Below, one piece after another: positions 1-64,000 of a stretch of DNA of 64,000 nucleotides (its first letter is position 1; every line of letters begins with the position of its first letter). Made by a program: the position numbers and the translations under genes. The stretch is from Actinopolymorpha singaporensis (lineage in GTDB: Bacteria; Actinomycetota; Actinomycetes; Propionibacteriales; Actinopolymorphaceae). The notes under the pieces were generated by a model. That model made no database searches and had not been told where the DNA came from. It saw nothing but the letters and a program-made list of their open reading frames with translations. Location: contig NZ_LT629732.1 of NCBI RefSeq assembly GCF_900104745.1, forward strand, positions 2,281,981 through 2,345,980. Direction: 5' to 3'.

Positions 1-25
1 CCGCGCCCGGGTCTTGGCCGGCGGC

Positions 26-1282
26 TCAGCCAGTGGCTCGCAGCGCCGAGCGGTCGACCTTGCCCGAGGGCAGCAGCGGCAGCGCGTCGACCACGACCAC
101 CTCGCGCGGGGCGTACGCCCGCGGGTGCGTCGCGCTCACGTGGTCGCGGACGTCGGCCAGCGCGGGCGCGCCCGCACCGGGCCGCAGCACGACGTACGCC
201 CGGACCAGGGAACCCCACTCGGCGTCGGGAACCCCCACCGCCGCCGCCTCGGCGACCCCGGGGCACGACGCGACCGCCCGCTCCACCGCGAGCAAGGGCA
301 CGTTGACACCGCCGGAGACCACCACGTCGTCGGCCCGGCCGAGGATCTCCAGCGTCCCGTCGGGGCGCAGCCGGCCGAGGTCGCTGGTCAGGTGCCGGCC
401 GTCGACCAGCGCCGTCGCGGTGAGGTCGGGCCGGCGCCGGTAGCCGGCGAACACCGTGGCGCCGCCGATTCGTACGAGGCCGCTGGCTTCGTCGATGTCC
501 AGGTCCACCCCGGCCAGCGGCCGTCCGTCGTAGACGCACCCGCCGCACGTCTCGGTCATGCCGTACGTCGTCACCACCCGGACCCCGGCCGAGCGGGCCC
601 GGTCCAGCAGTGCCGCCGAGCTCGCCCCGCCGCCGACCAGCACCGCGTCGTACGACCTGAGCGCGTCCACCGCCGCAGGGTCCGCGTCGAGCAGCCGCCC
701 GAGCTGGGTCGGCACCAGCGCGGTGTACCGGCGGGCGGGTGAACCGGATCCGGCGCCGGAACGCCCCAGCCGGTCGGTCGCCGCCGTGAACGCCTCCACC
801 GTGAACCGGCCGGCCATCACCGCCGGCGTCGTCCCCGCGACCAGCGACCGCACCAGTACCTGCAGACCGGCCACCCGGGTCGGCGGCAGCGCCAGCAACC
901 ATCGGCCGGGTCCGCCGAGAGCGGCCAGCGTCGCCCGGGCCGAGTGCAGCAGCGCCGACCCCGGCAGCAGGGCGCCCTTCGGCTCGCCGGTGGAGCCGGA
1001 CGTGGGCAGCACGACGGCGATGTCGTCGCGTTCCAGCGCAAGATCGGTCCGGAGTAGGGTCAGGATCTGTTCGCGCTCGGGTCCCGGCGCGAGTGGCGCC
1101 AGCGCCGGCCCGTCGCCGTCGAGCCGGTCCGCGAGCAACGCCAGCAGTCCGTCGACACCGGCCCGCACGACGCTCGGGTCGGCATGATCGACTAGGCCCT
1201 GCGAGCCGTCGCCCGAGCGGTCGGGAGGGGGCTCGTCCACGAGTTCGACGGCGACCAGTCGGCGGCGGGAGTCGGTTGGCAC
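26..1282 (-). CDS. menE: o-succinylbenzoate--CoA ligase (MenE)
   Basis: AMP-forming ligase that activates o-succinylbenzoate and joins it to CoA in the classical menaquinone pathway; cytosolic. The 418-residue protein has the adenylate-forming loop PTSGSTGEPKG at about residues 93-103, TTYGMTET near 238-245, a GRADD hinge near 315-319 and the SGKVDR lysine motif close to the C-terminus. The start is GTG at 1282. A TAGCCT -10-like box on this strand (1294 down to 1289) ends only 6 bases before it, so the mRNA may be leaderless. The gene is divergent from menC across 99 bases that hold a perfect palindrome. The motif set and men context make this assignment firm; a generic acyl-CoA ligase is the only real alternative. 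Confidence 0.93.
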   Translation of the reverse strand: MPTDSRRRLVAVELVDEPPPDRSGDGSQGLVDHADPSVVRAGVDGLLALLADRLDGDGPALAPLAPGPEREQILTLLRTDLALERDDIAVVLPTSGSTGEPKGALLPGSALLHSARATLAALGGPGRWLLALPPTRVAGLQVLVRSLVAGTTPAVMAGRFTVEAFTAATDRLGRSGAGSGSPARRYTALVPTQLGRLLDADPAAVDALRSYDAVLVGGGASSAALLDRARSAGVRVVTTYGMTETCGGCVYDGRPLAGVDLDIDEASGLVRIGGATVFAGYRRRPDLTATALVDGRHLTSDLGRLRPDGTLEILGRADDVVVSGGVNVPLLAVERAVASCPGVAEAAAVGVPDAEWGSLVRAYVVLRPGAGAPALADVRDHVSATHPRAYAPREVVVVDALPLLPSGKVDRSALRATG

Positions 1283-1287
1283 GTGAC

Positions 1288-1323
1288 TAGGCTACGAGCC
1301 CGGTCTCGTGACACTGTGTCACG
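1288..1323. promoter_or_regulatory. menE/menC divergent control region with 17-bp palindrome
   Basis: CGTGACACTGTGTCACG at 1307-1323 is a perfect inverted repeat with 8-base arms around a single T. The heptamer TAGGCTA at 1288-1294 reads as a -10 box on both strands: TAGGCT rightward towards menC and TAGCCT leftward towards menE. The palindrome would lie just downstream of the rightward start point and over the -35 zone of the leftward promoter, so one regulator could control both men transcripts. No good -35 hexamer is visible on either side. The regulator is unknown. Confidence 0.55.
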
Positions 1324-1381
1324 GACATGCGGGGGAACGCCCCGACGGGGAAGTGGCGGGGAGGAGACGGAGGATGCGGTC

Positions 1382-2344
1382 ATGATCATCCGGGCGGACG
1401 GCGATCTTCACGTCTTCGCGGTGGCCATGCGCAACCGCTTCCGCGGCATAACTGTCCGTGAGGGGATCCTGGTCCGCGGCCCGGCAGGCTGGGCGGAGTT
1501 CAGCCCGTTCCTCGACTACGACGACGCCACCTGCGTTCCCTGGCTGCGGGCGGCCCGCGAGGCCGCGTACGACGTGTGGCCCACCCCCGTCCGCGACGCG
1601 GTCCCGGTCAACTGCACCGTCCCCGCCGTCGGTCCCGAACAGGCGCACGAAGTGGTGTGCCGCAGCGCCGGCTGCCGTACCGCCAAGGTGAAGGTCGCCG
1701 AGCCCGGCCGGCCAGAGTCCGACGACCTGGCGCGGGTGGAGGCGGTCCGCGACGCCCTCGGCCCCGACGGACGGATCCGGGTGGACGCCAACGGCGGCTG
1801 GGACGTCGACACCGCCACCAGGATGATCACCTGGCTGGACAAGGCCGCCGGCGGCCTCGAGTACGCCGAACAACCCTGCGCCAGCGTCGAGGAGCTCGCC
1901 CAGGTACGCCGCCGGGTCGATGTACCCATCGCCGCCGACGAGTCGATCCGGCAGGCGGCCGACCCCTACCGCGTGGTCCGGCACGAGGCCGCCGACATCG
2001 CCGTGCTGAAGGTCCAGCCGCTCGGCGGGGTGCTGTCCGCGCTGCGGATCGCCGAGCAGATCGGCCTCCCGGTGGTGGTGTCGAGCGCGCTGGAGACCTC
2101 GATCGGGATCGCCGGCGGGGTCGCGCTCGCGGCGGCGTTGCCGGAGCTGCCGTACGCCTGTGGCCTGGCCACCGTCTCGATGCTGACCGCCGACGTGGTG
2201 GCCCATCCGCTCGTACCCGTGGACGGCGCGTTGCCCGTCGTCCGGCCCGAACCCGATCCCGCCCGGCTGGCCGCGGTGGCCGCCGACGAGGCGACCCGGC
2301 AGCGCTGGCTGGAACGCCTGGACAGGGTGGAGGGCCTGGCGTGA
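1382..2344 (+). CDS. menC: o-succinylbenzoate synthase (MenC)
   Basis: Enolase-superfamily enzyme that dehydrates SHCHC to o-succinylbenzoate in menaquinone synthesis. The 320-residue protein has the catalytic KVK pair (K102, K104), metal ligands D135 (VDAN), E163 (EQP) and D187 (ADES), and the second catalytic lysine K210 in LKVQ. The start is ATG at 1382 because GGAGG at 1369-1373 stands 8 bases upstream; an in-frame start at 1283 would add 33 Arg-rich residues with no counterpart in the family. The stop codon overlaps the menD start by 4 bases (GTGA). It is divergent from menE and co-transcribed with menD. Confidence 0.94.
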   Translation: MIIRADGDLHVFAVAMRNRFRGITVREGILVRGPAGWAEFSPFLDYDDATCVPWLRAAREAAYDVWPTPVRDAVPVNCTVPAVGPEQAHEVVCRSAGCRTAKVKVAEPGRPESDDLARVEAVRDALGPDGRIRVDANGGWDVDTATRMITWLDKAAGGLEYAEQPCASVEELAQVRRRVDVPIAADESIRQAADPYRVVRHEAADIAVLKVQPLGGVLSALRIAEQIGLPVVVSSALETSIGIAGGVALAAALPELPYACGLATVSMLTADVVAHPLVPVDGALPVVRPEPDPARLAAVAADEATRQRWLERLDRVEGLA

Positions 2345-4116
2345 ACCCCTCCACCGCACTGGCCAGGGTGATCGTCGACGAGCTGTGGCGGTGCGGCGTA
2401 CGCGAGGCGGTGCTCGCGCCCGGGTCGCGCAACGCCGCCCTCGCGTTCGCCCTGCACGCCTCCGACGCCCAGGGCCGGATCCGGCTGCACGTACGCGTCG
2501 ACGAACGCACCGCGGGGTTCCTCGCCCTCGGCCTGGCCAAAGCCGGTCGCCGCCCGGTCCCGGTGGTGTGCACGTCCGGCACCGCCGCGGCCAACCTGCA
2601 CCCGGCCGTGCTCGAGGCCAGCCACGCGGGAGTGGCCCTGCTGGTGCTCACCGCCGACCGGCCGCCGGAGCTTCGGGGCGTGGGCGCCAGCCAGACGACG
2701 GACCAGCTCAAGCTGTACGGCGACGCGGTGCGGCTCTTCCACGAGGTCGGCCTACCGGAGCGCCGGCCGGGCCAGAACGCCTACTGGCGCGAGCTCGTCG
2801 GCCGGGCAACTGCGCTGGCGCGCGGGTTCCGCGACCGCAACCCCGGCCCGGTGCACCTCAACTTCGCGTTCCGTGACCCGCTGGTGCCCGACCCGGCCGA
2901 CCCGCTGGACCTCGAGGACCCCCGGCTGCGCGACGACTGGCCGGAGTCCCTCGCCGGCCGGTCCGGGCACGGCCGGTGGACCAGGATCGAGCGGCTGTCC
3001 ACCGAGCACATCGCCTGGCTGGAGGAGGGGCCGCGCACGGTGGTGGTCGCCGGCGACGGGGCCGACGCGCAGGCCCGCTGGCTGGCCGAGACAGCCGGCT
3101 GGCCGCTGCTCGCCGAGCCTTCCAGCGGCGCGCGATCGGGCCCGAACGCGCTCGGCCCCTACCGCCTCCTGCTGGACACCCGGCCCGACCTGGTCGCAGG
3201 GATCGAACGCGTGGTGGTGCACGGCTGGCCCACCCTGTCCCGCCCGGTGACCCGGCTGCTGGCCCGCCCGGACGTCGAGGTGGTCGTGGTGTCCCGCCGG
3301 CCGTCCTGGCCCGACGCCGGCCACCAGGCGTACCGCGTCACGACGACCGCGGCGCTGGAGGGAACGGTCGAGGGTGCCGGCCGGCGTGAGCCGGACGAAT
3401 GGCTGGCCGCCTGGCTGGCCGCCGACCGGGCTGCCCGCGCCGCCGTCGACGACGTGCTCGCCCGCGAGCCCGGGTTCACCGGCCTGCACGTCGCCCGGGA
3501 GGTGGCCGGCCTGCTGCCCGAGGGCGGCCTGCTGGTGGCCGGGTCCTCCAACCCCATCCGCGACCTCGACCTCACCGGCGCGCCGTGGGACAACCGGCTG
3601 GTCGACGAGGCCGGCCGGATCGACCCGCGCGACCACCGCCGCGTGCTGAGCAACCGCGGCCTGGCCGGCATCGACGGCACCCTGTCGACCGCGATCGGGG
3701 CGGCGCTGGTGCACCGGTCGGGTCCGGCGTACGCGCTGGTCGGCGACCTGACGTTCCTGCACGACGCCAACGCCCTCGTCCGCGGTCCGTACGAAGCCCG
3801 GCCCGACCTCACGATCGTGGTGGTCAACGACGACGGCGGCGGCATCTTCAGCACGCTCGAACAGGGCGGGCCCGACCACGCTGACGCGTTCGAACGGATC
3901 TTCGGTACGCCGCATGGCGTCGACCTCGGCTCCCTCACCGCGGCGACCCACACGACGTTCATCCGGGCGACGACCCGGGCGGAGCTGCGCGGCGCACTGT
4001 CCCGGTCCCGCGGGCTGCGGGTCGTCGAGGTGCCGGTCGACCGGTCGCGCACCCGGGACCTGCACGCCCGGCTGCGCGAGGCCGTGGCGGCCGCGGCCTA
4101 CGACGAGGTGCGCTGA
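2341..4116 (+). CDS. menD: 2-succinyl-5-enolpyruvyl-6-hydroxy-3-cyclohexene-1-carboxylate synthase (MenD)
   Basis: ThDP-dependent enzyme that adds decarboxylated 2-oxoglutarate to isochorismate, the committed step of menaquinone synthesis. The 591-residue length is typical. Visible features are APGSRNAAL (about 26-34), the ThDP-activating glutamate E55 in VDERTAGF, the GTAAANL loop, and the C-terminal ThDP/Mg site: GDLTFLHD near 467 and NDDGGGIF near 496. The GTG start overlaps the menC stop by 4 bases, so translation is probably coupled. The open frame extends far upstream of this point, but only by shadowing menC. Its last codons and stop lie in a 20-bp tandem duplication (4103-4142). Confidence 0.95.
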   Translation: MNPSTALARVIVDELWRCGVREAVLAPGSRNAALAFALHASDAQGRIRLHVRVDERTAGFLALGLAKAGRRPVPVVCTSGTAAANLHPAVLEASHAGVALLVLTADRPPELRGVGASQTTDQLKLYGDAVRLFHEVGLPERRPGQNAYWRELVGRATALARGFRDRNPGPVHLNFAFRDPLVPDPADPLDLEDPRLRDDWPESLAGRSGHGRWTRIERLSTEHIAWLEEGPRTVVVAGDGADAQARWLAETAGWPLLAEPSSGARSGPNALGPYRLLLDTRPDLVAGIERVVVHGWPTLSRPVTRLLARPDVEVVVVSRRPSWPDAGHQAYRVTTTAALEGTVEGAGRREPDEWLAAWLAADRAARAAVDDVLAREPGFTGLHVAREVAGLLPEGGLLVAGSSNPIRDLDLTGAPWDNRLVDEAGRIDPRDHRRVLSNRGLAGIDGTLSTAIGAALVHRSGPAYALVGDLTFLHDANALVRGPYEARPDLTIVVVNDDGGGIFSTLEQGGPDHADAFERIFGTPHGVDLGSLTAATHTTFIRATTRAELRGALSRSRGLRVVEVPVDRSRTRDLHARLREAVAAAAYDEVR

Positions 4117-4142
4117 ACCCGCACGAGCTGCGCTGAACCCGC
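4103..4142. repeat. 20-bp tandem duplication over the menD stop
   Basis: ACGAGGTGCGCTGAACCCGC (4103-4122) is followed directly by a second copy with one change (G to C, 4123-4142). The first copy contains the real menD stop TGA at 4114-4116; the second carries an identical TGA in untranslated sequence. This looks like a recent slippage duplication. Confidence 0.85.
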
Positions 4143-4196
4143 GAGCCGCGGTTCGGCAGGCCACCCTGGTGGGAGCTTCGGTGGGATGATCGGCAG

Positions 4197-5078
4197 GTGT
4201 ACGGCGAGCTCACCGACGACCCGGCCAACTTCCTGACCTCGGCCGCGGACTACTTCGCGGCGGACCCGGTGGTCAACAACGTGCTGGTCACCAACGTCAC
4301 CGGCCGGGCGGCCGGCGTGATCACCGACCCCGCGCCGGCGACGTACCTCACGGTGCGAACCGACGGCGGCGAGGTGGTGGCCGCCGCGATGCGGACGCCG
4401 CCGCAGCGGGTGTGGCTGTCCGCGGAGTCCGGCCCGGCCGCCGAGCTGGCCGCGGAACTCCTTGCCGCGGCCTGCCCGGACGCGGCGGGCGTGGTCGGCA
4501 CCCACCCGTACGTCGCCGACTTCACCCGGGCGTGGGAACGCCTCACCGGCGCAGCCGCCGTGCCCGAGATGGCCGAGCGCCTGCACGCGCTGGACGCGGT
4601 GACGCCACCGATGCCGGTGCCGGGCGCGCCCAGGTTGGCGACGGCCAGCGACCGGGACAGGCTGCTGGCGTGGTGCCTCGCGTTCGAGGCGGACGCCGCC
4701 GAAGCCGCCGGCCGGCCGGTGAACGCGCTGACCGAGGTGGAGCGGCGCCGCGTGACCGAGGCGGTCGACCTGCGGCTGGCCGAGCGGCGCGCCTGGGTGT
4801 GGGACCACGACGGCCCGGTGTCGCACCTCGGCGTCACCGCGCCGGTGCACGGCGTCGTCCGGATCGGCCCCGTCTACACCCCGCGTGACCGGCGCGGCCG
4901 GGGATACGCGAGCGCGCTGGTCGCCGCCGTCAGCCGGCACGAACTGGACGCCGGCACGAAGACGTGTTCGCTGTTCACCGACCTGGCCAATCCGACCTCG
5001 AACAGGATCTACGCCGCGGTGGGCTACCGGCCGGTGCGCGACGTCACGGCGTACCGCTTCGAACCGGCTTCCGGCTGA
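4197..5078 (+). CDS. GNAT family N-acetyltransferase
   Basis: Predicted acetyl-CoA-dependent N-acyltransferase of 293 residues; substrate unknown. The C-terminal half carries the GNAT fold: VYTPRDRRGRGYASALVAAV around 223-242 is the acetyl-CoA-binding R/Q-x-x-G-x-G/A loop (here RRGRGYA), followed by SNRIYAAVGYRPV, the usual end of the domain. The N-terminal about 130 residues, rich in AAEL and hydrophobic segments, resemble actinobacterial two-part GNATs whose first half is degenerate. The start is GTG at 4197, 80 bases after menD. The gene is probably separate in function from the men genes. Confidence 0.8.
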   Translation: MYGELTDDPANFLTSAADYFAADPVVNNVLVTNVTGRAAGVITDPAPATYLTVRTDGGEVVAAAMRTPPQRVWLSAESGPAAELAAELLAAACPDAAGVVGTHPYVADFTRAWERLTGAAAVPEMAERLHALDAVTPPMPVPGAPRLATASDRDRLLAWCLAFEADAAEAAGRPVNALTEVERRRVTEAVDLRLAERRAWVWDHDGPVSHLGVTAPVHGVVRIGPVYTPRDRRGRGYASALVAAVSRHELDAGTKTCSLFTDLANPTSNRIYAAVGYRPVRDVTAYRFEPASG

Positions 5079-5082
5079 GGGT

Positions 5083-5120
5083 GCCCGGTGCGCCGGTGCG
5101 CCGGTGCAGGTGTACCGGGC
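5083..5120. repeat. 8-bp tandem repeat inside an inverted repeat
   Basis: CGGTGCGC occurs three times in tandem (5086-5093, 5094-5101, then CGGTGCAG at 5102-5109). The block is enclosed by GCCCGGT (5083-5089) and ACCGGGC (5114-5120), which pair as a 7-bp stem. It lies between two co-directional genes, right after the GNAT stop. A weak terminator or a simple slippage tract are both possible; no T-run follows. Confidence 0.5.
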
Positions 5121-5148
5121 GCAGGGTGTGCTGGCAGGCTGAGCGGTC

Positions 5149-6300
5149 ATGACGACGGCGTACGGCGGCCGGACCCGGTTCCCGGTCGTACTCCTCCTCG
5201 CTCCGCTCCTCGCGGGGCTGGTGCTGACCGGGCTCGGCCTGGCCCACCCGGCGCCCGCACGCGCGGCGGTGACGAAGGCCGCCAAGGCTGCCGAGGGTGA
5301 CCGCATCCCGGCGTACGACATCTCCGCCCGGGTCGGCACCGACGGGTCGGTCGCCGTGCGTGAGCGGTTCACCTACGACCTGGCGGCCCGGCCAACCCCG
5401 CTGAACTGGGCCGTGCCGATCCGGTTCACCTCGGCCGGCGAGAGCGCGGACGGCCGCGACCAGGCGACCGGGCAGGTGGTGTCGGTGCACGACCTGGCGG
5501 TACGCATGGACGGCCGCCCGGTGCGCACGTACCACGACCATCAGGCCTGGTGGTACACCATCTGGATCGGGCCGGACGGCACGACGCCGGCCGGCCGGCA
5601 CAGCTACGAGGTCAGCTACGTCCTGCGCGGGCTGGTCACCTCGCCGAGCGACCAGTTGCGGGGCACCAACGGCCCCCGCAGTGCCGGAATGTGGTGGAAC
5701 GCGGTCAGCGCACACGACGAGCCGATCGACCGGGTGCGGCTGACGGTGACCGCGCCGGAGGCGCCGGTCCGGGTGTCGTGCACCATCACCGACGACACGG
5801 CGCCGTGCAGGGCCGGAGTCAGCGGTTCGACCGTCACCTTCACCGCCGCCGGCCTGCCGGGCAGGAGCGCGGTCACGACGTACGCCGAACTCCCCGGCGT
5901 GCACGCCGACGACTACACGGCGATCCTGCCCGGGGTGAAGGCCACCCTGCGCAGCAACCTCGCCGGGCCCGGCGCGATGGCCGGCCTGCCCGCGGGTGCC
6001 GTGTGGGGAGTCACCGCGCTGCTGGCGGCGGCGGTGGTCGTGGGGCTGGTGCTGGTGGCCCGCCGGCCGCGCCTGCCCAGGATGGCGGTGCGGGACACCG
6101 GGGCCCTGGTCACGGTCGCCGGGCTTGTCCTGGCGTACTTCCTGGCGAGATACGACCTGGTGTGGTGGGCGCTCCCGGTGGTCTGTTTCGGCGCCGCCCT
6201 GGTCGTGATCAGCCCGATGCTGCCGTCCTCCGGAGCGCACCGGCCGGCCGGTGCCGCCCCGGCGCCATGCGGACCCAAACCGGTTGCCCCGACCCGGTAG
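5149..6300 (+). CDS. DUF2207-type secreted/membrane protein
   Basis: Unknown function. The 383-residue protein opens with an export signal (hydrophobic stretch about 12-38 ending ARAA). A soluble domain of about 240 residues follows, with the typical DUF2207 pattern AYDISARVGTDGSVAVRERFTY and LNWAVPIRF, and then DYTAILPG before the membrane. Hydrophobic segments at about 282-302, 320-336 and 342-362 anchor the C-terminus. Full DUF2207 proteins are usually longer with a Gly-rich tail; this one ends soon after its last membrane segment with a Pro/Ala-rich tail. The start is ATG at 5149. The outer domain presumably faces the cell wall. Confidence 0.7.
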   Translation: MTTAYGGRTRFPVVLLLAPLLAGLVLTGLGLAHPAPARAAVTKAAKAAEGDRIPAYDISARVGTDGSVAVRERFTYDLAARPTPLNWAVPIRFTSAGESADGRDQATGQVVSVHDLAVRMDGRPVRTYHDHQAWWYTIWIGPDGTTPAGRHSYEVSYVLRGLVTSPSDQLRGTNGPRSAGMWWNAVSAHDEPIDRVRLTVTAPEAPVRVSCTITDDTAPCRAGVSGSTVTFTAAGLPGRSAVTTYAELPGVHADDYTAILPGVKATLRSNLAGPGAMAGLPAGAVWGVTALLAAAVVVGLVLVARRPRLPRMAVRDTGALVTVAGLVLAYFLARYDLVWWALPVVCFGAALVVISPMLPSSGAHRPAGAAPAPCGPKPVAPTR

Positions 6301-6371
6301 GGTTGGCCCGTCCCCTCGATCCGGGAGTGATCCGACCGATGCGCAGCTGATCCGCGGGCTTCGTCCGTGCT

Positions 6372-6391
6372 GTGGAACGCCTTCGTTCCAC
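6372..6391 (+). promoter_or_regulatory. Perfect hairpin in the ABC-F leader
   Basis: GTGGAACG (6372-6379), loop CCTT, CGTTCCAC (6384-6391): an uninterrupted 8-bp stem about 100 bases upstream of the ABC-F start. Leaders of antibiotic-responsive ABC-F genes often carry attenuators, so a regulatory role is plausible. The 189-base leader has no in-frame stop after GTG 6367, so a short regulatory leader peptide in that frame is not evident. Confidence 0.45.
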
Positions 6392-6489
6392 CCGGGAGTC
6401 CGCCGACGTTCGGCCATCGCGCGCGCCTTCTTCCAGCCGCCGCGCACCATGCCGGCCAGGTCCTCTGGCCACGTCGCCCCGGAGCAGCC

Positions 6490-8145
6490 ATGTCCGTCTC
6501 GGCTCTGTCCACCCTCGTCGTTCGCGACGTCCAGCTTCACCTCGGCCCCCAGCTTGTTCTCGGGGGCATCTCCGCCACCGTCGCGCCCGGTGACCGCTAC
6601 GCCGTCGTCGGGCCGAACGGCGTGGGCAAGACCACGCTGTTGCGGGTGATGCTCGGCGCGCTCACCCCCGATCAGGGCTCGGTCGAACGCCAGCCCGCCG
6701 CGGCCACCGTCGGGCTCCTCCCACAGGAGCGGGACGCCCGGCCGGGTGAGACGCTCGCCTGCTACCTGGGCCGGCGTACCGGCGTCACCGCGGCCGAGGC
6801 CGAGCTCACCGGCGCGACCACCGCGCTGGCCGAGGGCGAGAAGGGCGCGGACGATCGGTACGCGCTCGCCCTGGACCGCTACCTCGCCCTCGGCGCCGCG
6901 GACCTCGACACCCGCGCGCCCGCCGTCCTCGCCGACCTGGGCCTGCCGCCGGACCGGCTCGAGGACCCGGTGCTGTCCCTGTCGGGCGGGCAGCTCGCCC
7001 GGCTGGCGCTGGCGTCGGTGCTGCTGGCGAAGTTCGACGTACTCCTGCTCGACGAACCCACCAACGACCTCGACCTCGCGGGCCTGGCCAGGCTGGAGGA
7101 GTTCCTCACCAGCCGGTCCGGTGCGCTGGTGGTCGTGTCGCACGACCGGGCGTTCCTGCAGCGGGTGGCGACCGACGTCCTCGAGATCGACGAGTTCAGC
7201 CGGCAGGGCCGCACGTACGGCGGCGGGTTCGACTCCTACCTGGCCGAACGCGAGCGGGCGCACGCCGCGGCGCAGGAGGCGTACGACACCTACGCCTCGC
7301 AGCGGGACGCCCTGCTGGAACAGGCGAAACGCAAGCAGGAGTGGGCCCGCGCGGGTGCCCAGCGCTCTGCCCGCAAGCCCCCCGACAACGACAAGTTCGT
7401 CCGGCACTTCCACATCCAGAAGGCCCAGGGCACCGGTGCCGGCGCGGCCCGTGCACAGCGGGCGGCCGACCGCCTGACCGAGGTCGAGGAACCACGGACG
7501 CCGTGGGAGCTGCGGCTGAAGCTCGACCAGGGTTCTCGCAGCGGCGCCCGGGTGGCCGGGCTGGCGGGCGTCGTGGTGGAGCGGGGATCGTTCCGGCTGG
7601 GGCCGGTCGACCTCGACCTGCGCTACGCCGACCGGATGGTGGTGGTCGGGCCGAACGGCGCCGGGAAGTCCAGCCTGATCTCGGTGCTGCTCGGCCAGTT
7701 GGAGCCGGCGGCGGGGGAGCGGTGGATCGGGCACGGTGTCGTACTCGGGCAGATCGACCAGGTGCGGCGGGGCGTGGCGGCCGACGTCGTACTGCTGGAC
7801 GCCTTCCGGCAGGCGTCCGGGCAGGACGAGACCGAGGCGCGGACCCTGCTGGCGAAGTTCGGGCTCGGCGCCGATGACGTCGTACGGCAGACCGGCTCGC
7901 TCTCGCCCGGCGAGCGGACTCGGGCCGACCTGGCGCTGCTGGTCGCGCGGCAGGCAAACCTGCTCGTCCTGGACGAGCCGACCAACCACCTCGATCTGCC
8001 CGCGGTCGAACAACTGGAGCAGGCGCTGGCGGACTACGACGGCACCCTCGTGCTGGCCAGCCATGACCGAAAATTGGTCGAAGCCGTCCACCCGACGCAC
8101 ATAGTTCACGTGCTGGACGGGCACATCAGCGTGGAACGCCCGTAA
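6490..8145 (+). CDS. ABC-F family ATPase (ribosome-acting type)
   Basis: Duplicated ABC ATPase without membrane segments, 551 residues; ABC-F proteins bind the ribosomal E site and rescue or protect translation, some giving resistance to macrolides, lincosamides and similar drugs. Domain 1: Walker A GPNGVGKTT near 41, signature LSGGQ near 164, Walker B LLLDEPTND near 184. Domain 2: GPNGAGKSS near 386, a variant signature LSPGE near 470, LVLDEPTNH near 490. The interdomain linker (about 255-320) is charged and helical, as in the P-site tRNA interaction motif. The start is ATG 6490 with GGAG just upstream; an upstream in-frame GTG (6367) would add an unrelated 41-residue tail. Housekeeping and resistance types cannot be told apart here. 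Confidence 0.88.
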   Translation: MSVSALSTLVVRDVQLHLGPQLVLGGISATVAPGDRYAVVGPNGVGKTTLLRVMLGALTPDQGSVERQPAAATVGLLPQERDARPGETLACYLGRRTGVTAAEAELTGATTALAEGEKGADDRYALALDRYLALGAADLDTRAPAVLADLGLPPDRLEDPVLSLSGGQLARLALASVLLAKFDVLLLDEPTNDLDLAGLARLEEFLTSRSGALVVVSHDRAFLQRVATDVLEIDEFSRQGRTYGGGFDSYLAERERAHAAAQEAYDTYASQRDALLEQAKRKQEWARAGAQRSARKPPDNDKFVRHFHIQKAQGTGAGAARAQRAADRLTEVEEPRTPWELRLKLDQGSRSGARVAGLAGVVVERGSFRLGPVDLDLRYADRMVVVGPNGAGKSSLISVLLGQLEPAAGERWIGHGVVLGQIDQVRRGVAADVVLLDAFRQASGQDETEARTLLAKFGLGADDVVRQTGSLSPGERTRADLALLVARQANLLVLDEPTNHLDLPAVEQLEQALADYDGTLVLASHDRKLVEAVHPTHIVHVLDGHISVERP

Positions 8146-8219
8146 GACTAGAGTTCGTTACTCACCCGTAGCACCTGGACCGGACTCGATCCACAACCGA
8201 CCCGCACCGTGGAGGGCCC

Positions 8220-8906
8220 ATGCACGCCCCAGACCTCGGAAGCTCCGTGCAGGAGGCAGTCCACGACGTCGCCCAGAACGTCAAGCCGAGGTTGCGGGGC
8301 TGGCTGCACGCCGGGACGTTCCCGCTGTCGGTGGCGGCGGGCATCGTCATCGTGATCCTGGCGCCGAGCACCGAGGCGAGGATCGCGACGGGGATCTTCG
8401 CACTCACGGCGAGCCTGCTCTTCGGGGTGAGCGCGCTCTACCACCGCGGGACCTGGTCGCCGCGCGCGGCGGGGGTGCTGCGCCGGCTGGACCACGCCAA
8501 CATCTTCCTGATCATCGCGGGCACCTACACGCCGTTCACGCTGCTGTTGCTGGACAGGCAGAACGCCAAGGTGCTGCTCGCCATCGTGTGGGGCGGCGCG
8601 CTGCTCGGGGTGGCGTTCCGGGTGCTGTGGCTGGGCGCGCCGCGCTGGCTGTACGTCCCGGTGTACGTCGCGGTCGGCTGGGCGGCGGCGTTCTGGCTGC
8701 CGGACTTCTTCGACCACGGCCGGGGCGCGGTCTTCGCGATGATCCTCACCGGCGGGCTGCTCTACTCCGCGGGCGCGATCGTGTACGCCACCAAGAAGCC
8801 GAACCCGTCGCCGCGCTGGTTCGGGTTCCACGAGGTCTTCCACGCGTTCACGGTCCTGGCGTTCATCGCCCACTACGTCGGGGTGTCGCTGACCGTCTAC
8901 TCCTGA
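8220..8906 (+). CDS. trhA: TrhA / hemolysin III family (PAQR) membrane protein
   Basis: Seven-segment integral membrane protein of the hemolysin-III/PAQR family, 228 residues, proposed to take part in membrane lipid homeostasis. It shows the family residues SALYHRG near 72-78, DHANIFLIIAGTYTPF near 90-105 and the C-terminal HEVFHAFTVLAFIAHY, whose histidines with the ALYH histidine form the metal site. Hydrophobic segments fill the protein from about residue 35 to its end. The N-terminal 28 residues are soluble. The start is ATG 8220. It ends at a strong terminator and converges on menF. Confidence 0.88.
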   Translation: MHAPDLGSSVQEAVHDVAQNVKPRLRGWLHAGTFPLSVAAGIVIVILAPSTEARIATGIFALTASLLFGVSALYHRGTWSPRAAGVLRRLDHANIFLIIAGTYTPFTLLLLDRQNAKVLLAIVWGGALLGVAFRVLWLGAPRWLYVPVYVAVGWAAAFWLPDFFDHGRGAVFAMILTGGLLYSAGAIVYATKKPNPSPRWFGFHEVFHAFTVLAFIAHYVGVSLTVYS

Positions 8907-8923
8907 GCACTCGCGAAGAACGC

Positions 8924-8975
8924 CGAGGTGGGAAGACTTGCGGGGGTCATAGGCCCCGTATGCCTTCCCACCTCG
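8924..8975. terminator. Bidirectional terminator between trhA and menF
   Basis: CGAGGTGGGAAG (8924-8935) and CTTCCCACCTCG (8964-8975) are perfect 12-base complements. Between them sits an inner stem, CGGGG (8941-8945) with CCCCG (8954-8958). The element lies between convergent genes and should stop transcription from both sides. As usual in high-GC actinomycetes there is no T-run. Confidence 0.85.
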
Positions 8976-9061
8976 AGGCTCGGGCCTTGACTTCGGTGAC
9001 GGGCCACGGATCCGGCCGGAGCCGGTGGGCCGCCTCGACCACGGGGGGTCGAGGGTACGGG

Positions 9062-10384
9062 CTAGGGCGTCTCGGCGGGGTCCGGAGTGAGTGCGTCGCG
9101 TACGGGCACGAGCTTCGCCTGCGCCTCGGCGAGTTCGGCCTCCGGTACGGAGTCGGCCACGATGCCGCAGCCGGCGTACAGCCGCAGCCGCCGTGGATCG
9201 TCGGTGTCCACCTGCGCGCACCGCAACGCGATGCCCCACTCGCCGTTCCCCGCGGCGTCCACCCAGCCGACGGGCCCGGCGTACCGGCCGCGGTCCATGT
9301 GTTCCAGCTCGGCGATCAGTTTGAGCGCGACCGGGGTGGGTGTGCCGCACACCGCCGCGGACGGGTGCAGCGCCGCCGCGAGTTGCAGCGAACTCGAGCC
9401 GTCGGCCAGCACCCCGGCGAGGTCGGTCGCGAGGTGCATGACGTTCGGCAGGTGGAGGACGAACGGCGACTCCGGGACGTTCATGCTCGTGCAGTGCGGC
9501 GCCAGCGCGTCCGCCACCGACCGCACGGCGTACTCGTGCTCCTCCAGGTCCTTGCTCGACCGCGCCAGCGAGGCGGCGAGGGCCAGGTCGCGCGCGTCGT
9601 CGTTGCTTCGGCGGATCGTCCCGGCCAGCACCCGCGAGGTGACCAGGCCGTTCTCCAGCCGCACCAGCATCTCCGGCGTCGCCCCGATCAGGCCGCGCAC
9701 GGCGTAGGTCCAGCAGGCGGGGTAGTCCCGCGCGATCCGGGCCAGCGGCCACCGGAAGTCGACCGGCTTCTCCGCGACGGCGAGCAGGTCGCGGGCCAGC
9801 ACCACCTTGTCCAGGTCACCGGCGTCGATCCGGCGTACGGCGTCGGCGACCGCGCTCGCCCACTGCGCACCGGTCAGCGCCCCGTCGGCGAACACGACTC
9901 CCTGCGGGCGCTCCGGCGACGGCGTCCCGAACAGCGACGGCAGTGACGGCACCGTCGGGAGGGCGGGCTCGACCGCGATAGTGGTGAGCCAGCGGCGGTC
10001 GCCGCGGCGGCCGAGGACGACGCGGGGTACGACGAGGGTGGAGTGCCCGGGATCGTCGGCGAACGCGAAGGATCCGAACCCCACCAGGCCGGTGCCGGGT
10101 TCGCCGATCTCGTCCCGTACGGCGGCGGACTCGGCCAGCTTGCCCCACCACTGAACCGCGGTCGCGAAGCGATCGGGGCCGGCGACGTCCAGCCGGGCCG
10201 CTTCGCCGTGTCCGACCAGCCCCTCGCCGCGCCGCACCCAGGCGGTCGCGTTCTCGGCGGGCAGCGTCTGCAGGAGATCGAGTCCGGCGTGCACGTCGGG
10301 GTCGAGCTCGGTGGTGCGCACGACCAGCCGGGGCACGTCAGGGGCCACGAAGTCGTCCGCGGGGATGGCCGATGATTCCGTCAC
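9062..10384 (-). CDS. menF: Isochorismate synthase (MenF)
   Basis: Converts chorismate to isochorismate, the entry to menaquinone synthesis. The 440-residue protein carries the chorismate-binding fold in its C-terminal two thirds: VVLAR, GATPEMLV, GTIRRS, the helix SSKDLEEHEYAV, LHPSAAVCGTP and ELEHMDRGRYAGPVGW, with the glutamates that bind Mg. The GTG start at 10384 is followed by TESSAIP; a TACTCT -10-like box (10398 down to 10393) would place the start point within 2-3 bases of it. The gene is divergent from menG. Salicylate or 2,3-DHB isochorismate synthases are alternatives, but no siderophore genes are present. Confidence 0.9.
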   Translation of the reverse strand: MTESSAIPADDFVAPDVPRLVVRTTELDPDVHAGLDLLQTLPAENATAWVRRGEGLVGHGEAARLDVAGPDRFATAVQWWGKLAESAAVRDEIGEPGTGLVGFGSFAFADDPGHSTLVVPRVVLGRRGDRRWLTTIAVEPALPTVPSLPSLFGTPSPERPQGVVFADGALTGAQWASAVADAVRRIDAGDLDKVVLARDLLAVAEKPVDFRWPLARIARDYPACWTYAVRGLIGATPEMLVRLENGLVTSRVLAGTIRRSNDDARDLALAASLARSSKDLEEHEYAVRSVADALAPHCTSMNVPESPFVLHLPNVMHLATDLAGVLADGSSSLQLAAALHPSAAVCGTPTPVALKLIAELEHMDRGRYAGPVGWVDAAGNGEWGIALRCAQVDTDDPRRLRLYAGCGIVADSVPEAELAEAQAKLVPVRDALTPDPAETP

Positions 10385-10447
10385 GGCTCACCAGAGTAGG
10401 TCTCGGCCGAGGTTAAGGCGCGGGCGCGGCCGTGAGAGGTTGGACAC

Positions 10448-11140
10448 GTGGCACGTGCATCCCTGGCAAAACAGCCCGCCGAAGTGGCGGCGATGTTCGA
10501 CGAGATCGCCGAGCGTTACGACCTGACCAACGACCTGTTGTCGCTGGGTCAGGACCGTTGGTGGCGGCGGGCGGTGGTGAAGGCGGTCGACCCGCGGTTG
10601 GGCGAACGCGTGCTCGACCTCGCGGCCGGCACCGGCACCTCCAGTGAGCCGATGGAACGCGACGGGGCGTTCGTCGTTCCGTGCGACTTCTCCGTCGGGA
10701 TGCTGGGCCGGGGCAAGCGGCTGCGGCCGGAGCTGCCGTTCGTCGGCGGGGACGCGCTGGCGCTGCCGTTCGCCGACGAGAGTTTCGACGCGGTCACCAT
10801 GTCGTTCGGCCTGCGCAACCTGGCCGACCCACGCGCCGGACTGGCCGAACTGCTGCGCGTCACCCGGCCCGGCGGGCGGGTGGTGGTGTGCGAGTTCAGC
10901 CACCCGGTGTGGGCGCCGTTCCGCCGGGTGTACGTCGAGTACCTCATGCGCGCTGTGCCCGGAATCGCCCGACGGGTGGCGGCCGAACCCGAGTCGTACG
11001 TCTACCTCGCCGAGTCGATCCGAGCCTGGCCCGACCAGGCCGGCCTGGCCGCGGAGTTCGCCGCGGCCGCGTGGAGCCGGGTGGAGTGGCGCAACCTGAG
11101 CGGCGGCATCGTCGCGCTGCACCGGGCGTACCGCCCCTGA
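10448..11140 (+). CDS. menG: Demethylmenaquinone methyltransferase (MenG/UbiE)
   Basis: SAM-dependent C-methyltransferase that makes menaquinone from demethylmenaquinone, the last ring step. The 230-residue protein has the family N-terminus [23 protein letters not shown] motif [13 protein letters not shown] near 55-66, [24 protein letters not shown] near 101-124 and the [17 protein letters not shown] block. The GTG start at 10448 has GAGAGG 9-10 bases upstream. The intergenic space to menF holds the self-complementary CTCGGCCGAG (10402-10411), which may be an operator. Confidence 0.92.
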
Positions 11141-11263
11141 GGTCCGCGCTGACGTAAAGCCCCTGACGTCTCCCGTACGCCGACCACGGCCGGGCGCCCC
11201 CAACCCGCCGTATCCGGCTGAATCCGCCCTGGCAGCACGCCACCCGGTCGCCGATCATCTGCG

Positions 11264-11298
11264 CCGGCCGATCCCGGCCGATCCCGGCCGATCCCGGC
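11264..11298. repeat. 10-bp tandem repeat (ATCCCGGCCG)
   Basis: ATCCCGGCCG stands at 11271-11280 and 11281-11290, with partial copies on both sides, about 3.5 units in all. It lies after the menG stop, outside coding sequence. The unit is itself partly self-complementary (CCGG, GGCC). Confidence 0.7.
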
Positions 11299-11581
11299 GA
11301 CGAGTCCCGCGCAGGACGCAGCCCAGAAGCCTCCGGCCCGGCCGGCGCTGCGGCTCCCGCTGCTGATCGGGAGGTGACCGGCGAGGTGGCCGGCGAGGCG
11401 ATCGGCAGCGGATCCGCGAGGCGACCGGGACGGGATCCGCGGGTGAGCGGCGGCCGAACCCCAGGTGAGCGGTGGTCAGGTTGTCCGGCAACGGCCAGCG
11501 GTTTTTGACAACCGAAACGTCGCTTAAATCCCCAGGTCAGCCCGGCCATGGGGGCTTGCGCGCGGATGGCGGAGAACCTCG

Positions 11582-11622
11582 TAGACTGTGACCATCACGG
11601 ACTCGTGAAGGTGTTCACAAGT
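11582..11622 (+). promoter_or_regulatory. Rex-like operator and -10 box before the reductase-nuo operon
   Basis: The core CGTGAAGGTGTTCACA (11604-11619) matches the known Streptomyces Rex consensus TGTGAACNNNTTCACA at all but the first T and the C before the spacer. The wider palindrome 11601-11622 pairs ACT with AGT at its ends. It begins about 16 bases after a TAGACT -10-like box (11582-11587), so a bound repressor would sit just downstream of the start point. Rex is an NAD(H)-sensing repressor of respiratory genes, including nuo in S. coelicolor; control here is an inference. Confidence 0.7.
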
Positions 11623-11685
11623 CCGCGCAGCAGACACTCAGCAACACCGCATCAGGTCCCGAATCTCTCTTCCCAGGCAAGGGCC

Positions 11686-12996
11686 ATGAGCCGCAACAGC
11701 GCTGAACACGACGCGGACGTCATCGTCGTCGGAGCCGGTCCGGCGGGCGCTACGACCGCCTACCATCTCGCCCGCACCGGGCTCAACGTCCTGGTGCTGG
11801 AGAAGACGGCGTTCCCGCGCGAGAAGGTCTGCGGCGACGGGCTCACCCCCCGCGCGGTCAAGTCGCTCGTGGCGATGGGTATCGACACCTCGGCCGAGGC
11901 CGGCTGGCTGCAGAACAAGGGCCTGCGCATCTACGGCGGCGGAATGCGGCTCGAGCTGCCCTGGCCCGACCTCGCGGAGTTCCCGCCCTACGGCCTGGTC
12001 CGCAAGCGCACCGACTTCGACGAGACTCTCGCCCGCCAGGCCCAGAAGGCCGGCGCCCGCCTGCACGAACGCACCACGGTCACCGGTCCCGTCACCGACG
12101 AGCGCACCGGGCGGGTCGTCGGCGTGACCGCCAAGCCGGTCCGCGAGGCCGGCGGCTCGGGCGAACCGGGCTCCGGTGCCGAGGTCACCTACCGCTCGCC
12201 GGTGGTGATCGCGGCCGACGGCAACTCCTCCCGGCTGTCGGTCTCGGCCGGCCGGATGCGCCGCGAGAACCGCCCGATGGGTGTGGCCGTACGCACGTAC
12301 TTCGAAAGCCCCCGGCACGACGACGACTGGCTGGAGTCCTGGCTGGAGCTGTGGGACGGCAAGCCCGGCCAGAGCAACCTGCTTCCCGGCTACGGCTGGG
12401 TGTTCGGCATGGGCGACGGCACCAGCAACGTCGGCCTCGGCCTGCTCAACACCAGCACCGGCTTCCAGAACGCCGACTACCGCGGCCTGCTGAAGGCGTG
12501 GCTGTCGGGGATGCCGCCGGAGTGGGGCTTCGTGGACGACCGGCAGGTCGGCCCGGTCCGCGGAGCGGCACTCCCCATGGGCTTCAACCGCAAGCCCCAC
12601 TACGCTTCCGGACTGATGCTCGTCGGTGACGCCGGCGGCATGGTCAACCCCTTCAACGGCGAAGGGATCGCCTACGCCATGGAGTCGGGGGAGATGGCGG
12701 CCGACGTCGTCGCCCAGGCCCTGGCCCGCCCCGACGGTCCGGCGCGCGAACGGGTGCTGGAGAGTTATCCGCGGGCGCTTTCGGCGAGGTACGGCGGCTA
12801 CTACACAATGGGCCGGATCTTCGTGAAGGCGATCGGCAACCCACAGGTGATGAAGATCGCCACCCGCCACGGCCTGCCACACCCGGTGCTGATGCGCTTC
12901 ACGATCAAGCTGCTGGCCAACCTGACCGACCCGCGCGGAGGTGACGCCATGGACCGGCTCATCAACGCGCTCGCCAAGGTCACCCCGGCGGCGTAG
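11686..12996 (+). CDS. Geranylgeranyl reductase family flavoprotein (MenJ-like)
   Basis: FAD-dependent oxidoreductase of 436 residues, in the family that saturates isoprenoid double bonds; MenJ of mycobacteria reduces one unit of the menaquinone side chain. The N-terminal dinucleotide-binding motif VIVVGAGPAGATTAYHLAR begins near residue 10, the PREKVCGDGLTPRAV signature near 43, and the second FAD motif LVGDAGGMVNPFNGEGIAYAM near 312. The start is ATG 11686; an upstream in-frame ATG at 11548 would run through the Rex-like site and is unlikely. The location directly before nuoA matches other actinomycetes and supports a role in making the quinone used by complex I. The exact substrate is not proven. 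Confidence 0.82.
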   Translation: MSRNSAEHDADVIVVGAGPAGATTAYHLARTGLNVLVLEKTAFPREKVCGDGLTPRAVKSLVAMGIDTSAEAGWLQNKGLRIYGGGMRLELPWPDLAEFPPYGLVRKRTDFDETLARQAQKAGARLHERTTVTGPVTDERTGRVVGVTAKPVREAGGSGEPGSGAEVTYRSPVVIAADGNSSRLSVSAGRMRRENRPMGVAVRTYFESPRHDDDWLESWLELWDGKPGQSNLLPGYGWVFGMGDGTSNVGLGLLNTSTGFQNADYRGLLKAWLSGMPPEWGFVDDRQVGPVRGAALPMGFNRKPHYASGLMLVGDAGGMVNPFNGEGIAYAMESGEMAADVVAQALARPDGPARERVLESYPRALSARYGGYYTMGRIFVKAIGNPQVMKIATRHGLPHPVLMRFTIKLLANLTDPRGGDAMDRLINALAKVTPAA

Positions 12997-13046
12997 TGAC
13001 ATGCGAGTTCCCCACGACGTTCCACACCACGTTCCACCCAGACATC

Positions 13047-13102
13047 CGGCCGGCCAACCGGCGCGGCCGGCCGAAACCCACCGGGCGGGGGAGTCCTAGG
13101 AT
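13047..13102 (+). promoter_or_regulatory. Stem-loop and possible nuoA promoter
   Basis: CGGCCGGCC (13047-13055) and GGCCGGCCG (13065-13073) form a perfect 9-bp stem with a 9-base loop. A TAGGAT -10-like box follows at 13097-13102. Just upstream, ACGTTCCAC is directly repeated at 13017-13025 and 13029-13037. Together these could terminate or attenuate read-through from the reductase and restart transcription for nuoA. No clear -35 box is seen. Confidence 0.45.
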
Positions 13103-13153
13103 GACCAGCCCGGGGGCCGGTACGACAACAGCCAGAAAGGGGAGCAGGTCGGC

Positions 13154-13513
13154 GTGAACCCCTATGTGCCGATTCTCATTCTGCTTCTGCTCGGCGGCGG
13201 CTTCGCGGTTGTCTCCGCCGTGGCCGGCTCCGTCATGGGACCGAAGCGCTACAACCGGGCGAAGGTCGAGTCGTACGAGTGTGGGATCGAACCCACCCCG
13301 CAGCCGGCCGGCGGTGGCCGCTTCCCGGTGAAGTACTACATCACCGCGATGCTGTTCATCGTCTTCGACATCGAGATCATCTTCCTCTACCCCTGGGCGG
13401 TCGCCTTCGACTCGATGGCGCTGTTCGGCCTGGTCGAGATGGTCTTGTTCATCCTGACCGTGTTCGTCGCCTACGCGTACGTCTGGCGCCGCGGGGGCCT
13501 GGAATGGGACTGA
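13154..13513 (+). CDS. nuoA: NADH-quinone oxidoreductase subunit A (NuoA)
   Basis: Small membrane subunit of complex I near the quinone channel. The 119 residues form three membrane segments (about 5-27, 62-82, 88-110). The conserved loop [11 protein letters not shown] with the quinone-gate cysteine lies at about 37-47, and the second segment [16 protein letters not shown] carries the family acidic pair. The start is GTG 13154 after AAAGGGGAGCAGG. It is the first gene of a 14-gene operon and precedes nuoB by 46 bases. Confidence 0.95.
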
Positions 13514-13559
13514 GCATCACCCCGCACCCGGTCCGCCGTACGGAAGAGAGCTGAGAGCC

Positions 13560-14114
13560 ATGGGCATCGAAGAGAAGCTGCCCGCAGGGGTCGCCCTGAC
13601 CACGGTCGAGGGCATCGTGGGCTACTTCCGCAAGGCGTCGGTGTGGCCCGCGACGTTCGGCCTGGCCTGCTGCGCCATCGAGATGATGACCACCGGCGGC
13701 CCCCGCTACGACACCGCCCGCTGGGGCATGGAGGTCTTCCGCGCCTCGCCGCGGCAGGCCGACCTGATGATCGTCGCCGGCCGGGTGAGCCAGAAGATGG
13801 CCCCGGTGCTGCGCCAGATCTACGACCAGATGCCCGAGCCCAAGTGGGTGCTGGCGATGGGTGTGTGCGCCTCCAGCGGCGGCATGTTCAACAACTATGC
13901 GATCGTGCAGGGCGTCGACCACGTCGTCCCCGTCGACATCTACCTGCCCGGCTGCCCGCCGCGGCCGGAGATGCTGCTGGACGCGATCATCAAGCTGCAC
14001 GAGAAGATCCAGGCCGGGAAGCTCGGCGTGCACAAGCGGCAGCAGCTCGAGGAGCACGAGAGCCTCGCGCTGGAGGCCGCGCCGACCTCGCAGATGAAGG
14101 GGCTGCTTCGGTGA
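13560..14114 (+). CDS. nuoB: NADH-quinone oxidoreductase subunit B (NuoB)
   Basis: Carries Fe-S cluster N2, which hands electrons to quinone. All four ligands are visible in the 184-residue protein: the tandem pair in [10 protein letters not shown], the cysteine in GVCASSGG and the one in PGCPPRPE. The C-terminal tail after about 150 is helical and charged. The start is ATG 13560; the stop overlaps the nuoC start by 4 bases (GTGA). Confidence 0.96.
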
Positions 14115-14857
14115 GCGACGAACGACAGCCTGCCGACGGGCAGCAGCCCGACGGAGCGCAGGAGAACCTGCCGAGCCGCAGGGAGCCGGCCCCTCCGGAG
14201 GTGATCGGCGTACGGCACGGCTCGTTCGGCGCCCGCGGCACCGGTGACACCTCCGGCTACGGCCGGTTGGTGCGCACGGTCGCGATGCCGGGCGGGACCG
14301 CACCGCCCTACGGCGGCTGGTTCGACGAGCTGGCCGAGCGGCTGGACGCGGCACTGCCCGACCACGGCGGGCCGGGGTTCGACGAGGCGATCGAGAAGGT
14401 CGTCGTCGACCGGGGCGAGATCACGTTCTTCGTCCGGCGTACGCACCTGCTGAGCGTCGTGCGTACCCTCCGCGACGACGCGGCGCTGCGGTACGAGTTC
14501 TGCAGCGGGGTCTCCGGGGTGCACTACCCGGGTGACACCGGGCGCGAGCTGCACTCCGTCTACCACCTGTTGTCCATGACCCACAACCGCCGGATCCGGC
14601 TCGAGGTGACCTGCCCCGACGCCGACCCGCACGTCCCGTCGGTCGTCGAGGTCTATCCCACCGCCGACTGGCACGAGCGCGAGACCTACGACTTCTTCGG
14701 CATCGTCTACGACGGGCACCCGGGCCTGACCCGGATCGAGATGCCCGACGACTGGCCGGGTCACCCGCAGCGCAAGGATTACCCGTTGGGCGGCATTCCC
14801 GTCGAGTACAAGGGCGCGACCATTCCGCCTCCGGACGAGCGGAGGTCATACAGCTGA
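14111..14857 (+). CDS. nuoC: NADH-quinone oxidoreductase subunit C (NuoC)
   Basis: Peripheral-arm scaffold subunit (30-kDa type), 248 residues, separate from NuoD as in most actinomycetes. The first about 50 residues are Gln/Pro-rich and poorly conserved. The fold follows, with the signature [23 protein letters not shown] and the end LPDDW-like [18 protein letters not shown]. The GTG start overlaps the nuoB stop. The stop TGA shares its A with the nuoD ATG (TGATG). Confidence 0.94.
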
Positions 14858-16218
14858 TGACTACGCAACAAGAGCACACCCAGCACACCGAGCAGCAGGA
14901 CCCGTACGCCGGCAGCCGGGACACCACCGAGGGCCAGGTCTTCACCGTCACCGGTCAGGACTGGGACTCCGTGGTGCAGGGCGCGGCGGAGGCCGACGAC
15001 GAGCGCGTCGTGGTCAACATGGGCCCGCAGCACCCGTCCACGCACGGCGTCCTCCGGCTGATCCTGGAGCTGGACGGCGAGACCGTGAAGGACATGCGGT
15101 GCGGGATCGGCTACCTCCACACCGGTATCGAGAAGAACATGGAATACCGGACGTGGACGCAGGGCGTCACGTTCTGCACCCGGATGGACTACCTCTCGCC
15201 GTTCTACAACGAGGCCGCCTACGTCGGCGCGGTGGAGAAGCTGCTCGGCATCGAGGACGACATCCCCGAGCGGGCCAAGGTCCTCCGCGTCATGATGATG
15301 GAGCTCAACCGCATCTCCTCCCACCTGGTGGCGATCGCCACCGGAGGCATGGAGATCGGCGCCCTCACCGTGATGACGATCGGCTTCCGTGAGCGGGAGA
15401 AGACGCTCGACCTGTTCGAGCTGATCACCGGCCTGCGGATGAACCACGCGTACATCCGGCCGGGTGGGGTGTCCCAGGACCTGCCCGACGGCGCCCTGGA
15501 CGCCGTCCGCGACTACATCGTCTGGATGCGCAAGCACCTTCCCGAGTACGCCGCGCTGTGCAACGAGAACCCCATCTTCAAGGGCCGCCTGGTCGGCAAC
15601 GGCTACCTCGACCTCACCGGCTGCATGGCGCTCGGCGCCAGCGGTCCGGTGCTGCGGGCGACCGGCTACCCGTGGGACCTGCGCAAGACCCAGCCGTACT
15701 GGGGTTACGAGACCTACGACTTCGAGGTGAAGACGTGGGACACCTCGGACTCCTACGGCAGGTTCCGCATCCGGCTGGACGAGATGCACGAGAGCCTGAA
15801 GATCGTCGAGCAGTGCGTCGAACGCCTGGAGACGCCCGGCCCGGTGATGGTGGCCGACAAGAAGATCGCCTGGCCGAGCCAGCTGGCGATCGGCTCCGAC
15901 GGCCTGGGCAACTCCCTCGACCACATCAAGCACATCATGGGCGAGTCGATGGAAGCGCTCATCCACCACTTCAAGCTGGTGACCGAGGGCTTCCGGGTGC
16001 CGGCCGGGCAGGCCTACTTCGCGGTGGAGTCCCCCCGCGGCGAGCTGGCCTGCCACCTGGTGTCCGACGGTGGAACCCGGCCGTTCCGGGCCCACTTCCG
16101 CGACCCGTCCTTCGTCAACCTGCAGACCGCGGCGGCCATGTGTGAGGGCGCCATGGTGGCCGACGTCATCGTCGCGGTCGCGAGCATCGACCCCGTGATG
16201 GGTGGAGTGGACCGTTGA
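14857..16218 (+). CDS. nuoD: NADH-quinone oxidoreductase subunit D (NuoD)
   Basis: The 49-kDa subunit that with NuoB forms the quinone pocket; related to [NiFe] hydrogenase large subunits but without metal. The 453-residue protein has the quinone-site motif [14 protein letters not shown] near 55-68 (histidine and neighbouring residues), then [22 protein letters not shown]-type [17 protein letters not shown], and ends [10 protein letters not shown] (here [10 protein letters not shown]). The N-terminal about 45 residues are an acidic Gln/Thr-rich extension. This is the only nuoD in the window; the second nuo cluster has none. Confidence 0.96.
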
Positions 16219-17083
16219 TCACCGAGAAGACGCGCGCGGAGATGCGGGAGATCATTGCGCGCTACCCCCAGCCGCGTTCGGCGCTGCTGCCGATGCTGCA
16301 CCTCGTCCAGAGCGAGGAGGGCTTCGTCAGCCCCGACGGCATCGAGGTGTGTGCCGAGCTGCTCGACATCACCGCGGCCGAGGTCGCGGCTGTGGCGACC
16401 TTCTACACGATGTACAAGCGTCGCCCGGTCGGTGACTACCACGTCGGCGTGTGCACCAACACGCTGTGCGCGGTGATGGGTGGCGACCAGATCATGGCCG
16501 GGCTGAAGGACCACCTCGGGATCGGCAACGACGAGACCACCGAGGACGGCAAGGTCACTCTCGAGCACGTCGAGTGCAACGCCGCCTGCGACTTCGCCCC
16601 CGTGGTGATGGTCAACTGGGAGTTCTTCGACAACATGACCCCCGACCGGGCCCGCAAGCTCGTCGACGACCTTCGGGCCGGCGTCGAGGTGGAGGCCGAC
16701 CGGGGCGCGCGGGTGTGCACCTGGCGGCAGGCCGAGCGGGTGCTGGCCGGCTTCCCCGACGGCCGCGCGGACGAAGGTCCGTCCGCCGGTGAGGCGTCGC
16801 TGGCCGGGCTCCGGGTGGCGCACGAGCGCGGCTGGACCGCCGGTGGCCACGCCGCCGCGGCGGCGCCCGACCTGACCACCCGCGGCTCCACGCCGGCGGA
16901 GGCGACCCGGACCGCGGCCGAGACCGACACGACCCGCGCCGAGAGCGAGTCGCGGGCGGCCGAGGCCGGCGTGGGCAGAGGCGGCGAGGGCCCGAGCAGC
17001 CGGCCCGAGACGCCGAACAGCGGTGCGGAGAACGCCGACAACGCGGGTTCTGCGGGCAGCGCCGACGGTGAGAAGGGACAGCG

Positions 17084-17087
<4 letters not shown>
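16215..17087 (+). CDS. nuoE: NADH-quinone oxidoreductase subunit E (NuoE)
   Basis: 24-kDa subunit with a [2Fe-2S] cluster near FMN in the NADH-oxidising arm. Cysteines are in [11 protein letters not shown] and [14 protein letters not shown], about residues 80-140. TTG at 16215 is taken as the start because it overlaps the nuoD stop by 4 bases (TTGA) and GGTGGAG stands upstream. The 290 residues exceed the usual 160-250: from about 170 the sequence is Ala/Gly/Ser/Thr/Glu-rich and looks disordered. The stop overlaps the nuoF ATG by 4 bases. Confidence 0.92.
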
Positions 17088-18402
<1,315 letters not shown>

Positions 18403-18406
<4 letters not shown>

Positions 18407-20952
18407 CAGTGCAGGCGTCCGACCAGACGTCGGCCGAGGTGGAGAACCTCGTCACGCTCACCATCGACGACGTCAAGGTGAGCGTGCCGAAGGGCACCCT
18501 GGTGATCCGGGCCGCGGAGATGATCGGGGTGCAGATCCCGAGGTTCTGCGACCACCCGCTGCTGGACCCGGTGGGTGCCTGCCGGCAGTGCCTGGTCGAC
18601 ATTCCCGACGCGGGCAACGGGCGCGGCTTCCCCAAGCCGCAGGCCTCCTGCACGATCGAGGTCGCCGAGGGCATGGTCGTCAGGACCCAGTTGACGTCCG
18701 GGGTGGCCGACAAGGCGCAGCAGGGAATCATGGAGTTCCTGCTGATCAACCACCCGCTGGACTGCCCGGTCTGCGACAAGGGCGGCGAGTGCCCGCTGCA
18801 GAACCAGGCGATGAGCAACGGCCGGCCGGAGAGCCGCTTCACCGAGGTGAAGCGCACCTACCCCAAGCCGATCAACATCTCCAGCCAGGTGCTGCTCGAC
18901 CGCGAGCGCTGCGTCCTGTGCGCGCGGTGCACCCGCTTCTCCAAGCAGGTGGCCGGCGACCCGTTCATCGAGCTCCTCGAGCGCGGTGCGCTGCAGCAGG
19001 TCGGCATCTACGAGAAGGAGCCGTTCTCCAGCTACTTCTCCGGCAACACCATCCAGATCTGCCCGGTCGGCGCGCTGACCAGCGCGCAGTACCGCTTCCG
19101 CTCCCGCCCGTTCGACCTGGTGTCCACGCCGGGCACCTGCGAGCACTGCTCCAACGGCTGCTCGATCCGCACCGACCACCGGCGCGGCAAGGTCATGCGC
19201 CGGCTGGCCGGCGACGACCCCGAGGTCAACGAGGAGTGGATCTGCGACAAGGGCCGGTTCGCCTTCCGGTACGCCGCGACGACCGACCGCCTCACCCACC
19301 CGCTGGTCCGCGACGAGGACACCGGTGAGCTGCGGCCGGCCTCGTGGTCGGAGGCGTTCCGGGTGGCCGCCGAGGGTCTGGCCGCCGCCCGCGGCCGCGC
19401 CGGTGTGCTGACCGGCGGCCGGGTGACGCTGGAGGACGCCTACGCGTACTCCAAGTTCGCCCGGGTGGCGCTGAACACCAACAACGTCGACTTCCGTTCC
19501 CGGCCGCACTCCCACGAGGAGGCCGACTTCCTCAGCTCCGCCGTCGCCGGCACCGGCCTCGGCGTGACCTACCGCGACCTGGAGCGCGCGAGCGCGGTCC
19601 TGCTGGTCGGCCTGGAGGTCGAGGAGGAGGCGCCGATCGTCTTCCTGCGGCTGCGCAAGGCGGTCAGCAAGGGTGGCACCAAGGTCACCGCGATGGCGCC
19701 GTACACCACGTCCGGGCTGGAGAAGCTGTCCGGCACGCTGCTGCGGGCCGCGCCCGGCACGGAGGCGGAGTTCCTCGACGCCCTGCACGCCGACGGCGCG
19801 GACAGCGGTCTCGACGAGGCCGGCCGGGCCGCCGCCGAGGCGCTGCGCGGCGAGAACGCCGTGATCCTGGTCGGCTCCCGCCTGGCCGGGTCTCCCGGTG
19901 CGCTCTCGGCCGTGCTGCGGCTGGCGGAGGAGACCGGTGCGCGTCTCGCCTGGGTTCCCCGCCGGGCCGGTGAGCGCGGCGCGGTGGACGCGGGCTGCCT
20001 TCCGCACCTGCTGCCCGGTGGCCGCCCGAGCTTCGACGCGGCCGCCCGGGTCGACGTGGCCGCTGCCTGGGGCGTCGGCGACCTGCCGATCGAGCCCGGC
20101 CGCGACGCCGCGACCATGCTCACCGAGGCCGCCGAGGGTGACCTGGGTGCGCTGGTGGTCGGCGGTGTGGAGATCGACGACCTGCCCGACCCGGCCGCCG
20201 CACGCGCCGGGCTGGAGCGGGCCGGGTTCGTGGTCAGCCTGGAGCTGTCCCCGACCGAGGTCACGAAGTACGCCGACGTGGTGTTCCCGGTCGCCGCGGT
20301 GGCCGAGAAGGCCGGTTCGTTCGTCGACTGGGAGGGCCGGGCCCGCCCGTTCGAGCGGGCACTCGCCGAGGCCGGACACCAGTCCGACCTGTGGGTGCTG
20401 GCCGGCCTTGCCGACGAGCTGGACGCACCACTCGGGTTCACCACAGTCGAGGGCGCCCGCGCCGAGCTCACCGAGCTGGGCGCCTGGGACGGCGCCCGGG
20501 CGGTGCCGCCGCGGCTGCCCGCACCCGAGCCGGCCCAGCCGAGCGCGGGTGAGGCGGTCCTCGCGACCTGGCCGCAGCTGATCGACGACGGTGCCCTGCT
20601 GGCCGGGGAGCCGCACCTCGCCGGCACCGCCCGCCCGGTGCGGGCCCGCCTGTCCGCGACGACCGCGACGGCCCTCGGGGTCGTCGAGGGCGACTCGGTG
20701 GTGGTTTCCACGACCCGCGGCCGGCTGAACCTCCCGGTGGAGGTCGCCGACCTGCCCGACCAGGTGGTGTGGGTGCCGACCCACTCCCACGGGTCGCACG
20801 TGTACGACACGCTCGGCGTGGACGCCGGCGCGCTCGTGGACGTCGCCCGGGCCGAGCGGGTGCCGCAGACCGTCGACCCCGCCGCGACGGACCAGCAGTC
20901 TCCGAACGGGTCGGCCGCCGGCTCGACCGCCAGTCAGGGAGGTACGGCATGA
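18403..20952 (+). CDS. nuoG: NADH-quinone oxidoreductase subunit G (NuoG)
   Basis: Largest peripheral subunit (75-kDa type), 849 residues, carrying several Fe-S clusters. The N-terminal [2Fe-2S] ligands are in [19 protein letters not shown] near 46-64. The His-Cys cluster follows in [19 protein letters not shown] near 119-137 and the 4Fe-4S motif in [17 protein letters not shown] near 168-184. [11 protein letters not shown] near 246-256 is the ligand set for the extra N7-type cluster that only some bacteria keep. The C-terminal half is the molybdopterin-oxidoreductase fold without cofactor, ending in a Ser/Gly-rich tail. The ATG start overlaps nuoF by 4 bases. Confidence 0.95.
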
Positions 20953-22373
20953 CCGCCGCTGTGCTGCCGCTCGCCGCCGGCGAGCTGTCGGCGTTCGGCA
21001 AGGACCCGTGGTGGATCGTCCTCATCAAGGCGCTCGGCATCACGGTGCTGCTGCTGGTGTTCACGATCTTCAACGTGTGGTTCGAACGCAAGGTCGTGGC
21101 CCGGATGCAGCACCGCACCGGCCCCAAGGTGCACGGCCCCTTCGGCCTGCTGCAGAGCCTCGCCGACGGCGTCAAGCTGTCGCTGAAGGAGACGATCAAG
21201 CCGAAGAACGTCGACACCGTGATCTACGTGATGGCACCGGTGATCGCGGCGTCGATGGCGTTCACGGCGTTCTCGGTCATCCCGCTCGGGCCCGAGGTGA
21301 GCATCTTCGGGCACCGCACTCCGCTGCAGCTGACCGACCTTCCGGTCGGGGTGCTGCTGGTGCTCGCGGTGGCCTCGCTCGGCATCTACGGCATCGTGCT
21401 CGGCGGCTGGTCCTCCGGCTCGACGTACCCGCTGCTGGGTGGTCTGCGCTCGTCGGCGCAGATGATCTCCTACGAGGTCGCGATGGGCCTCGCGTTCGTC
21501 GCGGTGTTCCTCTACTCCGGCTCCATGTCGACCTCGGAGATCGTCGCCGCGCAGGCACACGGCAGCGCGGCGCACATCTTCGGGCTGACCATCCAGCTGC
21601 CCAGCTGGTACGCCATCGTGCTGCTCCCGTCTTTCCTCATCTACCTCGTGTCGATGGTGGGCGAGACCAACCGGGCGCCGTTCGACCTGCCGGAGGCCGA
21701 GGGTGAGCTGGTTGCCGGCTTCGCCACCGAGTACGCCTCGATGAAGTACCTGCTGTTCTTCCTCGCCGAGTACGTCAACATGGTGACGGTCTCCGCCCTG
21801 GCGACCACGCTGTTCCTCGGCGGCTGGCGGGCGCCCTGGCCGCTGTCGCTGTGGTCGGGTGCCAACGAGGGCTGGCTGCCGTTCGTGTGGTTCATCGGCA
21901 AGGTGCTCGTCTTCATGTTCGTGTTCATCTGGCTGCGCGGCACCCTGCCGCGGCTCCGGTACGACCAGTTCATGCGGCTGGGCTGGAAGTTCCTGATCCC
22001 GATCGCCCTGGTGTGGACGGTGTTCGTGGCGACCGCGCGGGCCACCCTGAGCGCGGGCTACCAGCGCCAGTTCTTCTACGGCATCGGCGCGGTGATCCTC
22101 GTGGTCCTGGCGCTGTCCTTCGTCTACGACGCGAGGGCGGCCCGCAAGGAGCAGGCGGAGGAGGCCGCGAGGGAAGAAGCCGACCGGGCGGAGTTCGACC
22201 CGTTCGTCGGTGGATACCCTGTCCCGCCGATGCCCGGACAGAAGGTCCCCGGTCTGCAACCCGCCGCGGTGGCCGTGTCCGCCGACGCGGGCGCCCGCGA
22301 GACCGGGGCAGGCGGTTCGGGCACCGCCGGCCGATCGACAGACAGCGCAGGCCAGGAGGACTCCCGTGGCTAG
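20949..22373 (+). CDS. nuoH: NADH-quinone oxidoreductase subunit H (NuoH)
   Basis: Membrane subunit linking the quinone pocket to the proton channels. The 474-residue protein has the membrane core to about 385 with family signatures [16 protein letters not shown] near 40-55, the loop [19 protein letters not shown] near 240-258 and the following TEY. The rest is a charged, then Ala/Gly/Ser-rich cytosolic tail of about 85 residues, longer than in proteobacterial NuoH. The ATG start overlaps nuoG; the stop lies 8 bases inside nuoI. Confidence 0.95.
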
Positions 22374-22947
22374 TCTCAAGCAGCAGCTCTGGGACCCGAT
22401 CGCAGGGTTCGGGGTGACCTTCCGGACGATGTTCCGCAAGGTCTTCACCGAGCAGTACCCCTTCGAGAAGAAGCCCACCGCGCCGCGGTTCCACGGCCGG
22501 CACCAGCTCAACCGCCACCCGGACGGGCTGGAGAAGTGCGTCGGCTGCGAGCTGTGCGCGTGGGCCTGCCCGGCCGACGCGATCTACGTCGAGGGCGCGG
22601 ACAACACCGAGGACGAGCGGTTCTCACCCGGTGAGCGGTACGGCCGCGTCTACCAGATCAACTACCTGCGCTGCATCCTCTGCGGGCTGTGCATCGAGGC
22701 GTGCCCCACCCGGGCGCTCACGATGACCAACGAGTACGAGCTCGCCGACGACAACCGCGCGGACCTGATCTACGAGAAGAAGGACCTGCTCGCACCGCTC
22801 CTCCCCGGCATGGAGGAGCCGCCGCACGAGATGCGGCTCGGTGACGACGAGAAGGACTACTACCTCGGCGCCGGCCTGCCCGGCTGGTCCACCCGGGGCG
22901 GGTCCGAGAAGGGCACGAACGTGGAGAGCGAGGCAGCGCACTCATGA
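22366..22947 (+). CDS. nuoI: NADH-quinone oxidoreductase subunit I (NuoI)
   Basis: Ferredoxin-like subunit with two [4Fe-4S] clusters (N6a, N6b) relaying electrons to NuoB. The 193-residue protein has [18 protein letters not shown] near 54-71 and [16 protein letters not shown] near 104-119. The start is GTG 22366 with AGGAGG 8 bases upstream; upstream in-frame codons back to 22210 shadow the nuoH tail. The C-terminus from about 165 is Gly/Glu-rich. The stop overlaps the nuoJ ATG by 4 bases. Confidence 0.95.
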
Positions 22948-23900
22948 CCGCGACCTTCTGGGTGCTGGCACCGATCGCGGTGCTCGCCGCCCTGGGCATG
23001 GTGCTCGCCCGGAAGGCGGTGCACAGCGCGTTGCTTCTGGCAGCGGTGATGATGTGCCTCGCCATCATGTACGCCAGCCTGGACGCGCCGTTCCTGTTCG
23101 CCGTCCAGGTGATCGTCTACACCGGCGCCATCCTGATGCTGTTCCTGTTCGTCCTGATGCTGGTCGGCGTCGACGCCTCCGACTCGGTGGTGGAGACCCT
23201 GCGCGGGCAGCGGTGGATGGCGATCGGGGGCGCCCTGCTGTTCGGGATCCTGATCCTGGTCGCGCTCGGCCAGGTCACCCTGGGCAAGCCGGTCGGCCTG
23301 GCCGCGGCCACGCCGGACGGCAACGTCCCCGCCCTCGCGTCACTGCTGTTCTCCAAGTACGTCTTCGCGTTCGAGGTGACCAGCGCCCTGCTGATCACCG
23401 CGGCGGTGGGCGCGATGATCCTCGCCCACCGCGAGCGGCTCACCGAGAAGGTGACCCAGAAGCAGCTGGCCGAGCAGCGGTTCCGGGAGTACGCCGAGCG
23501 CGGCCGCCACCCCGGCCAGCACCCGGCACCCGGCACGTTCGCCCGGCACAACGCGGTCGACACCCCGGCCCTGCTGCCCGACGGGACCGCGGCGGAGTCC
23601 TCGGTCTCCCGGGTGCTCATCGCCCGCGGCACGGTCCGCGACCCCGAGCGCTACACCAACCAGGTGCCCGGCCTCGAGCCGTACACCGGCAAGCCGCAGC
23701 CTCGGGCCACCCGCGACGCCGGCGGCCGCCCGACCGACGGCACGGCCGCCGAGAACGGCACCGACTACGTGCCCTCGGCGCACAACGGCTCCGGCACCGG
23801 CCGCAACGCCGCCGGCAACGGCACGGCCGGCCCCCACGAGGGCGGTTCCACCGAAGGCGGTTCCTCACGAGGCGGTACTTCCAACGGAGGTGACGCATGA
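22944..23900 (+). CDS. nuoJ: NADH-quinone oxidoreductase subunit J (NuoJ)
   Basis: Membrane subunit with the pi-bulge helix that couples quinone chemistry to proton transfer. Five segments lie within the first about 170 residues; the key helix [20 protein letters not shown] is near 54-73. The protein is 318 residues against about 180-260 in other bacteria. The last 140 are hydrophilic, Gly/Asn/Thr/Arg-rich and probably disordered, ending in near-repeats [18 protein letters not shown]. The ATG overlaps nuoI and the stop overlaps nuoK. Confidence 0.93.
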
Positions 23901-24196
23901 CCGCCGGTCCTTACATCGTGCTGTCGGCGCTGCTGTTCACGATCGGTGCGCTCGGTGTGCTCGTACGCCGCAACGCGATCGTCGTGTTCATGTGCGTCGA
24001 GCTGATGCTCAACGCCGGCAACCTGGCGTTCGTGGCCTTCGCCCGCCAGGTCGGCAACCTCGACGGGCAGGTCGTGGCGTTCTTCGTGATGGTGGTGGCC
24101 GCCGCCGAGGTGGTCGTCGGTCTGGCGATCATCATGACCATCTTCCGGACCCGTCGCTCGGCCTCGGTCGACGACGCGAGCCTGCTGAAGTTCTGA
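23897..24196 (+). CDS. nuoK: NADH-quinone oxidoreductase subunit K (NuoK)
   Basis: Three-segment membrane subunit, 99 residues, standard length. It has [23 protein letters not shown] near 22-44, which contains the conserved glutamate E38 (CVELML), and the second conserved glutamate in [11 protein letters not shown] near 70-72; both belong to the central charged axis. The ATG overlaps the nuoJ stop by 4 bases. A 61-base gap without clear signals separates it from nuoL. Confidence 0.96.
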
Positions 24197-24257
24197 TGCG
24201 GCCGAAACCTGATGCCGGCCCAAAGCGGCCAGTTCTGATCCGAGAGGCGAGACCCAC

Positions 24258-26192
24258 GTGACCACCCCTGTGAGCGCCCTGGCGCTGGCCGGCGAGCAAG
24301 CGGCCCACGCGAGCGGCGTCTTCTCGCTGCTGTGGCTGATCGTCGCCATCCCGGCGGTCTCGGCAGCGGTGATCCTGCTTTCCGGACGCGCCGGCAACGC
24401 CTGGGGACACCTCCTCGGCTGCGCCGCGCCGATCGCGTCGTTCGTGCTCGGCGCGATCATGTTCTTCTCCATGCTCGGCCGCGGCCCGGAGGACCGGGCG
24501 GTCGCCCAGCAGCTCTACTCGTTCATCCCGCTGCCCGGCTACCACGTCGAGGCGGGACTCCTGCTGGACCAGCTGTCGGTGTGCTTCGTCCTGCTGATCA
24601 CCGGCGTGGGCAGCATCATCCACGTCTACTCCCTCGGCTACATGGAGCACGACGAGCGGCGGAAGAGGTTCTTCGGGTACCTCAACCTGTTCGTCGCGGC
24701 GATGCTGCTGCTGGTGCTGGCCAACGACTTCCTCGTGGTCTTCATCGGCTGGGAGGGTGTCGGCCTGGCGTCGTACCTCCTGATCGGCTTCTGGCAGCAC
24801 AAGCACTCCGCGGCCACCGCGGCGAAGAAGGCGTTCGTCGTCAACCGCGTCGGTGACGTCGGCCTGTCGCTGGCGGTGATGCTGATGCTGGCGACGTTCG
24901 GCACCTCCTCGTTCGCCGGCGTCTTCTCCCACGTGGGCGCCGCCGGGACCGGCATCGCCACCGCGCTGGGGTTCCTGCTCCTGCTGGGCGCGTGCGGTAA
25001 GTCCGCGCAGTTCCCGCTGCAGTCCTGGCTGCTGGACGCGATGGAGGGCCCGACCCCGGTGTCGGCGCTGATCCACGCGGCGACGATGGTGACCGCGGGC
25101 GTCTACCTCGTCACCCGGTCCAACGCGATCTTCGACCAGGCGCCGGTCGCGCAGACGGCGGTGGTGGCCGTCGGCACGGTCACCCTGCTGATGGGTGCGA
25201 TCATCGGTTGCGCCAAGGACGACATCAAGAAGGTGCTGGCCGGCTCCACGATGAGCCAGATCGGCTACATGATGCTGGCGGCCGGGCTCGGGCCGGTGGG
25301 GTACGCCTTCGCGATCTTCCACCTGCTCACGCACGGCTTCTTCAAGGCGGACATGTTCCTCGGTGCCGGTTCGGTGATGCACGGCATGAACGACGAGGTC
25401 AACATGCGCCGATACGGCGCCCTGCGCAAGCTCATGCCGATCACCTTCGGCACGTTCTTCGTGGGTTACCTCGCGATCATCGGCATCCCGCCGTTCGCCG
25501 GGTTCTTCAGCAAGGACAAGATCATCGAGGTGGCGTTCGCGTCCAACTTCTGGATCGGGCTCTGCGCGCTGGTCGGTGCCGGCATCACGGCGTTCTACAT
25601 GACCCGGCTGGTGTACATGACGTACCTCGGTCACAAGCGCTGGGCCAAGGACGCGCACCCGCACGAGTCGCCGTCGGTGATGACCGTCCCGCTGATCCTG
25701 CTGGCGATCCTCAGCACCGTGGGTGGTGCCGGCCTGGCCTACCTCGGCGGCGGGATCGTCAACTGGCTGGAGCCGGTGGTCGGTGAGAAGGAAGCCCACC
25801 TGTCGTTCCCGCTGGTCCTGCTGACCATCGTCACGCTGCTGGTGGTGCTGCTCGGCATCGCCTGCGCCTGGCTGTTCGTTGCCCGCTGGGACGTGCCGGT
25901 CGTCGCGCCGACCAAGGTGTCGCCGATCACCACCGCCGCCCGCCGCGACCTGTACGGCGACGCTTTCAACGAGGTCGTCCTCATGCGTCCCGGTCAGGAG
26001 GTGACCCGCGGGCTGGTCAGCTTCGACAACCGCGGGGTCGACGGCGTGGTCAACGGCCTCGCCGCCTTCTTCGGTGGCGTGTCCGGCCGGGTCCGGCGGG
26101 TCCAGACCGGCTTCGTCCGTTCGTACGCACTCGTCATGATCGGGGGCGCCGCCCTCGTCGTCGTGTCCATGCTGTTGGTGAGGCTGTCGTGA
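24258..26192 (+). CDS. nuoL: NADH-quinone oxidoreductase subunit L (NuoL)
   Basis: Antiporter-like proton-pumping subunit at the distal end of the membrane arm, 644 residues with about 14-16 membrane segments and the long lateral helix at the C-terminus. The essential glutamate is in [16 protein letters not shown] near 164-179, the lysine in [32 protein letters not shown] near 246-277, and the discontinuous helix in [21 protein letters not shown] near 315-335. The start is GTG 24258. The stop overlaps nuoM by 4 bases. Confidence 0.96.
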
Positions 26193-27811
26193 ACAACTTC
26201 CCTTGGCTGACCGTCATCGGCGTGCTCCCCGCCGTCGGGGCGCTCGTCGTGGCGCTGCTCCCGAAGGGGCGTGACCTGCTCGCGAAGCAGACCGCGCTCG
26301 CCTTCTCCACGGTCGCGCTCGTGCTCGCCGTGGTGATGGCGGTGCGGTTCGACCCCGCGGCAGCGAGCGGGGGCAAGTTCCAGTTCGCCGAGCAGCACAG
26401 CTGGATCCCGCAGTTCGGCGTCCACTACGCCCTCGGCCTGGACGGCATCGGCCTGGTGCTGTTCCTGCTCACCGCGCTGCTCACGCCGGTGGTGATCCTG
26501 GCCTCGTGGAACGACGCGGACGCCCCCGCCCGGGCGGCTGGCGCGGCGGTCGACGCGGCCGGGCAGCCCATCGACGCCGACCGGACAGCGCAGCCGCGCA
26601 GCGGCGTGAAGACGTTCTTCGCGCTGATGCTGGCGCTGGAGACGTTGGCCCTCGGCGTGTTCGCGGCCACCGACGTGTTCTTGTTCTACGTGCTGTTCGA
26701 GGCCACGCTGATCCCGGTCTACTTCCTGATCGGCCGGTTCGGCGGTCCCCGCCGCAGCTACGCCGCGGTGAAGTTCCTGATCTACAGCCTCGTCGGCGGT
26801 CTGGTCATGCTGGCGTCGGTGGTCGGCCTTTACGCCCTGTCGGCGTCGCAGACGAAGGGCAGCCCGTCGTTCCTGCTGCACTCGCTGACGGAGCTGAACA
26901 TCGACCCGACCACCCAGAAGTGGCTGTTCGCCGGCTTCTTCGTGGCCTTCGCGATCAAGGCGCCGATGTGGCCGGTGCACACCTGGCTGCCCGACGCGGC
27001 CCGGGAGGCGACCCCCGGCACGTCGGTGCTGCTGGTGTCGATCCTGGACAAGATCGGCACGTTCGGGATGATCCGGCTGTGCCTCCAGCTGTTCCCGGAG
27101 GCCTCGCAGTGGGCCACCCCGGCGATCATCGTGCTGGCGGTGATCAGCGTGATCTACGGCGCGGTCCTCGCGATCGGGCAGAAGGACATCAAGCGGGTGA
27201 TCGCGTACAGCTCGGTCTCCCACTTCGGTGTGATCGTGCTCGGCATCTTCGCGATGACCAGCCAGGGCCAGACCGGCGCGACGCTCTACATGCTCAACCA
27301 CGGCCTGTCCACGGCGGCCCTGTTCCTGGTCGGCGGCTACCTCATCAGCCGGCGCGGCTCGTCGCGGATCGCCGACTTCGGCGGTGTCGACAAGGTGGCG
27401 CCGGTGCTGTCCGGCACGTGGTTGTTCGCCGCCCTGTCCGGGCTCGCGCTGCCCGGGCTGGCGCCGTTCGTCAGTGAGTTCCTGGCGCTGGCGGGCACGT
27501 TCAAGCGGTACGAGGTGGCGGCGATCATCGCCACCTGCAGCATCATCCTGGCTGCGCTGTACATGCTGATCCTCTTCCAGCGCACGATGACCGGCCCGAC
27601 CGCCGCGGCGGTGGCGAAGATGCCCGACCTGCGTGGCCGGGAGAAACTCGCGATCGCTCCGCTGGTCGTACTGATCATCGCGCTCGGGGTGTTCCCCAAG
27701 CCGGCGCTCGATGTCATCTCACCCGCCGTCGACGCGACGATGAAGCGGGTCGGTGTCACCGATCCGGCACCCAAGGTCCCCGTCACGGCTCCTTCGGAAG
27801 GTACGAAGTGA
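26189..27811 (+). CDS. nuoM: NADH-quinone oxidoreductase subunit M (NuoM)
   Basis: Second antiporter-like pump subunit, 540 residues. The conserved glutamate is in [19 protein letters not shown] near 169-187, and the pump lysine is retained in [11 protein letters not shown] near 285-295 after [35 protein letters not shown] near 334-347 forms the broken helix. A hydrophilic loop at about 108-135 ([14 protein letters not shown]...) is longer than in the second-cluster NuoM. The GTG start overlaps nuoL; the stop overlaps nuoN. Confidence 0.96.
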
Positions 27812-29370
27812 CTCCGATCACCCTGGCCCAGGAGTTCAAGAGCCCGACGATCGAGTACGCCAAGGTCGCGCCGCTGCTCATCATTTTCGGCGTGGCGATC
27901 GTCGGCGTCCTCATCGAGGCGTTCCTTCCGCGCCGGCTGCGCTACCCCGCCCAGGTGACGGTGACGCTGCTCGCCCTGGTCGCCGCGCTGGCGGCGACCG
28001 TCGGGCTGGCCGGCACGTCGCAGGTGGCCGCCGAGGGCGCCATCGCGGTCGACGGCTTCACGTTGTTCCTGTGGGGCACCGTGCTGGTGATGGCGATCAT
28101 CTCGGTGCTGCTGCTGGCCGAACGCGCCGTCGACGGTGGCGTGACGGCGTTCGCCGGGCAGGCCTCGGCGCTGCCCGGGACGGAGGCCGAGCGGGAGTCG
28201 CTCGGCCGCCGACTGGAGCAGACCGAGGTGTTCCCGCTGTTCCTGTTCGCGGTCAGCGGCATGCTGTTGTTCCCGGCCGCCAACGACCTGTTGACGATGT
28301 TCGTCGCGCTCGAGGTGCTGTCGCTGCCGCTGTACCTCCTGTGCGGGCTGGCCCGCCGGCGTCGGCTGCTGTCGCAGGAAGCCGCGATGAAGTACTTCCT
28401 GCTCGGCGCGTTCGCCTCGGCGTTCTTCCTCTACGGCATGGCGATGCTGTACGGCTTCGCCGGCACGATCAGCTTCGGCGGCATCGCGACCGCGGTGGGC
28501 GCGAAGGTCGGCTCCGACGGCCAGCTGCTCGCCGGGACCGCACTCGTCGCGGTGGGGCTGTTGTTCAAGATCGGTGCCGCGCCGTTCCACATGTGGACGC
28601 CGGACGTCTACCAGGGCGCGCCGACCGCGATCACCGCGTTCATGGCGGCCTGCACCAAGATCGCCGCGTTCGGTGCGCTGCTGCGGCTGTTCTACGTCGC
28701 CCTCGGTGCCGCCCGCTGGGACTGGCAGCCGATGATCTGGGTGGTCGCGATCCTCACCATGGCTGTCGGTGCGGTGCTCGCCCTCACCCAGACCGACATC
28801 AAGCGGATGCTGGCGTACTCCTCGATCGCCCACGCCGGCTTCCTGCTGGTCGGGTTCGTCGGGGTGCGCGAGGCGATCTCTGCCAACCTGTCCGGTGTGC
28901 TGTTCTACCTCGCCGCGTACGGCTTCGCCACGATCGGTGCGTTCGGCCTGGTGACGCTGGTCCGCGACGCGAGTGGCGAGGCGACCCACCTGTCCCGCTG
29001 GGCCGGGCTCGGCCGCCGGTCCCCGCTGCTGGCCGGCGCGATGGCGCTGTTCCTGCTCGCGTTCGCCGGTATCCCGCTGACCAGCGGGTTCATGGGTAAG
29101 TGGGCAGTGTTCAGCGCCGCATGGCAGGGTGGTGCGTGGCCGCTGGTCGTGATCGGTGTCCTGGCCAGCGTCGTGGCCGCGTTCTTCTACGTCCGGGTGA
29201 TCGTGGTGATGTTCTTCTCCACGCCGGCCGCGGAGGGGCCGACAATCGCCGTGCCCAGCATCTTCACGTCGGTGGCGGTGGCGGTCGGTGTCGCGGCCAC
29301 GGTGGTGCTCGGCCTGCTGCCGGGCCCGCTGCTGGACCTCGCGGCGCGAGCCGCCCACCTGGTGGGTTGA
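27808..29370 (+). CDS. nuoN: NADH-quinone oxidoreductase subunit N (NuoN)
   Basis: Third antiporter-like subunit, next to the NuoAHJK core; 520 residues. The conserved residues are in FVALEVLSLPLYLLCGL near 164-180 (glutamate), FKIGAAPFHMWTPDVYQGAPT near 253-273 (lysine) and DIKRMLAYSSIAHAG near 330-344. A loop of about 25 residues (near 113-138) before the glutamate helix is polar. It is the last gene of the first nuo operon. A short GC-rich stem (GCTCC 29385-29389 / GGAGC 29394-29398) follows before the prenyl synthase. Confidence 0.96.
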   Translation: MTPITLAQEFKSPTIEYAKVAPLLIIFGVAIVGVLIEAFLPRRLRYPAQVTVTLLALVAALAATVGLAGTSQVAAEGAIAVDGFTLFLWGTVLVMAIISVLLLAERAVDGGVTAFAGQASALPGTEAERESLGRRLEQTEVFPLFLFAVSGMLLFPAANDLLTMFVALEVLSLPLYLLCGLARRRRLLSQEAAMKYFLLGAFASAFFLYGMAMLYGFAGTISFGGIATAVGAKVGSDGQLLAGTALVAVGLLFKIGAAPFHMWTPDVYQGAPTAITAFMAACTKIAAFGALLRLFYVALGAARWDWQPMIWVVAILTMAVGAVLALTQTDIKRMLAYSSIAHAGFLLVGFVGVREAISANLSGVLFYLAAYGFATIGAFGLVTLVRDASGEATHLSRWAGLGRRSPLLAGAMALFLLAFAGIPLTSGFMGKWAVFSAAWQGGAWPLVVIGVLASVVAAFFYVRVIVVMFFSTPAAEGPTIAVPSIFTSVAVAVGVAATVVLGLLPGPLLDLAARAAHLVG

Positions 29371-29427
29371 GTCAGGCGCCGACCGCTCCGTCTGGAGCAG
29401 TGCGACACCCGAGGGAGAGGGACGTCG

Positions 29428-30429
29428 ATGAGCATGGCCGGCCTCACGTTGCCGTCGGTCGACGGCGACCTCGACCTTCGGGTACGCCGGCGGCTGGCCG
29501 AGGTGGAGGACGAACTCGACCGGGTGGCGGCCAGCGAGTTCGGCTTCGTCACCGAGGCGGCCCAGCACCTGATCCACGCCGGCGGCAAGCGGTTCCGGCC
29601 GCTGCTGGTGGTGCTGGGCGCGGAGTTCGGCGCGCCGTCCTCCTCTGCCGGTGACGTCGTCGCGGTGGCCACGGCGCTGGAGCTGATCCACCTGGCGACG
29701 CTGCACCACGACGACGTGATGGACGAGGCGGCGCTGCGCCGGGGCGCCCCCAGCGCAAACGCCCGGTGGGACAACACCGTGGCGATCCTCACCGGCGACT
29801 ATCTCTTCGCCCGGGCGTCGGACCGGATGGTCGACCTTGGCCTGGAGGCGGTCCGCATCCAGTCGCAGACGTTCGCCCGGCTGGTCGAGGGGCAGATCCG
29901 GGAGACGCTCGGGCCGACCGAGGACGAGGACCGGCTCGACCACTACCTCGCCGTGCTCGCGGACAAGACCGGCTCGCTGATCGCCACGTCGGCGCGCCTG
30001 GGGGCCAAGGTTGCCGGGGCCCCGACCGACATCGAGCGCGTGATGACGGAGTACGGCGAGAAGATCGGGATCGCGTTCCAGCTCTCCGACGACGTACTCG
30101 ACATCGCCAGCGACGCCGACCAGTCCGGCAAGACACCCGGCACCGACCTGCGCGAGGGCATCCCGACACTGCCGATGCTGCTGGCCCAGCGCTCCACGGA
30201 CCCGGCCGACGGCCGGTTGCTGGAGCTGCTGTCCGGCCCGCTGCCCGACGACGCCCGGCACGCCGAGGCGCTGTCCCTGCTGCGGGCGCACCCGGCGATG
30301 GACCAGGCCCGGGCGATCGTGCAGCAGTGGGCCGACGAGGCCCGCGCGACGTTGTGCTACCTGCCCGACATCCCCGCCCGGGATGCGCTGGCCGGGCTTT
30401 GCGACCTCGTGGTCTCCCGTACCGGCTGA
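29428..30429 (+). CDS. Polyprenyl diphosphate synthase (menaquinone side chain type)
   Basis: Trans-type prenyl chain synthase, 333 residues, that condenses isopentenyl diphosphate onto an allylic primer. The first Asp-rich motif is LHHDDVMDEAALRRG (D95, D96, D99) and the second FQLSDDVLDIASD (near 221-226). GGKRFRP binds the substrate near 51-57. The placement 57 bases after nuoN, in a window with most men genes, suggests it makes the menaquinone tail (hepta- to nonaprenyl), but chain length cannot be read directly. AGGGAGAGGGACGTCG precedes the ATG. Confidence 0.9.
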   Translation: MSMAGLTLPSVDGDLDLRVRRRLAEVEDELDRVAASEFGFVTEAAQHLIHAGGKRFRPLLVVLGAEFGAPSSSAGDVVAVATALELIHLATLHHDDVMDEAALRRGAPSANARWDNTVAILTGDYLFARASDRMVDLGLEAVRIQSQTFARLVEGQIRETLGPTEDEDRLDHYLAVLADKTGSLIATSARLGAKVAGAPTDIERVMTEYGEKIGIAFQLSDDVLDIASDADQSGKTPGTDLREGIPTLPMLLAQRSTDPADGRLLELLSGPLPDDARHAEALSLLRAHPAMDQARAIVQQWADEARATLCYLPDIPARDALAGLCDLVVSRTG

Positions 30430-30445
30430 GCGTTTCCCGGAGCTG

Positions 30446-32632
30446 TCACGTCGCCGAGGCCGGGTCGCGCCGGGCGAACGTACCCTCCCGCCGTATCGCG
30501 TGCCAGCGCAGCGGCGCACCGGCGATCGCGGTGACCATCGACTGGATCACCACGAGGTACATCAGCTGGCGGTAGACGAACTGTTGCAACGGCAGCGTCC
30601 ACAGCGGCGTGAGGCGCTCCCCGTCTAGCCGGAGCGCGTACGCCCCCACCAGCGCCTGCACCGCCACGAACGCCGCCCAGACCGCGACCACCCGCGCCGG
30701 CTCACCGAAGAACAGTCCGTACAGCGCGAACACGTCCACCGCGGGCGCCAGCAACGGAAGCACGACCTGGAAGACCGTGAGGTAGGGAAGAGCCCGGCGA
30801 CCGAACCGGCCCGAGGGTCCGCGTTCGACCAGCGCACGACGGTGCTTCCACATCGACTGAAGCGTGCCGTAGCACCAGCGGTACCGCTGCCGCCACAGCT
30901 GCCGCAGCGAGCTCGGTGCCTCGGTCCAGGCCCGGGCGGTCTCCTCGTAGACCACTCGCCAGCCGGCCCGGCAGACCGCCATCGTCAGGTCGGTGTCCTC
31001 GGCCAGGGTGTCGATGCTCACCGGGCCTGCCATCGCGTACGTACTTCCCGGGGCCTCCGGGTCGGCCGCGTCGGCCAGAGCCTGCCGCCGGAAGGCGCCG
31101 ATCGCGCCCGGCACCGTCGGCATGCACTCCAGCACGTCGAACATCCGCCGGTCGAGGTTGAAGCCGATGACGTACTCGATGTGCTGCCAGCGCCCCAGGA
31201 TCCCGCCCGCGTTGCCCACTTTGGTGTTGCCGCTGACCGCTCCGACGGCCGGGTTGGCGAACGGCGCGACCAGGCGGCCGATGGTGTCCGGCTGGAACAC
31301 CGTGTCGCCGTCCACCAGGACCAGGATCTCGTGCCGGGCGTACGCGATACCGGCGTTGAGCGCGGCCGGCTTGCCGGCGTTGGCCTGGGAGAGGACGGTC
31401 ACCCCGGGCAGGTCGAGGTCGCGGGCGATCCGTGCGGTGTCGTCGGTCGAGCCGTCGTCGACCACGATCACCTCCACCGGGCCCGGGTAGGTCGTCCGCA
31501 CCAGTGAGCCGACCGTCGCGGCGATGCCCGCCTCCTCGTTGTAGGCGGGGACGACGACCGACACCGGTGGGTAGTACCACCCGGGTTCCCTGTCCGGCCC
31601 TCCGCGGCGCCGGCCGCGGCGGGTGCGGCCGACGTGCAGCCGGGCGATCGCGGCCAGGATCACCACCCGTGCCACCGTGAGCACTCCGGCCACGGCCAGG
31701 GCGTACGTGAGCCCGACCGCCGCGATCCGGCCGACCTGCTGCGCGGCGACGACGGTGCCGCCCGCGATGCGTTCGGGGAGGCTCACCGGTACGGCCGTGT
31801 TCCGCAGGTGCAGTGCGTCTGACACCGTGGTGGCACGGTACCCGCGCTCGTTCAGGCGGGTCAGCAGCTGGTCCACGGCGGCGACGGTCCTGGACCGGTC
31901 GCCGCCACTGTCGTGCATCAGGACGACGGCTCCACGCTGCCCGGAGGGCATCGCCCGGGCCACGATCTGCTTCTCGCTCAGGTCGTCCCAGTCCCTGGTG
32001 TCGTGGTCGGCAATCACCACGAGGTAGCCCGCACGCCCGGCGTCCCGCGCGGCGGCGTAGCCGGAGCCGGTGAGCCCGGATGGGGTGGCCGAGTACGGCG
32101 GCCGCAGCAGGTGGGTGTGCAGGCCGAGGACGCCGGCGAGCGCCTTCTGGGTCAGGCCGAGTTCCAGTCCGCGTTGCCAGCTGGGCGTACGGGCGAGGTC
32201 GACGTGGGTGTACGTGTGCGAACCGATCTCGTGCCCCTCGGCCACGATCCGACGGGCCAGCGCGGGCTCGGCGGCGACCTTGGAGCCGAGGACGAAGAAC
32301 GTCGCCTTCGCGTGGTGGCGCCGAAGGACGTCGAGGATCCGCGGCGTCCATCGCGGGTCCGGCCCGTCGTCGAAGGTGAGGGCGACCGTGCGCGCCGGCA
32401 TCGCCGCGGTGTTCGGACGGTCGCCGCTGAGGTCGAGGACCGGCCGGTCGTTGCGCAGGGCCTGGCGCGGAGCCCGATCGCCGCCGGCCGTCGTACGGGG
32501 TGCGTCGGAGAGGTCGTTCCAGCTGCGCTGGACGTAACCCTGCACCAGCAGGACGCCGACCAGGGTGGCCAGCAGCAGGCCCACGAGGAGCCAGTGGTGG
32601 CGGGGTTCGCGGATCCGCAGGTGCCGGGCCAC
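30446..32632 (-). CDS. Bifunctional polysaccharide deacetylase / family 2 glycosyltransferase
   Basis: 728-residue membrane protein. After an N-terminal membrane segment (about 15-33) comes a CE4 deacetylase domain (about 80-270): TFDDGPDPRW holds the metal aspartates, HEIGSHTYTH the histidines, RPPYS stands in place of the usual RPPYG, and VVLMHDSGG closes the site. A membrane segment near 305-325 leads to a GT2 domain (about 355-600) with VVPAYNEE, DDGSTDDT, DGDTVF, EDTDLTM and QRYRWCYG, the processive Q-x-x-RW motif, then 3-4 more membrane segments. This order suggests synthesis and de-N-acetylation of an extracellular beta-linked GlcNAc-type polymer. Immediately upstream (10 bases) lies a stalk protein gene. 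Confidence 0.87.
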   Translation of the reverse strand: MARHLRIREPRHHWLLVGLLLATLVGVLLVQGYVQRSWNDLSDAPRTTAGGDRAPRQALRNDRPVLDLSGDRPNTAAMPARTVALTFDDGPDPRWTPRILDVLRRHHAKATFFVLGSKVAAEPALARRIVAEGHEIGSHTYTHVDLARTPSWQRGLELGLTQKALAGVLGLHTHLLRPPYSATPSGLTGSGYAAARDAGRAGYLVVIADHDTRDWDDLSEKQIVARAMPSGQRGAVVLMHDSGGDRSRTVAAVDQLLTRLNERGYRATTVSDALHLRNTAVPVSLPERIAGGTVVAAQQVGRIAAVGLTYALAVAGVLTVARVVILAAIARLHVGRTRRGRRRGGPDREPGWYYPPVSVVVPAYNEEAGIAATVGSLVRTTYPGPVEVIVVDDGSTDDTARIARDLDLPGVTVLSQANAGKPAALNAGIAYARHEILVLVDGDTVFQPDTIGRLVAPFANPAVGAVSGNTKVGNAGGILGRWQHIEYVIGFNLDRRMFDVLECMPTVPGAIGAFRRQALADAADPEAPGSTYAMAGPVSIDTLAEDTDLTMAVCRAGWRVVYEETARAWTEAPSSLRQLWRQRYRWCYGTLQSMWKHRRALVERGPSGRFGRRALPYLTVFQVVLPLLAPAVDVFALYGLFFGEPARVVAVWAAFVAVQALVGAYALRLDGERLTPLWTLPLQQFVYRQLMYLVVIQSMVTAIAGAPLRWHAIRREGTFARRDPASAT

Positions 32633-32642
32633 GTCAGCGGGA

Positions 32643-33194
32643 CTACGGCTTGGGCCGCGGAGTGGGGGAGGGCGAGTGTGTCGCGCGCCCGCGCGGCTCC
32701 GGCTTCGCCGTCGGGACCGGGCTGTTGGTGCGCCGCGGCTTGACGGTAGGCGTTGGGGTCGGCGTGGGCGCGGACGTGCGGCTTCGCGTGGGTGTCGGTG
32801 CCGGCTTCGTGGTCGGTGCCCTCGTGACCTTCGGTGTGGGCGCAGGGGCAGGGGCCCGCCGAGTCGCCGTCGGGGTCGGCGACGGCGTGCGGGCGGCTCG
32901 CTCGGTGGCGCGCGCGTCCGGTGTCGGTGTCCGCTCCCGCCTGCGGCTCGAGATGGTCGAGTCCACCGAGGGAGAAGGCGTGGGCGTCGCGGTCGGCTCC
33001 GGGACGGAGGCGGGCCGGCCGAGGCTCCACGGCGTCGACGGCAACCCGGGCCCGCTCACCAGGCTGATGCACAACAGGGCCAGCGAGACCACCACGACCA
33101 CGCCGAGGATCAGCCCCACCCTGCGGACACGACGATGCCGGCGTCCGGAGTCGTCCACGAACACCGCGTGTTTTCCGCCTGGGTGGTTTCGCAC
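32643..33194 (-). CDS. Membrane-anchored Pro/Thr-rich stalk protein
   Basis: Hypothetical protein, 183 residues. A basic cytosolic start (RRHRRVRRVG) is followed by one membrane segment at about 28-46. The remaining about 130 residues are a Pro/Thr/Ser/Ala/Arg repeat of the PTPTP/PSPTP type with no cysteines, which would form an extended cell-wall-spanning stalk with no folded head. Ten bases separate it from the deacetylase/glycosyltransferase gene, so they are probably one transcript and it may guide or anchor the polymer system. No known family is recognised. Confidence 0.65.
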   Translation of the reverse strand: MRNHPGGKHAVFVDDSGRRHRRVRRVGLILGVVVVVSLALLCISLVSGPGLPSTPWSLGRPASVPEPTATPTPSPSVDSTISSRRRERTPTPDARATERAARTPSPTPTATRRAPAPAPTPKVTRAPTTKPAPTPTRSRTSAPTPTPTPTVKPRRTNSPVPTAKPEPRGRATHSPSPTPRPKP

Positions 33195-33252
33195 GGCGGC
33201 CCAGTGTAGGTGTGGTTGTACTGGTTTGGCACGGTCGGACTGCAGGAGATGG

Positions 33253-33858
33253 TCAGGGGCGACTCTGGGCCAGCAGCCGCCGCCGAAGCGTGGTCAGCTG
33301 CTCCGGGGTGTCCACGTCGTCGGGCGCGCCGACGTCGTCACAGGGGACCGGTGTCGTGACGTCCGGGTTCGCCCGGAGATAGGCCCGGGCGCCGGTGTCC
33401 CCGGATGCCTGTGCGGCGACGTCCGCCCAAGTCGTACGGGCGAGCAGGACGGGGTTGCGGGGCAGGCCGTCGTAGGTCGCGACCGCGGCGACCGCCCCCT
33501 CGTCGTACGCCTGCCGCAGTCGGCGGATCGCCTCGGGCGTGACCAGCGGCTGGTCGACGAGGGCGACGACGACCGCCTCGACGTCGGGTGGCAACGAGGC
33601 GAGACCCGTCCGCAGGGACGACGCCAGGCCGGTACGCCAGTCCCGGTTGTGTACGACAGTCGCGCCGGCCAGGTCGGCGGCGGCGAGTACGTCGTCGTGG
33701 GCCGCGCCCAGGACGACGTGGACCGGCGTACACCCGCCGACGGTGAGGGTGGCCAGGCCGCGCTCGACGAGCAGTCGCCCGCCGAGGTCCACCAGCGCCT
33801 TGGGGCGGCCGATCCGCCGCCCCTCGCCGGCGGCGAGGAGCAGCCCTGCAACGGTCAT
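33253..33858 (-). CDS. MobA-like NTP transferase domain protein
   Basis: Nucleotidyltransferase of the MobA/MocA type, 201 residues. It begins VAGLLLAAGEGRRIGRPKALVDLGG, the nucleotide loop LAAGxGxRxGxPK, with catalytic aspartates in VALVDQPLVTPEAI near 100-103. It resembles molybdenum cofactor cytidylyltransferases and related enzymes of aldehyde oxidase/xanthine dehydrogenase maturation. The start is ATG 33858 since the motif begins 3 residues later; an open frame upstream to 34128 is antisense shadow of the next gene. No molybdoenzyme genes are nearby apart from the MOSC gene 3.7 kb away. Confidence 0.8.
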   Translation of the reverse strand: MTVAGLLLAAGEGRRIGRPKALVDLGGRLLVERGLATLTVGGCTPVHVVLGAAHDDVLAAADLAGATVVHNRDWRTGLASSLRTGLASLPPDVEAVVVALVDQPLVTPEAIRRLRQAYDEGAVAAVATYDGLPRNPVLLARTTWADVAAQASGDTGARAYLRANPDVTTPVPCDDVGAPDDVDTPEQLTTLRRRLLAQSRP

Positions 33859-33862
33859 GCCC

Positions 33863-34783
33863 TCACGGTAGCGGCAGCGGGTCTCCCGCCCGGGCTGCCG
33901 ACCGCGGGTCGAGCAGGACCTCGGTGACCGACCGGCCCGGCACGTACGACTGCTCGTCGTCACACAGCCGGATCCAGCCGTCCGTCTCCCCGCGGCCGGG
34001 TGCACGCTCGTCGGCGGGCCGGCCGGCGTACAACGTGCCGTTGTCGAGCAGGGCCAGGTTGTGGCGGTGCTCGGCGGCGGTGGCGCCCCGGCGTACCCGG
34101 TCACGGGACACGAACCGGTACCTCGCACCGTCCTGCCCGGCAGCGGCGGCCGGCTCGCTCATGTCCACCGTGACCCGCCCGTCCGCGGTGAGCGAGATCG
34201 CCACCCGGTCGCGTTCGAACCGTCCGAGCATGGTGCGCTTGCGCGGCGTCGCGTCCGGGTCGTAGGGGTCGAGTTCGACCAGCCAGCCGAACCGGTGTGC
34301 CTCGTGGCGTTCGCGGAGGGCGTTCGGCTGGAGGACTCGTTCGCCGTGCAGGGTCGTACCCCACGGCGTGACGGCCAGGCACCGGCGCGCCGACGTACCC
34401 AGGACGTGGCGGCCGGAGGGGTCCGCTGTGGTGCGCAGCAGCCGCTGGCCGGCCGCCGGTCCGGTGAGGACGAACGGTGCCCGCGCGGTGAACCGGCGGT
34501 TGTAGGGGCGGTCGCGTGCGCCGACCTCCTGCCAGTCACCGGCAGGGCCGGTCCGCCGGACCGCGACCACGGACAGCTCGCACAGGCCGCGGAGTTCGCC
34601 CGGTGGTTCGGTGGCAGCATCGACCGCCTCGCGCCCGACCACCATCAGGGCCTGCCCGGCACCCCGGTGGCAGCTTCGGCCACGGGACCACTCCAGCGGC
34701 AGTACGACGGTGCCGTCACCGGCGGAGTCGGGCACGGGCGCCCGGGAGAACTGCCGTGGGAGCAGGGACGACAGAGGATTCAT
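33863..34783 (-). CDS. Short PhoX-like (DUF839) phosphatase-family protein
   Basis: 306 residues. The segment PYNRRFTARAPFVLTGPAAGQRLLRT near 88-113 followed by DPSGRHVLGTSARRCLAVTPWGTTLHGE matches the core of PhoX alkaline phosphatases, including the conserved Cys (RRC) and TPWGT. RFGWLVELDPYDPDATPRKRTMLGRF near 163-188 and LLDNGTLYAGR near 244-254 are also PhoX-like. Full PhoX is about 600-700 residues with a Tat signal; here the Tat signal and much of the propeller are missing and the usual NNCAGG is altered. Start ATG 34783 has GGAGG 7 bases upstream; GTG 34816 lacks one. It may be a reduced, non-catalytic or decaying member. Confidence 0.68.
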   Translation of the reverse strand: MNPLSSLLPRQFSRAPVPDSAGDGTVVLPLEWSRGRSCHRGAGQALMVVGREAVDAATEPPGELRGLCELSVVAVRRTGPAGDWQEVGARDRPYNRRFTARAPFVLTGPAAGQRLLRTTADPSGRHVLGTSARRCLAVTPWGTTLHGERVLQPNALRERHEAHRFGWLVELDPYDPDATPRKRTMLGRFERDRVAISLTADGRVTVDMSEPAAAAGQDGARYRFVSRDRVRRGATAAEHRHNLALLDNGTLYAGRPADERAPGRGETDGWIRLCDDEQSYVPGRSVTEVLLDPRSAARAGDPLPLP

Positions 34784-34943
34784 CCGGGCGCCTCCAGGTC
34801 CGGATCGGGGTGACACCGATCGCGACGCTAGAGCGCCCGGGCGGCCGGCCCGGGGCCGGAAGCTGAACGGACGGGGTCGTGCCGGCTACCAGTCCTGCGA
34901 CCCCGCCGGCCACCTGTTTACTCCGGGCTCCGGCCGCGGACGG

Positions 34944-35309
34944 CTACCGGCGTACTCCGTCGACGTAGGTCTCGACCGCCTCCCCGTAGAACGACAGGTG
35001 GTCCCTGATCCCGGCCACGTCCTCCTTGGGCTCGGGATAGGCCCACGCCGCGTCCCTGCCCGCCTCGTCGTCGGCGAACGCCCAGTACGACGCGACTCCC
35101 TTGAACGGACAGGTCGTGTGGGACTCGGTGGCCACCATCAGGTCCGTCCGCACGTCCTCGATCGGGATGTACAGGCGGTCGTCCAGCCCCGTTTCGGTCA
35201 GCACCAGCGCCCGGTCGGTCTCCGCGACGACCTGGCCGCCGCGTTCGATCCGTACGTGCTGGGTGGTCGGGGCGACGCTTACTTTGTGGAAGAGGTTGCG
35301 TACGGCCAT
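34944..35309 (-). CDS. DUF427 domain-containing protein
   Basis: 121-residue cytosolic protein of the DUF427 family, function unknown. It shows the family pattern: IERGGQVVAETDRALVLTETGL, then YIPIEDVRTDLM, SHTTCPFKGVASYWAF (the CPFKG motif near 67-71) and a C-terminal LSFYGEAVETYVDGV. The start is ATG 35309, with GGAG upstream; an in-frame extension to 35447 encodes an Arg/Pro-rich stretch with no family match. It is divergent from the sulfotransferase gene. Confidence 0.88.
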   Translation of the reverse strand: MAVRNLFHKVSVAPTTQHVRIERGGQVVAETDRALVLTETGLDDRLYIPIEDVRTDLMVATESHTTCPFKGVASYWAFADDEAGRDAAWAYPEPKEDVAGIRDHLSFYGEAVETYVDGVRR

Positions 35310-35524
35310 CGTGATCTCCGTCCTGACGGCGTGGCGGTGGTGGCGCTGCCTCTTCCACGGTACGAGGTGGCTCGCGGTGGGCCGGCCGGGTCCGGAGGTC
35401 GGACCGGATGTCCGCCACCGGTCCGGAGCGCCCCGTTCTGTGGGCACCCGGGCGGAGTCCGTCTCGTTGTCCGGACAGAGGCAGACCGCGGAGCAGGCAC
35501 GCAGACGTACGGGGAAGGTGGACG

Positions 35525-36226
35525 ATGCTGAAGGTCATCGGTGCGGGATTCCCGCGGACGGGCACCACGTCGATGAAGGCCGCGCTGGAGCAGCTGGGCT
35601 TCGGGCCCTGCCACCACATGTTCGAGGTGATCCAGCACCCGGAGCAGCAGGAGAAGTGGCGGCAGGTCATCGAGAAGGACGGCCGGGTCGACTGGACCTG
35701 GGCGCTGGAGGGCTACCAGTCGTCGGTGGACTGGCCGAGCGCGTACTACTGGCGGGAGCTCATGGCGGCGTTCCCGGACGCGAAGGTCCTGCTGACCGTG
35801 CGCGACCCGCACCGGTGGTACGCCAGCGTGCGCGACACGATCTTCACGTTCAACCGCGAGGGCCGGCGTGCCGAACTGAACGGCCAGGCGCCGCCGAATC
35901 CGCTCGGGCCGGTCCTCGGCCGCCTGTGGGCCGGAACGTTCGGCGAGGAGATGGGGGAGGAGATGCCGGCCGAGGACCACGCGGTGGACGTGTTCCAACG
36001 CCACCTCGCGACCGTGCGCGAGACCGTGCCCGCCGACCGGCTGCTGGTGCACGAGGCACGGGACGGGTGGGAGCCGCTGTGCGACTTCCTCGGCGTGCCC
36101 GAGCCCGACTCGGGCTACCCGCACCTGAACGACGGCGACACGATGCGGCGGATGGCCGAACGCGCCCGCACCGGCGAGGCCCCGGAGAGGTTCACCCTGG
36201 AGGACCTGCGCAAGGCCGGCAGCTGA
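35525..36226 (+). CDS. Sulfotransferase family protein
   Basis: 233 residues. The N-terminus VIGAGFPRTGTTSMKAALEQLGF is the PAPS-binding 5'-phosphosulfate loop of the eukaryote-like sulfotransferase family found in actinomycetes. The 3'-phosphate region is VLLTVRDPHRWYASVRDTIF near 83-102, with the RDP and the serine. The substrate is unknown; many members of this subfamily are uncharacterised. Start ATG 35525 is preceded by GGAAGGTGG. It converges on the merR gene with no long spacer (32 bases). Confidence 0.85.
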   Translation: MLKVIGAGFPRTGTTSMKAALEQLGFGPCHHMFEVIQHPEQQEKWRQVIEKDGRVDWTWALEGYQSSVDWPSAYYWRELMAAFPDAKVLLTVRDPHRWYASVRDTIFTFNREGRRAELNGQAPPNPLGPVLGRLWAGTFGEEMGEEMPAEDHAVDVFQRHLATVRETVPADRLLVHEARDGWEPLCDFLGVPEPDSGYPHLNDGDTMRRMAERARTGEAPERFTLEDLRKAGS

Positions 36227-36258
36227 GACCCGGCCCTCCCGCGGTGCTCTCCCGGTGC

Positions 36259-36717
36259 TCACCGGTTCGTCGGCGCCGAACTCCACAGTGAACCGGCGGT
36301 GCCCGCTCCGAGGTGCTCCTCGTACACCCTCACCTTGTGGGTGATCAGGTCGAGGCAGGCGTGAAGTTCGCGAAGCTGCGCGCGGACGTGCTGTTCGTGC
36401 GCGTGCAGCACCGCGAGCCGGTCCTGCTCGTTTCCCGGACCCTGCCGAACCAGGTCGACGTACTCCCGGATCGTGGTGAGCGGCATGCCGGACGCGCGCA
36501 TCCGCAGGCAGAACTCCAGCCAGGAGACGTCGTTCTCGGTGTAGACGCGTCGGCCGCTCCCGTCACGGCGCACCGGGCTGACGAACAATCCCTCGCGTTC
36601 GTAGAAGCGGAGCGTGTCGACGCTGAGTCCGGTGCGGGCCGCCACGTCTCCGATGCCGAGGCACCGCGGGGCGCCCGCGACTTCGGGCGCGTTGGACGTT
36701 GACATGTCCGCCAGCAT
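36259..36717 (-). CDS. MerR family transcriptional regulator
   Basis: 152 residues. The winged helix-turn-helix begins LGIGDVAARTGLSVDTLRFYEREGL near 20-44, followed by RRDGSGRRVYTENDVSWLEFCLRMRASGMPL, and a coiled-coil dimerisation helix (HEQHVRAQLRELHACLDLITHKV) near 104-130. The only effector-domain cysteine-like residue visible is C121 region, so a metal sensor is not indicated; the layout fits SoxR-like/organic-signal MerR proteins. ATG at 36705 is an alternative start. It is divergent from an SDR gene whose promoter has a classic MerR operator. Confidence 0.88.
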   Translation of the reverse strand: MLADMSTSNAPEVAGAPRCLGIGDVAARTGLSVDTLRFYEREGLFVSPVRRDGSGRRVYTENDVSWLEFCLRMRASGMPLTTIREYVDLVRQGPGNEQDRLAVLHAHEQHVRAQLRELHACLDLITHKVRVYEEHLGAGTAGSLWSSAPTNR

Positions 36718-36765
36718 ACGGATGGGCCGGCGGACGGGAACCAGCCCTGGAGGCCGACCGGAAAG

Positions 36766-36796
36766 TTGCCCTGGAGTCGGCTCCAGCTCATACGGT
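36766..36796 (+). promoter_or_regulatory. MerR-type promoter with 19-bp spacer upstream of the SDR gene
   Basis: -35 TTGCCC (36766-36771), -10 TACGGT (36791-36796), spacer 19 bases, the over-long spacing typical of MerR-activated promoters. The spacer contains CTGGAGTCGGCTCCAG (36771-36786), a perfect 6-base inverted repeat with a 4-base centre, like other MerR-family operators. The start point is expected at about 36803-36804, which is the ATG of the SDR gene, so the transcript is probably leaderless. Confidence 0.82.
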
Positions 36797-36803
36797 CGGC
36801 GCC

Positions 36804-37505
36804 ATGACCGACTTTCCTGTGACTCTGATCACCGGCGGTTCCAGCGGCATCGGTGCCGCGGCCGCCCGTCTCCTGCTGAACCGCGGCCACCGGGTCGCGG
36901 TGACCGGCCGAGACAAGGCCCGGCTCGACCAGGCTGCCGAGTCCCTGGGCCGACCGGCGGAACTGCTCACGTTCGTCGCAGACGCGACCGACCACGACCA
37001 GGTGGCGAGGGCGGTCGAGGCGACCGTCTCGGCGTTCGGCCGGCTGGACACCGCCGTCGCGAACGCGGGCTTCTCCACCGGAGGAAGCCTGGCCGACGGG
37101 GACCCGGCGGCCTGGCGGCGGATGGTGCTGACCAACGTCCTCGGACCGGCGTTGCTGATCCGGGCCTGCCTGCCCGCGCTGCGGGAGACCCGTGGGCGGA
37201 TCGTGCTGGTCGGCAGTGTCGCCGGCTTCATCTGGAGCCCCGGCAACCTCTACGGCGCCACCAAGTGGGCGGTCACCGGGCTGGCGGAGAACACCCGGCG
37301 GATGGTGACCGGTGACGGTGTCGGCGTGACGCTCATCGCCCCGGGCCGGGTGGAGACGCCGTTCTGGGACCCCTACGGCGGAGCACCGGAGGGTCCGATG
37401 CTGACCGCGGACCAAGTGGCCGAGTCCATCGCCTGGGCGGTCGGCCAGCCCGTCGGCGTCGACGTCAACACGGTCGTAGTACGGCCGACCGGGCAGCCGA
37501 ACTGA
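36804..37505 (+). CDS. SDR family NAD(P)-dependent oxidoreductase
   Basis: 233-residue short-chain dehydrogenase. The cofactor loop is TGGSSGIG (10-17), NAG at 87-89, and the catalytic set N111, S138, Y150 and K154 (YGATK) is complete. Start ATG 36804 lies directly after the MerR-type promoter; upstream codons to 36699 read through that operator. The substrate is unknown. Regulation by the divergent MerR protein is strongly suggested by the operator in the spacer. Confidence 0.9.
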   Translation: MTDFPVTLITGGSSGIGAAAARLLLNRGHRVAVTGRDKARLDQAAESLGRPAELLTFVADATDHDQVARAVEATVSAFGRLDTAVANAGFSTGGSLADGDPAAWRRMVLTNVLGPALLIRACLPALRETRGRIVLVGSVAGFIWSPGNLYGATKWAVTGLAENTRRMVTGDGVGVTLIAPGRVETPFWDPYGGAPEGPMLTADQVAESIAWAVGQPVGVDVNTVVVRPTGQPN

Positions 37506-37556
37506 GCCGATCCCGTCGTGGGCGGGGTGACTCAGGCCCAGAGCTCGGGCGCGGGA

Positions 37557-38141
37557 TCAGACGCGTTCCAGCGGGCGGTGGGGTGGCGGGGGGAGGGTGA
37601 CCACGATCGGGTCGCCCGGCGCCACCTCGCCGCCGGTCCGAACGACGCCCATGATGCCTGCCCGGCGGACGACCGACCCGTCCTCGGCCCGGCCCACCAC
37701 CCGGGCGAGCAGGCCGGTGCGGAAGTCCTCGATCTGCCGGCAGGGGTTGCGCAGCCCGGTGACCTCGACCTCGGCCGAGTCGCCGAGCCGGAGCAGCGTG
37801 CCGGTCGGCAGGCCGAGCAGGTCGACGCCCTCGGTGGTGACGTTCTCCCCGAGCTGGCCGGGCGCCACGTCGTACCCCTGCTCGTTGAGCTCGGCGAGCA
37901 GTTCGGCGTGGATGAGGTGAACCTGGCGCAGGTTCGGCTGGCTCGGGTCACGGGCCACCCGGGAGCGGTGCTTCACCGTCGTACCGAGGTGCGCGTCGCC
38001 CTCCACTCCCAACCCGGCGAGCAGCCGGATGCGGTCGCGCCCCGGCTTGCTGAACGTGTGCTTCCCGCCGCTGCTGACCGCTCGTACGACACCGTTGCCG
38101 GTGCCCACCTCGGCGGGCGCGCCCGCCTCGTTCGGCTCCAT
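37557..38141 (-). CDS. MOSC domain-containing protein
   Basis: 194 residues of a single MOSC (Moco sulfurase C-terminal) domain, as in YiiM-like proteins that handle N-hydroxylated compounds or molybdenum cofactor sulfur. The pattern GVEGDAHLG near 45-53, QVHLIHAELLAEL, GQLGENVTTEGVDLLGLP near 95-112 and the conserved cysteine C134 in TGLRNPCRQI are present. No reductase partner is adjacent. It is convergent with the SDR gene. Confidence 0.88.
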   Translation of the reverse strand: MEPNEAGAPAEVGTGNGVVRAVSSGGKHTFSKPGRDRIRLLAGLGVEGDAHLGTTVKHRSRVARDPSQPNLRQVHLIHAELLAELNEQGYDVAPGQLGENVTTEGVDLLGLPTGTLLRLGDSAEVEVTGLRNPCRQIEDFRTGLLARVVGRAEDGSVVRRAGIMGVVRTGGEVAPGDPIVVTLPPPPHRPLERV

Positions 38142-38198
38142 CGGTTCGGGCCCCTCCTCAGTCGGGATCAGTCGGGAACAGTCGGGATGCAGCCGGGA

Positions 38199-39224
38199 TC
38201 AGTCGGGCTCGGTGACCGGCACCGGGGCACCGGCCGACCGGTCCGCGGCGTTCGCGTCCGACTTCGCGGCGGCCACCGCCCGGCGCCGCCGGCGCAGCCC
38301 GTCCCAGGTGAACACGATCACCGCGAGCCACACGAAACCGAAGCCCAGGAGCCGGTCCGGCGGCATCGGCTCGTGGAACACGAGGACACCGAGCAGGAAC
38401 TGCAGCGTCGGCGCGAGGTACTGCAGGATGCCGAGCAGCGTCATCGACACCCGGGTGGCCGCACCGGCGAACAGAAGCAGCGGAATCGCCGTCACCACCC
38501 CAGCTCCGGCCAGCAGCACCGCCTGCCCGGCTCCGTGGTGCCCGAACGCCGCGGTGCCCTGCACCTGCAACCAGATCAGGTAGCCGAGGGCGAGCGGCGT
38601 CACCACCGAGGTCTCCACCATCAGGCTCTCCACGGCGGCGACGTTCGCCTTCTTCTTGCAGTAGGCGTACGTCGTGAAGCTCAACGCCAGGATGAACGCC
38701 ACCCAGGGCGGGCGGCCGTGGGACACGGTGAGGATGACCACGGCCACCCCGGCCAGTGCGATCGCCGTCCACTGCACGCGGTTGAGGCGTTCGCCGAGAA
38801 GTGCCACGCCGACCAGCACGATGACCAGCGGGTTGATGTAGTAGCCGAGCGCGGTCTCCACCACGTGGTCGTGGTTGACCGCCCAGATGTAGGTGCCCCA
38901 GTTGACGGTGATGACGAGGCCGGCGACGGCGAGGTAGCCGATGGTCGCCGGGGTTTCCCGCAGCCGCGCCCACCAGCCCGGGCGGGGCCGGACCCGCAGC
39001 GCGACCACCGCGAAGAGCAGCGACCACACCATCCGGTGGGCGAGGATCTCCAGCGACCCGGCGGGTTGCAGCAGCGGCCAGTAGAGCGGGAAGAGACCCC
39101 ACGCGGCGTAGGCGGCCGCTCCGAAGACCAGCCCCCGCCGGTTCTCGTCGGCGGGGGCGGGCGTGGGTGACGCGATGCGGTGGGAGGGCGAGCCGGCGGA
39201 CTCCTCCGACAGGCCCGTACTCAC
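38199..39224 (-). CDS. rarD: EamA/RarD family transporter
   Basis: 341-residue drug/metabolite-type transporter with about 10 membrane segments in two EamA repeats. It starts after a Ser/Pro-rich tail with GLVFGAAAYAAWGLFPLYWPLL near 32-53 and RMVWSLLFA, the RarD signature, and includes VNWGTYIWAVNHDHVVETALGYYINPL near 111-137. The GTG start at 39224 overlaps the korB stop by 4 bases (GTGA), so it is translated with the korAB operon. Its substrate is unknown; its link to ferredoxin metabolism is only positional. Confidence 0.87.
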   Translation of the reverse strand: MSTGLSEESAGSPSHRIASPTPAPADENRRGLVFGAAAYAAWGLFPLYWPLLQPAGSLEILAHRMVWSLLFAVVALRVRPRPGWWARLRETPATIGYLAVAGLVITVNWGTYIWAVNHDHVVETALGYYINPLVIVLVGVALLGERLNRVQWTAIALAGVAVVILTVSHGRPPWVAFILALSFTTYAYCKKKANVAAVESLMVETSVVTPLALGYLIWLQVQGTAAFGHHGAGQAVLLAGAGVVTAIPLLLFAGAATRVSMTLLGILQYLAPTLQFLLGVLVFHEPMPPDRLLGFGFVWLAVIVFTWDGLRRRRRAVAAAKSDANAADRSAGAPVPVTEPD

Positions 39225-40320
39225 GCGTCCGCGCCGACGGTCCAGGTGTCGGACCCGCGCAGGAGCTGGTCGAGGTCGCCGTCGCCGACCTCGGCACCGG
39301 TGTCGGTGGTGGTGCCGTGCGCGTCGCGGGCCAGCCGGACCTGTTCGCGGGCGAGGTCGTCGTACGCCGGCCGGTCCACGTCGCGGAAGATGCCGATCGG
39401 CGTACGGGCCAGCGTCTGCGCGTCGGACAGCCGGGACAGCGCGAAGGCGGTCGTCGGGTCGTCGGCGTGCGCGTCGTGGACGACAAGCGCGTCGGTACCG
39501 ACCTCGGCGACCGGCACGACCCGCAGCTGCCCGGAGGCCGGGTCGCGGACCACGCCGAGCTCGCCGCCGGTACCGAACCTGATCGGCTGCCCGTGCTCGA
39601 GCCGGATGACCGCCTCGTCCTGGGTGTCCTTGTCCTTGAGCAGGTCGAACGCGCCGTCGTTGTAGATGTTGCAGTTCTGGTAGATCTCCACCAGCGACGT
39701 GCCCCGGTGGGCGACGGCCGCGCGCAGCACCGAGGTGAGGTGCTTGCGGTCGGTGTCCAGCGTCCGGCCCACGAACGACGCCTCCGCGCCGAGCGCCAGC
39801 GAGACGGGGTTGAACGGCGCGTCCAGCGACCCCATCGGCGTCGACTTGGTGATCTTGCCGCGTTCGGACGTGGGGGAGTACTGCCCCTTGGTCAGGCCGT
39901 AGATCCGGTTGTTGAACAGCAGGATGTTGAGGTTGACGTTGCGGCGCAGGGCGTGGATCAGGTGGTTGCCGCCGATGGACAGCCCGTCGCCGTCGCCGGT
40001 GATCACCCACACCGACAGGTCGGGCCGCGAAGTCGCCAGGCCGGTGGCGATCGCGGGCGCCCGGCCGTGGATGCTGTGCATGCCGTAGGTGTTCAGGTAG
40101 TACGGGAACCGGCTGGAGCAGCCGATGCCGGAGACGAACACGATGTTCTCGCGGGGGACACCCAGCTCGGGCAGGAAGCCCTGCACCGCGGCGAGGATCG
40201 CGTAGTCACCGCAGCCGGGGCACCAGCGCACCTCCTGGTCGGAGGTGAAGTCCTTGCGGTTCTGCGGCAGGTCGGTGGTGGTGACGCCGCGCAGACCGGG
40301 AACGGGCAGGTCGGTTGCGC

Positions 40321-40324
<4 letters not shown>
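39221..40324 (-). CDS. korB: 2-oxoacid:ferredoxin oxidoreductase subunit beta (KorB)
   Basis: ThDP-binding half of the oxygen-tolerant 2-oxoglutarate:ferredoxin oxidoreductase type found in actinomycetes; 367 residues. It has WCPGCGDYAILAAVQ near 34-48 with cysteines of the cluster, the third ligand in SGIGCSSRFPYYL near 65-77, the ThDP/Mg motif GDGDGLSIGGNH near 110-121 with NNRIYGLTKGQYSPTS near 137-152, and NCNIYNDGAFD. It produces succinyl-CoA and reduced ferredoxin from 2-oxoglutarate. The ATG start overlaps the korA stop by 4 bases. Confidence 0.92.
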
Positions 40325-42213
<1,889 letters not shown>

Positions 42214-42291
42214 TGGGTGAACGACCTCCTCGACGCCCGCGCAGGAATGTTCTCCGCCGTCCTGTGCGGCGCGATCCCATTTGGTACTTCT

Positions 42292-42386
42292 ATGCTACGT
42301 CCGGGCCGTGGTGTGCCGTGGGGGCGACCGCACTGTGGAACATCCTTGCAGCGCGCTCGTTGACTGTAACTCTCGGTGTTCGAGAG
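42292..42386. promoter_or_regulatory. korA / lipoprotein divergent region
   Basis: On the minus strand TAGCAT (42297 down to 42292) is a -10-like box for korA, about 80 bases from its start. On the plus strand TTGACT stands at 42360-42365 without a matching -10. CTCTCG (42370-42375), loop GTGTT, CGAGAG (42381-42386) is a perfect 6-bp inverted repeat that may be an operator or leader hairpin of the transporter gene. Evidence is weak for each element alone. Confidence 0.35.
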
Positions 42387-42455
42387 GGGTGCCGGATCGG
42401 CAACCTCGGGTGTTCCGGCGGCTCCCCTTCGGGCAGCGACAGGGAGGACCCCTCG

Positions 42456-44258
42456 ATGCGACGACCCAACCGACCCGCACGTCGACCCTTGTCCGGAATC
42501 GGTCGGCGACGTCAGTTTACGGCGTGCGCGGTCACGGTCGCCGCTCTGGCGACGTCGTCGGCGATGACCGCGTGCAGCCTGCTGCCCGGTGGAGCGTCGG
42601 ACGAGGAGTCCCCGGCTCCCCGGCGCGTGTCGACCTACGACGAGGCGCAGGACGCCAAGGCGAAGGCGCCCGCACCGGCCGTGACCGACGCGCGGAGCGG
42701 CGGGACGCTGCACGTGCTGTCGTCGGCCACGCCGCACACGTTCGACCCCACCCGGGTGTACCACCTGGACACGCTCGCCATCATGCGGATGGTCACCCGG
42801 AGCCTGACCCAGACGCGCTACGTCAAGGGCAAGCCGGTGCTGGTGCCCGATCTCGCCACCGACCTCGGCCGGCCGAACGCCGACTTCACCCGGTGGGAGT
42901 TCACCCTGCGGGACGGGCTGAAGTACGAGGACGGCTCGCAGGTGAAGGCGGCCGACGTGGCGTACGCGATCAAACGCCAGCTCGCGCAGGACGAGCTGTC
43001 CGGCGGCCCGACGTACGGCCTGGACTACTACCTCGGCGGCGACACCTACAAGGGCCCGTACAAGAGCGGCGACGACTTCGAAGGGGTGGACACCCCCGAC
43101 GAGAAGACGGTCGTCGTGAAGATGCGAAAGCCCTTTCCGTCGATGCGCTACTACACCTCGCTGCCGACGTTCGCGCCCATCCCGAAGGCCAAGGACACCC
43201 GCGAGGACTACAGCAACCACCCGTTGGCCACCGGGCCCTACAAGTTCGGCAGCTACGACCCCGGCAAGAAGCTCGTGCTGGTGAAGAACCCCGAGTGGGA
43301 CCCGAAGACCGATCCGAACCGCCACCAGTACGTCGACCAGATGGTGTTCGATTTCGGCCTGGACACCGACGAGGTGCAGCGGCGGGTCATCGCGGACAAC
43401 GGTGAGGACCAGACCGCGCTGACGTACGCCGACATCCTGGCCCCGAACTACGACAGGATCCGGGACACGGCCGCCCGCGACCGGCTGGTGACCGGCCCCA
43501 GCCCGTGCAGCTCCTACATGTGGATGGACACCCGGAAGATCCCGCTGGAGGTACGCCGCGCGGTGGCCAAGGCGTGGCCGCTGAGCTCGGAGAACCGCGC
43601 CGCCGGTGAGATTCCCGGACTGACCTGGCGCCCGGCCACCACGATCATGCCGTCGGCCACGCCCGGCTGGCAGGACTTCGACGTGATCGGCAACAAGGGC
43701 GAGGGCGACGGCGACCCGGTGGCCGCGAAGAAGATGCTCACCGACGCGGGGCAGCTCGGCTTCGAGCTGTCGTTCTACTACTCCTCCGACGACGAGAACG
43801 CCGCCAGGATCGCTGCCGTACGGAAGAAGGCGCTCACCCGGGCGGGCTTCACCGTCAAGGCGATGCCGGCGCCGTCGTCCCTGTCGCGGGACCTCTCCGA
43901 CGACTCGATTCGCCCCGCCAACCTGCGTGACGGCAGCTGGTGCATGGACTGGGCCAGCGGGGACTCGGTGCTGCCGGCGATCCTGGACGGCAAGAAGGCG
44001 GACCTGCCGGGTGCGCCGGTTCCGTCGTTCCTCGACGTGCGGGCGGTGAACGACGAGATCGACCGGATCAGCGACCTGCCGGCGCAGAAGGCGCTGAACG
44101 CGTGGGGCCACCTCGACAAGACGATCATGGAGAAGTACCTCCCGGCGGTTCCGCTCGGGGAGAGCGGTACGACGGTGCTGCACGGCTCCCGGGTGGGCAA
44201 CGTGGTCATCGACTCCGTGGGCGGTATGCCGGACTTCAGCCAGATCTACGTGAGGTAG
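42456..44258 (+). CDS. ABC transporter substrate-binding lipoprotein (peptide/family 5)
   Basis: 600-residue solute-binding protein for oligopeptide/nickel-type transporters. The lipoprotein signal sequence ends SAMTACSLLPGG, with lipobox cysteine near residue 38. The body shows TFDPTRVYHLDTLAIMRMV, the family 5 hallmark WEFTLRDGLKYEDGSQVKAADVAYAIKR near 147-174 and FKLVTG-like TGPYKFGSYDPGKKLVLVKN near 256-275. The start is ATG 42456 with GGGAGGA upstream. No permease or ATPase gene adjoins it, so it is an orphan binding protein. The substrate is unknown. Confidence 0.85.
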   Translation: MRRPNRPARRPLSGIGRRRQFTACAVTVAALATSSAMTACSLLPGGASDEESPAPRRVSTYDEAQDAKAKAPAPAVTDARSGGTLHVLSSATPHTFDPTRVYHLDTLAIMRMVTRSLTQTRYVKGKPVLVPDLATDLGRPNADFTRWEFTLRDGLKYEDGSQVKAADVAYAIKRQLAQDELSGGPTYGLDYYLGGDTYKGPYKSGDDFEGVDTPDEKTVVVKMRKPFPSMRYYTSLPTFAPIPKAKDTREDYSNHPLATGPYKFGSYDPGKKLVLVKNPEWDPKTDPNRHQYVDQMVFDFGLDTDEVQRRVIADNGEDQTALTYADILAPNYDRIRDTAARDRLVTGPSPCSSYMWMDTRKIPLEVRRAVAKAWPLSSENRAAGEIPGLTWRPATTIMPSATPGWQDFDVIGNKGEGDGDPVAAKKMLTDAGQLGFELSFYYSSDDENAARIAAVRKKALTRAGFTVKAMPAPSSLSRDLSDDSIRPANLRDGSWCMDWASGDSVLPAILDGKKADLPGAPVPSFLDVRAVNDEIDRISDLPAQKALNAWGHLDKTIMEKYLPAVPLGESGTTVLHGSRVGNVVIDSVGGMPDFSQIYVR

Positions 44259-44439
44259 GCGGCGGGCCGCGGAGTGGTGGGGCGGCGCGCAAGCGCTGGT
44301 TGACACGGCGGCCTCCTGACGCGGGGCAAGCGTGGCTTGCGCATCCGCTCCCCATGCCTCGGTCGCGCCTTCGCCGCGCTGGTACGCGGCGTCCGAAACC
44401 CGCCGGTGCTCGCGGTCGCGGCGGGACACGATTGCCGGC

Positions 44440-44913
44440 ATGAGCACATACGAGATCGTTCCGATCAGCCCCGAGCGGCTGGACGCGATGCGCGTGAAGG
44501 ACGAGGACGAGTTCGGCAACCCCTGGAAACCCTTTCCCGCCGAGGGGTGGGAGCCGCTGCGGTGCTGCCTGCGCAAGGCCGAGCCGGGGGAGGCGGTCGC
44601 GCTGATCTGCTACACCCCGTGGACCGAGCCGAGCCCGTGGATGGAGGCGGGCCCGGTGTTCGTGCACGCCGAACGGTGCGGGGGCTACCCGACGCCGGAC
44701 CGCTATCCGGACGACATGGCCCGGGGCAAGTGCATGTTCAACACCTTCGACCACGACGGCAACCGGGCGTACGACCACATCACGTTCGTATCGCCCGGCG
44801 ACTCCTACGAGGAGACGCTGGCCGAACTGCTGGGCCGGCCGGAGGTGGCGTTCGTGCATGTCCGCAGCGTCGCCGCGGGGTGCCTCGCCTTCGAGGCGCG
44901 CCCCGCCCGCTAG
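44440..44913 (+). CDS. DUF1203 domain-containing protein
   Basis: 157-residue cytosolic protein, function unknown. DUF1203 features are: a start of YEIVPISPERL, CCLRKAEPGEAVALICYTPW near 43-62, GPVFVHAERCGGY near 72-84, RGKCMFNTFDHDGNRAYDH near 94-112 and a final FVHVRSVAAGCLAFEARP. Three conserved cysteines are present. Start ATG 44440; an upstream in-frame ATG at 44332 adds an Arg/Ser-rich segment not typical of the family. It is a monocistronic gene between transport loci. Confidence 0.85.
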   Translation: MSTYEIVPISPERLDAMRVKDEDEFGNPWKPFPAEGWEPLRCCLRKAEPGEAVALICYTPWTEPSPWMEAGPVFVHAERCGGYPTPDRYPDDMARGKCMFNTFDHDGNRAYDHITFVSPGDSYEETLAELLGRPEVAFVHVRSVAAGCLAFEARPAR

Positions 44914-45033
44914 GACCATCCACCGACATCCCCCTGCGCATCCGTAACGGGGCGCGACCAGACGGCACACCACGGAAGCCTCGACGCGGACGAGAGCAGG
45001 CCGAGCCGACTCAACTCCTACGAGCAGCCGGCC

Positions 45034-45792
45034 TCAGGTGTGGTCGGCTTCGACCAGGCGGTGCAGGAACTGCCTGGTGCGCGGTTCCACCGGGTCGTCG
45101 AGCACCTGCTCGGGTGGTCCGTGTTCGGCGATGACGCCGCGGTCGAGGAAGCACACCCGGTCCGCGACCCGGCGGGCGAAGCCCATCTCGTGGGTGGCGA
45201 TCACCATCGTCATGCCGTCCCGGCGCAGGTCGGCGACCAGGGCGAGCACCTCGCCGACGAGTTCGGGGTCGAGTGCGGACGTCACCTCGTCGAACAGCAT
45301 CAGCCGGGGCGAGTTGACCAGCGCCCGCACGATCGCGGCGCGTTGCTGCTGCCCGCCGGACAGCCGGTCGGGGTACTCGCGGGCCTTGTCGGCCAGCCCC
45401 ACCCGGCCCAGTAGCTCGTGTGCGGCCTGCTCGGCGTCCTCCCTCGACCGTCCGTGCACCCGGCGAGGCGCCAGCGTCACGTTGTCCAGCACGGTCAGAT
45501 GCGGGAAGAGGTTGTACGACTGGAACACCATCCCGATCCGCTGCCGGCATGCGTCGGCGTCCACGCGCGGGTCGGTGATGTCGGTGCCGTCGAGGTGGAT
45601 CGTCCCGTCGCTGACGCGCTCGAGCAGGTTGACGCAGCGCAGCAACGTCGACTTGCCCGAGCCGGACGCGCCGATGAGGACGACGACCTCGTGCTCGGCG
45701 ACGGTGAGGTCGATGCCGCGCAGCACCTCCACCGTGGCCGACCGGCGGCCGAACACCTTCCACACGTCGCGGCACTCCAGCACCGGGCTCAT
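45034..45792 (-). CDS. Polar amino acid ABC transporter ATP-binding protein
   Basis: 252-residue ATPase of the polar amino acid uptake family (GlnQ type). Walker [10 protein letters not shown] (41-49), Q-loop [13 protein letters not shown] near 88-100, signature LSGGQQQR (144-151), Walker [13 protein letters not shown] (164-175) and the switch histidine in IATHEMGF near 198 are intact. ATG 45792 overlaps the permease stop by 4 bases; farther upstream codons shadow that gene. It is the last gene of a binding protein-permease-ATPase operon. Confidence 0.92.
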
Positions 45793-46703
45793 GCCGATCC
45801 CTCCGCGGACTGCCGGCGGGCGGCGCGTACGGTCACCGCGTCGGTGACGGCGACCAGCGGCACGGCCAGCGCGACGAACAACGCACCGGCCACGACGTAC
45901 GGCGTGAAGTTGTAGGTGGTGCCGACCGAGATCTCCGCCGCCCGGACCGCGTCGATCGGCCCGGCCAGGGAGATCAGCCCGACGTCCTTCTGCATCGCCA
46001 CCAGGTCGTTCAGCAGCGGCGGGCTGACCCGGCGCACCGCCTGCGGCAGCACGACGTACCGCATCGTCTGCCGGTAGCTGAGCCCGAGCGAACGGGCAGC
46101 CGCGCGCTGGCTCGGGTGCACCGACTCGATGCCGGCGCGGAACACCTCGGCGAGGTAGGCGCTGTAGGTGAGGATGATGGCGGCGGCGCCCAGCACGATG
46201 ACGCCGGGTGTGCCCCGCAGCCGCAGCCCGGGGACGCCGAGCGCCATGACGTAGATGACGATGATGAGGGGTACGCCGCGGAAGGCGTAGGTGTACCCCG
46301 TCGACAGGGCCCGGATCGGGAACGCCACCGGTCCGCGGAGCGTACGCAGGAACGCGATCAGCAGCCCCAGCAGCAGCGAGCACGCCGCGCAGGCGAGCAG
46401 CAGGCGGAGGTTGAGCCACAGCCCGGACAGGATGTGCGGCAGCGCCTGCCGGGCCACCTGCGGGTCGAGGAACGACGCCCGGACCCGCTCCCAGCCGGGC
46501 GCGCCGGTGAGGGCGACGTAGAGGACCAGCCCGACGACCGCGGTGGAGACGGCGGCGACCAGCACCGACCGGACGGTCTGGCGGGAGCGGTAACGGTCGC
46601 GCTGGACCTGCAGCGGGCTGGGCCTGTGGCCGGGAAGCCCGGCTTCGCCGCGCGGGTCCGGGCCGGCGCCCGGTGCGCGGCCGGGTGAGGTGGTGGATGA
46701 CAT
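45789..46703 (-). CDS. Polar amino acid ABC transporter permease
   Basis: 304-residue inner-membrane permease of the HisM/GlnP type. A hydrophilic N-terminus of about 45 residues precedes the first membrane segment. Further segments carry the family box [25 protein letters not shown] near 94-118 and the cytoplasmic EAA loop [39 protein letters not shown] near 187-225, which docks on the ATPase. The start is ATG 46703, 18 bases after the binding protein gene. Since only one permease gene is present, it probably acts as a homodimer. Confidence 0.9.
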
Positions 46704-46721
46704 CGGCGAGGTCCGTTCGGG

Positions 46722-47723
46722 TCAGTTCAGGACCGGAGCACCGGCGACGTCGGCCAGCCAGGTCTTCGCCAGCTCCTCCAGCGTGCCGTCGTCCCGCAGC
46801 GCGTCCACGGCCCGGGTGACGCAGGCGGTCAGCGGCGAGCCCTTGTCCAGGACGAGGCCGAACTGCTCCGGTGTGCCCGACTTCTGCTCCAGTTGGCCGA
46901 CGATCGTGGCGCCCTCGAGCTGCGCGGCGGTCATGTAGAAGGCGGTGGGCAGGTCGACCACCAGCCCGTCGATCGAGCCGTTGGCCAGGGCCTGGCGGGC
47001 GTCGTCGTTGCTGCGGAACACCTGGGCCTGCCTGGCGGGCTGCACGACGTCGTTGATCACGTCGTAGCTCGTGGTGTTGACCTGGGCGCCGAGCTTGGCG
47101 TCCTTCAGCCCGGCGACGGACTTCGCGTTCGCGATCGGCGACGATTTCAGCGCGACCACGGCCTGAGTGGCGTCGTAGTAGGAGGAGCTGAAGTCGACGG
47201 CCTTCTTCCGCTGGTCGGTGATGGTGAACTCGTTGATGTCGAAGTCGAAGTCCTTCGGCCCGGGCTGGATCGCGTTGTTGAACCGCACCCGGGTCCAGGT
47301 CACCTCCGAGGCGGTGAAGCCGAGCTGCCTGGCCACCGCGTAGGCGACCGCCGACTCGAACCCCTTGCCGCTGGAGGGGTTGTCGTCGGCGAACCACGGC
47401 TCGTACGCGGGCTGGTCGGTGGCCACGGTGAGGGTGCCCGGTGCGTGCAGGTCGAGGTCACCCTTCGCGCACCCGCGCGGGCTGGGCGAGGTGGTCCCGG
47501 AGGCCTTCGGCTGCTTCGAGGGCGTGGCGCCCGCCTGCCCGCCGGTGGCGCTGTCCTCGGGTGCGCAGGCGGTGAACGCGGCGAGAACCGCGCAGGCGAG
47601 CACGGGAAGCAGCACGGTGAGTCGGCGGGACGTGACGCGCGGGGACGTGGCGCGGCGGGACGTGGCGCGGCGGGACGTGGTGCGGGGGGACGTGGCGCGG
47701 CGGGGCAGTGTGGCGAAGGGCAT
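46722..47723 (-). CDS. Polar amino acid ABC transporter substrate-binding lipoprotein
   Basis: 333-residue solute-binding protein (family 3). The type II signal has its core [19 protein letters not shown] with the lipid cysteine near residue 52. An unusually long Arg-rich start built of RRATS-type pentapeptides precedes it and is encoded by a 15-bp DNA repeat. The mature protein has [19 protein letters not shown], the family start, and [25 protein letters not shown] near 155-179. Start ATG 47723 has GGAG upstream. It heads the operon with permease and ATPase. Confidence 0.9.
47627..47701. repeat. Five 15-bp tandem repeats in the binding-protein signal region
   Basis: Units of 15 bp, consensus GGGACGTGGCGCGGC on the plus strand, at 47627, 47642, 47657, 47672 and 47687; units 2, 3 and 5 are identical. 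On the coding (minus) strand they give a run of RRATS/RRVTS-like pentapeptides at the N-terminus of the lipoprotein signal. The multiple-of-3 unit lets copy number change without frameshift. Confidence 0.9.
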
Positions 47724-47870
47724 GCGTGGGCTCCGGGAATGCGTGGGGTGGAACGGTCGTCCGGAGTCACGCGGTCGCGTCACCTGGACGTGATCACCCT
47801 AGACGGGCCCGGGGACAAGGGCCTGATTAACTTGAGCCGGCTCGTGCGGCAGGAGTGACAGGGGACGCTG

Positions 47871-48350
47871 ATGGGTTCGTTCGATGTGCCGCTGGACGAC
47901 GAACGTACGCAGCTCGACGCGTTCGTCGAGGAACACCGCGGAGCCATCGAGGCCACTTTGGACTCTCTCACCGAGGAGCAGGCCCGCCGCCGGCTCGTCC
48001 CGTCGGCGACGACGTTGCTCGGGCTGCTCAAGCACGTCACGTGGATGCAGCGGGTGTGGTTCGAGGAGTGCGTCGGCGGGACGCCCCGTCAGGACCTCGG
48101 CCTGGTGCAGGGTCCGGACGATTCCTTCCGGCTCTCCGACGACGACACCATCGCCTCGGTGACGGCAGCTCACCGGGAAGCCTGCGCCACTGCTCGAGCG
48201 GCGGTCGCGGACCTGCCGCTGGACGCCGTCGTGACCGGCCACCGCTCCGGACCGCGCACGCTTCGCTGGGTCTACCTGCAGGTCCTGCGGGAGCTTGCCC
48301 AGCACTGCGGACACGCCGACATCCTGCGCGAACAGGTACTTGCCGACTGA
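47871..48350 (+). CDS. DinB family protein (DUF664 type)
   Basis: 159-residue four-helix-bundle protein of the DinB superfamily, which includes metal-dependent thiol transferases and many of unknown role. The DUF664 pattern is visible: DERTQLDAFVEEHRGAIEATLDSL near 9-32, TTLLGLLKHVTWMQRVWFEE near 46-65 with one metal histidine, and QVLRELAQHCGHADILREQV near 135-154 with the others. The start is ATG 47871. It is divergent from the amino acid transport operon. Confidence 0.85.
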   Translation: MGSFDVPLDDERTQLDAFVEEHRGAIEATLDSLTEEQARRRLVPSATTLLGLLKHVTWMQRVWFEECVGGTPRQDLGLVQGPDDSFRLSDDDTIASVTAAHREACATARAAVADLPLDAVVTGHRSGPRTLRWVYLQVLRELAQHCGHADILREQVLAD

Positions 48351-48502
48351 GCTCCGAGCTCCGGGTCCTCGTCCGCCTGGGTGCCGAAGCCGAGGTACGG
48401 CCCCTCGAGTACGGGTAACCTCTCGTCCGGTTCGTTCGGGTTCGGCACGCCGGTAGACCTGGCGCTGTGTGGTCGGCATGCGGCATCGTGCGGTCGGGCG
48501 TA

Positions 48503-48550
48503 CTGGCAGGTCCCCCCGAGGCCCTAGACTCGCGGAACGGGCGGAAGGAG
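48503..48550 (+). promoter_or_regulatory. Putative promoter and RBS of the second nuo cluster
   Basis: CTGGCA (48503-48508) and TAGACT (48525-48530) are spaced by 16 bases and resemble a vegetative promoter. TAGACT is identical to the -10-like box before the first nuo locus. GGAAGGAGG at about 48542-48550 is a strong ribosome site 7 bases from the nuoA2 GTG. No Rex-like palindrome is seen in the 207 bases upstream. Confidence 0.5.
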
Positions 48551-48557
48551 GCGTGCC

Positions 48558-48953
48558 GTGAGCGCCCTGGCGATGGCCGGTAACGCGAGCTACTACGCGA
48601 CCTACACGACGGTTCTGCTGGTCGTGCTGGCCGGAGTGGCCTTCGCCGCGGTCGCGTTCGGCGCCAACCGGCTCCTGCGGCCCCATCGGCCGACGACGGA
48701 GAAGCTCCTCACCTACGAGTCCGGTGTCGACCCGGTGGGGGAGGGCTGGGCGCAGACCCACGTCCGCTACTACGTCTACGCCTACCTCTACGTCGTGTTC
48801 GCCGTGGATGCGATCTTCCTGTTTCCCTGGGCCACGGTGTTCGCCGCGCCGGGGTTCGGCTGGTCGACTCTGGCCGAGATGTTCGTCTTCATCGGGTTCA
48901 TCGCGGTCGGGCTGCTGTACGCCTGGCGCAAGGGGGTGTTGACATGGACGTGA
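48558..48953 (+). CDS. nuoA2: NADH-quinone oxidoreductase subunit A paralogue (NuoA2)
   Basis: 131-residue membrane subunit with three segments (about 15-38, 72-94, 100-122). It retains [16 protein letters not shown] near 48-63, in which the usual cysteine of YECG is Ser (YESG), as in some complex I families; the membrane acidic residue is in [16 protein letters not shown]. The GTG start follows a strong RBS. It overlaps nuoB2 by 10 bases. It opens a 10-gene cluster. Confidence 0.92.
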
Positions 48954-49633
48954 CCCCGAAGGGCCGCCCGGTCGACCTGCCGCTGCCGCAGGTCGCGCCG
49001 TCCGCCACCGGCGGTCCCGGGAGTCCCGGCGAGCTGGGCGCCCTGTCCCGGTTGGCGCCGGAGCCGCTGAAGTTCGTGCTCAACTGGGGCCGGCGCTATT
49101 CCCTGTGGGTGTTCAACTTCGGCCTGGCCTGCTGTGCGATCGAGTTCATCGCCTCGTCGATGTCCCGGCACGACTTCATCCGGCTGGGTGTGATCCCGTT
49201 CGCGCCGGGTCCGCGGCAGGCCGACCTGATGGTGGTGTCCGGAACGGTCACGGACAAGATGGCGCCGGCGATCAAACGCCTGTACGAACAGATGCCGGAG
49301 CCGAAGTACGTCATCTCGTTCGGGTCCTGCTCCAACTCCGGCGGCCCGTACTGGGACTCCTACTGCGTCACCAAGGGCGTCGACCAGATCGTCCCGGTGG
49401 ACGTCTACGTGCCCGGCTGCCCGCCGCGTCCGGAGGCGCTGCTGCAGGGGATCCTCCGCCTGCAGGACAAGATCGCGGCCGAGTCGATGCCGGAGCGGTA
49501 CGCAGGGGCAGGGGAGTCCGGCGAGGCCGGACAGTTGGGACAGCCCGGACAGGAAGCCGGCCGGCCGCGTGGCCGGTGGCGTTCCGCCGCCTCGCTGCTG
49601 CGCCGTCCGCTGCGACCGGGTGATCGCGGATGA
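48944..49633 (+). CDS. nuoB2: NADH-quinone oxidoreductase subunit B paralogue (NuoB2)
   Basis: 229 residues. All four cluster N2 ligands are present: [10 protein letters not shown] near 61-70, FGSCSNSGG near 126-134 and PGCPPRPE near 161-168, so the protein should bind N2 and should need a NuoD-type partner. The N-terminal about 35 residues are Pro/Gly-rich and the last 45 residues after LQDKI are Gly/Gln/Arg-rich, unlike NuoB of the first cluster. The stop overlaps nuoC2 by 4 bases. Confidence 0.93.
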
Positions 49634-50412
49634 GCTGGCCGGAGCAGGCCCGGGCGGCAGTGGCCGAGGCGCTCGGCGTCGACGCCGCGGAGGTCGGCCT
49701 GGACGAGGCGTTCGGCCCGCCCGCGCTCGACGTACCCCCCGACCGCTGGGTGGACGCGCTCACCGCGGTCCGCGACGTCGTTGGCTGCACGTACTTCGAC
49801 TGGCTGTCCGCGGTGGACGAGCTCGAGCAGGGCTTCACCGTGGTCTGCCACGTCGCCCGGCTGCGCGGCCAGGGCGGCGGCGCGAGTGCCGGCCCGTCCG
49901 TCGACCACCTGCTGGTGCGGACCAGGATCCCGCGCGAGGACGCCCGGCTGCCCACTGCCACCGGGGTCTACGCCGGTGCCGGCTGGCACGAGCGGGAGAC
50001 GTACGAGATGTTCGACATCGACTTCGCCGGGCACCCGAACCTCGCGCCGCTGCTGCTGCCCGACCAGTTCGAGGGGCACCCGCTGCGCAAGGAGTTCGTG
50101 CTGGCCAGCCGGGTCGCCAAGCCCTGGCCGGGGGCGAAGGAGCCGGGCGAGTCCGAGCACGAGGCGGCACGGGCGCCGAGCCGGCGACGGGTGGCCCCGC
50201 CGGGCGTTCCCTCGCCCGAGGCGTGGGGCCCCCGCCCTCCCGGTTCGACAGCACCGGACCCGCTGGCCGCCGCAAAGCCGGCCCGGCCGGCCCGCTCCGC
50301 CAAGCGCGCAGAGCGCCCGGCCCGGCGCACCCCGCGGGGCGCGCAGCCCGACCAGCCCGACCAACCCGCCAGTCCGCCGGACGCGGGGGAGGGCGGGCCT
50401 GCGGATGAGTGA
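49630..50412 (+). CDS. nuoC2: NADH-quinone oxidoreductase subunit C paralogue (NuoC2)
   Basis: 260 residues. The 30-kDa fold covers about 1-165 with [20 protein letters not shown] near 119-138 and [20 protein letters not shown]. From about 170 to the end is a Pro/Arg/Ala-rich basic, probably disordered tail that the NuoC of the first cluster lacks. The next gene is nuoH2 (8-base overlap), exactly where nuoD, E, F and G would stand in a complete operon. No nuoD fragment is present at the junction. Confidence 0.88.
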
Positions 50413-51364
50413 GGTGCTGGAGGTCCTGCTGCGGGTCGTCGGGGTGTTCGCCGCGTTCCTCGTGCTGCCGCTGCTGGTGGGCCAGACCGAGCACAAGGTG
50501 ATGGCGCACATGCAGGGCCGGCTCGGCCCGATGTACGCGGGCGGGTTCCACGGCTGGGCGCAGCTCGTGGCCGACGGCGTGAAGTTCGCGCAGAAGGAGG
50601 ACGTCGTACCCGCGCGGGCGGACCGTACGGTGTTCAGGCTCGCGCCCGTGCTCGCCCTGCTGCCGTACCTCGTCGCGCTCGCGGCCATCCCGCTCGCGCC
50701 CGGACTCGTGGGCGTCGACCTGGAGACCGGGCTGTTCTACGTCCTCGCGGTGATGGGGATCGGCGTGCTCGGCGCGCTGATGGCCGGCTGGGCCAGCGCC
50801 AACAAGTACAGCCTGATCGGCGCGTTCCGGTCGGCCGGCCAGCTGCTGGCGTACGAACTCCCGTTCGTGCTCGCCGCGGCGAGCGTCGCGATGGCCGCCG
50901 GCACCCTGTCGCTGTCCGGGATCGTGCGGGCGTGGGAGCCGTGGTGGCTGCTGTGGCAGCTGCCAGGCCTGTTCGTGTTCTTCGTGGCCGGGCTGGCCGA
51001 GCTGGCCCGTCCGCCGTTCGACATGCCGGTCGCCGACGCGGAGATCATCTTCGGCCCCTACACCGAGTACACCGGGATCCGGTTCGCGTTGTTCCTGCTC
51101 GCGGAGTACGCCGGGATCGTGGTGCTGGCGGCCCTCACCACGGTGCTGTTCCTCGGCGGCTGGCAGGGCCCGTTCGCCGCGGAGCTCGGCTGGCTGTGGA
51201 CGCTGGTCAAGGTGTTCCTGGTGGCGTTCGTGGTGATCTGGGTGCGGGTCGCCTATCCGCGGCTGCGGGCCGACCAGCTGCAGCGGCTCGGCTGGCAGCT
51301 GCTGGTGCCGCTGGCGCTGTTCCAGCTCGCTCTCACCGGCGTGGTGAAGGTGGCCATCTCATGA
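50405..51364 (+). CDS. nuoH2: NADH-quinone oxidoreductase subunit H paralogue (NuoH2)
   Basis: 319 residues, the standard bacterial length and without the long tail of the first-cluster NuoH. Signatures are [24 protein letters not shown] near 27-50 and [27 protein letters not shown] near 198-224, the quinone-access loop. The ATG start overlaps nuoC2 by 8 bases. Its stop TGA (51362-51364) overlaps an ATG (51361) that opens a 13-codon mini-ORF. Confidence 0.93.
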
Positions 51365-51402
51365 ACGGATCGTCGTACGGGAAGGTGGCGTGGGCACGAT
51401 GA
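51361..51402 (+). CDS. 13-codon mini-ORF coupling nuoH2 and nuoI2
   Basis: Reads [13 protein letters not shown] then TGA. Its ATG overlaps the nuoH2 stop (ATGA at 51361-51364) and its TGA overlaps the nuoI2 ATG (ATGA at 51399-51402). The whole gap between the genes is thus one open frame with two stop-start overlaps. It may simply carry ribosomes from nuoH2 to nuoI2 by reinitiation; a functional peptide is possible but unproven. Confidence 0.4.
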
Positions 51403-51920
51403 CCGATCTCCCCGGCAAGGGGCTCGTGCAGGGACTGAAGGTGACGTTCGACCACCTCACCCGGCGCGCGGTGACCCAGCAGTACCCCGATGTCAAGCCG
51501 GAGTTGCCGGCCCGCTCTCGCGGTGTCATCGCGTTGTTCGAGGAGAACTGCACGGTGTGCATGCTCTGCGCGCGCGAGTGCCCGTGCTGGTGCATCTACA
51601 TCGACTCGCACAAGGAGACCGCGCCGCCGAGCGAGCCGGGTGCCCGGGAACGCTCCCACAACGTGCTCGACCGGTTCGCGATCGACTATTCGCTGTGCAT
51701 GTACTGCAGTATCTGCGTCGAGGTGTGCCCGTTCGACGCGTTGTTCTGGTCGCCGGAGTTCGAGTACGCCACCACCGACATCGCCGACCTCACCCACGAG
51801 AAGGACGAGCTGCGGGAATGGATGTGGACCGTGCCGGCGCCGCCGCCGGTCGACGCCGGTGCCGAGGCGCCGAAGGAACTCGGTGCGGCGCGCAAGGCCG
51901 CCGAGCGGGAGAACCGCTGA
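51399..51920 (+). CDS. nuoI2: NADH-quinone oxidoreductase subunit I paralogue (NuoI2)
   Basis: 173 residues with two [4Fe-4S] motifs: [18 protein letters not shown] near 50-67 and [16 protein letters not shown] near 97-112. The first motif has two extra cysteines (CPCWC) not seen in the first-cluster NuoI. Start ATG 51399 is chosen because it forms ATGA with the mini-ORF stop and GGAAGGTGG is upstream; GTG 51390 in the same frame is an alternative adding three residues. The tail after 148 is Ala/Glu-rich. Confidence 0.9.
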
Positions 51921-51924
51921 GCCC

Positions 51925-52515
51925 ATGACCACGACGATCGACGTGTTGTTCTGCCTGCTCGGCGCGGTCGTGGTCGGCTCCGCCCTGCTGGTGGTGACCA
52001 CCCGCCGGATCGTGCACGCCGCGCTGTGGCTGGTGGTCACGCTGGGCGCGCTGGCGGGGTGCTTCCTGCTGTTGACAGCGGAGTTCGTGGCCTGGGTGCA
52101 GGTGCTCATCTACCTCGGCGCGGTCGTCGTACTGCTGGTGTTCGCGCTGATGCTCACCCGCGCGCCGATCGGGCCGGTGGAGCGGCCGCCGCGGTCCCAC
52201 GTCGTGGTGGCCGGCCTGGTCGCCGCCGCGGTGGCGGCGGTCCTGCTGGTTGCGCTGGTCGCGGGCTTCTCCGGTGCGGTCATCCCGCTGGACCGGGTCG
52301 AGGTCGGCGGGGCGCGGGCCACCGGGCGGGCGCTGTTCTCCACGTGGGTGCTGCCGTTCGAGGTGCTGTCCGTGCTGTTGCTGGCCGCGCTGGTGGGCGC
52401 GATCGCGCTGTCCCGGCGGGACGGCCCGGCGATCTCCGCGAACTCCGCGAACTCCGCGAACTCCGAGGTGCCGGCCGGCCCGACCGCCCCGGCGAGTTCG
52501 GAGGGGAGCCGCTGA
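51925..52515 (+). CDS. nuoJ2: NADH-quinone oxidoreductase subunit J paralogue (NuoJ2)
   Basis: 196 residues, five membrane segments. The pi-bulge helix is [21 protein letters not shown] near 57-77. The C-terminus carries a [11 protein letters not shown] repeat encoded by a 9-bp DNA repeat, then a short Pro/Ala/Ser tail, much shorter than in the first-cluster NuoJ. Start ATG 51925, four bases after the nuoI2 stop; its own stop shares its A with the nuoK2 ATG. Confidence 0.92.
52432..52467 (+). repeat. 9-bp repeat at the nuoJ2 3' end
   Basis: AACTCCGCG at 52441-52449 and 52450-52458, flanked by one-base variants ATCTCCGCG (52432-52440) and AACTCCGAG (52459-52467): four units in frame encoding (I/N)SA-type triplets. 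Slippage can change the length of the NuoJ2 tail without breaking the frame. Confidence 0.85.
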
Positions 52516-52979
52516 TGCCGCTGCTGTTCCCGCTCGTGGTGGCGGCGCTGCTGTTCGCCATCGGGGTGTACGCCGTACTCGTGCGGCGCAACGCCATCCT
52601 CGTCCTGATGGGCGTGGAGCTGATGCTGAACGCCGTCAACCTCAACCTCGTCGCGTTCGACGCCTGGCACCGCGACGCCCTGCACGGCGGTCAGATCCTG
52701 ACGCTGTTCGTGATCACGATCGCCGCCGCCGAGATCGGCCTGGGGCTGGCGATCGTGCTGCTGGTGTTCCGGACCCGTCGCCAGGTGGACGTGGATGCGG
52801 TCCGCGAGCTGGCCGACCGTGACCGGACCGACGAGCACGTCGCCGAGGCCGAACGCGCGGAGCTCGCCGAGCGCGCCGAACTCGCGGCGCGCGCCGAGCG
52901 CGCCGCGGGTGAACCGGGGGATGCCGGACGCGCCGACCCTGCCGAGCAGCGCCCGGCGACCGCGGAGGCCGGCCGATGA
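52515..52979 (+). CDS. nuoK2: NADH-quinone oxidoreductase subunit K paralogue (NuoK2)
   Basis: 154 residues against about 100 usual. The core 1-100 has [25 protein letters not shown] near 21-45 with the conserved glutamate E35 region and [17 protein letters not shown] with the second glutamate. Beyond it lies a 55-residue cytosolic tail rich in Glu, Arg and Ala, with near-repeats [20 protein letters not shown] that predict a charged helix. The start is ATG 52515 (TGATG overlap). The stop overlaps nuoL2. Confidence 0.92.
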
Positions 52980-54886
52980 CCGCTGTCTGGGTCGCGCTGC
53001 TCGCGCCGTTCGCCGCCGCCCTGGCCGCGCTCGCCCTCGGCCGCAGACTCCCCAAGATGGTCGCGCCGATCGGGGTGGCCGGGGCCGGGGTGGGGTTCCT
53101 GGCCGCCTGCGTCCTCGCCGGGTTCGACATCGCCGGTGACCTCGGTCAGCGCGGCGCGACGCTCGCGCACGTGCCGACCGGCGGGCTGGCGTTCGACATC
53201 GCGTTCCGCGTCGACGGGCTGAGCGCGCTGGTCGCGGTGCTGGTGACCGGGGTCGCGCTGGCCGTGCAGATCTACTCGATCGACTACCTGCGCGGCGACC
53301 CCCGCTACGCCTCCTACTCCGCGTTCGTCTCGCTGTTCACCGCCGCGATGCTGGTCGTGGTGACCGCGAACGACCTGTTCGTGCTGCTGGTCGGCTGGGA
53401 GGTGATGGGCATCTGCTCGTACTTCCTGATCGGCCACCACTGGGAGCTGCCGGAGGCCCGCGACGGCGCGATCAAGGCGTTCCTCGTCACCCGGCTGGGG
53501 GACATCGGCTTCCTGTTCGGCATCTTCGCCCTCGGTCTCGGCGCCGGCACGTTCTCGATCGGCGGCGTGCGCGACGCCGCCGCCAACGGCGGGTTGACAT
53601 CGGGTACGGCAACCGTGGCGACGTTGCTGTTGCTGTGCGGCGTGGCCGGCAAGTCCGCGCAGTTCCCCCTGCACGTGTGGCTTCCCGACGCGATGGCCGG
53701 CCCGACCCCGATCAGCGCGCTAATCCACGCGGCCACCATGGTGGCGGCCGGGGTGTTCGTGGTGGCCCGGCTGCTGCCGGTGTTCCAGGAGGCTCCGGCC
53801 ACGCTCGCGGTGCTGGCCGTGGTCGCCGCGGTGACGATGGTGGGTTCGGCGCTGTGCGCGCTGGCCGAGAACGACATCAAGCGGGTGCTGGCGTGGTCGA
53901 CGGTCAGCCAGCTGGCGTACATGCTGGCCGGTCTCGCCGCAGGCGGCTACACCGCGGGGGTGTTGCTGCTGGTGGCGCACGGAGCATTCAAGGCGCTGCT
54001 GTTCCTGTGCGCGGGCGCGCTGATCCACGCGGTCGGCAGCAACTCCATGGACGCGATGGGCGGGCTGCGCCGCACGCTGCCGGTGACGTTCGTGACGATG
54101 ACGGTCGGGTTGGGCGCCCTCGCCGCGGTGCCGCCGCTGTCCGGGTTCTTCGCCAAGGACGCCGTGCTGGGGGCGATCTCGCGGGCGGCGTTCCACGGCG
54201 GGCCGCTGCCGGGCTGGGCCGCCTGGGTGGCGCTGGTCGCCGGCTTCGCCACCGTGGCGCTCACCGCGGCGTACGCCACGAGGATGTGGCTGCGGGTCTT
54301 CTTCGGCACGCCCACCGGCACCGTCCCCGCCGCGCCCAGCCAGCCCGCGCACACCGAGCCGCACCTGGCCGAGGCGCCCGCCCTGATGCGCCGGCCGCTG
54401 GTGGTGCTCGCCGTCCCGGCCGCGCTGGTCGGCTGGCTCGCCCTCGTACCCGGCACGTGGGCACGCTGGCTCGGCGGCGGCGGGCCCGGCATCCCCGAAC
54501 CCACCATGGTCCACTGGACGACCACACTGCTGGCGCTCGTCCACCTGGTTCTCGCCTGTGCGCTGGTGACCTGGGCCTGGCGGCACGTCGAACGCGACGA
54601 CCCCGCGCGGATGCTGGGCCGGTCGCGTCCGCTGCTGGCGAACGGCTTCCGGATGGACGAGCTGATCGCGGCGTACGTCGTCCGGCCGGTGTGGGGCCTG
54701 GCCCGGGCCGTCGTCGCCGGTGACCGCGACGTCGTCGACTTCTACGTACGAGGGTCCGGTCGCGCGGCCCGCTGGGTCGGTGGCGGCCTGCGGCTGCTGC
54801 AGACCGGCAACGTGTCCACCTACCTCAGCCTGCTGCTCGCCGGGGTCGTCCTGCTGGCCGTCGCGGCGTTGGGGGCGTTCGCATGA
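52976..54886 (+). CDS. nuoL2: NADH-quinone oxidoreductase subunit L paralogue (NuoL2)
   Basis: 636 residues, full-length antiporter-like subunit. The pump glutamate is in [19 protein letters not shown] near 139-157, the lysine in [20 protein letters not shown] near 221-240 and HAATMV after it, and the broken helix in [19 protein letters not shown] near 299-317. The lateral helix region at the C-terminus is retained, so the protein should pump protons if assembled. ATG overlaps nuoK2 and the stop overlaps nuoM2 (ATGA). Confidence 0.94.
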
Positions 54887-56397
54887 ACGTCGTACTCCAG
54901 CTTCTCCTCGCCGTACCCCTCCTCGGCGCGCTGATCCTCACAGCCGGCCGTCGGCTGGTGCCCGACCGCGCCACCGCGGCGTTCGGCGCGGTGGCCGGCG
55001 CGGTGACCCTGCTGCTCGCGGTCTGGCTGGCCGCGGCGTTCGACTATGGCGCCGCGCACCGGGTGCAGTTCCAGACCGACGTGAGCTGGATCCCGGCCGT
55101 CGACGTGCGCTGGCACCTCGGCATGGACGGCGTCTCGTTGCCGATGGTGCTGCTCACCGCATTGCTGGCGTTCCTGTGCCTCCTCTACACCACCCGGGTC
55201 GCGCCGGAGGGCGGCCGGGTGCGCGCGCTGGTGGCGCTGGTGCTGCTGCTCGAGGTCGGCATGCTCGGCACGTTCGTGGCGTTCGATCTGATCGTCTTCT
55301 TCCTGTTCTTCGAGGTCGTGCTGGTCCCGATGTGGTTCGTGATCGCGGTGTGGGGCGACCCGCACGACGCGGCCGGCCGGCGCCGCGCGGCGACGACGTT
55401 CATCCTGTACACCCTGCTCGGCAGCGCGATCATGCTGCTGGGCTTCCTGCTGGTCTACACCGGCGCGCACACGTTCGACCTGACCGAGCTCGCGAGGCGC
55501 GGGGGCAACGGGATCCCGCGCGGGACCCAGGTGCTGGCCGCGGTGGCGATCGGCCTCGGCCTCGCGGTGAAGAGCCCGATGTGGCCGCTGCACAGCTGGC
55601 TGCCGGACGCGCACGCCAAGGCGCCGACTGTCGGGTCGGTGCTGCTGGCCGGGGTGCTGCTGAAGATGGGCACGTACGGCTTCGTCCGCGTGTGGCTGCC
55701 GGTGGTGCCCGACGGCGCCCGGGCGGTCGCGCCGTACCTCGCGGGGTTGGCGACGGTCGGCATCCTCTACGGCGCGCTGGCCTGCCTGCGCCAGAGCGAG
55801 CTGAAACGGCTGATCGCGTACTCCTCGGTCGGGCACATGGGCTTCGTGCTGCTCGGCATCGCCACCCTCACGGCTGCGGGCGTCAACGGCGCGTTGTTCG
55901 CCGGGGTGGCGCACGGTCTGATCACCGGGCTGCTGTTCTTCGTGGCCGGGGCGATCAAGGACCGGCACGGTACCGGCGACCTCGCCCGGCTGGGTGGCGG
56001 GATGTACGCCCGGATGCCGCGCCTCGCCGGGGTGTTCGTCTTCGGTGCGGTGGCCAGCCTCGGGCTGCCCGGGCTGGCCGGCTTCTGGGGCGAGATGCTG
56101 GCCTTGTTCGGCGCCTGGCACCCAGCCGCCTCGCTCACCCGTACGACGTACCTCGTCCTGATGGTGCTCGCCGGGCTCGGTGCCGTCCTCACCGCGGCGT
56201 ACTTCCTCGTCCTCGTCCGCCGGATGTGCCAGGGCACCGACACGATCGGGCCGAGCCTGCTGTCCGTGCGCGACGTCACCGCCGTCGAGGTGGTGGCGTG
56301 GGCGCCACTGGTCGCGCTGACGGTGGTGCTCGGCCTGTATCCGGGCGCGGTGCTGACGGTGACCGACCCGGCCGTGCGGTTCCTGGTGGGCGGGTGA
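54883..56397 (+). CDS. nuoM2: NADH-quinone oxidoreductase subunit M paralogue (NuoM2)
   Basis: 504 residues. The key residues are the glutamate in FLFFEVVLVPMWFVIAVWG near 141-159 and the lysine in VLLAGVLLKMGTYGFVRVW near 248-266, after SPMWPLHSWLPDAHAKAPTVGS, the canonical NuoM sequence, closer to the bacterial consensus than the first-cluster copy. LKRLIAYSSVGHMGFVLLG follows near 307-325. GTG of nuoN2 overlaps its stop by 4 bases. Confidence 0.94.
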   Translation: MNVVLQLLLAVPLLGALILTAGRRLVPDRATAAFGAVAGAVTLLLAVWLAAAFDYGAAHRVQFQTDVSWIPAVDVRWHLGMDGVSLPMVLLTALLAFLCLLYTTRVAPEGGRVRALVALVLLLEVGMLGTFVAFDLIVFFLFFEVVLVPMWFVIAVWGDPHDAAGRRRAATTFILYTLLGSAIMLLGFLLVYTGAHTFDLTELARRGGNGIPRGTQVLAAVAIGLGLAVKSPMWPLHSWLPDAHAKAPTVGSVLLAGVLLKMGTYGFVRVWLPVVPDGARAVAPYLAGLATVGILYGALACLRQSELKRLIAYSSVGHMGFVLLGIATLTAAGVNGALFAGVAHGLITGLLFFVAGAIKDRHGTGDLARLGGGMYARMPRLAGVFVFGAVASLGLPGLAGFWGEMLALFGAWHPAASLTRTTYLVLMVLAGLGAVLTAAYFLVLVRRMCQGTDTIGPSLLSVRDVTAVEVVAWAPLVALTVVLGLYPGAVLTVTDPAVRFLVGG

Positions 56398-58112
56398 GTG
56401 CGGTGGTGAGTGCCGTGGGTTTCGTGCAGCCGGTCCCGTGGCTGGTGATCAGCCCGCCGTTGGCGGTGGCGGTGACCGCGCTGCTGGTGCTGGTGGTGGA
56501 CGCGTTCGCGCCGGCCCGCCGGCGTGGTGCGGCGCCGTGGCTCTCGCTGGCCGGGCTGGTGGCCGGGATCGCACTGCTGGTGGTGTCGATGGCGCGGGCG
56601 TCGTCGTGGGCGGAGGGCGCCTTCTGCGCTTCTGGGACGGGTGCGCCGTTGCGGGCCGTCGCGTGTTCGTACGTCGCCGACCCGCTCACCTGGACGTTCC
56701 AGTTCATCGTCGCGGGCGGGGCGGCGATCGTGGTGCTGCTGTCCGCCGGCAGTGGGTGGGAGGGGCGCAGGTGGCCGCCCGACCGGCCGGGGGTGCGGAG
56801 CTACGGGGAGCCGGCCGGGACCGGGACGCTCGGCGGCGGCATCCCCACCGGTGAGTACCACTTCCTGCTGCTCGCCTCGGCGGCCGGCGCGATGACCCTC
56901 GCCGCCGCCCGTGACCTGATCACGCTGGTGGTGGCGCTGGAGGTCGTGTCGCTGCCGGTGTTCGCGCTGGTCGGGCTGCGACGGGGGGACCGGCGCGGTG
57001 CCGAGGGGGCGCTGAAGTTCTTCCTGGTGTCGGTCGTCTCGGTCGGGGTGATGCTGTTCGGGGTGTCGCTGGTGTACGGCGTGACCGGCACGATGTATCT
57101 CGACCGGATCGCCCGGGCGCTGAGTCCCGCGGGGCACCCCGGCGTGGCGGGGTCCGCCGCCATCGCCGCCACCCCGGCCCTGCCCGGTGGCGATCTGGCC
57201 GCGGTCGCCGGGCTCGGGGTGATGCTGACGCTGGTCGGGCTGGCGTTCAAGGTCGCCGCCGTGCCGTTCCACTTCTGGGTGCCGGACACCTACGTCGGCG
57301 CGCCCGTGCCGGTCGCGGCGTACCTCTCGGTGGTCTCCAAGGCGGCCGGGTTCGTCGGCATCCTGCTGGTCGTCGGGTGGGCGTTCCCGGGGTACGTCGG
57401 GATGTGGGCGCCGATCATCGGCGTACTGGCGGCGGCGACTATGACGCTCGGCAACCTGGTGGCGCTGCGCCAGCGCAACGCCGTCCGGCTGCTCGCGTGG
57501 TCCAGCGTCGCCCAGGCCGGCTACCTGCTGGTGCCGCTGGCCGCGAGCAACGGCGACGTACGCGGGAACACCCTCAGCGCCACCGTGGCGTACCTCCTCG
57601 TCTACGCGGTCGCCAACCTCGGCGCGTTCGCCGTCGTGTCGCTGACCGTCAGTACCGGACCGGGGCGGCTGCTCGGCGACTACCGCGGGCTGTTCTGGCG
57701 GCGGCCGGCGCGGGCGCTCGCGCTCGGGTTCTTCCTGCTGGCGCTGGCCGGACTGCCGCCGGGGGTGCTCGGGCTGTTCGGGAAGTTCGTGCTGTTCCGG
57801 GCGGCGATCGACGGCGGTGCCGGCTGGCTGGCCGTGGTGATGGCGGTCAACGTCGTGATCGCGCTGGCGTACTACCTGTACTGGACGGCGCTGCTGTTCC
57901 GTTCCCCGGAGGGAGTCACCGAGGCGGGGACGGAGGCGAACGGTGCTGCCGGGGTCGGGGCCGGGGCGGCCGCCGGGGCCGCTGGAGCTGGGGTGTGGGC
58001 GGGGCCGTGGCCGGCCCGGATCGCGGTCGGAGTCCTGGTGGTGATCGCCGTCCTACTCTCCGTCTTCCCCGAGATCGCCCTCGGCTTCCTGGCCTACCCC
58101 GCCCGCGCCTGA
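56394..58112 (+). CDS. nuoN2: NADH-quinone oxidoreductase subunit N paralogue (NuoN2)
   Basis: 572 residues, about 50 more than the first NuoN. The glutamate is in VVALEVVSLPVFALVGLRRG near 180-199, the lysine in FKVAAVPFHFWVPDTYVGAPV near 283-303, then RLLAWSSVAQAGYLLVPLA. The extra length is a polar loop near 105-160 and a Gly/Ala-rich insertion (EAGTEANGAAGVGAG...) near 510-535 before the last membrane segment. GTG 56394 is chosen for its GTGA overlap; several later GTG codons are alternatives. It ends the cluster. Confidence 0.92.
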   Translation: MSAVVSAVGFVQPVPWLVISPPLAVAVTALLVLVVDAFAPARRRGAAPWLSLAGLVAGIALLVVSMARASSWAEGAFCASGTGAPLRAVACSYVADPLTWTFQFIVAGGAAIVVLLSAGSGWEGRRWPPDRPGVRSYGEPAGTGTLGGGIPTGEYHFLLLASAAGAMTLAAARDLITLVVALEVVSLPVFALVGLRRGDRRGAEGALKFFLVSVVSVGVMLFGVSLVYGVTGTMYLDRIARALSPAGHPGVAGSAAIAATPALPGGDLAAVAGLGVMLTLVGLAFKVAAVPFHFWVPDTYVGAPVPVAAYLSVVSKAAGFVGILLVVGWAFPGYVGMWAPIIGVLAAATMTLGNLVALRQRNAVRLLAWSSVAQAGYLLVPLAASNGDVRGNTLSATVAYLLVYAVANLGAFAVVSLTVSTGPGRLLGDYRGLFWRRPARALALGFFLLALAGLPPGVLGLFGKFVLFRAAIDGGAGWLAVVMAVNVVIALAYYLYWTALLFRSPEGVTEAGTEANGAAGVGAGAAAGAAGAGVWAGPWPARIAVGVLVVIAVLLSVFPEIALGFLAYPARA

Positions 58113-58173
58113 CCACGGCCGGATCCCACCCCCGGACTTGCCGCGCCGAGGCGGTGGGGAGAGGCTGTGGCGC

Positions 58174-59934
58174 GTGACAGAGATCCAGCCGGACGCAGGC
58201 CAGCCGGATTCGAGCCGGCCGGGTTCAGGGGAGTTCCGCTCCGACCGCTACGCCGACGTGATGATCGTCGGCGCCGGGCCGGTCGGGCTGGCCGCCGCTC
58301 TCGACCTCGCCCGGCGCGGCGTCCGCGTACGGGTGGTGGAGCCGGAAGCGGCCCGCCGGTCCCGCCCGCCCGTGCGCGGCCTGGGCCCGCGCAGCCTGGA
58401 ACTGTTCGACGACCTCGGGGTGACGCCCGAACTCCTCGCCGCCGGGACCCCTGCCCAGCCGATTCGCCGGTACGCCGGATCCCGGGTGGACGAGTCGCCG
58501 ACCGCCCCGACCGGCAAGCGAGGCCCGCGCGGCCGGACCTACCTCGGACCGCTCACAATCGCCGGCCGCCAGGTGGAGGCGATCCTGCAGGACAGGCTGG
58601 CGGCGTACGGCGTGCGGGTCGAGCACGTCGACGGCCTCGGCCGGCTGAGCCAGGACGAGTCCGGCGTGAATGTCCCGCTGGCCGGGGGAGCGGTGCTCGG
58701 GGCAGCGGCGAGCGCCAACGGAGGCGGGACGCCGGCCAGGGCGGCGTACGTGATCCTCACCGACCCGCTGCCGGGCGTCCTGCCCGAGCCGGAGCCGGAA
58801 GCCGGGGGCGAGCCGGAGCCGGATGGAACGCAGCCGGAACCGACGCCCGAACCCGAGCCCGCGCCGCTGGCGTACGTCGGTGAGCTCACACTGACCGGCC
58901 TGGCCCGCGACGACGTACTCCACCTCTGGGAGCAGGGGATCGTGGTGGCCCCGCTGCCGGGCGGGGAGACCTGGTGGTTCCTGGCGTACGACGTACCGGA
59001 CGACCGTCCGCCGGCGCGCCGGGCCGCGACCGCGCCGCAGCCGCCCACCCTGGACCGCGCCCAGCAGGTGTTCCACGAGCGGACCGGCCTCACCGACGTC
59101 CGCTTCCGCGACGCCGCGTCCCTGGTGGCGTACTCCGGCGGTACGGCGCCCGGCGCCACCCCGACCCCCTCTTACCGGCTCGGCCGGATCCTGCTCGCCG
59201 GCGACGCCACCGGCGCCCACCCGTACCCGCTCGGCGGCCTGGACGCGGGGCTGCAGGACGTGCACAACCTGGGCTGGAAGCTGGCCGCCGCGCTGGTGAG
59301 CGGGGAGGAGACGGCGCTGGAGACGTACGACAGTGAACGCCGGCCAGCGGCGCCGCGCCGGACGCTCTTCGGCCGCACCAAGCCCCGCCCCTGGCACGCC
59401 GCCCTCACCGGAGCCGGCTCCGGATCCAAGGCCGGCGCCGGCACCGACCAGCTCGACCTGCACTACCGCGACTCGGCGCTGAGCCAGGAGCTCGGCGGCA
59501 AGCGGCTGCTCCTGCATGCCGGCGACCGGGTGCCCGACATCCGGCTGTGGGACGTCCGCCGAGCCGCTGACCTGCGGCTGTTCGACATCCTCCGCGGCCC
59601 GCACTGGACGCTGATCGGCCTGGGCTCGGTGTCGGCGGAAACGGTGTCGACGGTGCGGCTGCGGTTCGGGGACGGAGTGCGCGGCGAGGTGATCGGCGGT
59701 GGCGCCGGGACCTCGGCGATCCCCGGGGTAAGCCTGCTCGACCGGTACGGCGAGGCCCGGCACACGCTCGGCAGCCGGGGCGGCAGCATTCTCGTCGTAC
59801 GCCCGGACGGTTATGTCGGGCTGCGCGCCGGCCTGCGGCCGGAGATCGTGGTCGCCTATCTCGAGGGCATGGTCACCGAGGGCGTGGAGGCCGAGGGCCT
59901 GGGCGCCGAGGGCTTGGGCGCCGACCGCTTGTAA
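58174..59934 (+). CDS. FAD-dependent aromatic-type monooxygenase
   Basis: 586 residues. The FAD-binding loop is VMIVGAGPVGLAAALDLARRG near 29-49, followed by VRVVEPEAARRSRPP. The second FAD motif is ILLAGDATGAHPYPLGGLDAGLQDVHNLGWKLAAAL near 344-379, as in PHBH/pentachlorophenol-hydroxylase flavoproteins. The middle DG motif (usually GADGxxS) is not recognisable; near 200-245 there is a Pro/Glu/Gly-rich insertion. A thioredoxin-like C-terminal domain extends from about 430. Start GTG 58174 has GGGGAGAGG upstream; TTG 58138 is less likely. The substrate is unknown. Confidence 0.75.
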   Translation: MTEIQPDAGQPDSSRPGSGEFRSDRYADVMIVGAGPVGLAAALDLARRGVRVRVVEPEAARRSRPPVRGLGPRSLELFDDLGVTPELLAAGTPAQPIRRYAGSRVDESPTAPTGKRGPRGRTYLGPLTIAGRQVEAILQDRLAAYGVRVEHVDGLGRLSQDESGVNVPLAGGAVLGAAASANGGGTPARAAYVILTDPLPGVLPEPEPEAGGEPEPDGTQPEPTPEPEPAPLAYVGELTLTGLARDDVLHLWEQGIVVAPLPGGETWWFLAYDVPDDRPPARRAATAPQPPTLDRAQQVFHERTGLTDVRFRDAASLVAYSGGTAPGATPTPSYRLGRILLAGDATGAHPYPLGGLDAGLQDVHNLGWKLAAALVSGEETALETYDSERRPAAPRRTLFGRTKPRPWHAALTGAGSGSKAGAGTDQLDLHYRDSALSQELGGKRLLLHAGDRVPDIRLWDVRRAADLRLFDILRGPHWTLIGLGSVSAETVSTVRLRFGDGVRGEVIGGGAGTSAIPGVSLLDRYGEARHTLGSRGGSILVVRPDGYVGLRAGLRPEIVVAYLEGMVTEGVEAEGLGAEGLGADRL

Positions 59935-60007
59935 GCCGGTAAGCCCGGCGGGGCGGGGAACGTCCGCCCTGGTGACGGCGTTCTCACGGTGGAGGTCATG
60001 ACCACGT

Positions 60008-60907
60008 ATGCACGATCGCGCTCAGTGCCATCGCAACCAGCTCAGGACGACTGTGCTGGTTGCTGTGCTGTCCGGGCTGGCGCTGGTGCTCGGCCGGTCT
60101 CTGGGCGGGCGGGCGGGCCTGGCCGCCGGGCTGCTGGTGGCGCTGGCGATGAACGCCGCGGCGTTCTACCGCTGTGACCGGATGGCGCTGCGGTCGATGC
60201 GGGCGTACCCCGTGAGCGAGGCGGAACATCCGGAGCTGTGCCGGCTCGTCCGCGAGCTCGCGATCACGATGCGGCTGCCGATCCCCGCCGTCTACGTCTC
60301 GCCCACCAAGACGCCGAACGCGTTCACCACCGGGCGCAACCCGCGGCGGTCCGCCGTGTGCGTCACTGAAGGGCTGCTGGACCTGCTGGACCCGCGGGAG
60401 CTGCGCGCTGTCCTCGGGCACGAGCTGGGCCACGTCGCCAACCGCGACATTCTGGTCTCCTCCGTCGCGGCGGCGCTGGCCAGCATGATCATGTACGCCG
60501 CGCAGTTCGCCTGGCTGGCCCCGACCGGTCGTGCCCGGGGTGGTGAGGAGGCCGACGGCGGGAGGAACGGCGACGGTTCGGCGGTCACCGCGCTCGCGCT
60601 ACTGGTCCTCGGCCCGGTCGCGGCGCTGCTGCTGCAGGCGGCGGTGACGCGGACGCGGGAGTACTCCGCGGACCAGGTGTCCGCCCGGATCACCGGCGAC
60701 CCGCTGGCACTGGCGGGGGCGCTCCGCAAGCTGGAGACGGCGACCCGCCGGCATCCGCTGCCGGCGGCGCCGGAGCTGCGGAGCACGGCCGCACTGATGA
60801 TCGCCAACCCGTTCCACGAGAAGGGTTTCGTACGCGCCTTCTCCACCCATCCGTCCACCCAGGACCGGATCGCCCGGCTGGAGCACCTGGCCGGCGTACG
60901 GCGCTGA
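60008..60907 (+). CDS. htpX: HtpX-like M48 membrane metalloprotease
   Basis: 299 residues, membrane-bound zinc peptidase of the HtpX family, a quality-control protease for membrane proteins. Two membrane segments lie at about 14-34 and 36-55. The zinc motif HELGH is at 138-142 and the third ligand in TREYSADQVSA near 216-226. Membrane segments near 152-170 and 192-212 flank the active site. Start ATG 60008; GGTGGAGG lies about 12 bases upstream. The C-terminal STHPSTQDRIARLEHL is typical. In other actinomycetes it also follows nuo2. Confidence 0.9.
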   Translation: MHDRAQCHRNQLRTTVLVAVLSGLALVLGRSLGGRAGLAAGLLVALAMNAAAFYRCDRMALRSMRAYPVSEAEHPELCRLVRELAITMRLPIPAVYVSPTKTPNAFTTGRNPRRSAVCVTEGLLDLLDPRELRAVLGHELGHVANRDILVSSVAAALASMIMYAAQFAWLAPTGRARGGEEADGGRNGDGSAVTALALLVLGPVAALLLQAAVTRTREYSADQVSARITGDPLALAGALRKLETATRRHPLPAAPELRSTAALMIANPFHEKGFVRAFSTHPSTQDRIARLEHLAGVRR

Positions 60908-60976
60908 GAACGGCGTCCGGCGCTGGGAACGGCGACCGGTACTGGGAACGGCGTCCGGCGCTGGGAATGCCGACGG
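60902..60976 (+). repeat. 19-bp imperfect tandem repeat over the htpX stop
   Basis: Four copies: CGCTGAGAACGGCGTCCGG (60902-60920), CGCTGGGAACGGCGACCGG (60921-60939), then copies at 60940-60958 and 60959-60976 with a few changes. The first copy contains the stop TGA (60905-60907); in the later copies the same position reads TGG. Slippage in the first copy could extend the protein. Confidence 0.85.
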
Positions 60977-61010
60977 CCGCCCCGCCCGGAACGCGGGACA
61001 GGACGGCCGT
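60973..61010. terminator. Nested hairpin between convergent htpX and yajQ
   Basis: ACGGCCG (60973-60979) pairs with CGGCCGT (61004-61010). Inside, CCCGC (60981-60985) pairs with GCGGG (60993-60997) around a 7-base loop. The position between two convergent genes and the symmetry fit a bidirectional terminator of the high-GC type without a T-run. Confidence 0.7.
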
Positions 61011-61048
61011 GGCGCGTGCGGTGGCGCGGCGCGCTTCCGCGATCTACG

Positions 61049-61543
61049 TCAGCGGTAGTTGACGAACTGGAGGGCGAAGTCGAGGTCCTTGCCCTTCAGC
61101 AGCGAGATGACCTCCTGGAGATCGTCCCGCTTCTTGCTGGCGACCCGCAGCTCGTCGCCCTGGACCTGGACCTTGACCCCCTTGGGGCCCTCGTCGCGGA
61201 CGATCTTGGCTACCTTCTTGGCGTTCTCCTGGGAGATGCCCTGCTCGAAGGTGGCCGACAGGCGGTAGTCCTTGCCGGACTGCTTGGGGTCGTCGGCCTC
61301 CAGGCTGCGCAGCGAGACGCCCCGTTTGACCAGCTTCTCCTTGAACACGTCGAGTACGGCCTTCGCCCGCTCCTCGGAGTTGGCGGTGATCTCCACGCCG
61401 AGCTCGCCCGACCATCGGATCCCGGCGCCGGTGTTCTTGAAGTCGAACCTCTGTGCGATCTCGCGGGACGTCTGGTTGAGCGCGTTGTCGGCCTCCTGAC
61501 GATCGACCTTGCTCACGATGTCGAACGACGATTCGGCGGCCAT
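61049..61543 (-). CDS. yajQ: YajQ family nucleotide-binding protein
   Basis: 164 residues, the standard family length. YajQ-family proteins bind nucleotides and in Xanthomonas a member is a cyclic di-GMP effector; the role in actinomycetes is unknown. The N-terminus [35 protein letters not shown] is the family signature; [19 protein letters not shown] and [25 protein letters not shown] follow, forming the two ferredoxin-like folds. Start ATG 61543 with GGGAG upstream; an in-frame start at 61582 adds 13 residues. It converges on htpX. Confidence 0.93.
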
Positions 61544-61646
61544 CCGGGCTCCCTTCGTATGCGGCTGTCGGTGACGTACCAACCGGGTGGCACGGGCCGG
61601 TAGCGTCTGCGCTATCCTCTCAACTCGCTGCTGTGAAGCAGCACCC

Positions 61647-61728
61647 GGCAGGTTGCCCGAGCGGCCAAAGGGAGCGGTCTGTAAAACCGTCGGCTCAGCC
61701 TACACTGGTTCGAATCCAGTACCTGCCA
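61647..61728 (+). tRNA. tRNA-Tyr (GTA anticodon)
   Basis: The acceptor stem GGCAGGT (61647-61653) pairs with ACCTGCC (61721-61727), with discriminator A at 61728. The anticodon GTA is at 61681-61683 in the loop CTGTAAA, and the T arm is ACTGG TTCGAAT CCAGT. The long variable arm (CGGCTCAGCCTAC region) fits bacterial type II tRNA-Tyr. The 3' CCA is not encoded. In S. coelicolor the same tRNA-Tyr is the attB site of the SLP1 element, just after yajQ. Confidence 0.95.
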
Positions 61729-61740
61729 CGCAGCAAGAAC

Positions 61741-61772
61741 GGCCCCTGACCTGCGCAAACAGGTCCGGGGCC
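61741..61772 (+). terminator. Terminator-like hairpin after tRNA-Tyr
   Basis: GGCCCC (61741-61746) pairs with GGGGCC (61767-61772) and, after a 2-base bulge on each side, ACCTG (61749-61753) pairs with CAGGT (61760-61764) around loop CGCAAA. The moderately T-rich CGCTGTTGTTG follows. It should terminate the tRNA transcript. Confidence 0.8.
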
Positions 61773-62173
61773 CGCTGTTGTTGGCGTTCGGTGTCTAGCT
61801 GTGTCCAGCCCGCGCCGACTGTCCACGGCCCGTCCGGCGAATACGTGGCGAAGTTCAGTTCCGGATTGCGCGTCGTGGTTCGGAGCGGTGGCCCGCGCTA
61901 CGACGTGGAGCGAATCTCTCGCCCCTCCGCATCGTCTTGGCGAACCGAGAAGAGGCCAGGCCGATACGTGATCATCGCCTGCGGCATCCACGGCACATGA
62001 GTAGCCTGAGGTCTTGATCATGACGGTTGCTTCCGGGGCGGTGGCATGGACATCGGTTCGACAAGGGGTCGGAACGAACGGCAACGCTCATCCAGACAAG
62101 AGGTTGTGCCGTCGGCAAGGCGTGGTGCAGTCTCGCCGAGCTCGGAGGGGCCCGATCGGGAGGCGCTCGACTG
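61773..62173. other. 400-base intergenic region between tRNA-Tyr and the DUF262 gene
   Basis: No convincing gene is seen; short open frames here look like shadows or tRNA read-through. No exact second copy of the tRNA 3' end, integrase or att core is recognised. GGGAGG at about 62158-62163 is the ribosome site for the next gene. Base composition falls visibly towards the right end. Confidence 0.55.
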
Positions 62174-64000
62174 ATGGAACTCAAAGCCGAGAAGCAGACG
62201 CTGAAGGCGCTCCTGGCGGTAGACGAGCAGCAGTTCAGGATCCCTCCATACCAGCGGCCGTACTCGTGGACCCGTGAACAGATTGACGACCTGTGGACCG
62301 ACCTGATCGAGAATGTGCAGGCAGGTCACTTCATTGGCTCGGTCGTTCTGGCGGCCGAAGATGATGCTCGGCCACTCGTCATCGACGGCCAGCAACGCCT
62401 GACCACCCTGATGCTGATACTGGGCGCTGTTCGCGACGCGTGTCATGCCCGTGGCATGACGAATGACGTCCAGCAGATCGAGAAGCGGTTCATCGCGGAC
62501 GATCTAGCGAATGGCGACGCGCAGTTCAAGTTCAGAACCGGGAACGCCAACTGGCCCGTGTTCCGCGACTTCACACTTCGGTCGGTGGGAGACCCGCTTC
62601 GCAAGGCCGAGTCCAGCGCGTTGGACAAGGACATGCGTGCGCGCAACCGGGCTCTACTCAGCAATCGTGACCGGATCGTCTCCCTCCTCGCCTCACATCT
62701 GGAGCATCTTCCTGAGCCCGGGCAGGAGAAGTGGCTTCGAGACTTCTGGAAGGCCCTGCTTGGTAAAGTCGAGCTTGTAGTCATCGCGGTGCGAGACCTT
62801 GGGGACGCCTTCCTGCTCTTCGAGACCCTCAACGACCGAGGGCTACAACTGTCGGCAGCCGACCTGCTGAAGAGTCACATGCTCGGCGAGATCGCCAAGC
62901 GGTCTGCCGAGGAGGATGTCGACCAGGCCGCTTCATCGTGGGACGGGATGCTCGACGATCTCGGCGCAGGTGTCGACGTCACACGATTCCTTCGGCACTA
63001 CCTCCTTGGCTACGTCCCGAAGGTGAAGAAGGACAGCGTCTTCGACCAGTTCAAGGAACTGGTGAAAGACCGTGGCGCGGAGTCTGTGCTCGCGGACCTT
63101 CGGACCGCTGCCGCCGCGTATGGGGAGTTTGAGGCGCCAGCCAAGGCGGGGCACGAGCAGACGAGCGCGGTACTCAAGGACCTTGCCACCCTTCGGGCAG
63201 TGACCTGCTACATAGCTCTGCTGCCGGCACGTCGGTACCTGGCGGAGAAGGACTTCGTCGAGTTCGCGCGGCTGGCGGAGGTACTCACCTACCGATACAG
63301 CAGCGTGGTTGGTCGAGGGACCAACGAGATCGAACCCGTTTATCACAGGGCGGCCAAGATCCTCCATGACAGCCAAGGGACGCGTTTGGCGGAGGCGCGC
63401 GAGACCCTCATCGCAGCTATGCCAGATGCCGAGCAGTTCCGTGTGGCGTTCCAGCGCCTGGAGATGGGGCGACAATACCTCGTTCGATACACGCTCCAGC
63501 GGATAGAGCAGGCGCTGCATCCGGCGTTGGAGAAGATGGTTGACGTGTCCACCCTCGTACACATCGAGCATGTCATGCCGCAGACGCTCAACAAGGACTG
63601 GTCAGTGAGTCTGGGGTCGTTTGCCGACCAGTACCAGGAGTACGTGAATCGTTGGGGAAACCTGACGCTCCTGTTCGCGGGGCTGAACATACCGGCCAGC
63701 AACAAGGCGTTCGAACAGAAGAAGCGATACTACGGCGACTCTCAGGTGAAGATCACCCAGGAACTGTGCCAGTACGAGACCTGGGGGCCAGAGCAGATCG
63801 ACGCTCGCCAGCGTTGGCTCGCGGAGGTGGCGGAACACGTCTGGCGTGTCTACCCAGTCCCGCACGACCAATTGCCCACCCTGCGGTACGAGCACAAGAC
63901 ATCGCTCGACGACTTTCGAGAGAGGGTCGGCGCGCTGTGGCCGGTGATTGCCCCGTATGCCACCGACACCACGGCTCAGGAGATCCGATCGCTGGCAACT
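62174..64000 (+). CDS. DUF262/DUF1524 protein, GmrSD-like nuclease family (3' end outside window)
   Basis: At least 609 residues with no stop before the window edge. The N-terminal DUF262 (ParB/Srx-like) domain has RIPPYQRPYSW near 22-32, the NTPase-type DGQQRLTTL at 71-79 and FLLFETLNDRGLQLSAADLLKSHML near 213-237. A C-terminal DUF1524 His-Me/HNH nuclease motif VHIEHVMPQTLN is at 462-473 (H463, H466), followed by WGNLTLL near 494. Such single-chain proteins are related to GmrSD type IV restriction enzymes and phage-defence factors. Start ATG 62174 has GGGAGG upstream. Composition is AT-richer with less biased codons than its neighbours, which suggests transfer, next to tRNA-Tyr. Confidence 0.9.
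   Translation, partial: MELKAEKQTLKALLAVDEQQFRIPPYQRPYSWTREQIDDLWTDLIENVQAGHFIGSVVLAAEDDARPLVIDGQQRLTTLMLILGAVRDACHARGMTNDVQQIEKRFIADDLANGDAQFKFRTGNANWPVFRDFTLRSVGDPLRKAESSALDKDMRARNRALLSNRDRIVSLLASHLEHLPEPGQEKWLRDFWKALLGKVELVVIAVRDLGDAFLLFETLNDRGLQLSAADLLKSHMLGEIAKRSAEEDVDQAASSWDGMLDDLGAGVDVTRFLRHYLLGYVPKVKKDSVFDQFKELVKDRGAESVLADLRTAAAAYGEFEAPAKAGHEQTSAVLKDLATLRAVTCYIALLPARRYLAEKDFVEFARLAEVLTYRYSSVVGRGTNEIEPVYHRAAKILHDSQGTRLAEARETLIAAMPDAEQFRVAFQRLEMGRQYLVRYTLQRIEQALHPALEKMVDVSTLVHIEHVMPQTLNKDWSVSLGSFADQYQEYVNRWGNLTLLFAGLNIPASNKAFEQKKRYYGDSQVKITQELCQYETWGPEQIDARQRWLAEVAEHVWRVYPVPHDQLPTLRYEHKTSLDDFRERVGALWPVIAPYATDTTAQEIRSLAT

Follow-up and report, generated by a model that had tools for sequence, protein, structure and literature searches.

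In the commonest form of bidirectional promoter, the divergent start sites lie 18 bp apart (excerpt of PMC10268837), and a single protein may act in both directions, as in Escherichia coli, where AcrR represses both RNAs of the acrA/acrR bidirectional promoter (excerpt of PMC12825309). In Mycobacterium tuberculosis, 73% of primary start sites follow the motif TANNNT, no −35 element was found to be conserved and leaderless transcripts are common (excerpt of PMC3898074). Regulation of actinobacterial men genes is already known, with entC-menD-menE falling in phosphate-starved M. tuberculosis (excerpt of PMC10100808). For BldD, the published DNA box is TNAC(N)5GTNA (excerpt of PMC4151990) and the published protein motif is RxD-X8-RxxD (excerpt of PMC7374567). 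Among the literature matches listed, with subscription papers excluded, the available excerpts name no transcription factor for the classical actinobacterial men genes with a site like the one described below, and the site's own sequence words gave no literature match. Among the matches listed, BldD and menaquinone occur together in PMC8062868, as far as its excerpt goes in the reference list only, and in PMC10090380; PMC4117774 and PMC7324645 were discarded as menE papers, their excerpts having matched "menE" through an author's name only.

The divergent menE/menC gap

We analysed a stretch of 64,000 nucleotides from Actinopolymorpha singaporensis, referred to as the window, in which menE and menC are divergent and separated by 99 bases (Table 1). 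The original prediction described in this gap a perfect 17-bp palindrome and a TAGGCTA element that can be read both ways, and both are present. Our main reading, to which we assign a probability of roughly 0.62, is that the palindrome serves as operator for both promoters, irrespective of the protein that binds it; the gap would then hold a conserved, probably functional operator on a promoter of an otherwise ordinary kind. The menE assignment comes with a profile score of 336.1 bits, slightly short of the curated cut-off of 345. For comparison, we assembled a set of 8 Actinopolymorphaceae genomes (G000 to G007, G000 being that of A. singaporensis itself), 6 of which belong to the genus Actinopolymorpha; the family comparison consists of one 26-base alignment and one longer alignment.

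Table 1. Features of the menE/menC region (window coordinates unless a locus is named)
Feature	Position	Strand	Basis or remark
menE, o-succinylbenzoate-CoA ligase, 418 aa, GTG start, predicted leaderless	26..1282	-	best NCBIfam match NF005877
UbiA-family gene, probably menA; next after menE, just past the window edge	L052:14097-14969	same as menE	PF01040
menC, o-succinylbenzoate synthase, 320 aa, ATG at 1382	1382..2344	+	NF002782, 461.8 bits (cut-off 288)
menD, 4-base overlap with menC	2341..4116	+	TIGR00173, 386.7 bits (cut-off 244.2)
menC Shine-Dalgarno, GGAGG	1369..1373	+	read from sequence; GGAGG aligned in 7/8 family genomes
Two-way −10, TAGGCTA	1288..1294	strand-neutral	plus TAGGCT 1288-1293, minus TAGCCT 1294-1289; both TANNNT
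Predicted menE transcription start, first GTG base	1282	-	from −10 spacing
Predicted menC transcription start, 82-nt leader	1300	+	via −10 placement rule
17-base palindrome CGTGACACTGTGTCACG, presumed operator; two 8-base arms about T1315	1307..1323	strand-neutral	sequence, conservation
Family-wide core GTGACANNNTGTCAC, within palindrome	1308-1322
BldD-box form TGAC-ACTGT-GTCA (TGACACTGTGTCA), within palindrome	1309-1321

By the sequence criterion TANNNTA, a −10 form readable on both strands is present in 8/8 family genomes, from which we infer its use in both directions. A gene was predicted to be leaderless when an in-frame ATG or GTG lay 6 to 7 nt beyond the end of TANNNT, as is the case for menE: the order TANNNT, 6 nt, GTG recurs in all 8 family genomes, and the frame opened by this GTG spans 384 to 436 residues. 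The predicted menE and menC starts lie 18 bases apart, a figure that follows from the rule by which the starts were placed, and divergent starts 7 to 25 bp apart were taken to define a bidirectional promoter. Relative to these predicted starts, the centre of the palindrome falls between −32 and −35 for menE (−33 in A. singaporensis) and between +15 and +18 for menC (about +16 in A. singaporensis) across the 8 genomes. A consensus scan of positions 1200-1450 found no sigma-70-type promoter, which counts against the promoter model but is to be expected of a promoter that lacks a −35 element.

Conservation and distribution of the site

The length of the palindrome is by itself no evidence, because the window contains 4 palindromes whose 8-base arms flank a single base, where 4.25 (sd 1.8) are expected from 20 simulated sequences of the same dinucleotide make-up; what counts is its position and conservation. 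The menE and menC genes are divergent in all 8 family genomes, and 2 blocks of the gap, the two-way −10 and the site GTGACA-NNN-TGTCAC, have been kept, whereas the DNA between and beyond them has drifted. The −10 block reads CTAGGCTACGAG, with TAGGGTA in G003 and G for A near the block end in G006; the form CTAGGCTAC is found in 7/8 genomes, and the TAGGGTA of G003 still fits TANNNT on both strands. The site GTGACA-NNN-TGTCAC is exact in 6 genomes and degenerate in 2, its invariant positions being GTGAC..T.TGT..C (8/8); the palindrome takes the form GTGACACTGTGTCAC in 4 genomes and GTGACAATCTGTCAC in 2, with GTGACGGTGTGTCGC and GTGACAGTCTGTAGC in G006 and G007, respectively. In the 4 most diverged rows of the alignment, identity to A. 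singaporensis amounts to 47/48 bases in the −10 block and 56/68 in the palindrome, compared with 15/32 in the spacer and 49/148 in the leader. The original prediction had made its case depend on conservation of the palindrome in closely related men loci, and within the family both the site and the two-way −10 have been retained. Its suggestion that one regulator sets both genes is reasonable on the same grounds.

Searches of whole genomes with the 15-base core GTGACANNNTGTCAC (centre free, no mismatches) returned a single copy in each of G000, G001, G002, G003 and G004, always in the men gap, and 3 copies in G005, one of which is that of men; the exact form was absent from the genomes of G006 and G007, and the reversed control gave 0 hits in all 8 family genomes. 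With up to 2 mismatches, GTGACACNGTGTCAC matched the genome of A. singaporensis 7 times, the men site included, as did its control, giving no signal of a genome-wide regulon. GTCACN5GTGAC occurred 8 times in this genome against 0 for its control. For the shorter TGACN5GTCA, counts relative to the reversed control were 38/16 in G000, 43/31 in G003 and 43/19 in G004, an uneven surplus. Certain spacers of TGACN5GTCA are shared between the lists for these 3 genomes, and are not counted as support because the flanks are unaligned. A codon-composition test of where the A. singaporensis sites lie, crude and unreliable, scored the men site itself as coding, because the menC frame remains open upstream. 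One single-mismatch copy of the operator, GTGACGCGGTGTCAC (L140, G000:C1:279987-279999), lies just 5′ of a TTGACA and an Ada/AlkA-like gene (by eye).

For a wider comparison, we sampled 110 menC loci, made up of 30 (from 30/57 genomes) and the 80 top-ranked out of 543 related stretches. A BldD box within 1500 bases upstream of menC was found in 10 of the 110: 7 rows, all Actinopolymorpha from 6 genomes, carry it close to the gene (−61 to −84), and the 3 other loci carry it far away (−899 to −1289). Among the best 80 of 543 related loci, all from named genomes, menE is divergent from menC by the test applied in 23, one of which, Actinopolymorpha rutila (L060), is the same place as L002 of G003 and was left out; none of the remaining 22 divergent menE/menC loci, all from other groups, has the site or a BldD box, and any such control is therefore young or lineage-bound. 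Loci L009-L030, which represent other genera of the order, have menE and menC on one strand (22/22). In eight of the divergent loci, all Nonomuraea (L087, L088, L094, L106, L118, L128, L135 and L137), the gap carries TAAGGTTA, a sequence readable in either direction, and the TAACCT within it lies 7 nt ahead of the menE ATG; menE is predicted to be leaderless in this unrelated family too. The two-way promoter form thus recurs without the operator, since the Nonomuraea gaps have TAAGGTTA but lack the box.

The window contains a second divergent men pair (9062-11140), in which the chorismate-binding menF (minus strand) and menG/ubiE (plus strand) are 63 bases apart and are followed by an FAD oxidoreductase gene and 2 nuo-type genes; the gap of this pair is partly conserved in the 6 Actinopolymorpha genomes. 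It was the one other men promoter examined, and the operator site or a BldD-type box was found there in 0/6 of these genomes. The original prediction had suggested a search upstream of other men genes; at menF/menG the palindrome was not found, and on the strength of this one promoter nothing points to a regulon spanning the men genes.

Candidate proteins and alternative readings

Among named proteins, BldD bound to c-di-GMP is the leading and most specific candidate for the men site, although a tentative one. The box is matched by the site in 6/8 family genomes, with G006 and G007 one base off. The original prediction knew of no regulator of menaquinone synthesis genes with this site; that statement now carries the caveat that the putative site fits the published BldD box and that BldD is encoded in the genome. 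The BldD C-terminal domain (PF21179) is present in 7 of the 8 genomes searched, namely in 6/6 Actinopolymorpha genomes and in G009, but not in G008. All 71 residues of chain 2ewt, which we take to be Streptomyces coelicolor BldD, are covered when the DNA-binding domain of the A. singaporensis protein is aligned with it, and the translation of this protein carries RGD-X8-RKED, in agreement with RxD-X8-RxxD. Upstream of bldD, all 6 Actinopolymorpha genomes have a perfect box, GTCACGCTCCGTGAC (L161, G000:C1:4478203-4478217 in A. singaporensis), which probably reflects autoregulation by BldD; we count it in favour of BldD, because autoregulation would predict such a box. Searched for anywhere in the genome, GTCACGCTCCGTGAC has 2 perfect copies in G006 and 3 near copies in G007.

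Several observations temper this assignment. No more than 6 bases are fixed in the BldD box, such that approximately 0.005 occurrences would be expected in every 100 bases, and a second box lies in the window, inside menC. The men site GTGACACTGTGTCAC and the bldD box GTCACGCTCCGTGAC are unlike in both flanks and core, the latter having C in place of the men G and the core GCTCC, which weakens the case for BldD without excluding it, because these positions are unspecified in the published consensus. The men core itself, ACTGT, becomes AATCT, GGTGT or AGTCT in relatives. Two further TGACN5GTCA sites in the A. singaporensis genome lie 5′ of nucleotide-sugar dehydratase-like and membrane glycosyltransferase-like genes (by eye), which are not developmental. 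Because the box is loose, the bldD box differs and the men core varies, we hold BldD level with the reading in which GTGACANNNTGTCAC is the main or only target of a regulator that is dedicated to it or has otherwise not been described (of TetR, MarR or XRE type, for instance), whose gene lies apart from the men genes and which perhaps senses a quinone or a pathway intermediate. The latter reading, equally tentative, would account for an exact 15-mer that is single-copy, at men, in 5/6 Actinopolymorpha genomes, and for the G in position 2 of the box, which is invariant (8/8) although the BldD box does not demand it. Dedicated regulators often carry a second copy of their site at their own gene, and it counts against this reading that no second exact copy exists in 5/6 Actinopolymorpha genomes. 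The neighbourhood argues in the same direction: on the menE side, the regulator genes found are those of a TetR (adjoining a small multidrug-resistance gene) approximately 2.3 kb past the menA candidate and of an AsnC (adjoining a PALP-family gene) approximately 4.6 kb past it, and on the menD side a family search of the 9 gene-like frames at 4197-14114 of the window found no regulator family. A handful of frames on the menE side gave no family match, so a novel regulator may be encoded there.

Readings that dispense with a protein, or call on a different one, appear considerably less probable. Instead of binding a protein, the palindrome might form a hairpin in the RNA, at the 5′ end of the leader of menC, and affect stability or translation; indeed, the folding energy of a 31-nt stretch is −13 kcal/mol (z −2.2, with 6/200 shuffles equally good), while the changes in G006 and G007 retain U-G or G-U wobbles. 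We consider this the weaker explanation, and an improbable one, because the 88-nt leader folds like shuffled sequence (z −0.25) and the stem lacks two-sided change: 0/7 pairs are changed on both sides, 3/56 cells lack pairing and the covariation score is the same as for shuffles. A hairpin would also leave unexplained the near-fixed distance to the start of menE on the opposite strand. That a chance palindrome has simply been kept through the close kinship of the genomes is very unlikely: palindromes of such length are common in the window, but the flanks of the 4 diverged genomes are 33 to 47% identical and the palindrome 82%. Similarly improbable, if not slightly more so, is a CRP/FNR-type regulator acting on a variant of the CRP consensus TGTGA-N6-TCACA; the site does offer the half-sites GTGA and TCAC, in inverted order, but they are spaced by N7 rather than N6, all 6 genomes with both half-sites retain N7, and the CRP consensus is not matched. 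Two other candidates were rejected. The IdeR/DtxR iron box is TTAGGTTAGGCTAACCTAA, with which the central TAGGCTA agrees but only 1/12 of the outer bases do (by eye). The WhiA motif is GACAC, which is lost in G002 and G005.

Proposed regulation and comparison with described systems

On the operator reading, the 99-base gap would be a compact bidirectional promoter with a single operator, in which RNA polymerase would recognise TAGGCTA in both orientations. The minus-strand transcript would begin at the menE start codon, lacking a leader, and carry menE and then probably menA; the plus-strand transcript, encoding menC and menD, would begin approximately 18 bases away and have an 82-nt leader with a Shine-Dalgarno sequence. 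The palindrome would be bound by a symmetric dimeric DNA-binding protein, presumably a repressor. Positioned over the −35 region of menE, the bound dimer would block polymerase, and over the first transcribed bases of menC it would obstruct initiation or early elongation, such that both menaquinone transcripts would be lowered together on binding. The start sites, the repression and the identity of the protein are all deduced from the sequence. If the protein is BldD, quinone supply would be tied to c-di-GMP and development; the full proposition, that BldD with c-di-GMP directly represses both menaquinone halves in Actinopolymorpha and so couples quinone supply to the developmental messenger, strikes us as rather unlikely. 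Whatever the protein, a conserved operator that is single-copy in 5/6 genomes of the genus would be a ready bait for its regulator.

Of the described systems, the Streptomyces BldD-c-di-GMP box resembles the men gap in the fit to TNAC(N)5GTNA, the presence of bldD and the location of the site over a predicted promoter; it differs in that the target at men is the menaquinone pathway rather than a developmental gene, and in that 2/8 family sites are one base off. The symmetric −10 of bidirectional promoters (Warman et al. 2021, via the excerpt of PMC10268837) is readable on both strands, as is that of the men gap, and the predicted men starts are 18 bases apart, whereas the men gap has the actinobacterial TANNNT and one side predicted to be leaderless, and its starts are predicted. 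In acrA/acrR, as far as the excerpt of PMC12825309 describes it, one repressor, AcrR, lowers both divergent transcripts, as would be the case at men; there, however, the repressor is encoded by one gene of the pair, whereas no regulator gene adjoins the men gap.

Follow-up and report, generated by a model that had tools for sequence, protein, structure and literature searches.

We identified a gene for a GmrSD-type single-chain protein (DUF262 plus DUF1524) of the HEC-06 clade at the tRNA-Tyr edge of what looks like an old island carrying a type 2 BREX (Pgl) system in Actinopolymorpha singaporensis. The protein is probably an NTP-dependent nuclease that senses DNA modification and attacks phages that BREX misses. 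The window, a stretch of 64,000 nucleotides (G000:C1:2281981-2345980), ends inside this gene, as the original prediction had noted, and the reading frame runs from an ATG at 62174 to a stop 264 bp past the window end (L003:755-2845; Table 1). The genome under study (G000) was compared with other genomes (G001-G007), of which G003 is the congener Actinopolymorpha rutila DSM 18448.

Table 1. Features at the tRNA-Tyr locus. Positions follow the window numbering, continued past 64,000, unless a genome coordinate is given.
Feature	Position	Strand	Assignment or remark
yajQ-family gene (presumed), 177 aa	61049..61582	-	final backbone gene before the island; directly left of tRNA-Tyr
tRNA-Tyr (GTA)	61647..61729	+	ARAGORN; left island boundary and integration hotspot
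75-bp direct repeat, left copy	61719..61793	+	last 11 nt of tRNA-Tyr, GC and a palindromic terminator (GGCCCCTGACCTGCGCAAACAGGTCCGGGGCC)
HEC-06-clade GmrSD-type gene, 696 aa	62174..64000, stop at 64264 (genome 2346244)	+	DUF262 + DUF1524
DUF6642 gene	64682-65254 (L003:3263-3835)	-	between the DUF262 gene and pglW
PglW	65461-69801		BREX type 2; NCBIfam over cut-off
PglX (BREX_2_MTaseX)	~69798-73355 (L003:8379-11936)		NCBIfam over cut-off
PglY/BrxC	73371-77036		PADLOC 1493 bits
PglZ (PglZ_2)	~77033-79705		NCBIfam over cut-off
BrxD	79702-81030		NCBIfam over cut-off
BrxHI	81027-83138		PADLOC
STK_OB kinase	83161-85404	-	
PP2C	85407-86234	-	
TerY	86231-87127	-	
75-bp direct repeat, right copy	G000:C1:2376623-2376697		84% identity, 33 kb away

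Both domains of the 696-aa protein matched well above their Pfam cut-offs (GmrSD_N, PF03235, E 1.5e-37, 130 bits against 33.2; GmrSD_C, PF07510, E 1.7e-25, 90 bits against 23). The two motifs that had been read as intact from the DNA are indeed present, DGQQR at aa 71-75 and the HIEH region as IEH..PQ...GNLTL at aa 464-499. In an alignment of nine homologues, D71-R75, E465, H466, P469, Q470 and G495-L499 are invariant, as are Q27 R28, F216-N220 and the His-Me finger residues H466/N496/N505. The HEC-06 assignment is by best PADLOC score rather than by a tree, with models PDLC04154-04157 covering aa 5-559 at 382 bits, followed by Orf5 (276 bits) and SspE (75 bits). Profile and fold comparisons returned DUF262-DUF1524 nucleases only (DndI 9jfl, SspE, and BrxU). 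Among solved structures, DndI ranked first in both comparisons (profile E 3e-48), followed by SspE and then BrxU, for which the profile match (7p9k) reached only E 2e-5. The AlphaFold model had a mean pLDDT of 62 and served only to support these family matches. A C-terminal extension of about 135 aa has no family match, and NCBIfam holds no named family for the protein. It is 91-94% identical among three Actinopolymorpha species; a full-protein search of genome contigs gave a match in A. rutila only. No plasmid homologue reached 60% identity, those with the best coverage standing at about 26-29%, and thus no plasmid source was found for the gene.

The foreign-looking composition proposed in the original prediction holds, although the change is not confined to the far side of the tRNA. 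The gene has a GC content of 0.62 and a GC3 of 0.76, compared with 0.67-0.76 and mostly 0.85-0.96, respectively, in the left-hand backbone genes, and GC in 500-bp windows falls from ~0.73 to 0.61-0.63 across the boundary. The fall already starts (0.65) within the gene left of the tRNA, which we take, following its first assignment, to belong to the yajQ family; its product is 96-99% identical at the amino acid level in three congeners.

The expectation that further defence genes would follow was borne out, and the defence genes at this site are all of known kinds. Six consecutive open reading frames, mostly overlapping and all open, make up a complete type 2 BREX operon by their family matches (PglW-PglX-PglY/BrxC-PglZ-BrxD-BrxHI), in which PglY reached 1074 of 1700 bits and so lies below the NCBIfam equivalog cut-off. 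Directly right of BrxHI stands a TerY/PP2C/STK_OB triad (L004:3141-7107) of 56-61% GC, which yielded no homologue in the stretches compared from G001, G003 and G004. Beyond it lie genes for an LTD protein and NadE-like and CinA-like products, with no clear defence role. The DUF262 gene and pglW do not form one operon, since the gap of ~1.2 kb between them holds a gene on the opposite strand. The DUF6642 product of this intervening gene is 99% identical in A. rutila and 84% in G004, the latter despite a four-fold-site identity of just 56%, and is thus constrained at the protein level.

The same tRNA-Tyr is a hotspot of integration in the congeners, in keeping with the original prediction. Tandem partial copies of ~52 bp, which extend from tRNA position 32-33 in the anticodon loop to the 3' end, occur at the site in G002 (two), G004 (one), and G005 (at least three). 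An integrase match (PF00589) lies in one G002 segment and in every one of the three from G005; the G004 segment has a match below cut-off. The G005 stretch (C73:15165-94854) is a three-segment tandem array behind tRNA-Tyr, each segment with an integrase match and a ~52-bp tRNA copy. These copies and integrases represent accretion of elements at a tRNA attachment site, a process known for actinobacterial integrative elements such as SLP1 in the tRNA-Tyr of S. coelicolor (PMC1934918, PMC3009677, PMC3218068). Tyrosine integrases would take the anticodon-to-3' half of tRNA-Tyr as their attachment site, and the island in G000 would have docked there.

A duplicated tRNA 3' end to the right of the gene had been suggested as a check, and this was recovered in part: the 75-bp repeat is present, but its right-hand copy retains just 11 nt of the tRNA, compared with the full ~52 bp in relatives, and no tRNA homology was detected upstream of it past these 11 nt (shuffle p 0.10). 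The integrase looked for in the same direction did not materialise, a PF00589 match being absent from the interval 2343.7-2376.7 kb of G000, and no replication or transfer (tra) domains were seen among the proteins scanned from the island region, leaving present-day mobility unsupported. With a partial repeat 33 kb away and no tyrosine integrase in between, the block reads as an old, degenerate island that lacks current mobility functions and has a putative far boundary; this copy may have lost its own integrase or never possessed one. The sequence that follows the tRNA in G006 served to look for an empty ancestral site, but the congeners gave neither an orthologous flank nor an empty site, and a search to 2441 kb for a conserved right-hand flank set no backbone boundary. 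Stretches collinear with A. rutila start at 2380254, where their distance from the tRNA differs and they are unusually similar. Across G000:C1:2380254-2395905 (compared with L050-L052 and L073), DNA identity is 97-98% and four-fold-site identity 90-99%, above the backbone value of ~86%, and the blocks stand in a different order in A. rutila; DNA on this side of the island has probably been exchanged recently. A tandem direct repeat within this region (G000:C1:2384032-2384677; two 352-bp matches, 99% identity, offset 295 bp) is common to A. rutila.

The DUF262 gene does not hold a conserved position in all relatives, being present in three of the six Actinopolymorpha genomes examined and absent from G002 and G005-G007. 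BREX adjoins tRNA-Tyr in G000, G001, and G003, and the DUF262-BREX block occupies the same position in A. rutila. In G004, the block lies 55 kb from the intact tRNA and directly after a 52-bp tRNA copy, which occupies the place of the tRNA in G000 and G003. The simplest order is therefore that DUF262-BREX was present first and that a 55-kb element entered the tRNA in G004 later. Compared with A. rutila, identity at four-fold sites stands at ~86% for the backbone, 79% for the DUF262 gene, and 73-81% for the BREX genes except PglX. These comparisons indicate a block that is long resident rather than freshly acquired, and probably largely inherited. AT-richer, weakly codon-biased genes may lose third-position identity faster, such that a small deficit alone is no proof of separate transfer. 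G001 carries the same BREX at about 90% DNA identity and lacks the HEC-06 gene; in its stead a 743-aa GmrSD_N protein with a DIHHIFP motif is encoded on the opposite strand (L048:6294-8525), adjoining pglW, and matches PDC-M55C and HEC-05 (the BrxU clade) in PADLOC.

In the mechanism that we favour, an N-terminal ParB/Srx-like DUF262 domain would bind DNA and, in its DGQQR pocket, NTP, sense DNA modification, and hydrolyse the nucleotide, and the resulting movement would allow the C-terminal His-Me (HNH) DUF1524 domain to cut or nick DNA. These activities have been described for the two domains elsewhere, namely NTP hydrolysis in the DGQQR pocket and modification sensing for DUF262 and cutting or nicking for DUF1524 (PMC10952713). 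BREX would rely on N6-adenine marking by PglX to keep out phages whose DNA is unmarked, and those with modified DNA that evades BREX would be attacked by the DUF262 enzyme. Variation in PglX bears on whether the two are coupled. Among four Actinopolymorpha species (L003, L048-L057), PglX residues 550-750 are 39-46% identical in every pair and residues 750-900 60-75%, the remainder being 92-95%; the specificity (TRD) region thus appears to have been exchanged or diversified in each of the four systems. If the DUF262 protein read a sequence-specific PglX mark, it should vary together with PglX, and it has stayed nearly constant while that region diverged, which favours a protein that senses modified phage DNA independently and complements BREX. 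The substrate could be something else, because DndI, the nearest relative with a solved structure, is a nickase that host phosphorothioates hold in check and not a type IV enzyme seeking out modified phage DNA.

The DUF262 gene might instead be a passenger, a solo type IV enzyme that shares an integration hotspot with BREX by chance and has no functional complementarity to it, which we consider rather unlikely. Its separate transcription unit, its replacement by another family in G001, and the accretion of unrelated elements at tRNA-Tyr all fit such chance cohabitation, but the G001 replacement likewise encodes a GmrSD_N protein and lies beside pglW. Moreover, seven other actinobacterial genomes have homologues of the G001 protein (40-57% identity) no more than 30 kb from PglW, and a GmrSD_N gene lies within that distance in 10 of 41 other actinobacterial genomes with PglW, compared with 0.47 expected by uniform placement (~20-fold; P ~ 1e-10), an enrichment that general defence clustering alone may explain. 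The link between GmrSD enzymes and BREX is already published: BrxU adjoins BREX and acts in a complementary fashion (PMC8565348), and HNH/GmrSD enzymes form the second most prominent class of auxiliary nucleases in a survey (PMC12839542). No tRNAs were found beside other BREX-2/DUF262 loci in the stretches examined, and adjacency to tRNA-Tyr is therefore not general.

Alternatively, the nuclease could be active by default and be released from host DNA that carries the N6-methyladenine of PglX, serving as a BREX effector instead of a type IV enzyme in its own right. Such a reading is unlikely, although DndI, the closest relative both by sequence profile and by fold, works in this way with phosphorothioate (PMC11662687), and the gene adjoins a methylating system in three species. 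The DndI patch residues P23/Y25/Q26 align with P24/Y26/Q27 of the 696-aa protein, yet P-x-[YF]-Q is common to all aligned DUF262 proteins and does not discriminate. Recognition of a sequence-specific PglX mark is hard to reconcile with the N-terminal domain, most of whose 50-residue blocks show 84-100% identity among three systems that share just 39-46% in their PglX specificity regions; G001, moreover, has the same BREX with no HEC-06 gene. A dndC search gave no TIGR03183 match in G000, G001, G003 or G004, where control genomes likewise gave none over the cut-off, and the exact DndI mode is accordingly unlikely.

A bolder proposal, which we regard as quite improbable, is that type 2 BREX keeps a dedicated position for an exchangeable effector, filled by the DUF262 gene, in which enzymes of unrelated GmrSD clades (HEC-06 and HEC-05/BrxU-like) are swapped beside pglW and read the BREX state of DNA (generic N6-methyladenine or a stalled BREX complex) as DndI reads phosphorothioate; were it true, BREX would gain a nuclease arm. 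Finally, it is barely credible that the locus is plain backbone DNA that is AT-richer by chance, as the four-fold-site identities slightly under the backbone value might suggest, and this reading is contradicted by the presence/absence pattern and the tandem tRNA copies, by the other cargo and integrases that relatives carry at the tRNA flanking the block, and by the loss of synteny right of BrxHI.

The locus as a defence-island edge, as first proposed, is well supported, by the defence block to the right, the presence/absence pattern, and the tRNA 3' copies with integrases in congeners. More generally, the favoured reading of independent, complementary sensing can be approached through a natural comparative set, in which four species share a single type 2 BREX core at a single tRNA site. 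The specificity region of PglX differs in each; a HEC-06 enzyme is present in three, and the fourth has an enzyme on the BrxU side. The set allows a direct test of whether GmrSD enzymes act independently of a neighbouring BREX or are coupled to it. Useful additions in themselves are this comparison of four species, the swapping of GmrSD clades next to pglW and the variability of the PglX specificity regions.

DndI (9JFL) and SspE share domain order and motifs with the 696-aa protein, but both work with host phosphorothioation, DndI being a nickase that the host's phosphorothioates keep away from its own DNA (PMC11662687), and dndC was not found in the Actinopolymorpha genomes searched. The HEC-06 GmrSD-like proteins (PDLC04154-04157) have the same DUF262 plus DUF1524 single chain and are described as acting independently (PMC11411939); the described systems are embedded in Hma, whereas the Actinopolymorpha gene stands beside type 2 BREX and encodes the additional C-terminal extension. 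BrxU (HEC-05), from the type 1 BREX island of pEFER, is likewise a GmrSD-type enzyme beside BREX with a proposed complementary division of labour; it belongs to another DUF262 clade and is encoded inside its operon, unlike the gene described here, and it is the G001 substitute, not the HEC-06 gene, that sits on its side. The analogy with S. coelicolor drawn in the original prediction is apt, Streptomyces being a distant relative: SLP1/Gi11 occupies the same tRNA-Tyr (GTA), with ScoMcrA, a type IV, modification-dependent endonuclease, as cargo (PMC1934918, PMC3009677), and Pgl there resides on an island, GI-4, as in Actinopolymorpha. ScoMcrA and Pgl occupy separate islands in S. coelicolor, whereas DUF262 and Pgl stand together in Actinopolymorpha with no integrase found, and SLP1 remains able to excise, with a 112-bp att repeat left behind (PMC1934918, PMC3009677). 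Taken together, these parallels show that actinobacteria share tRNA-Tyr as a docking site at which modification-dependent nucleases recur, SLP1/ScoMcrA in Streptomyces and, putatively, the DUF262 enzyme here.
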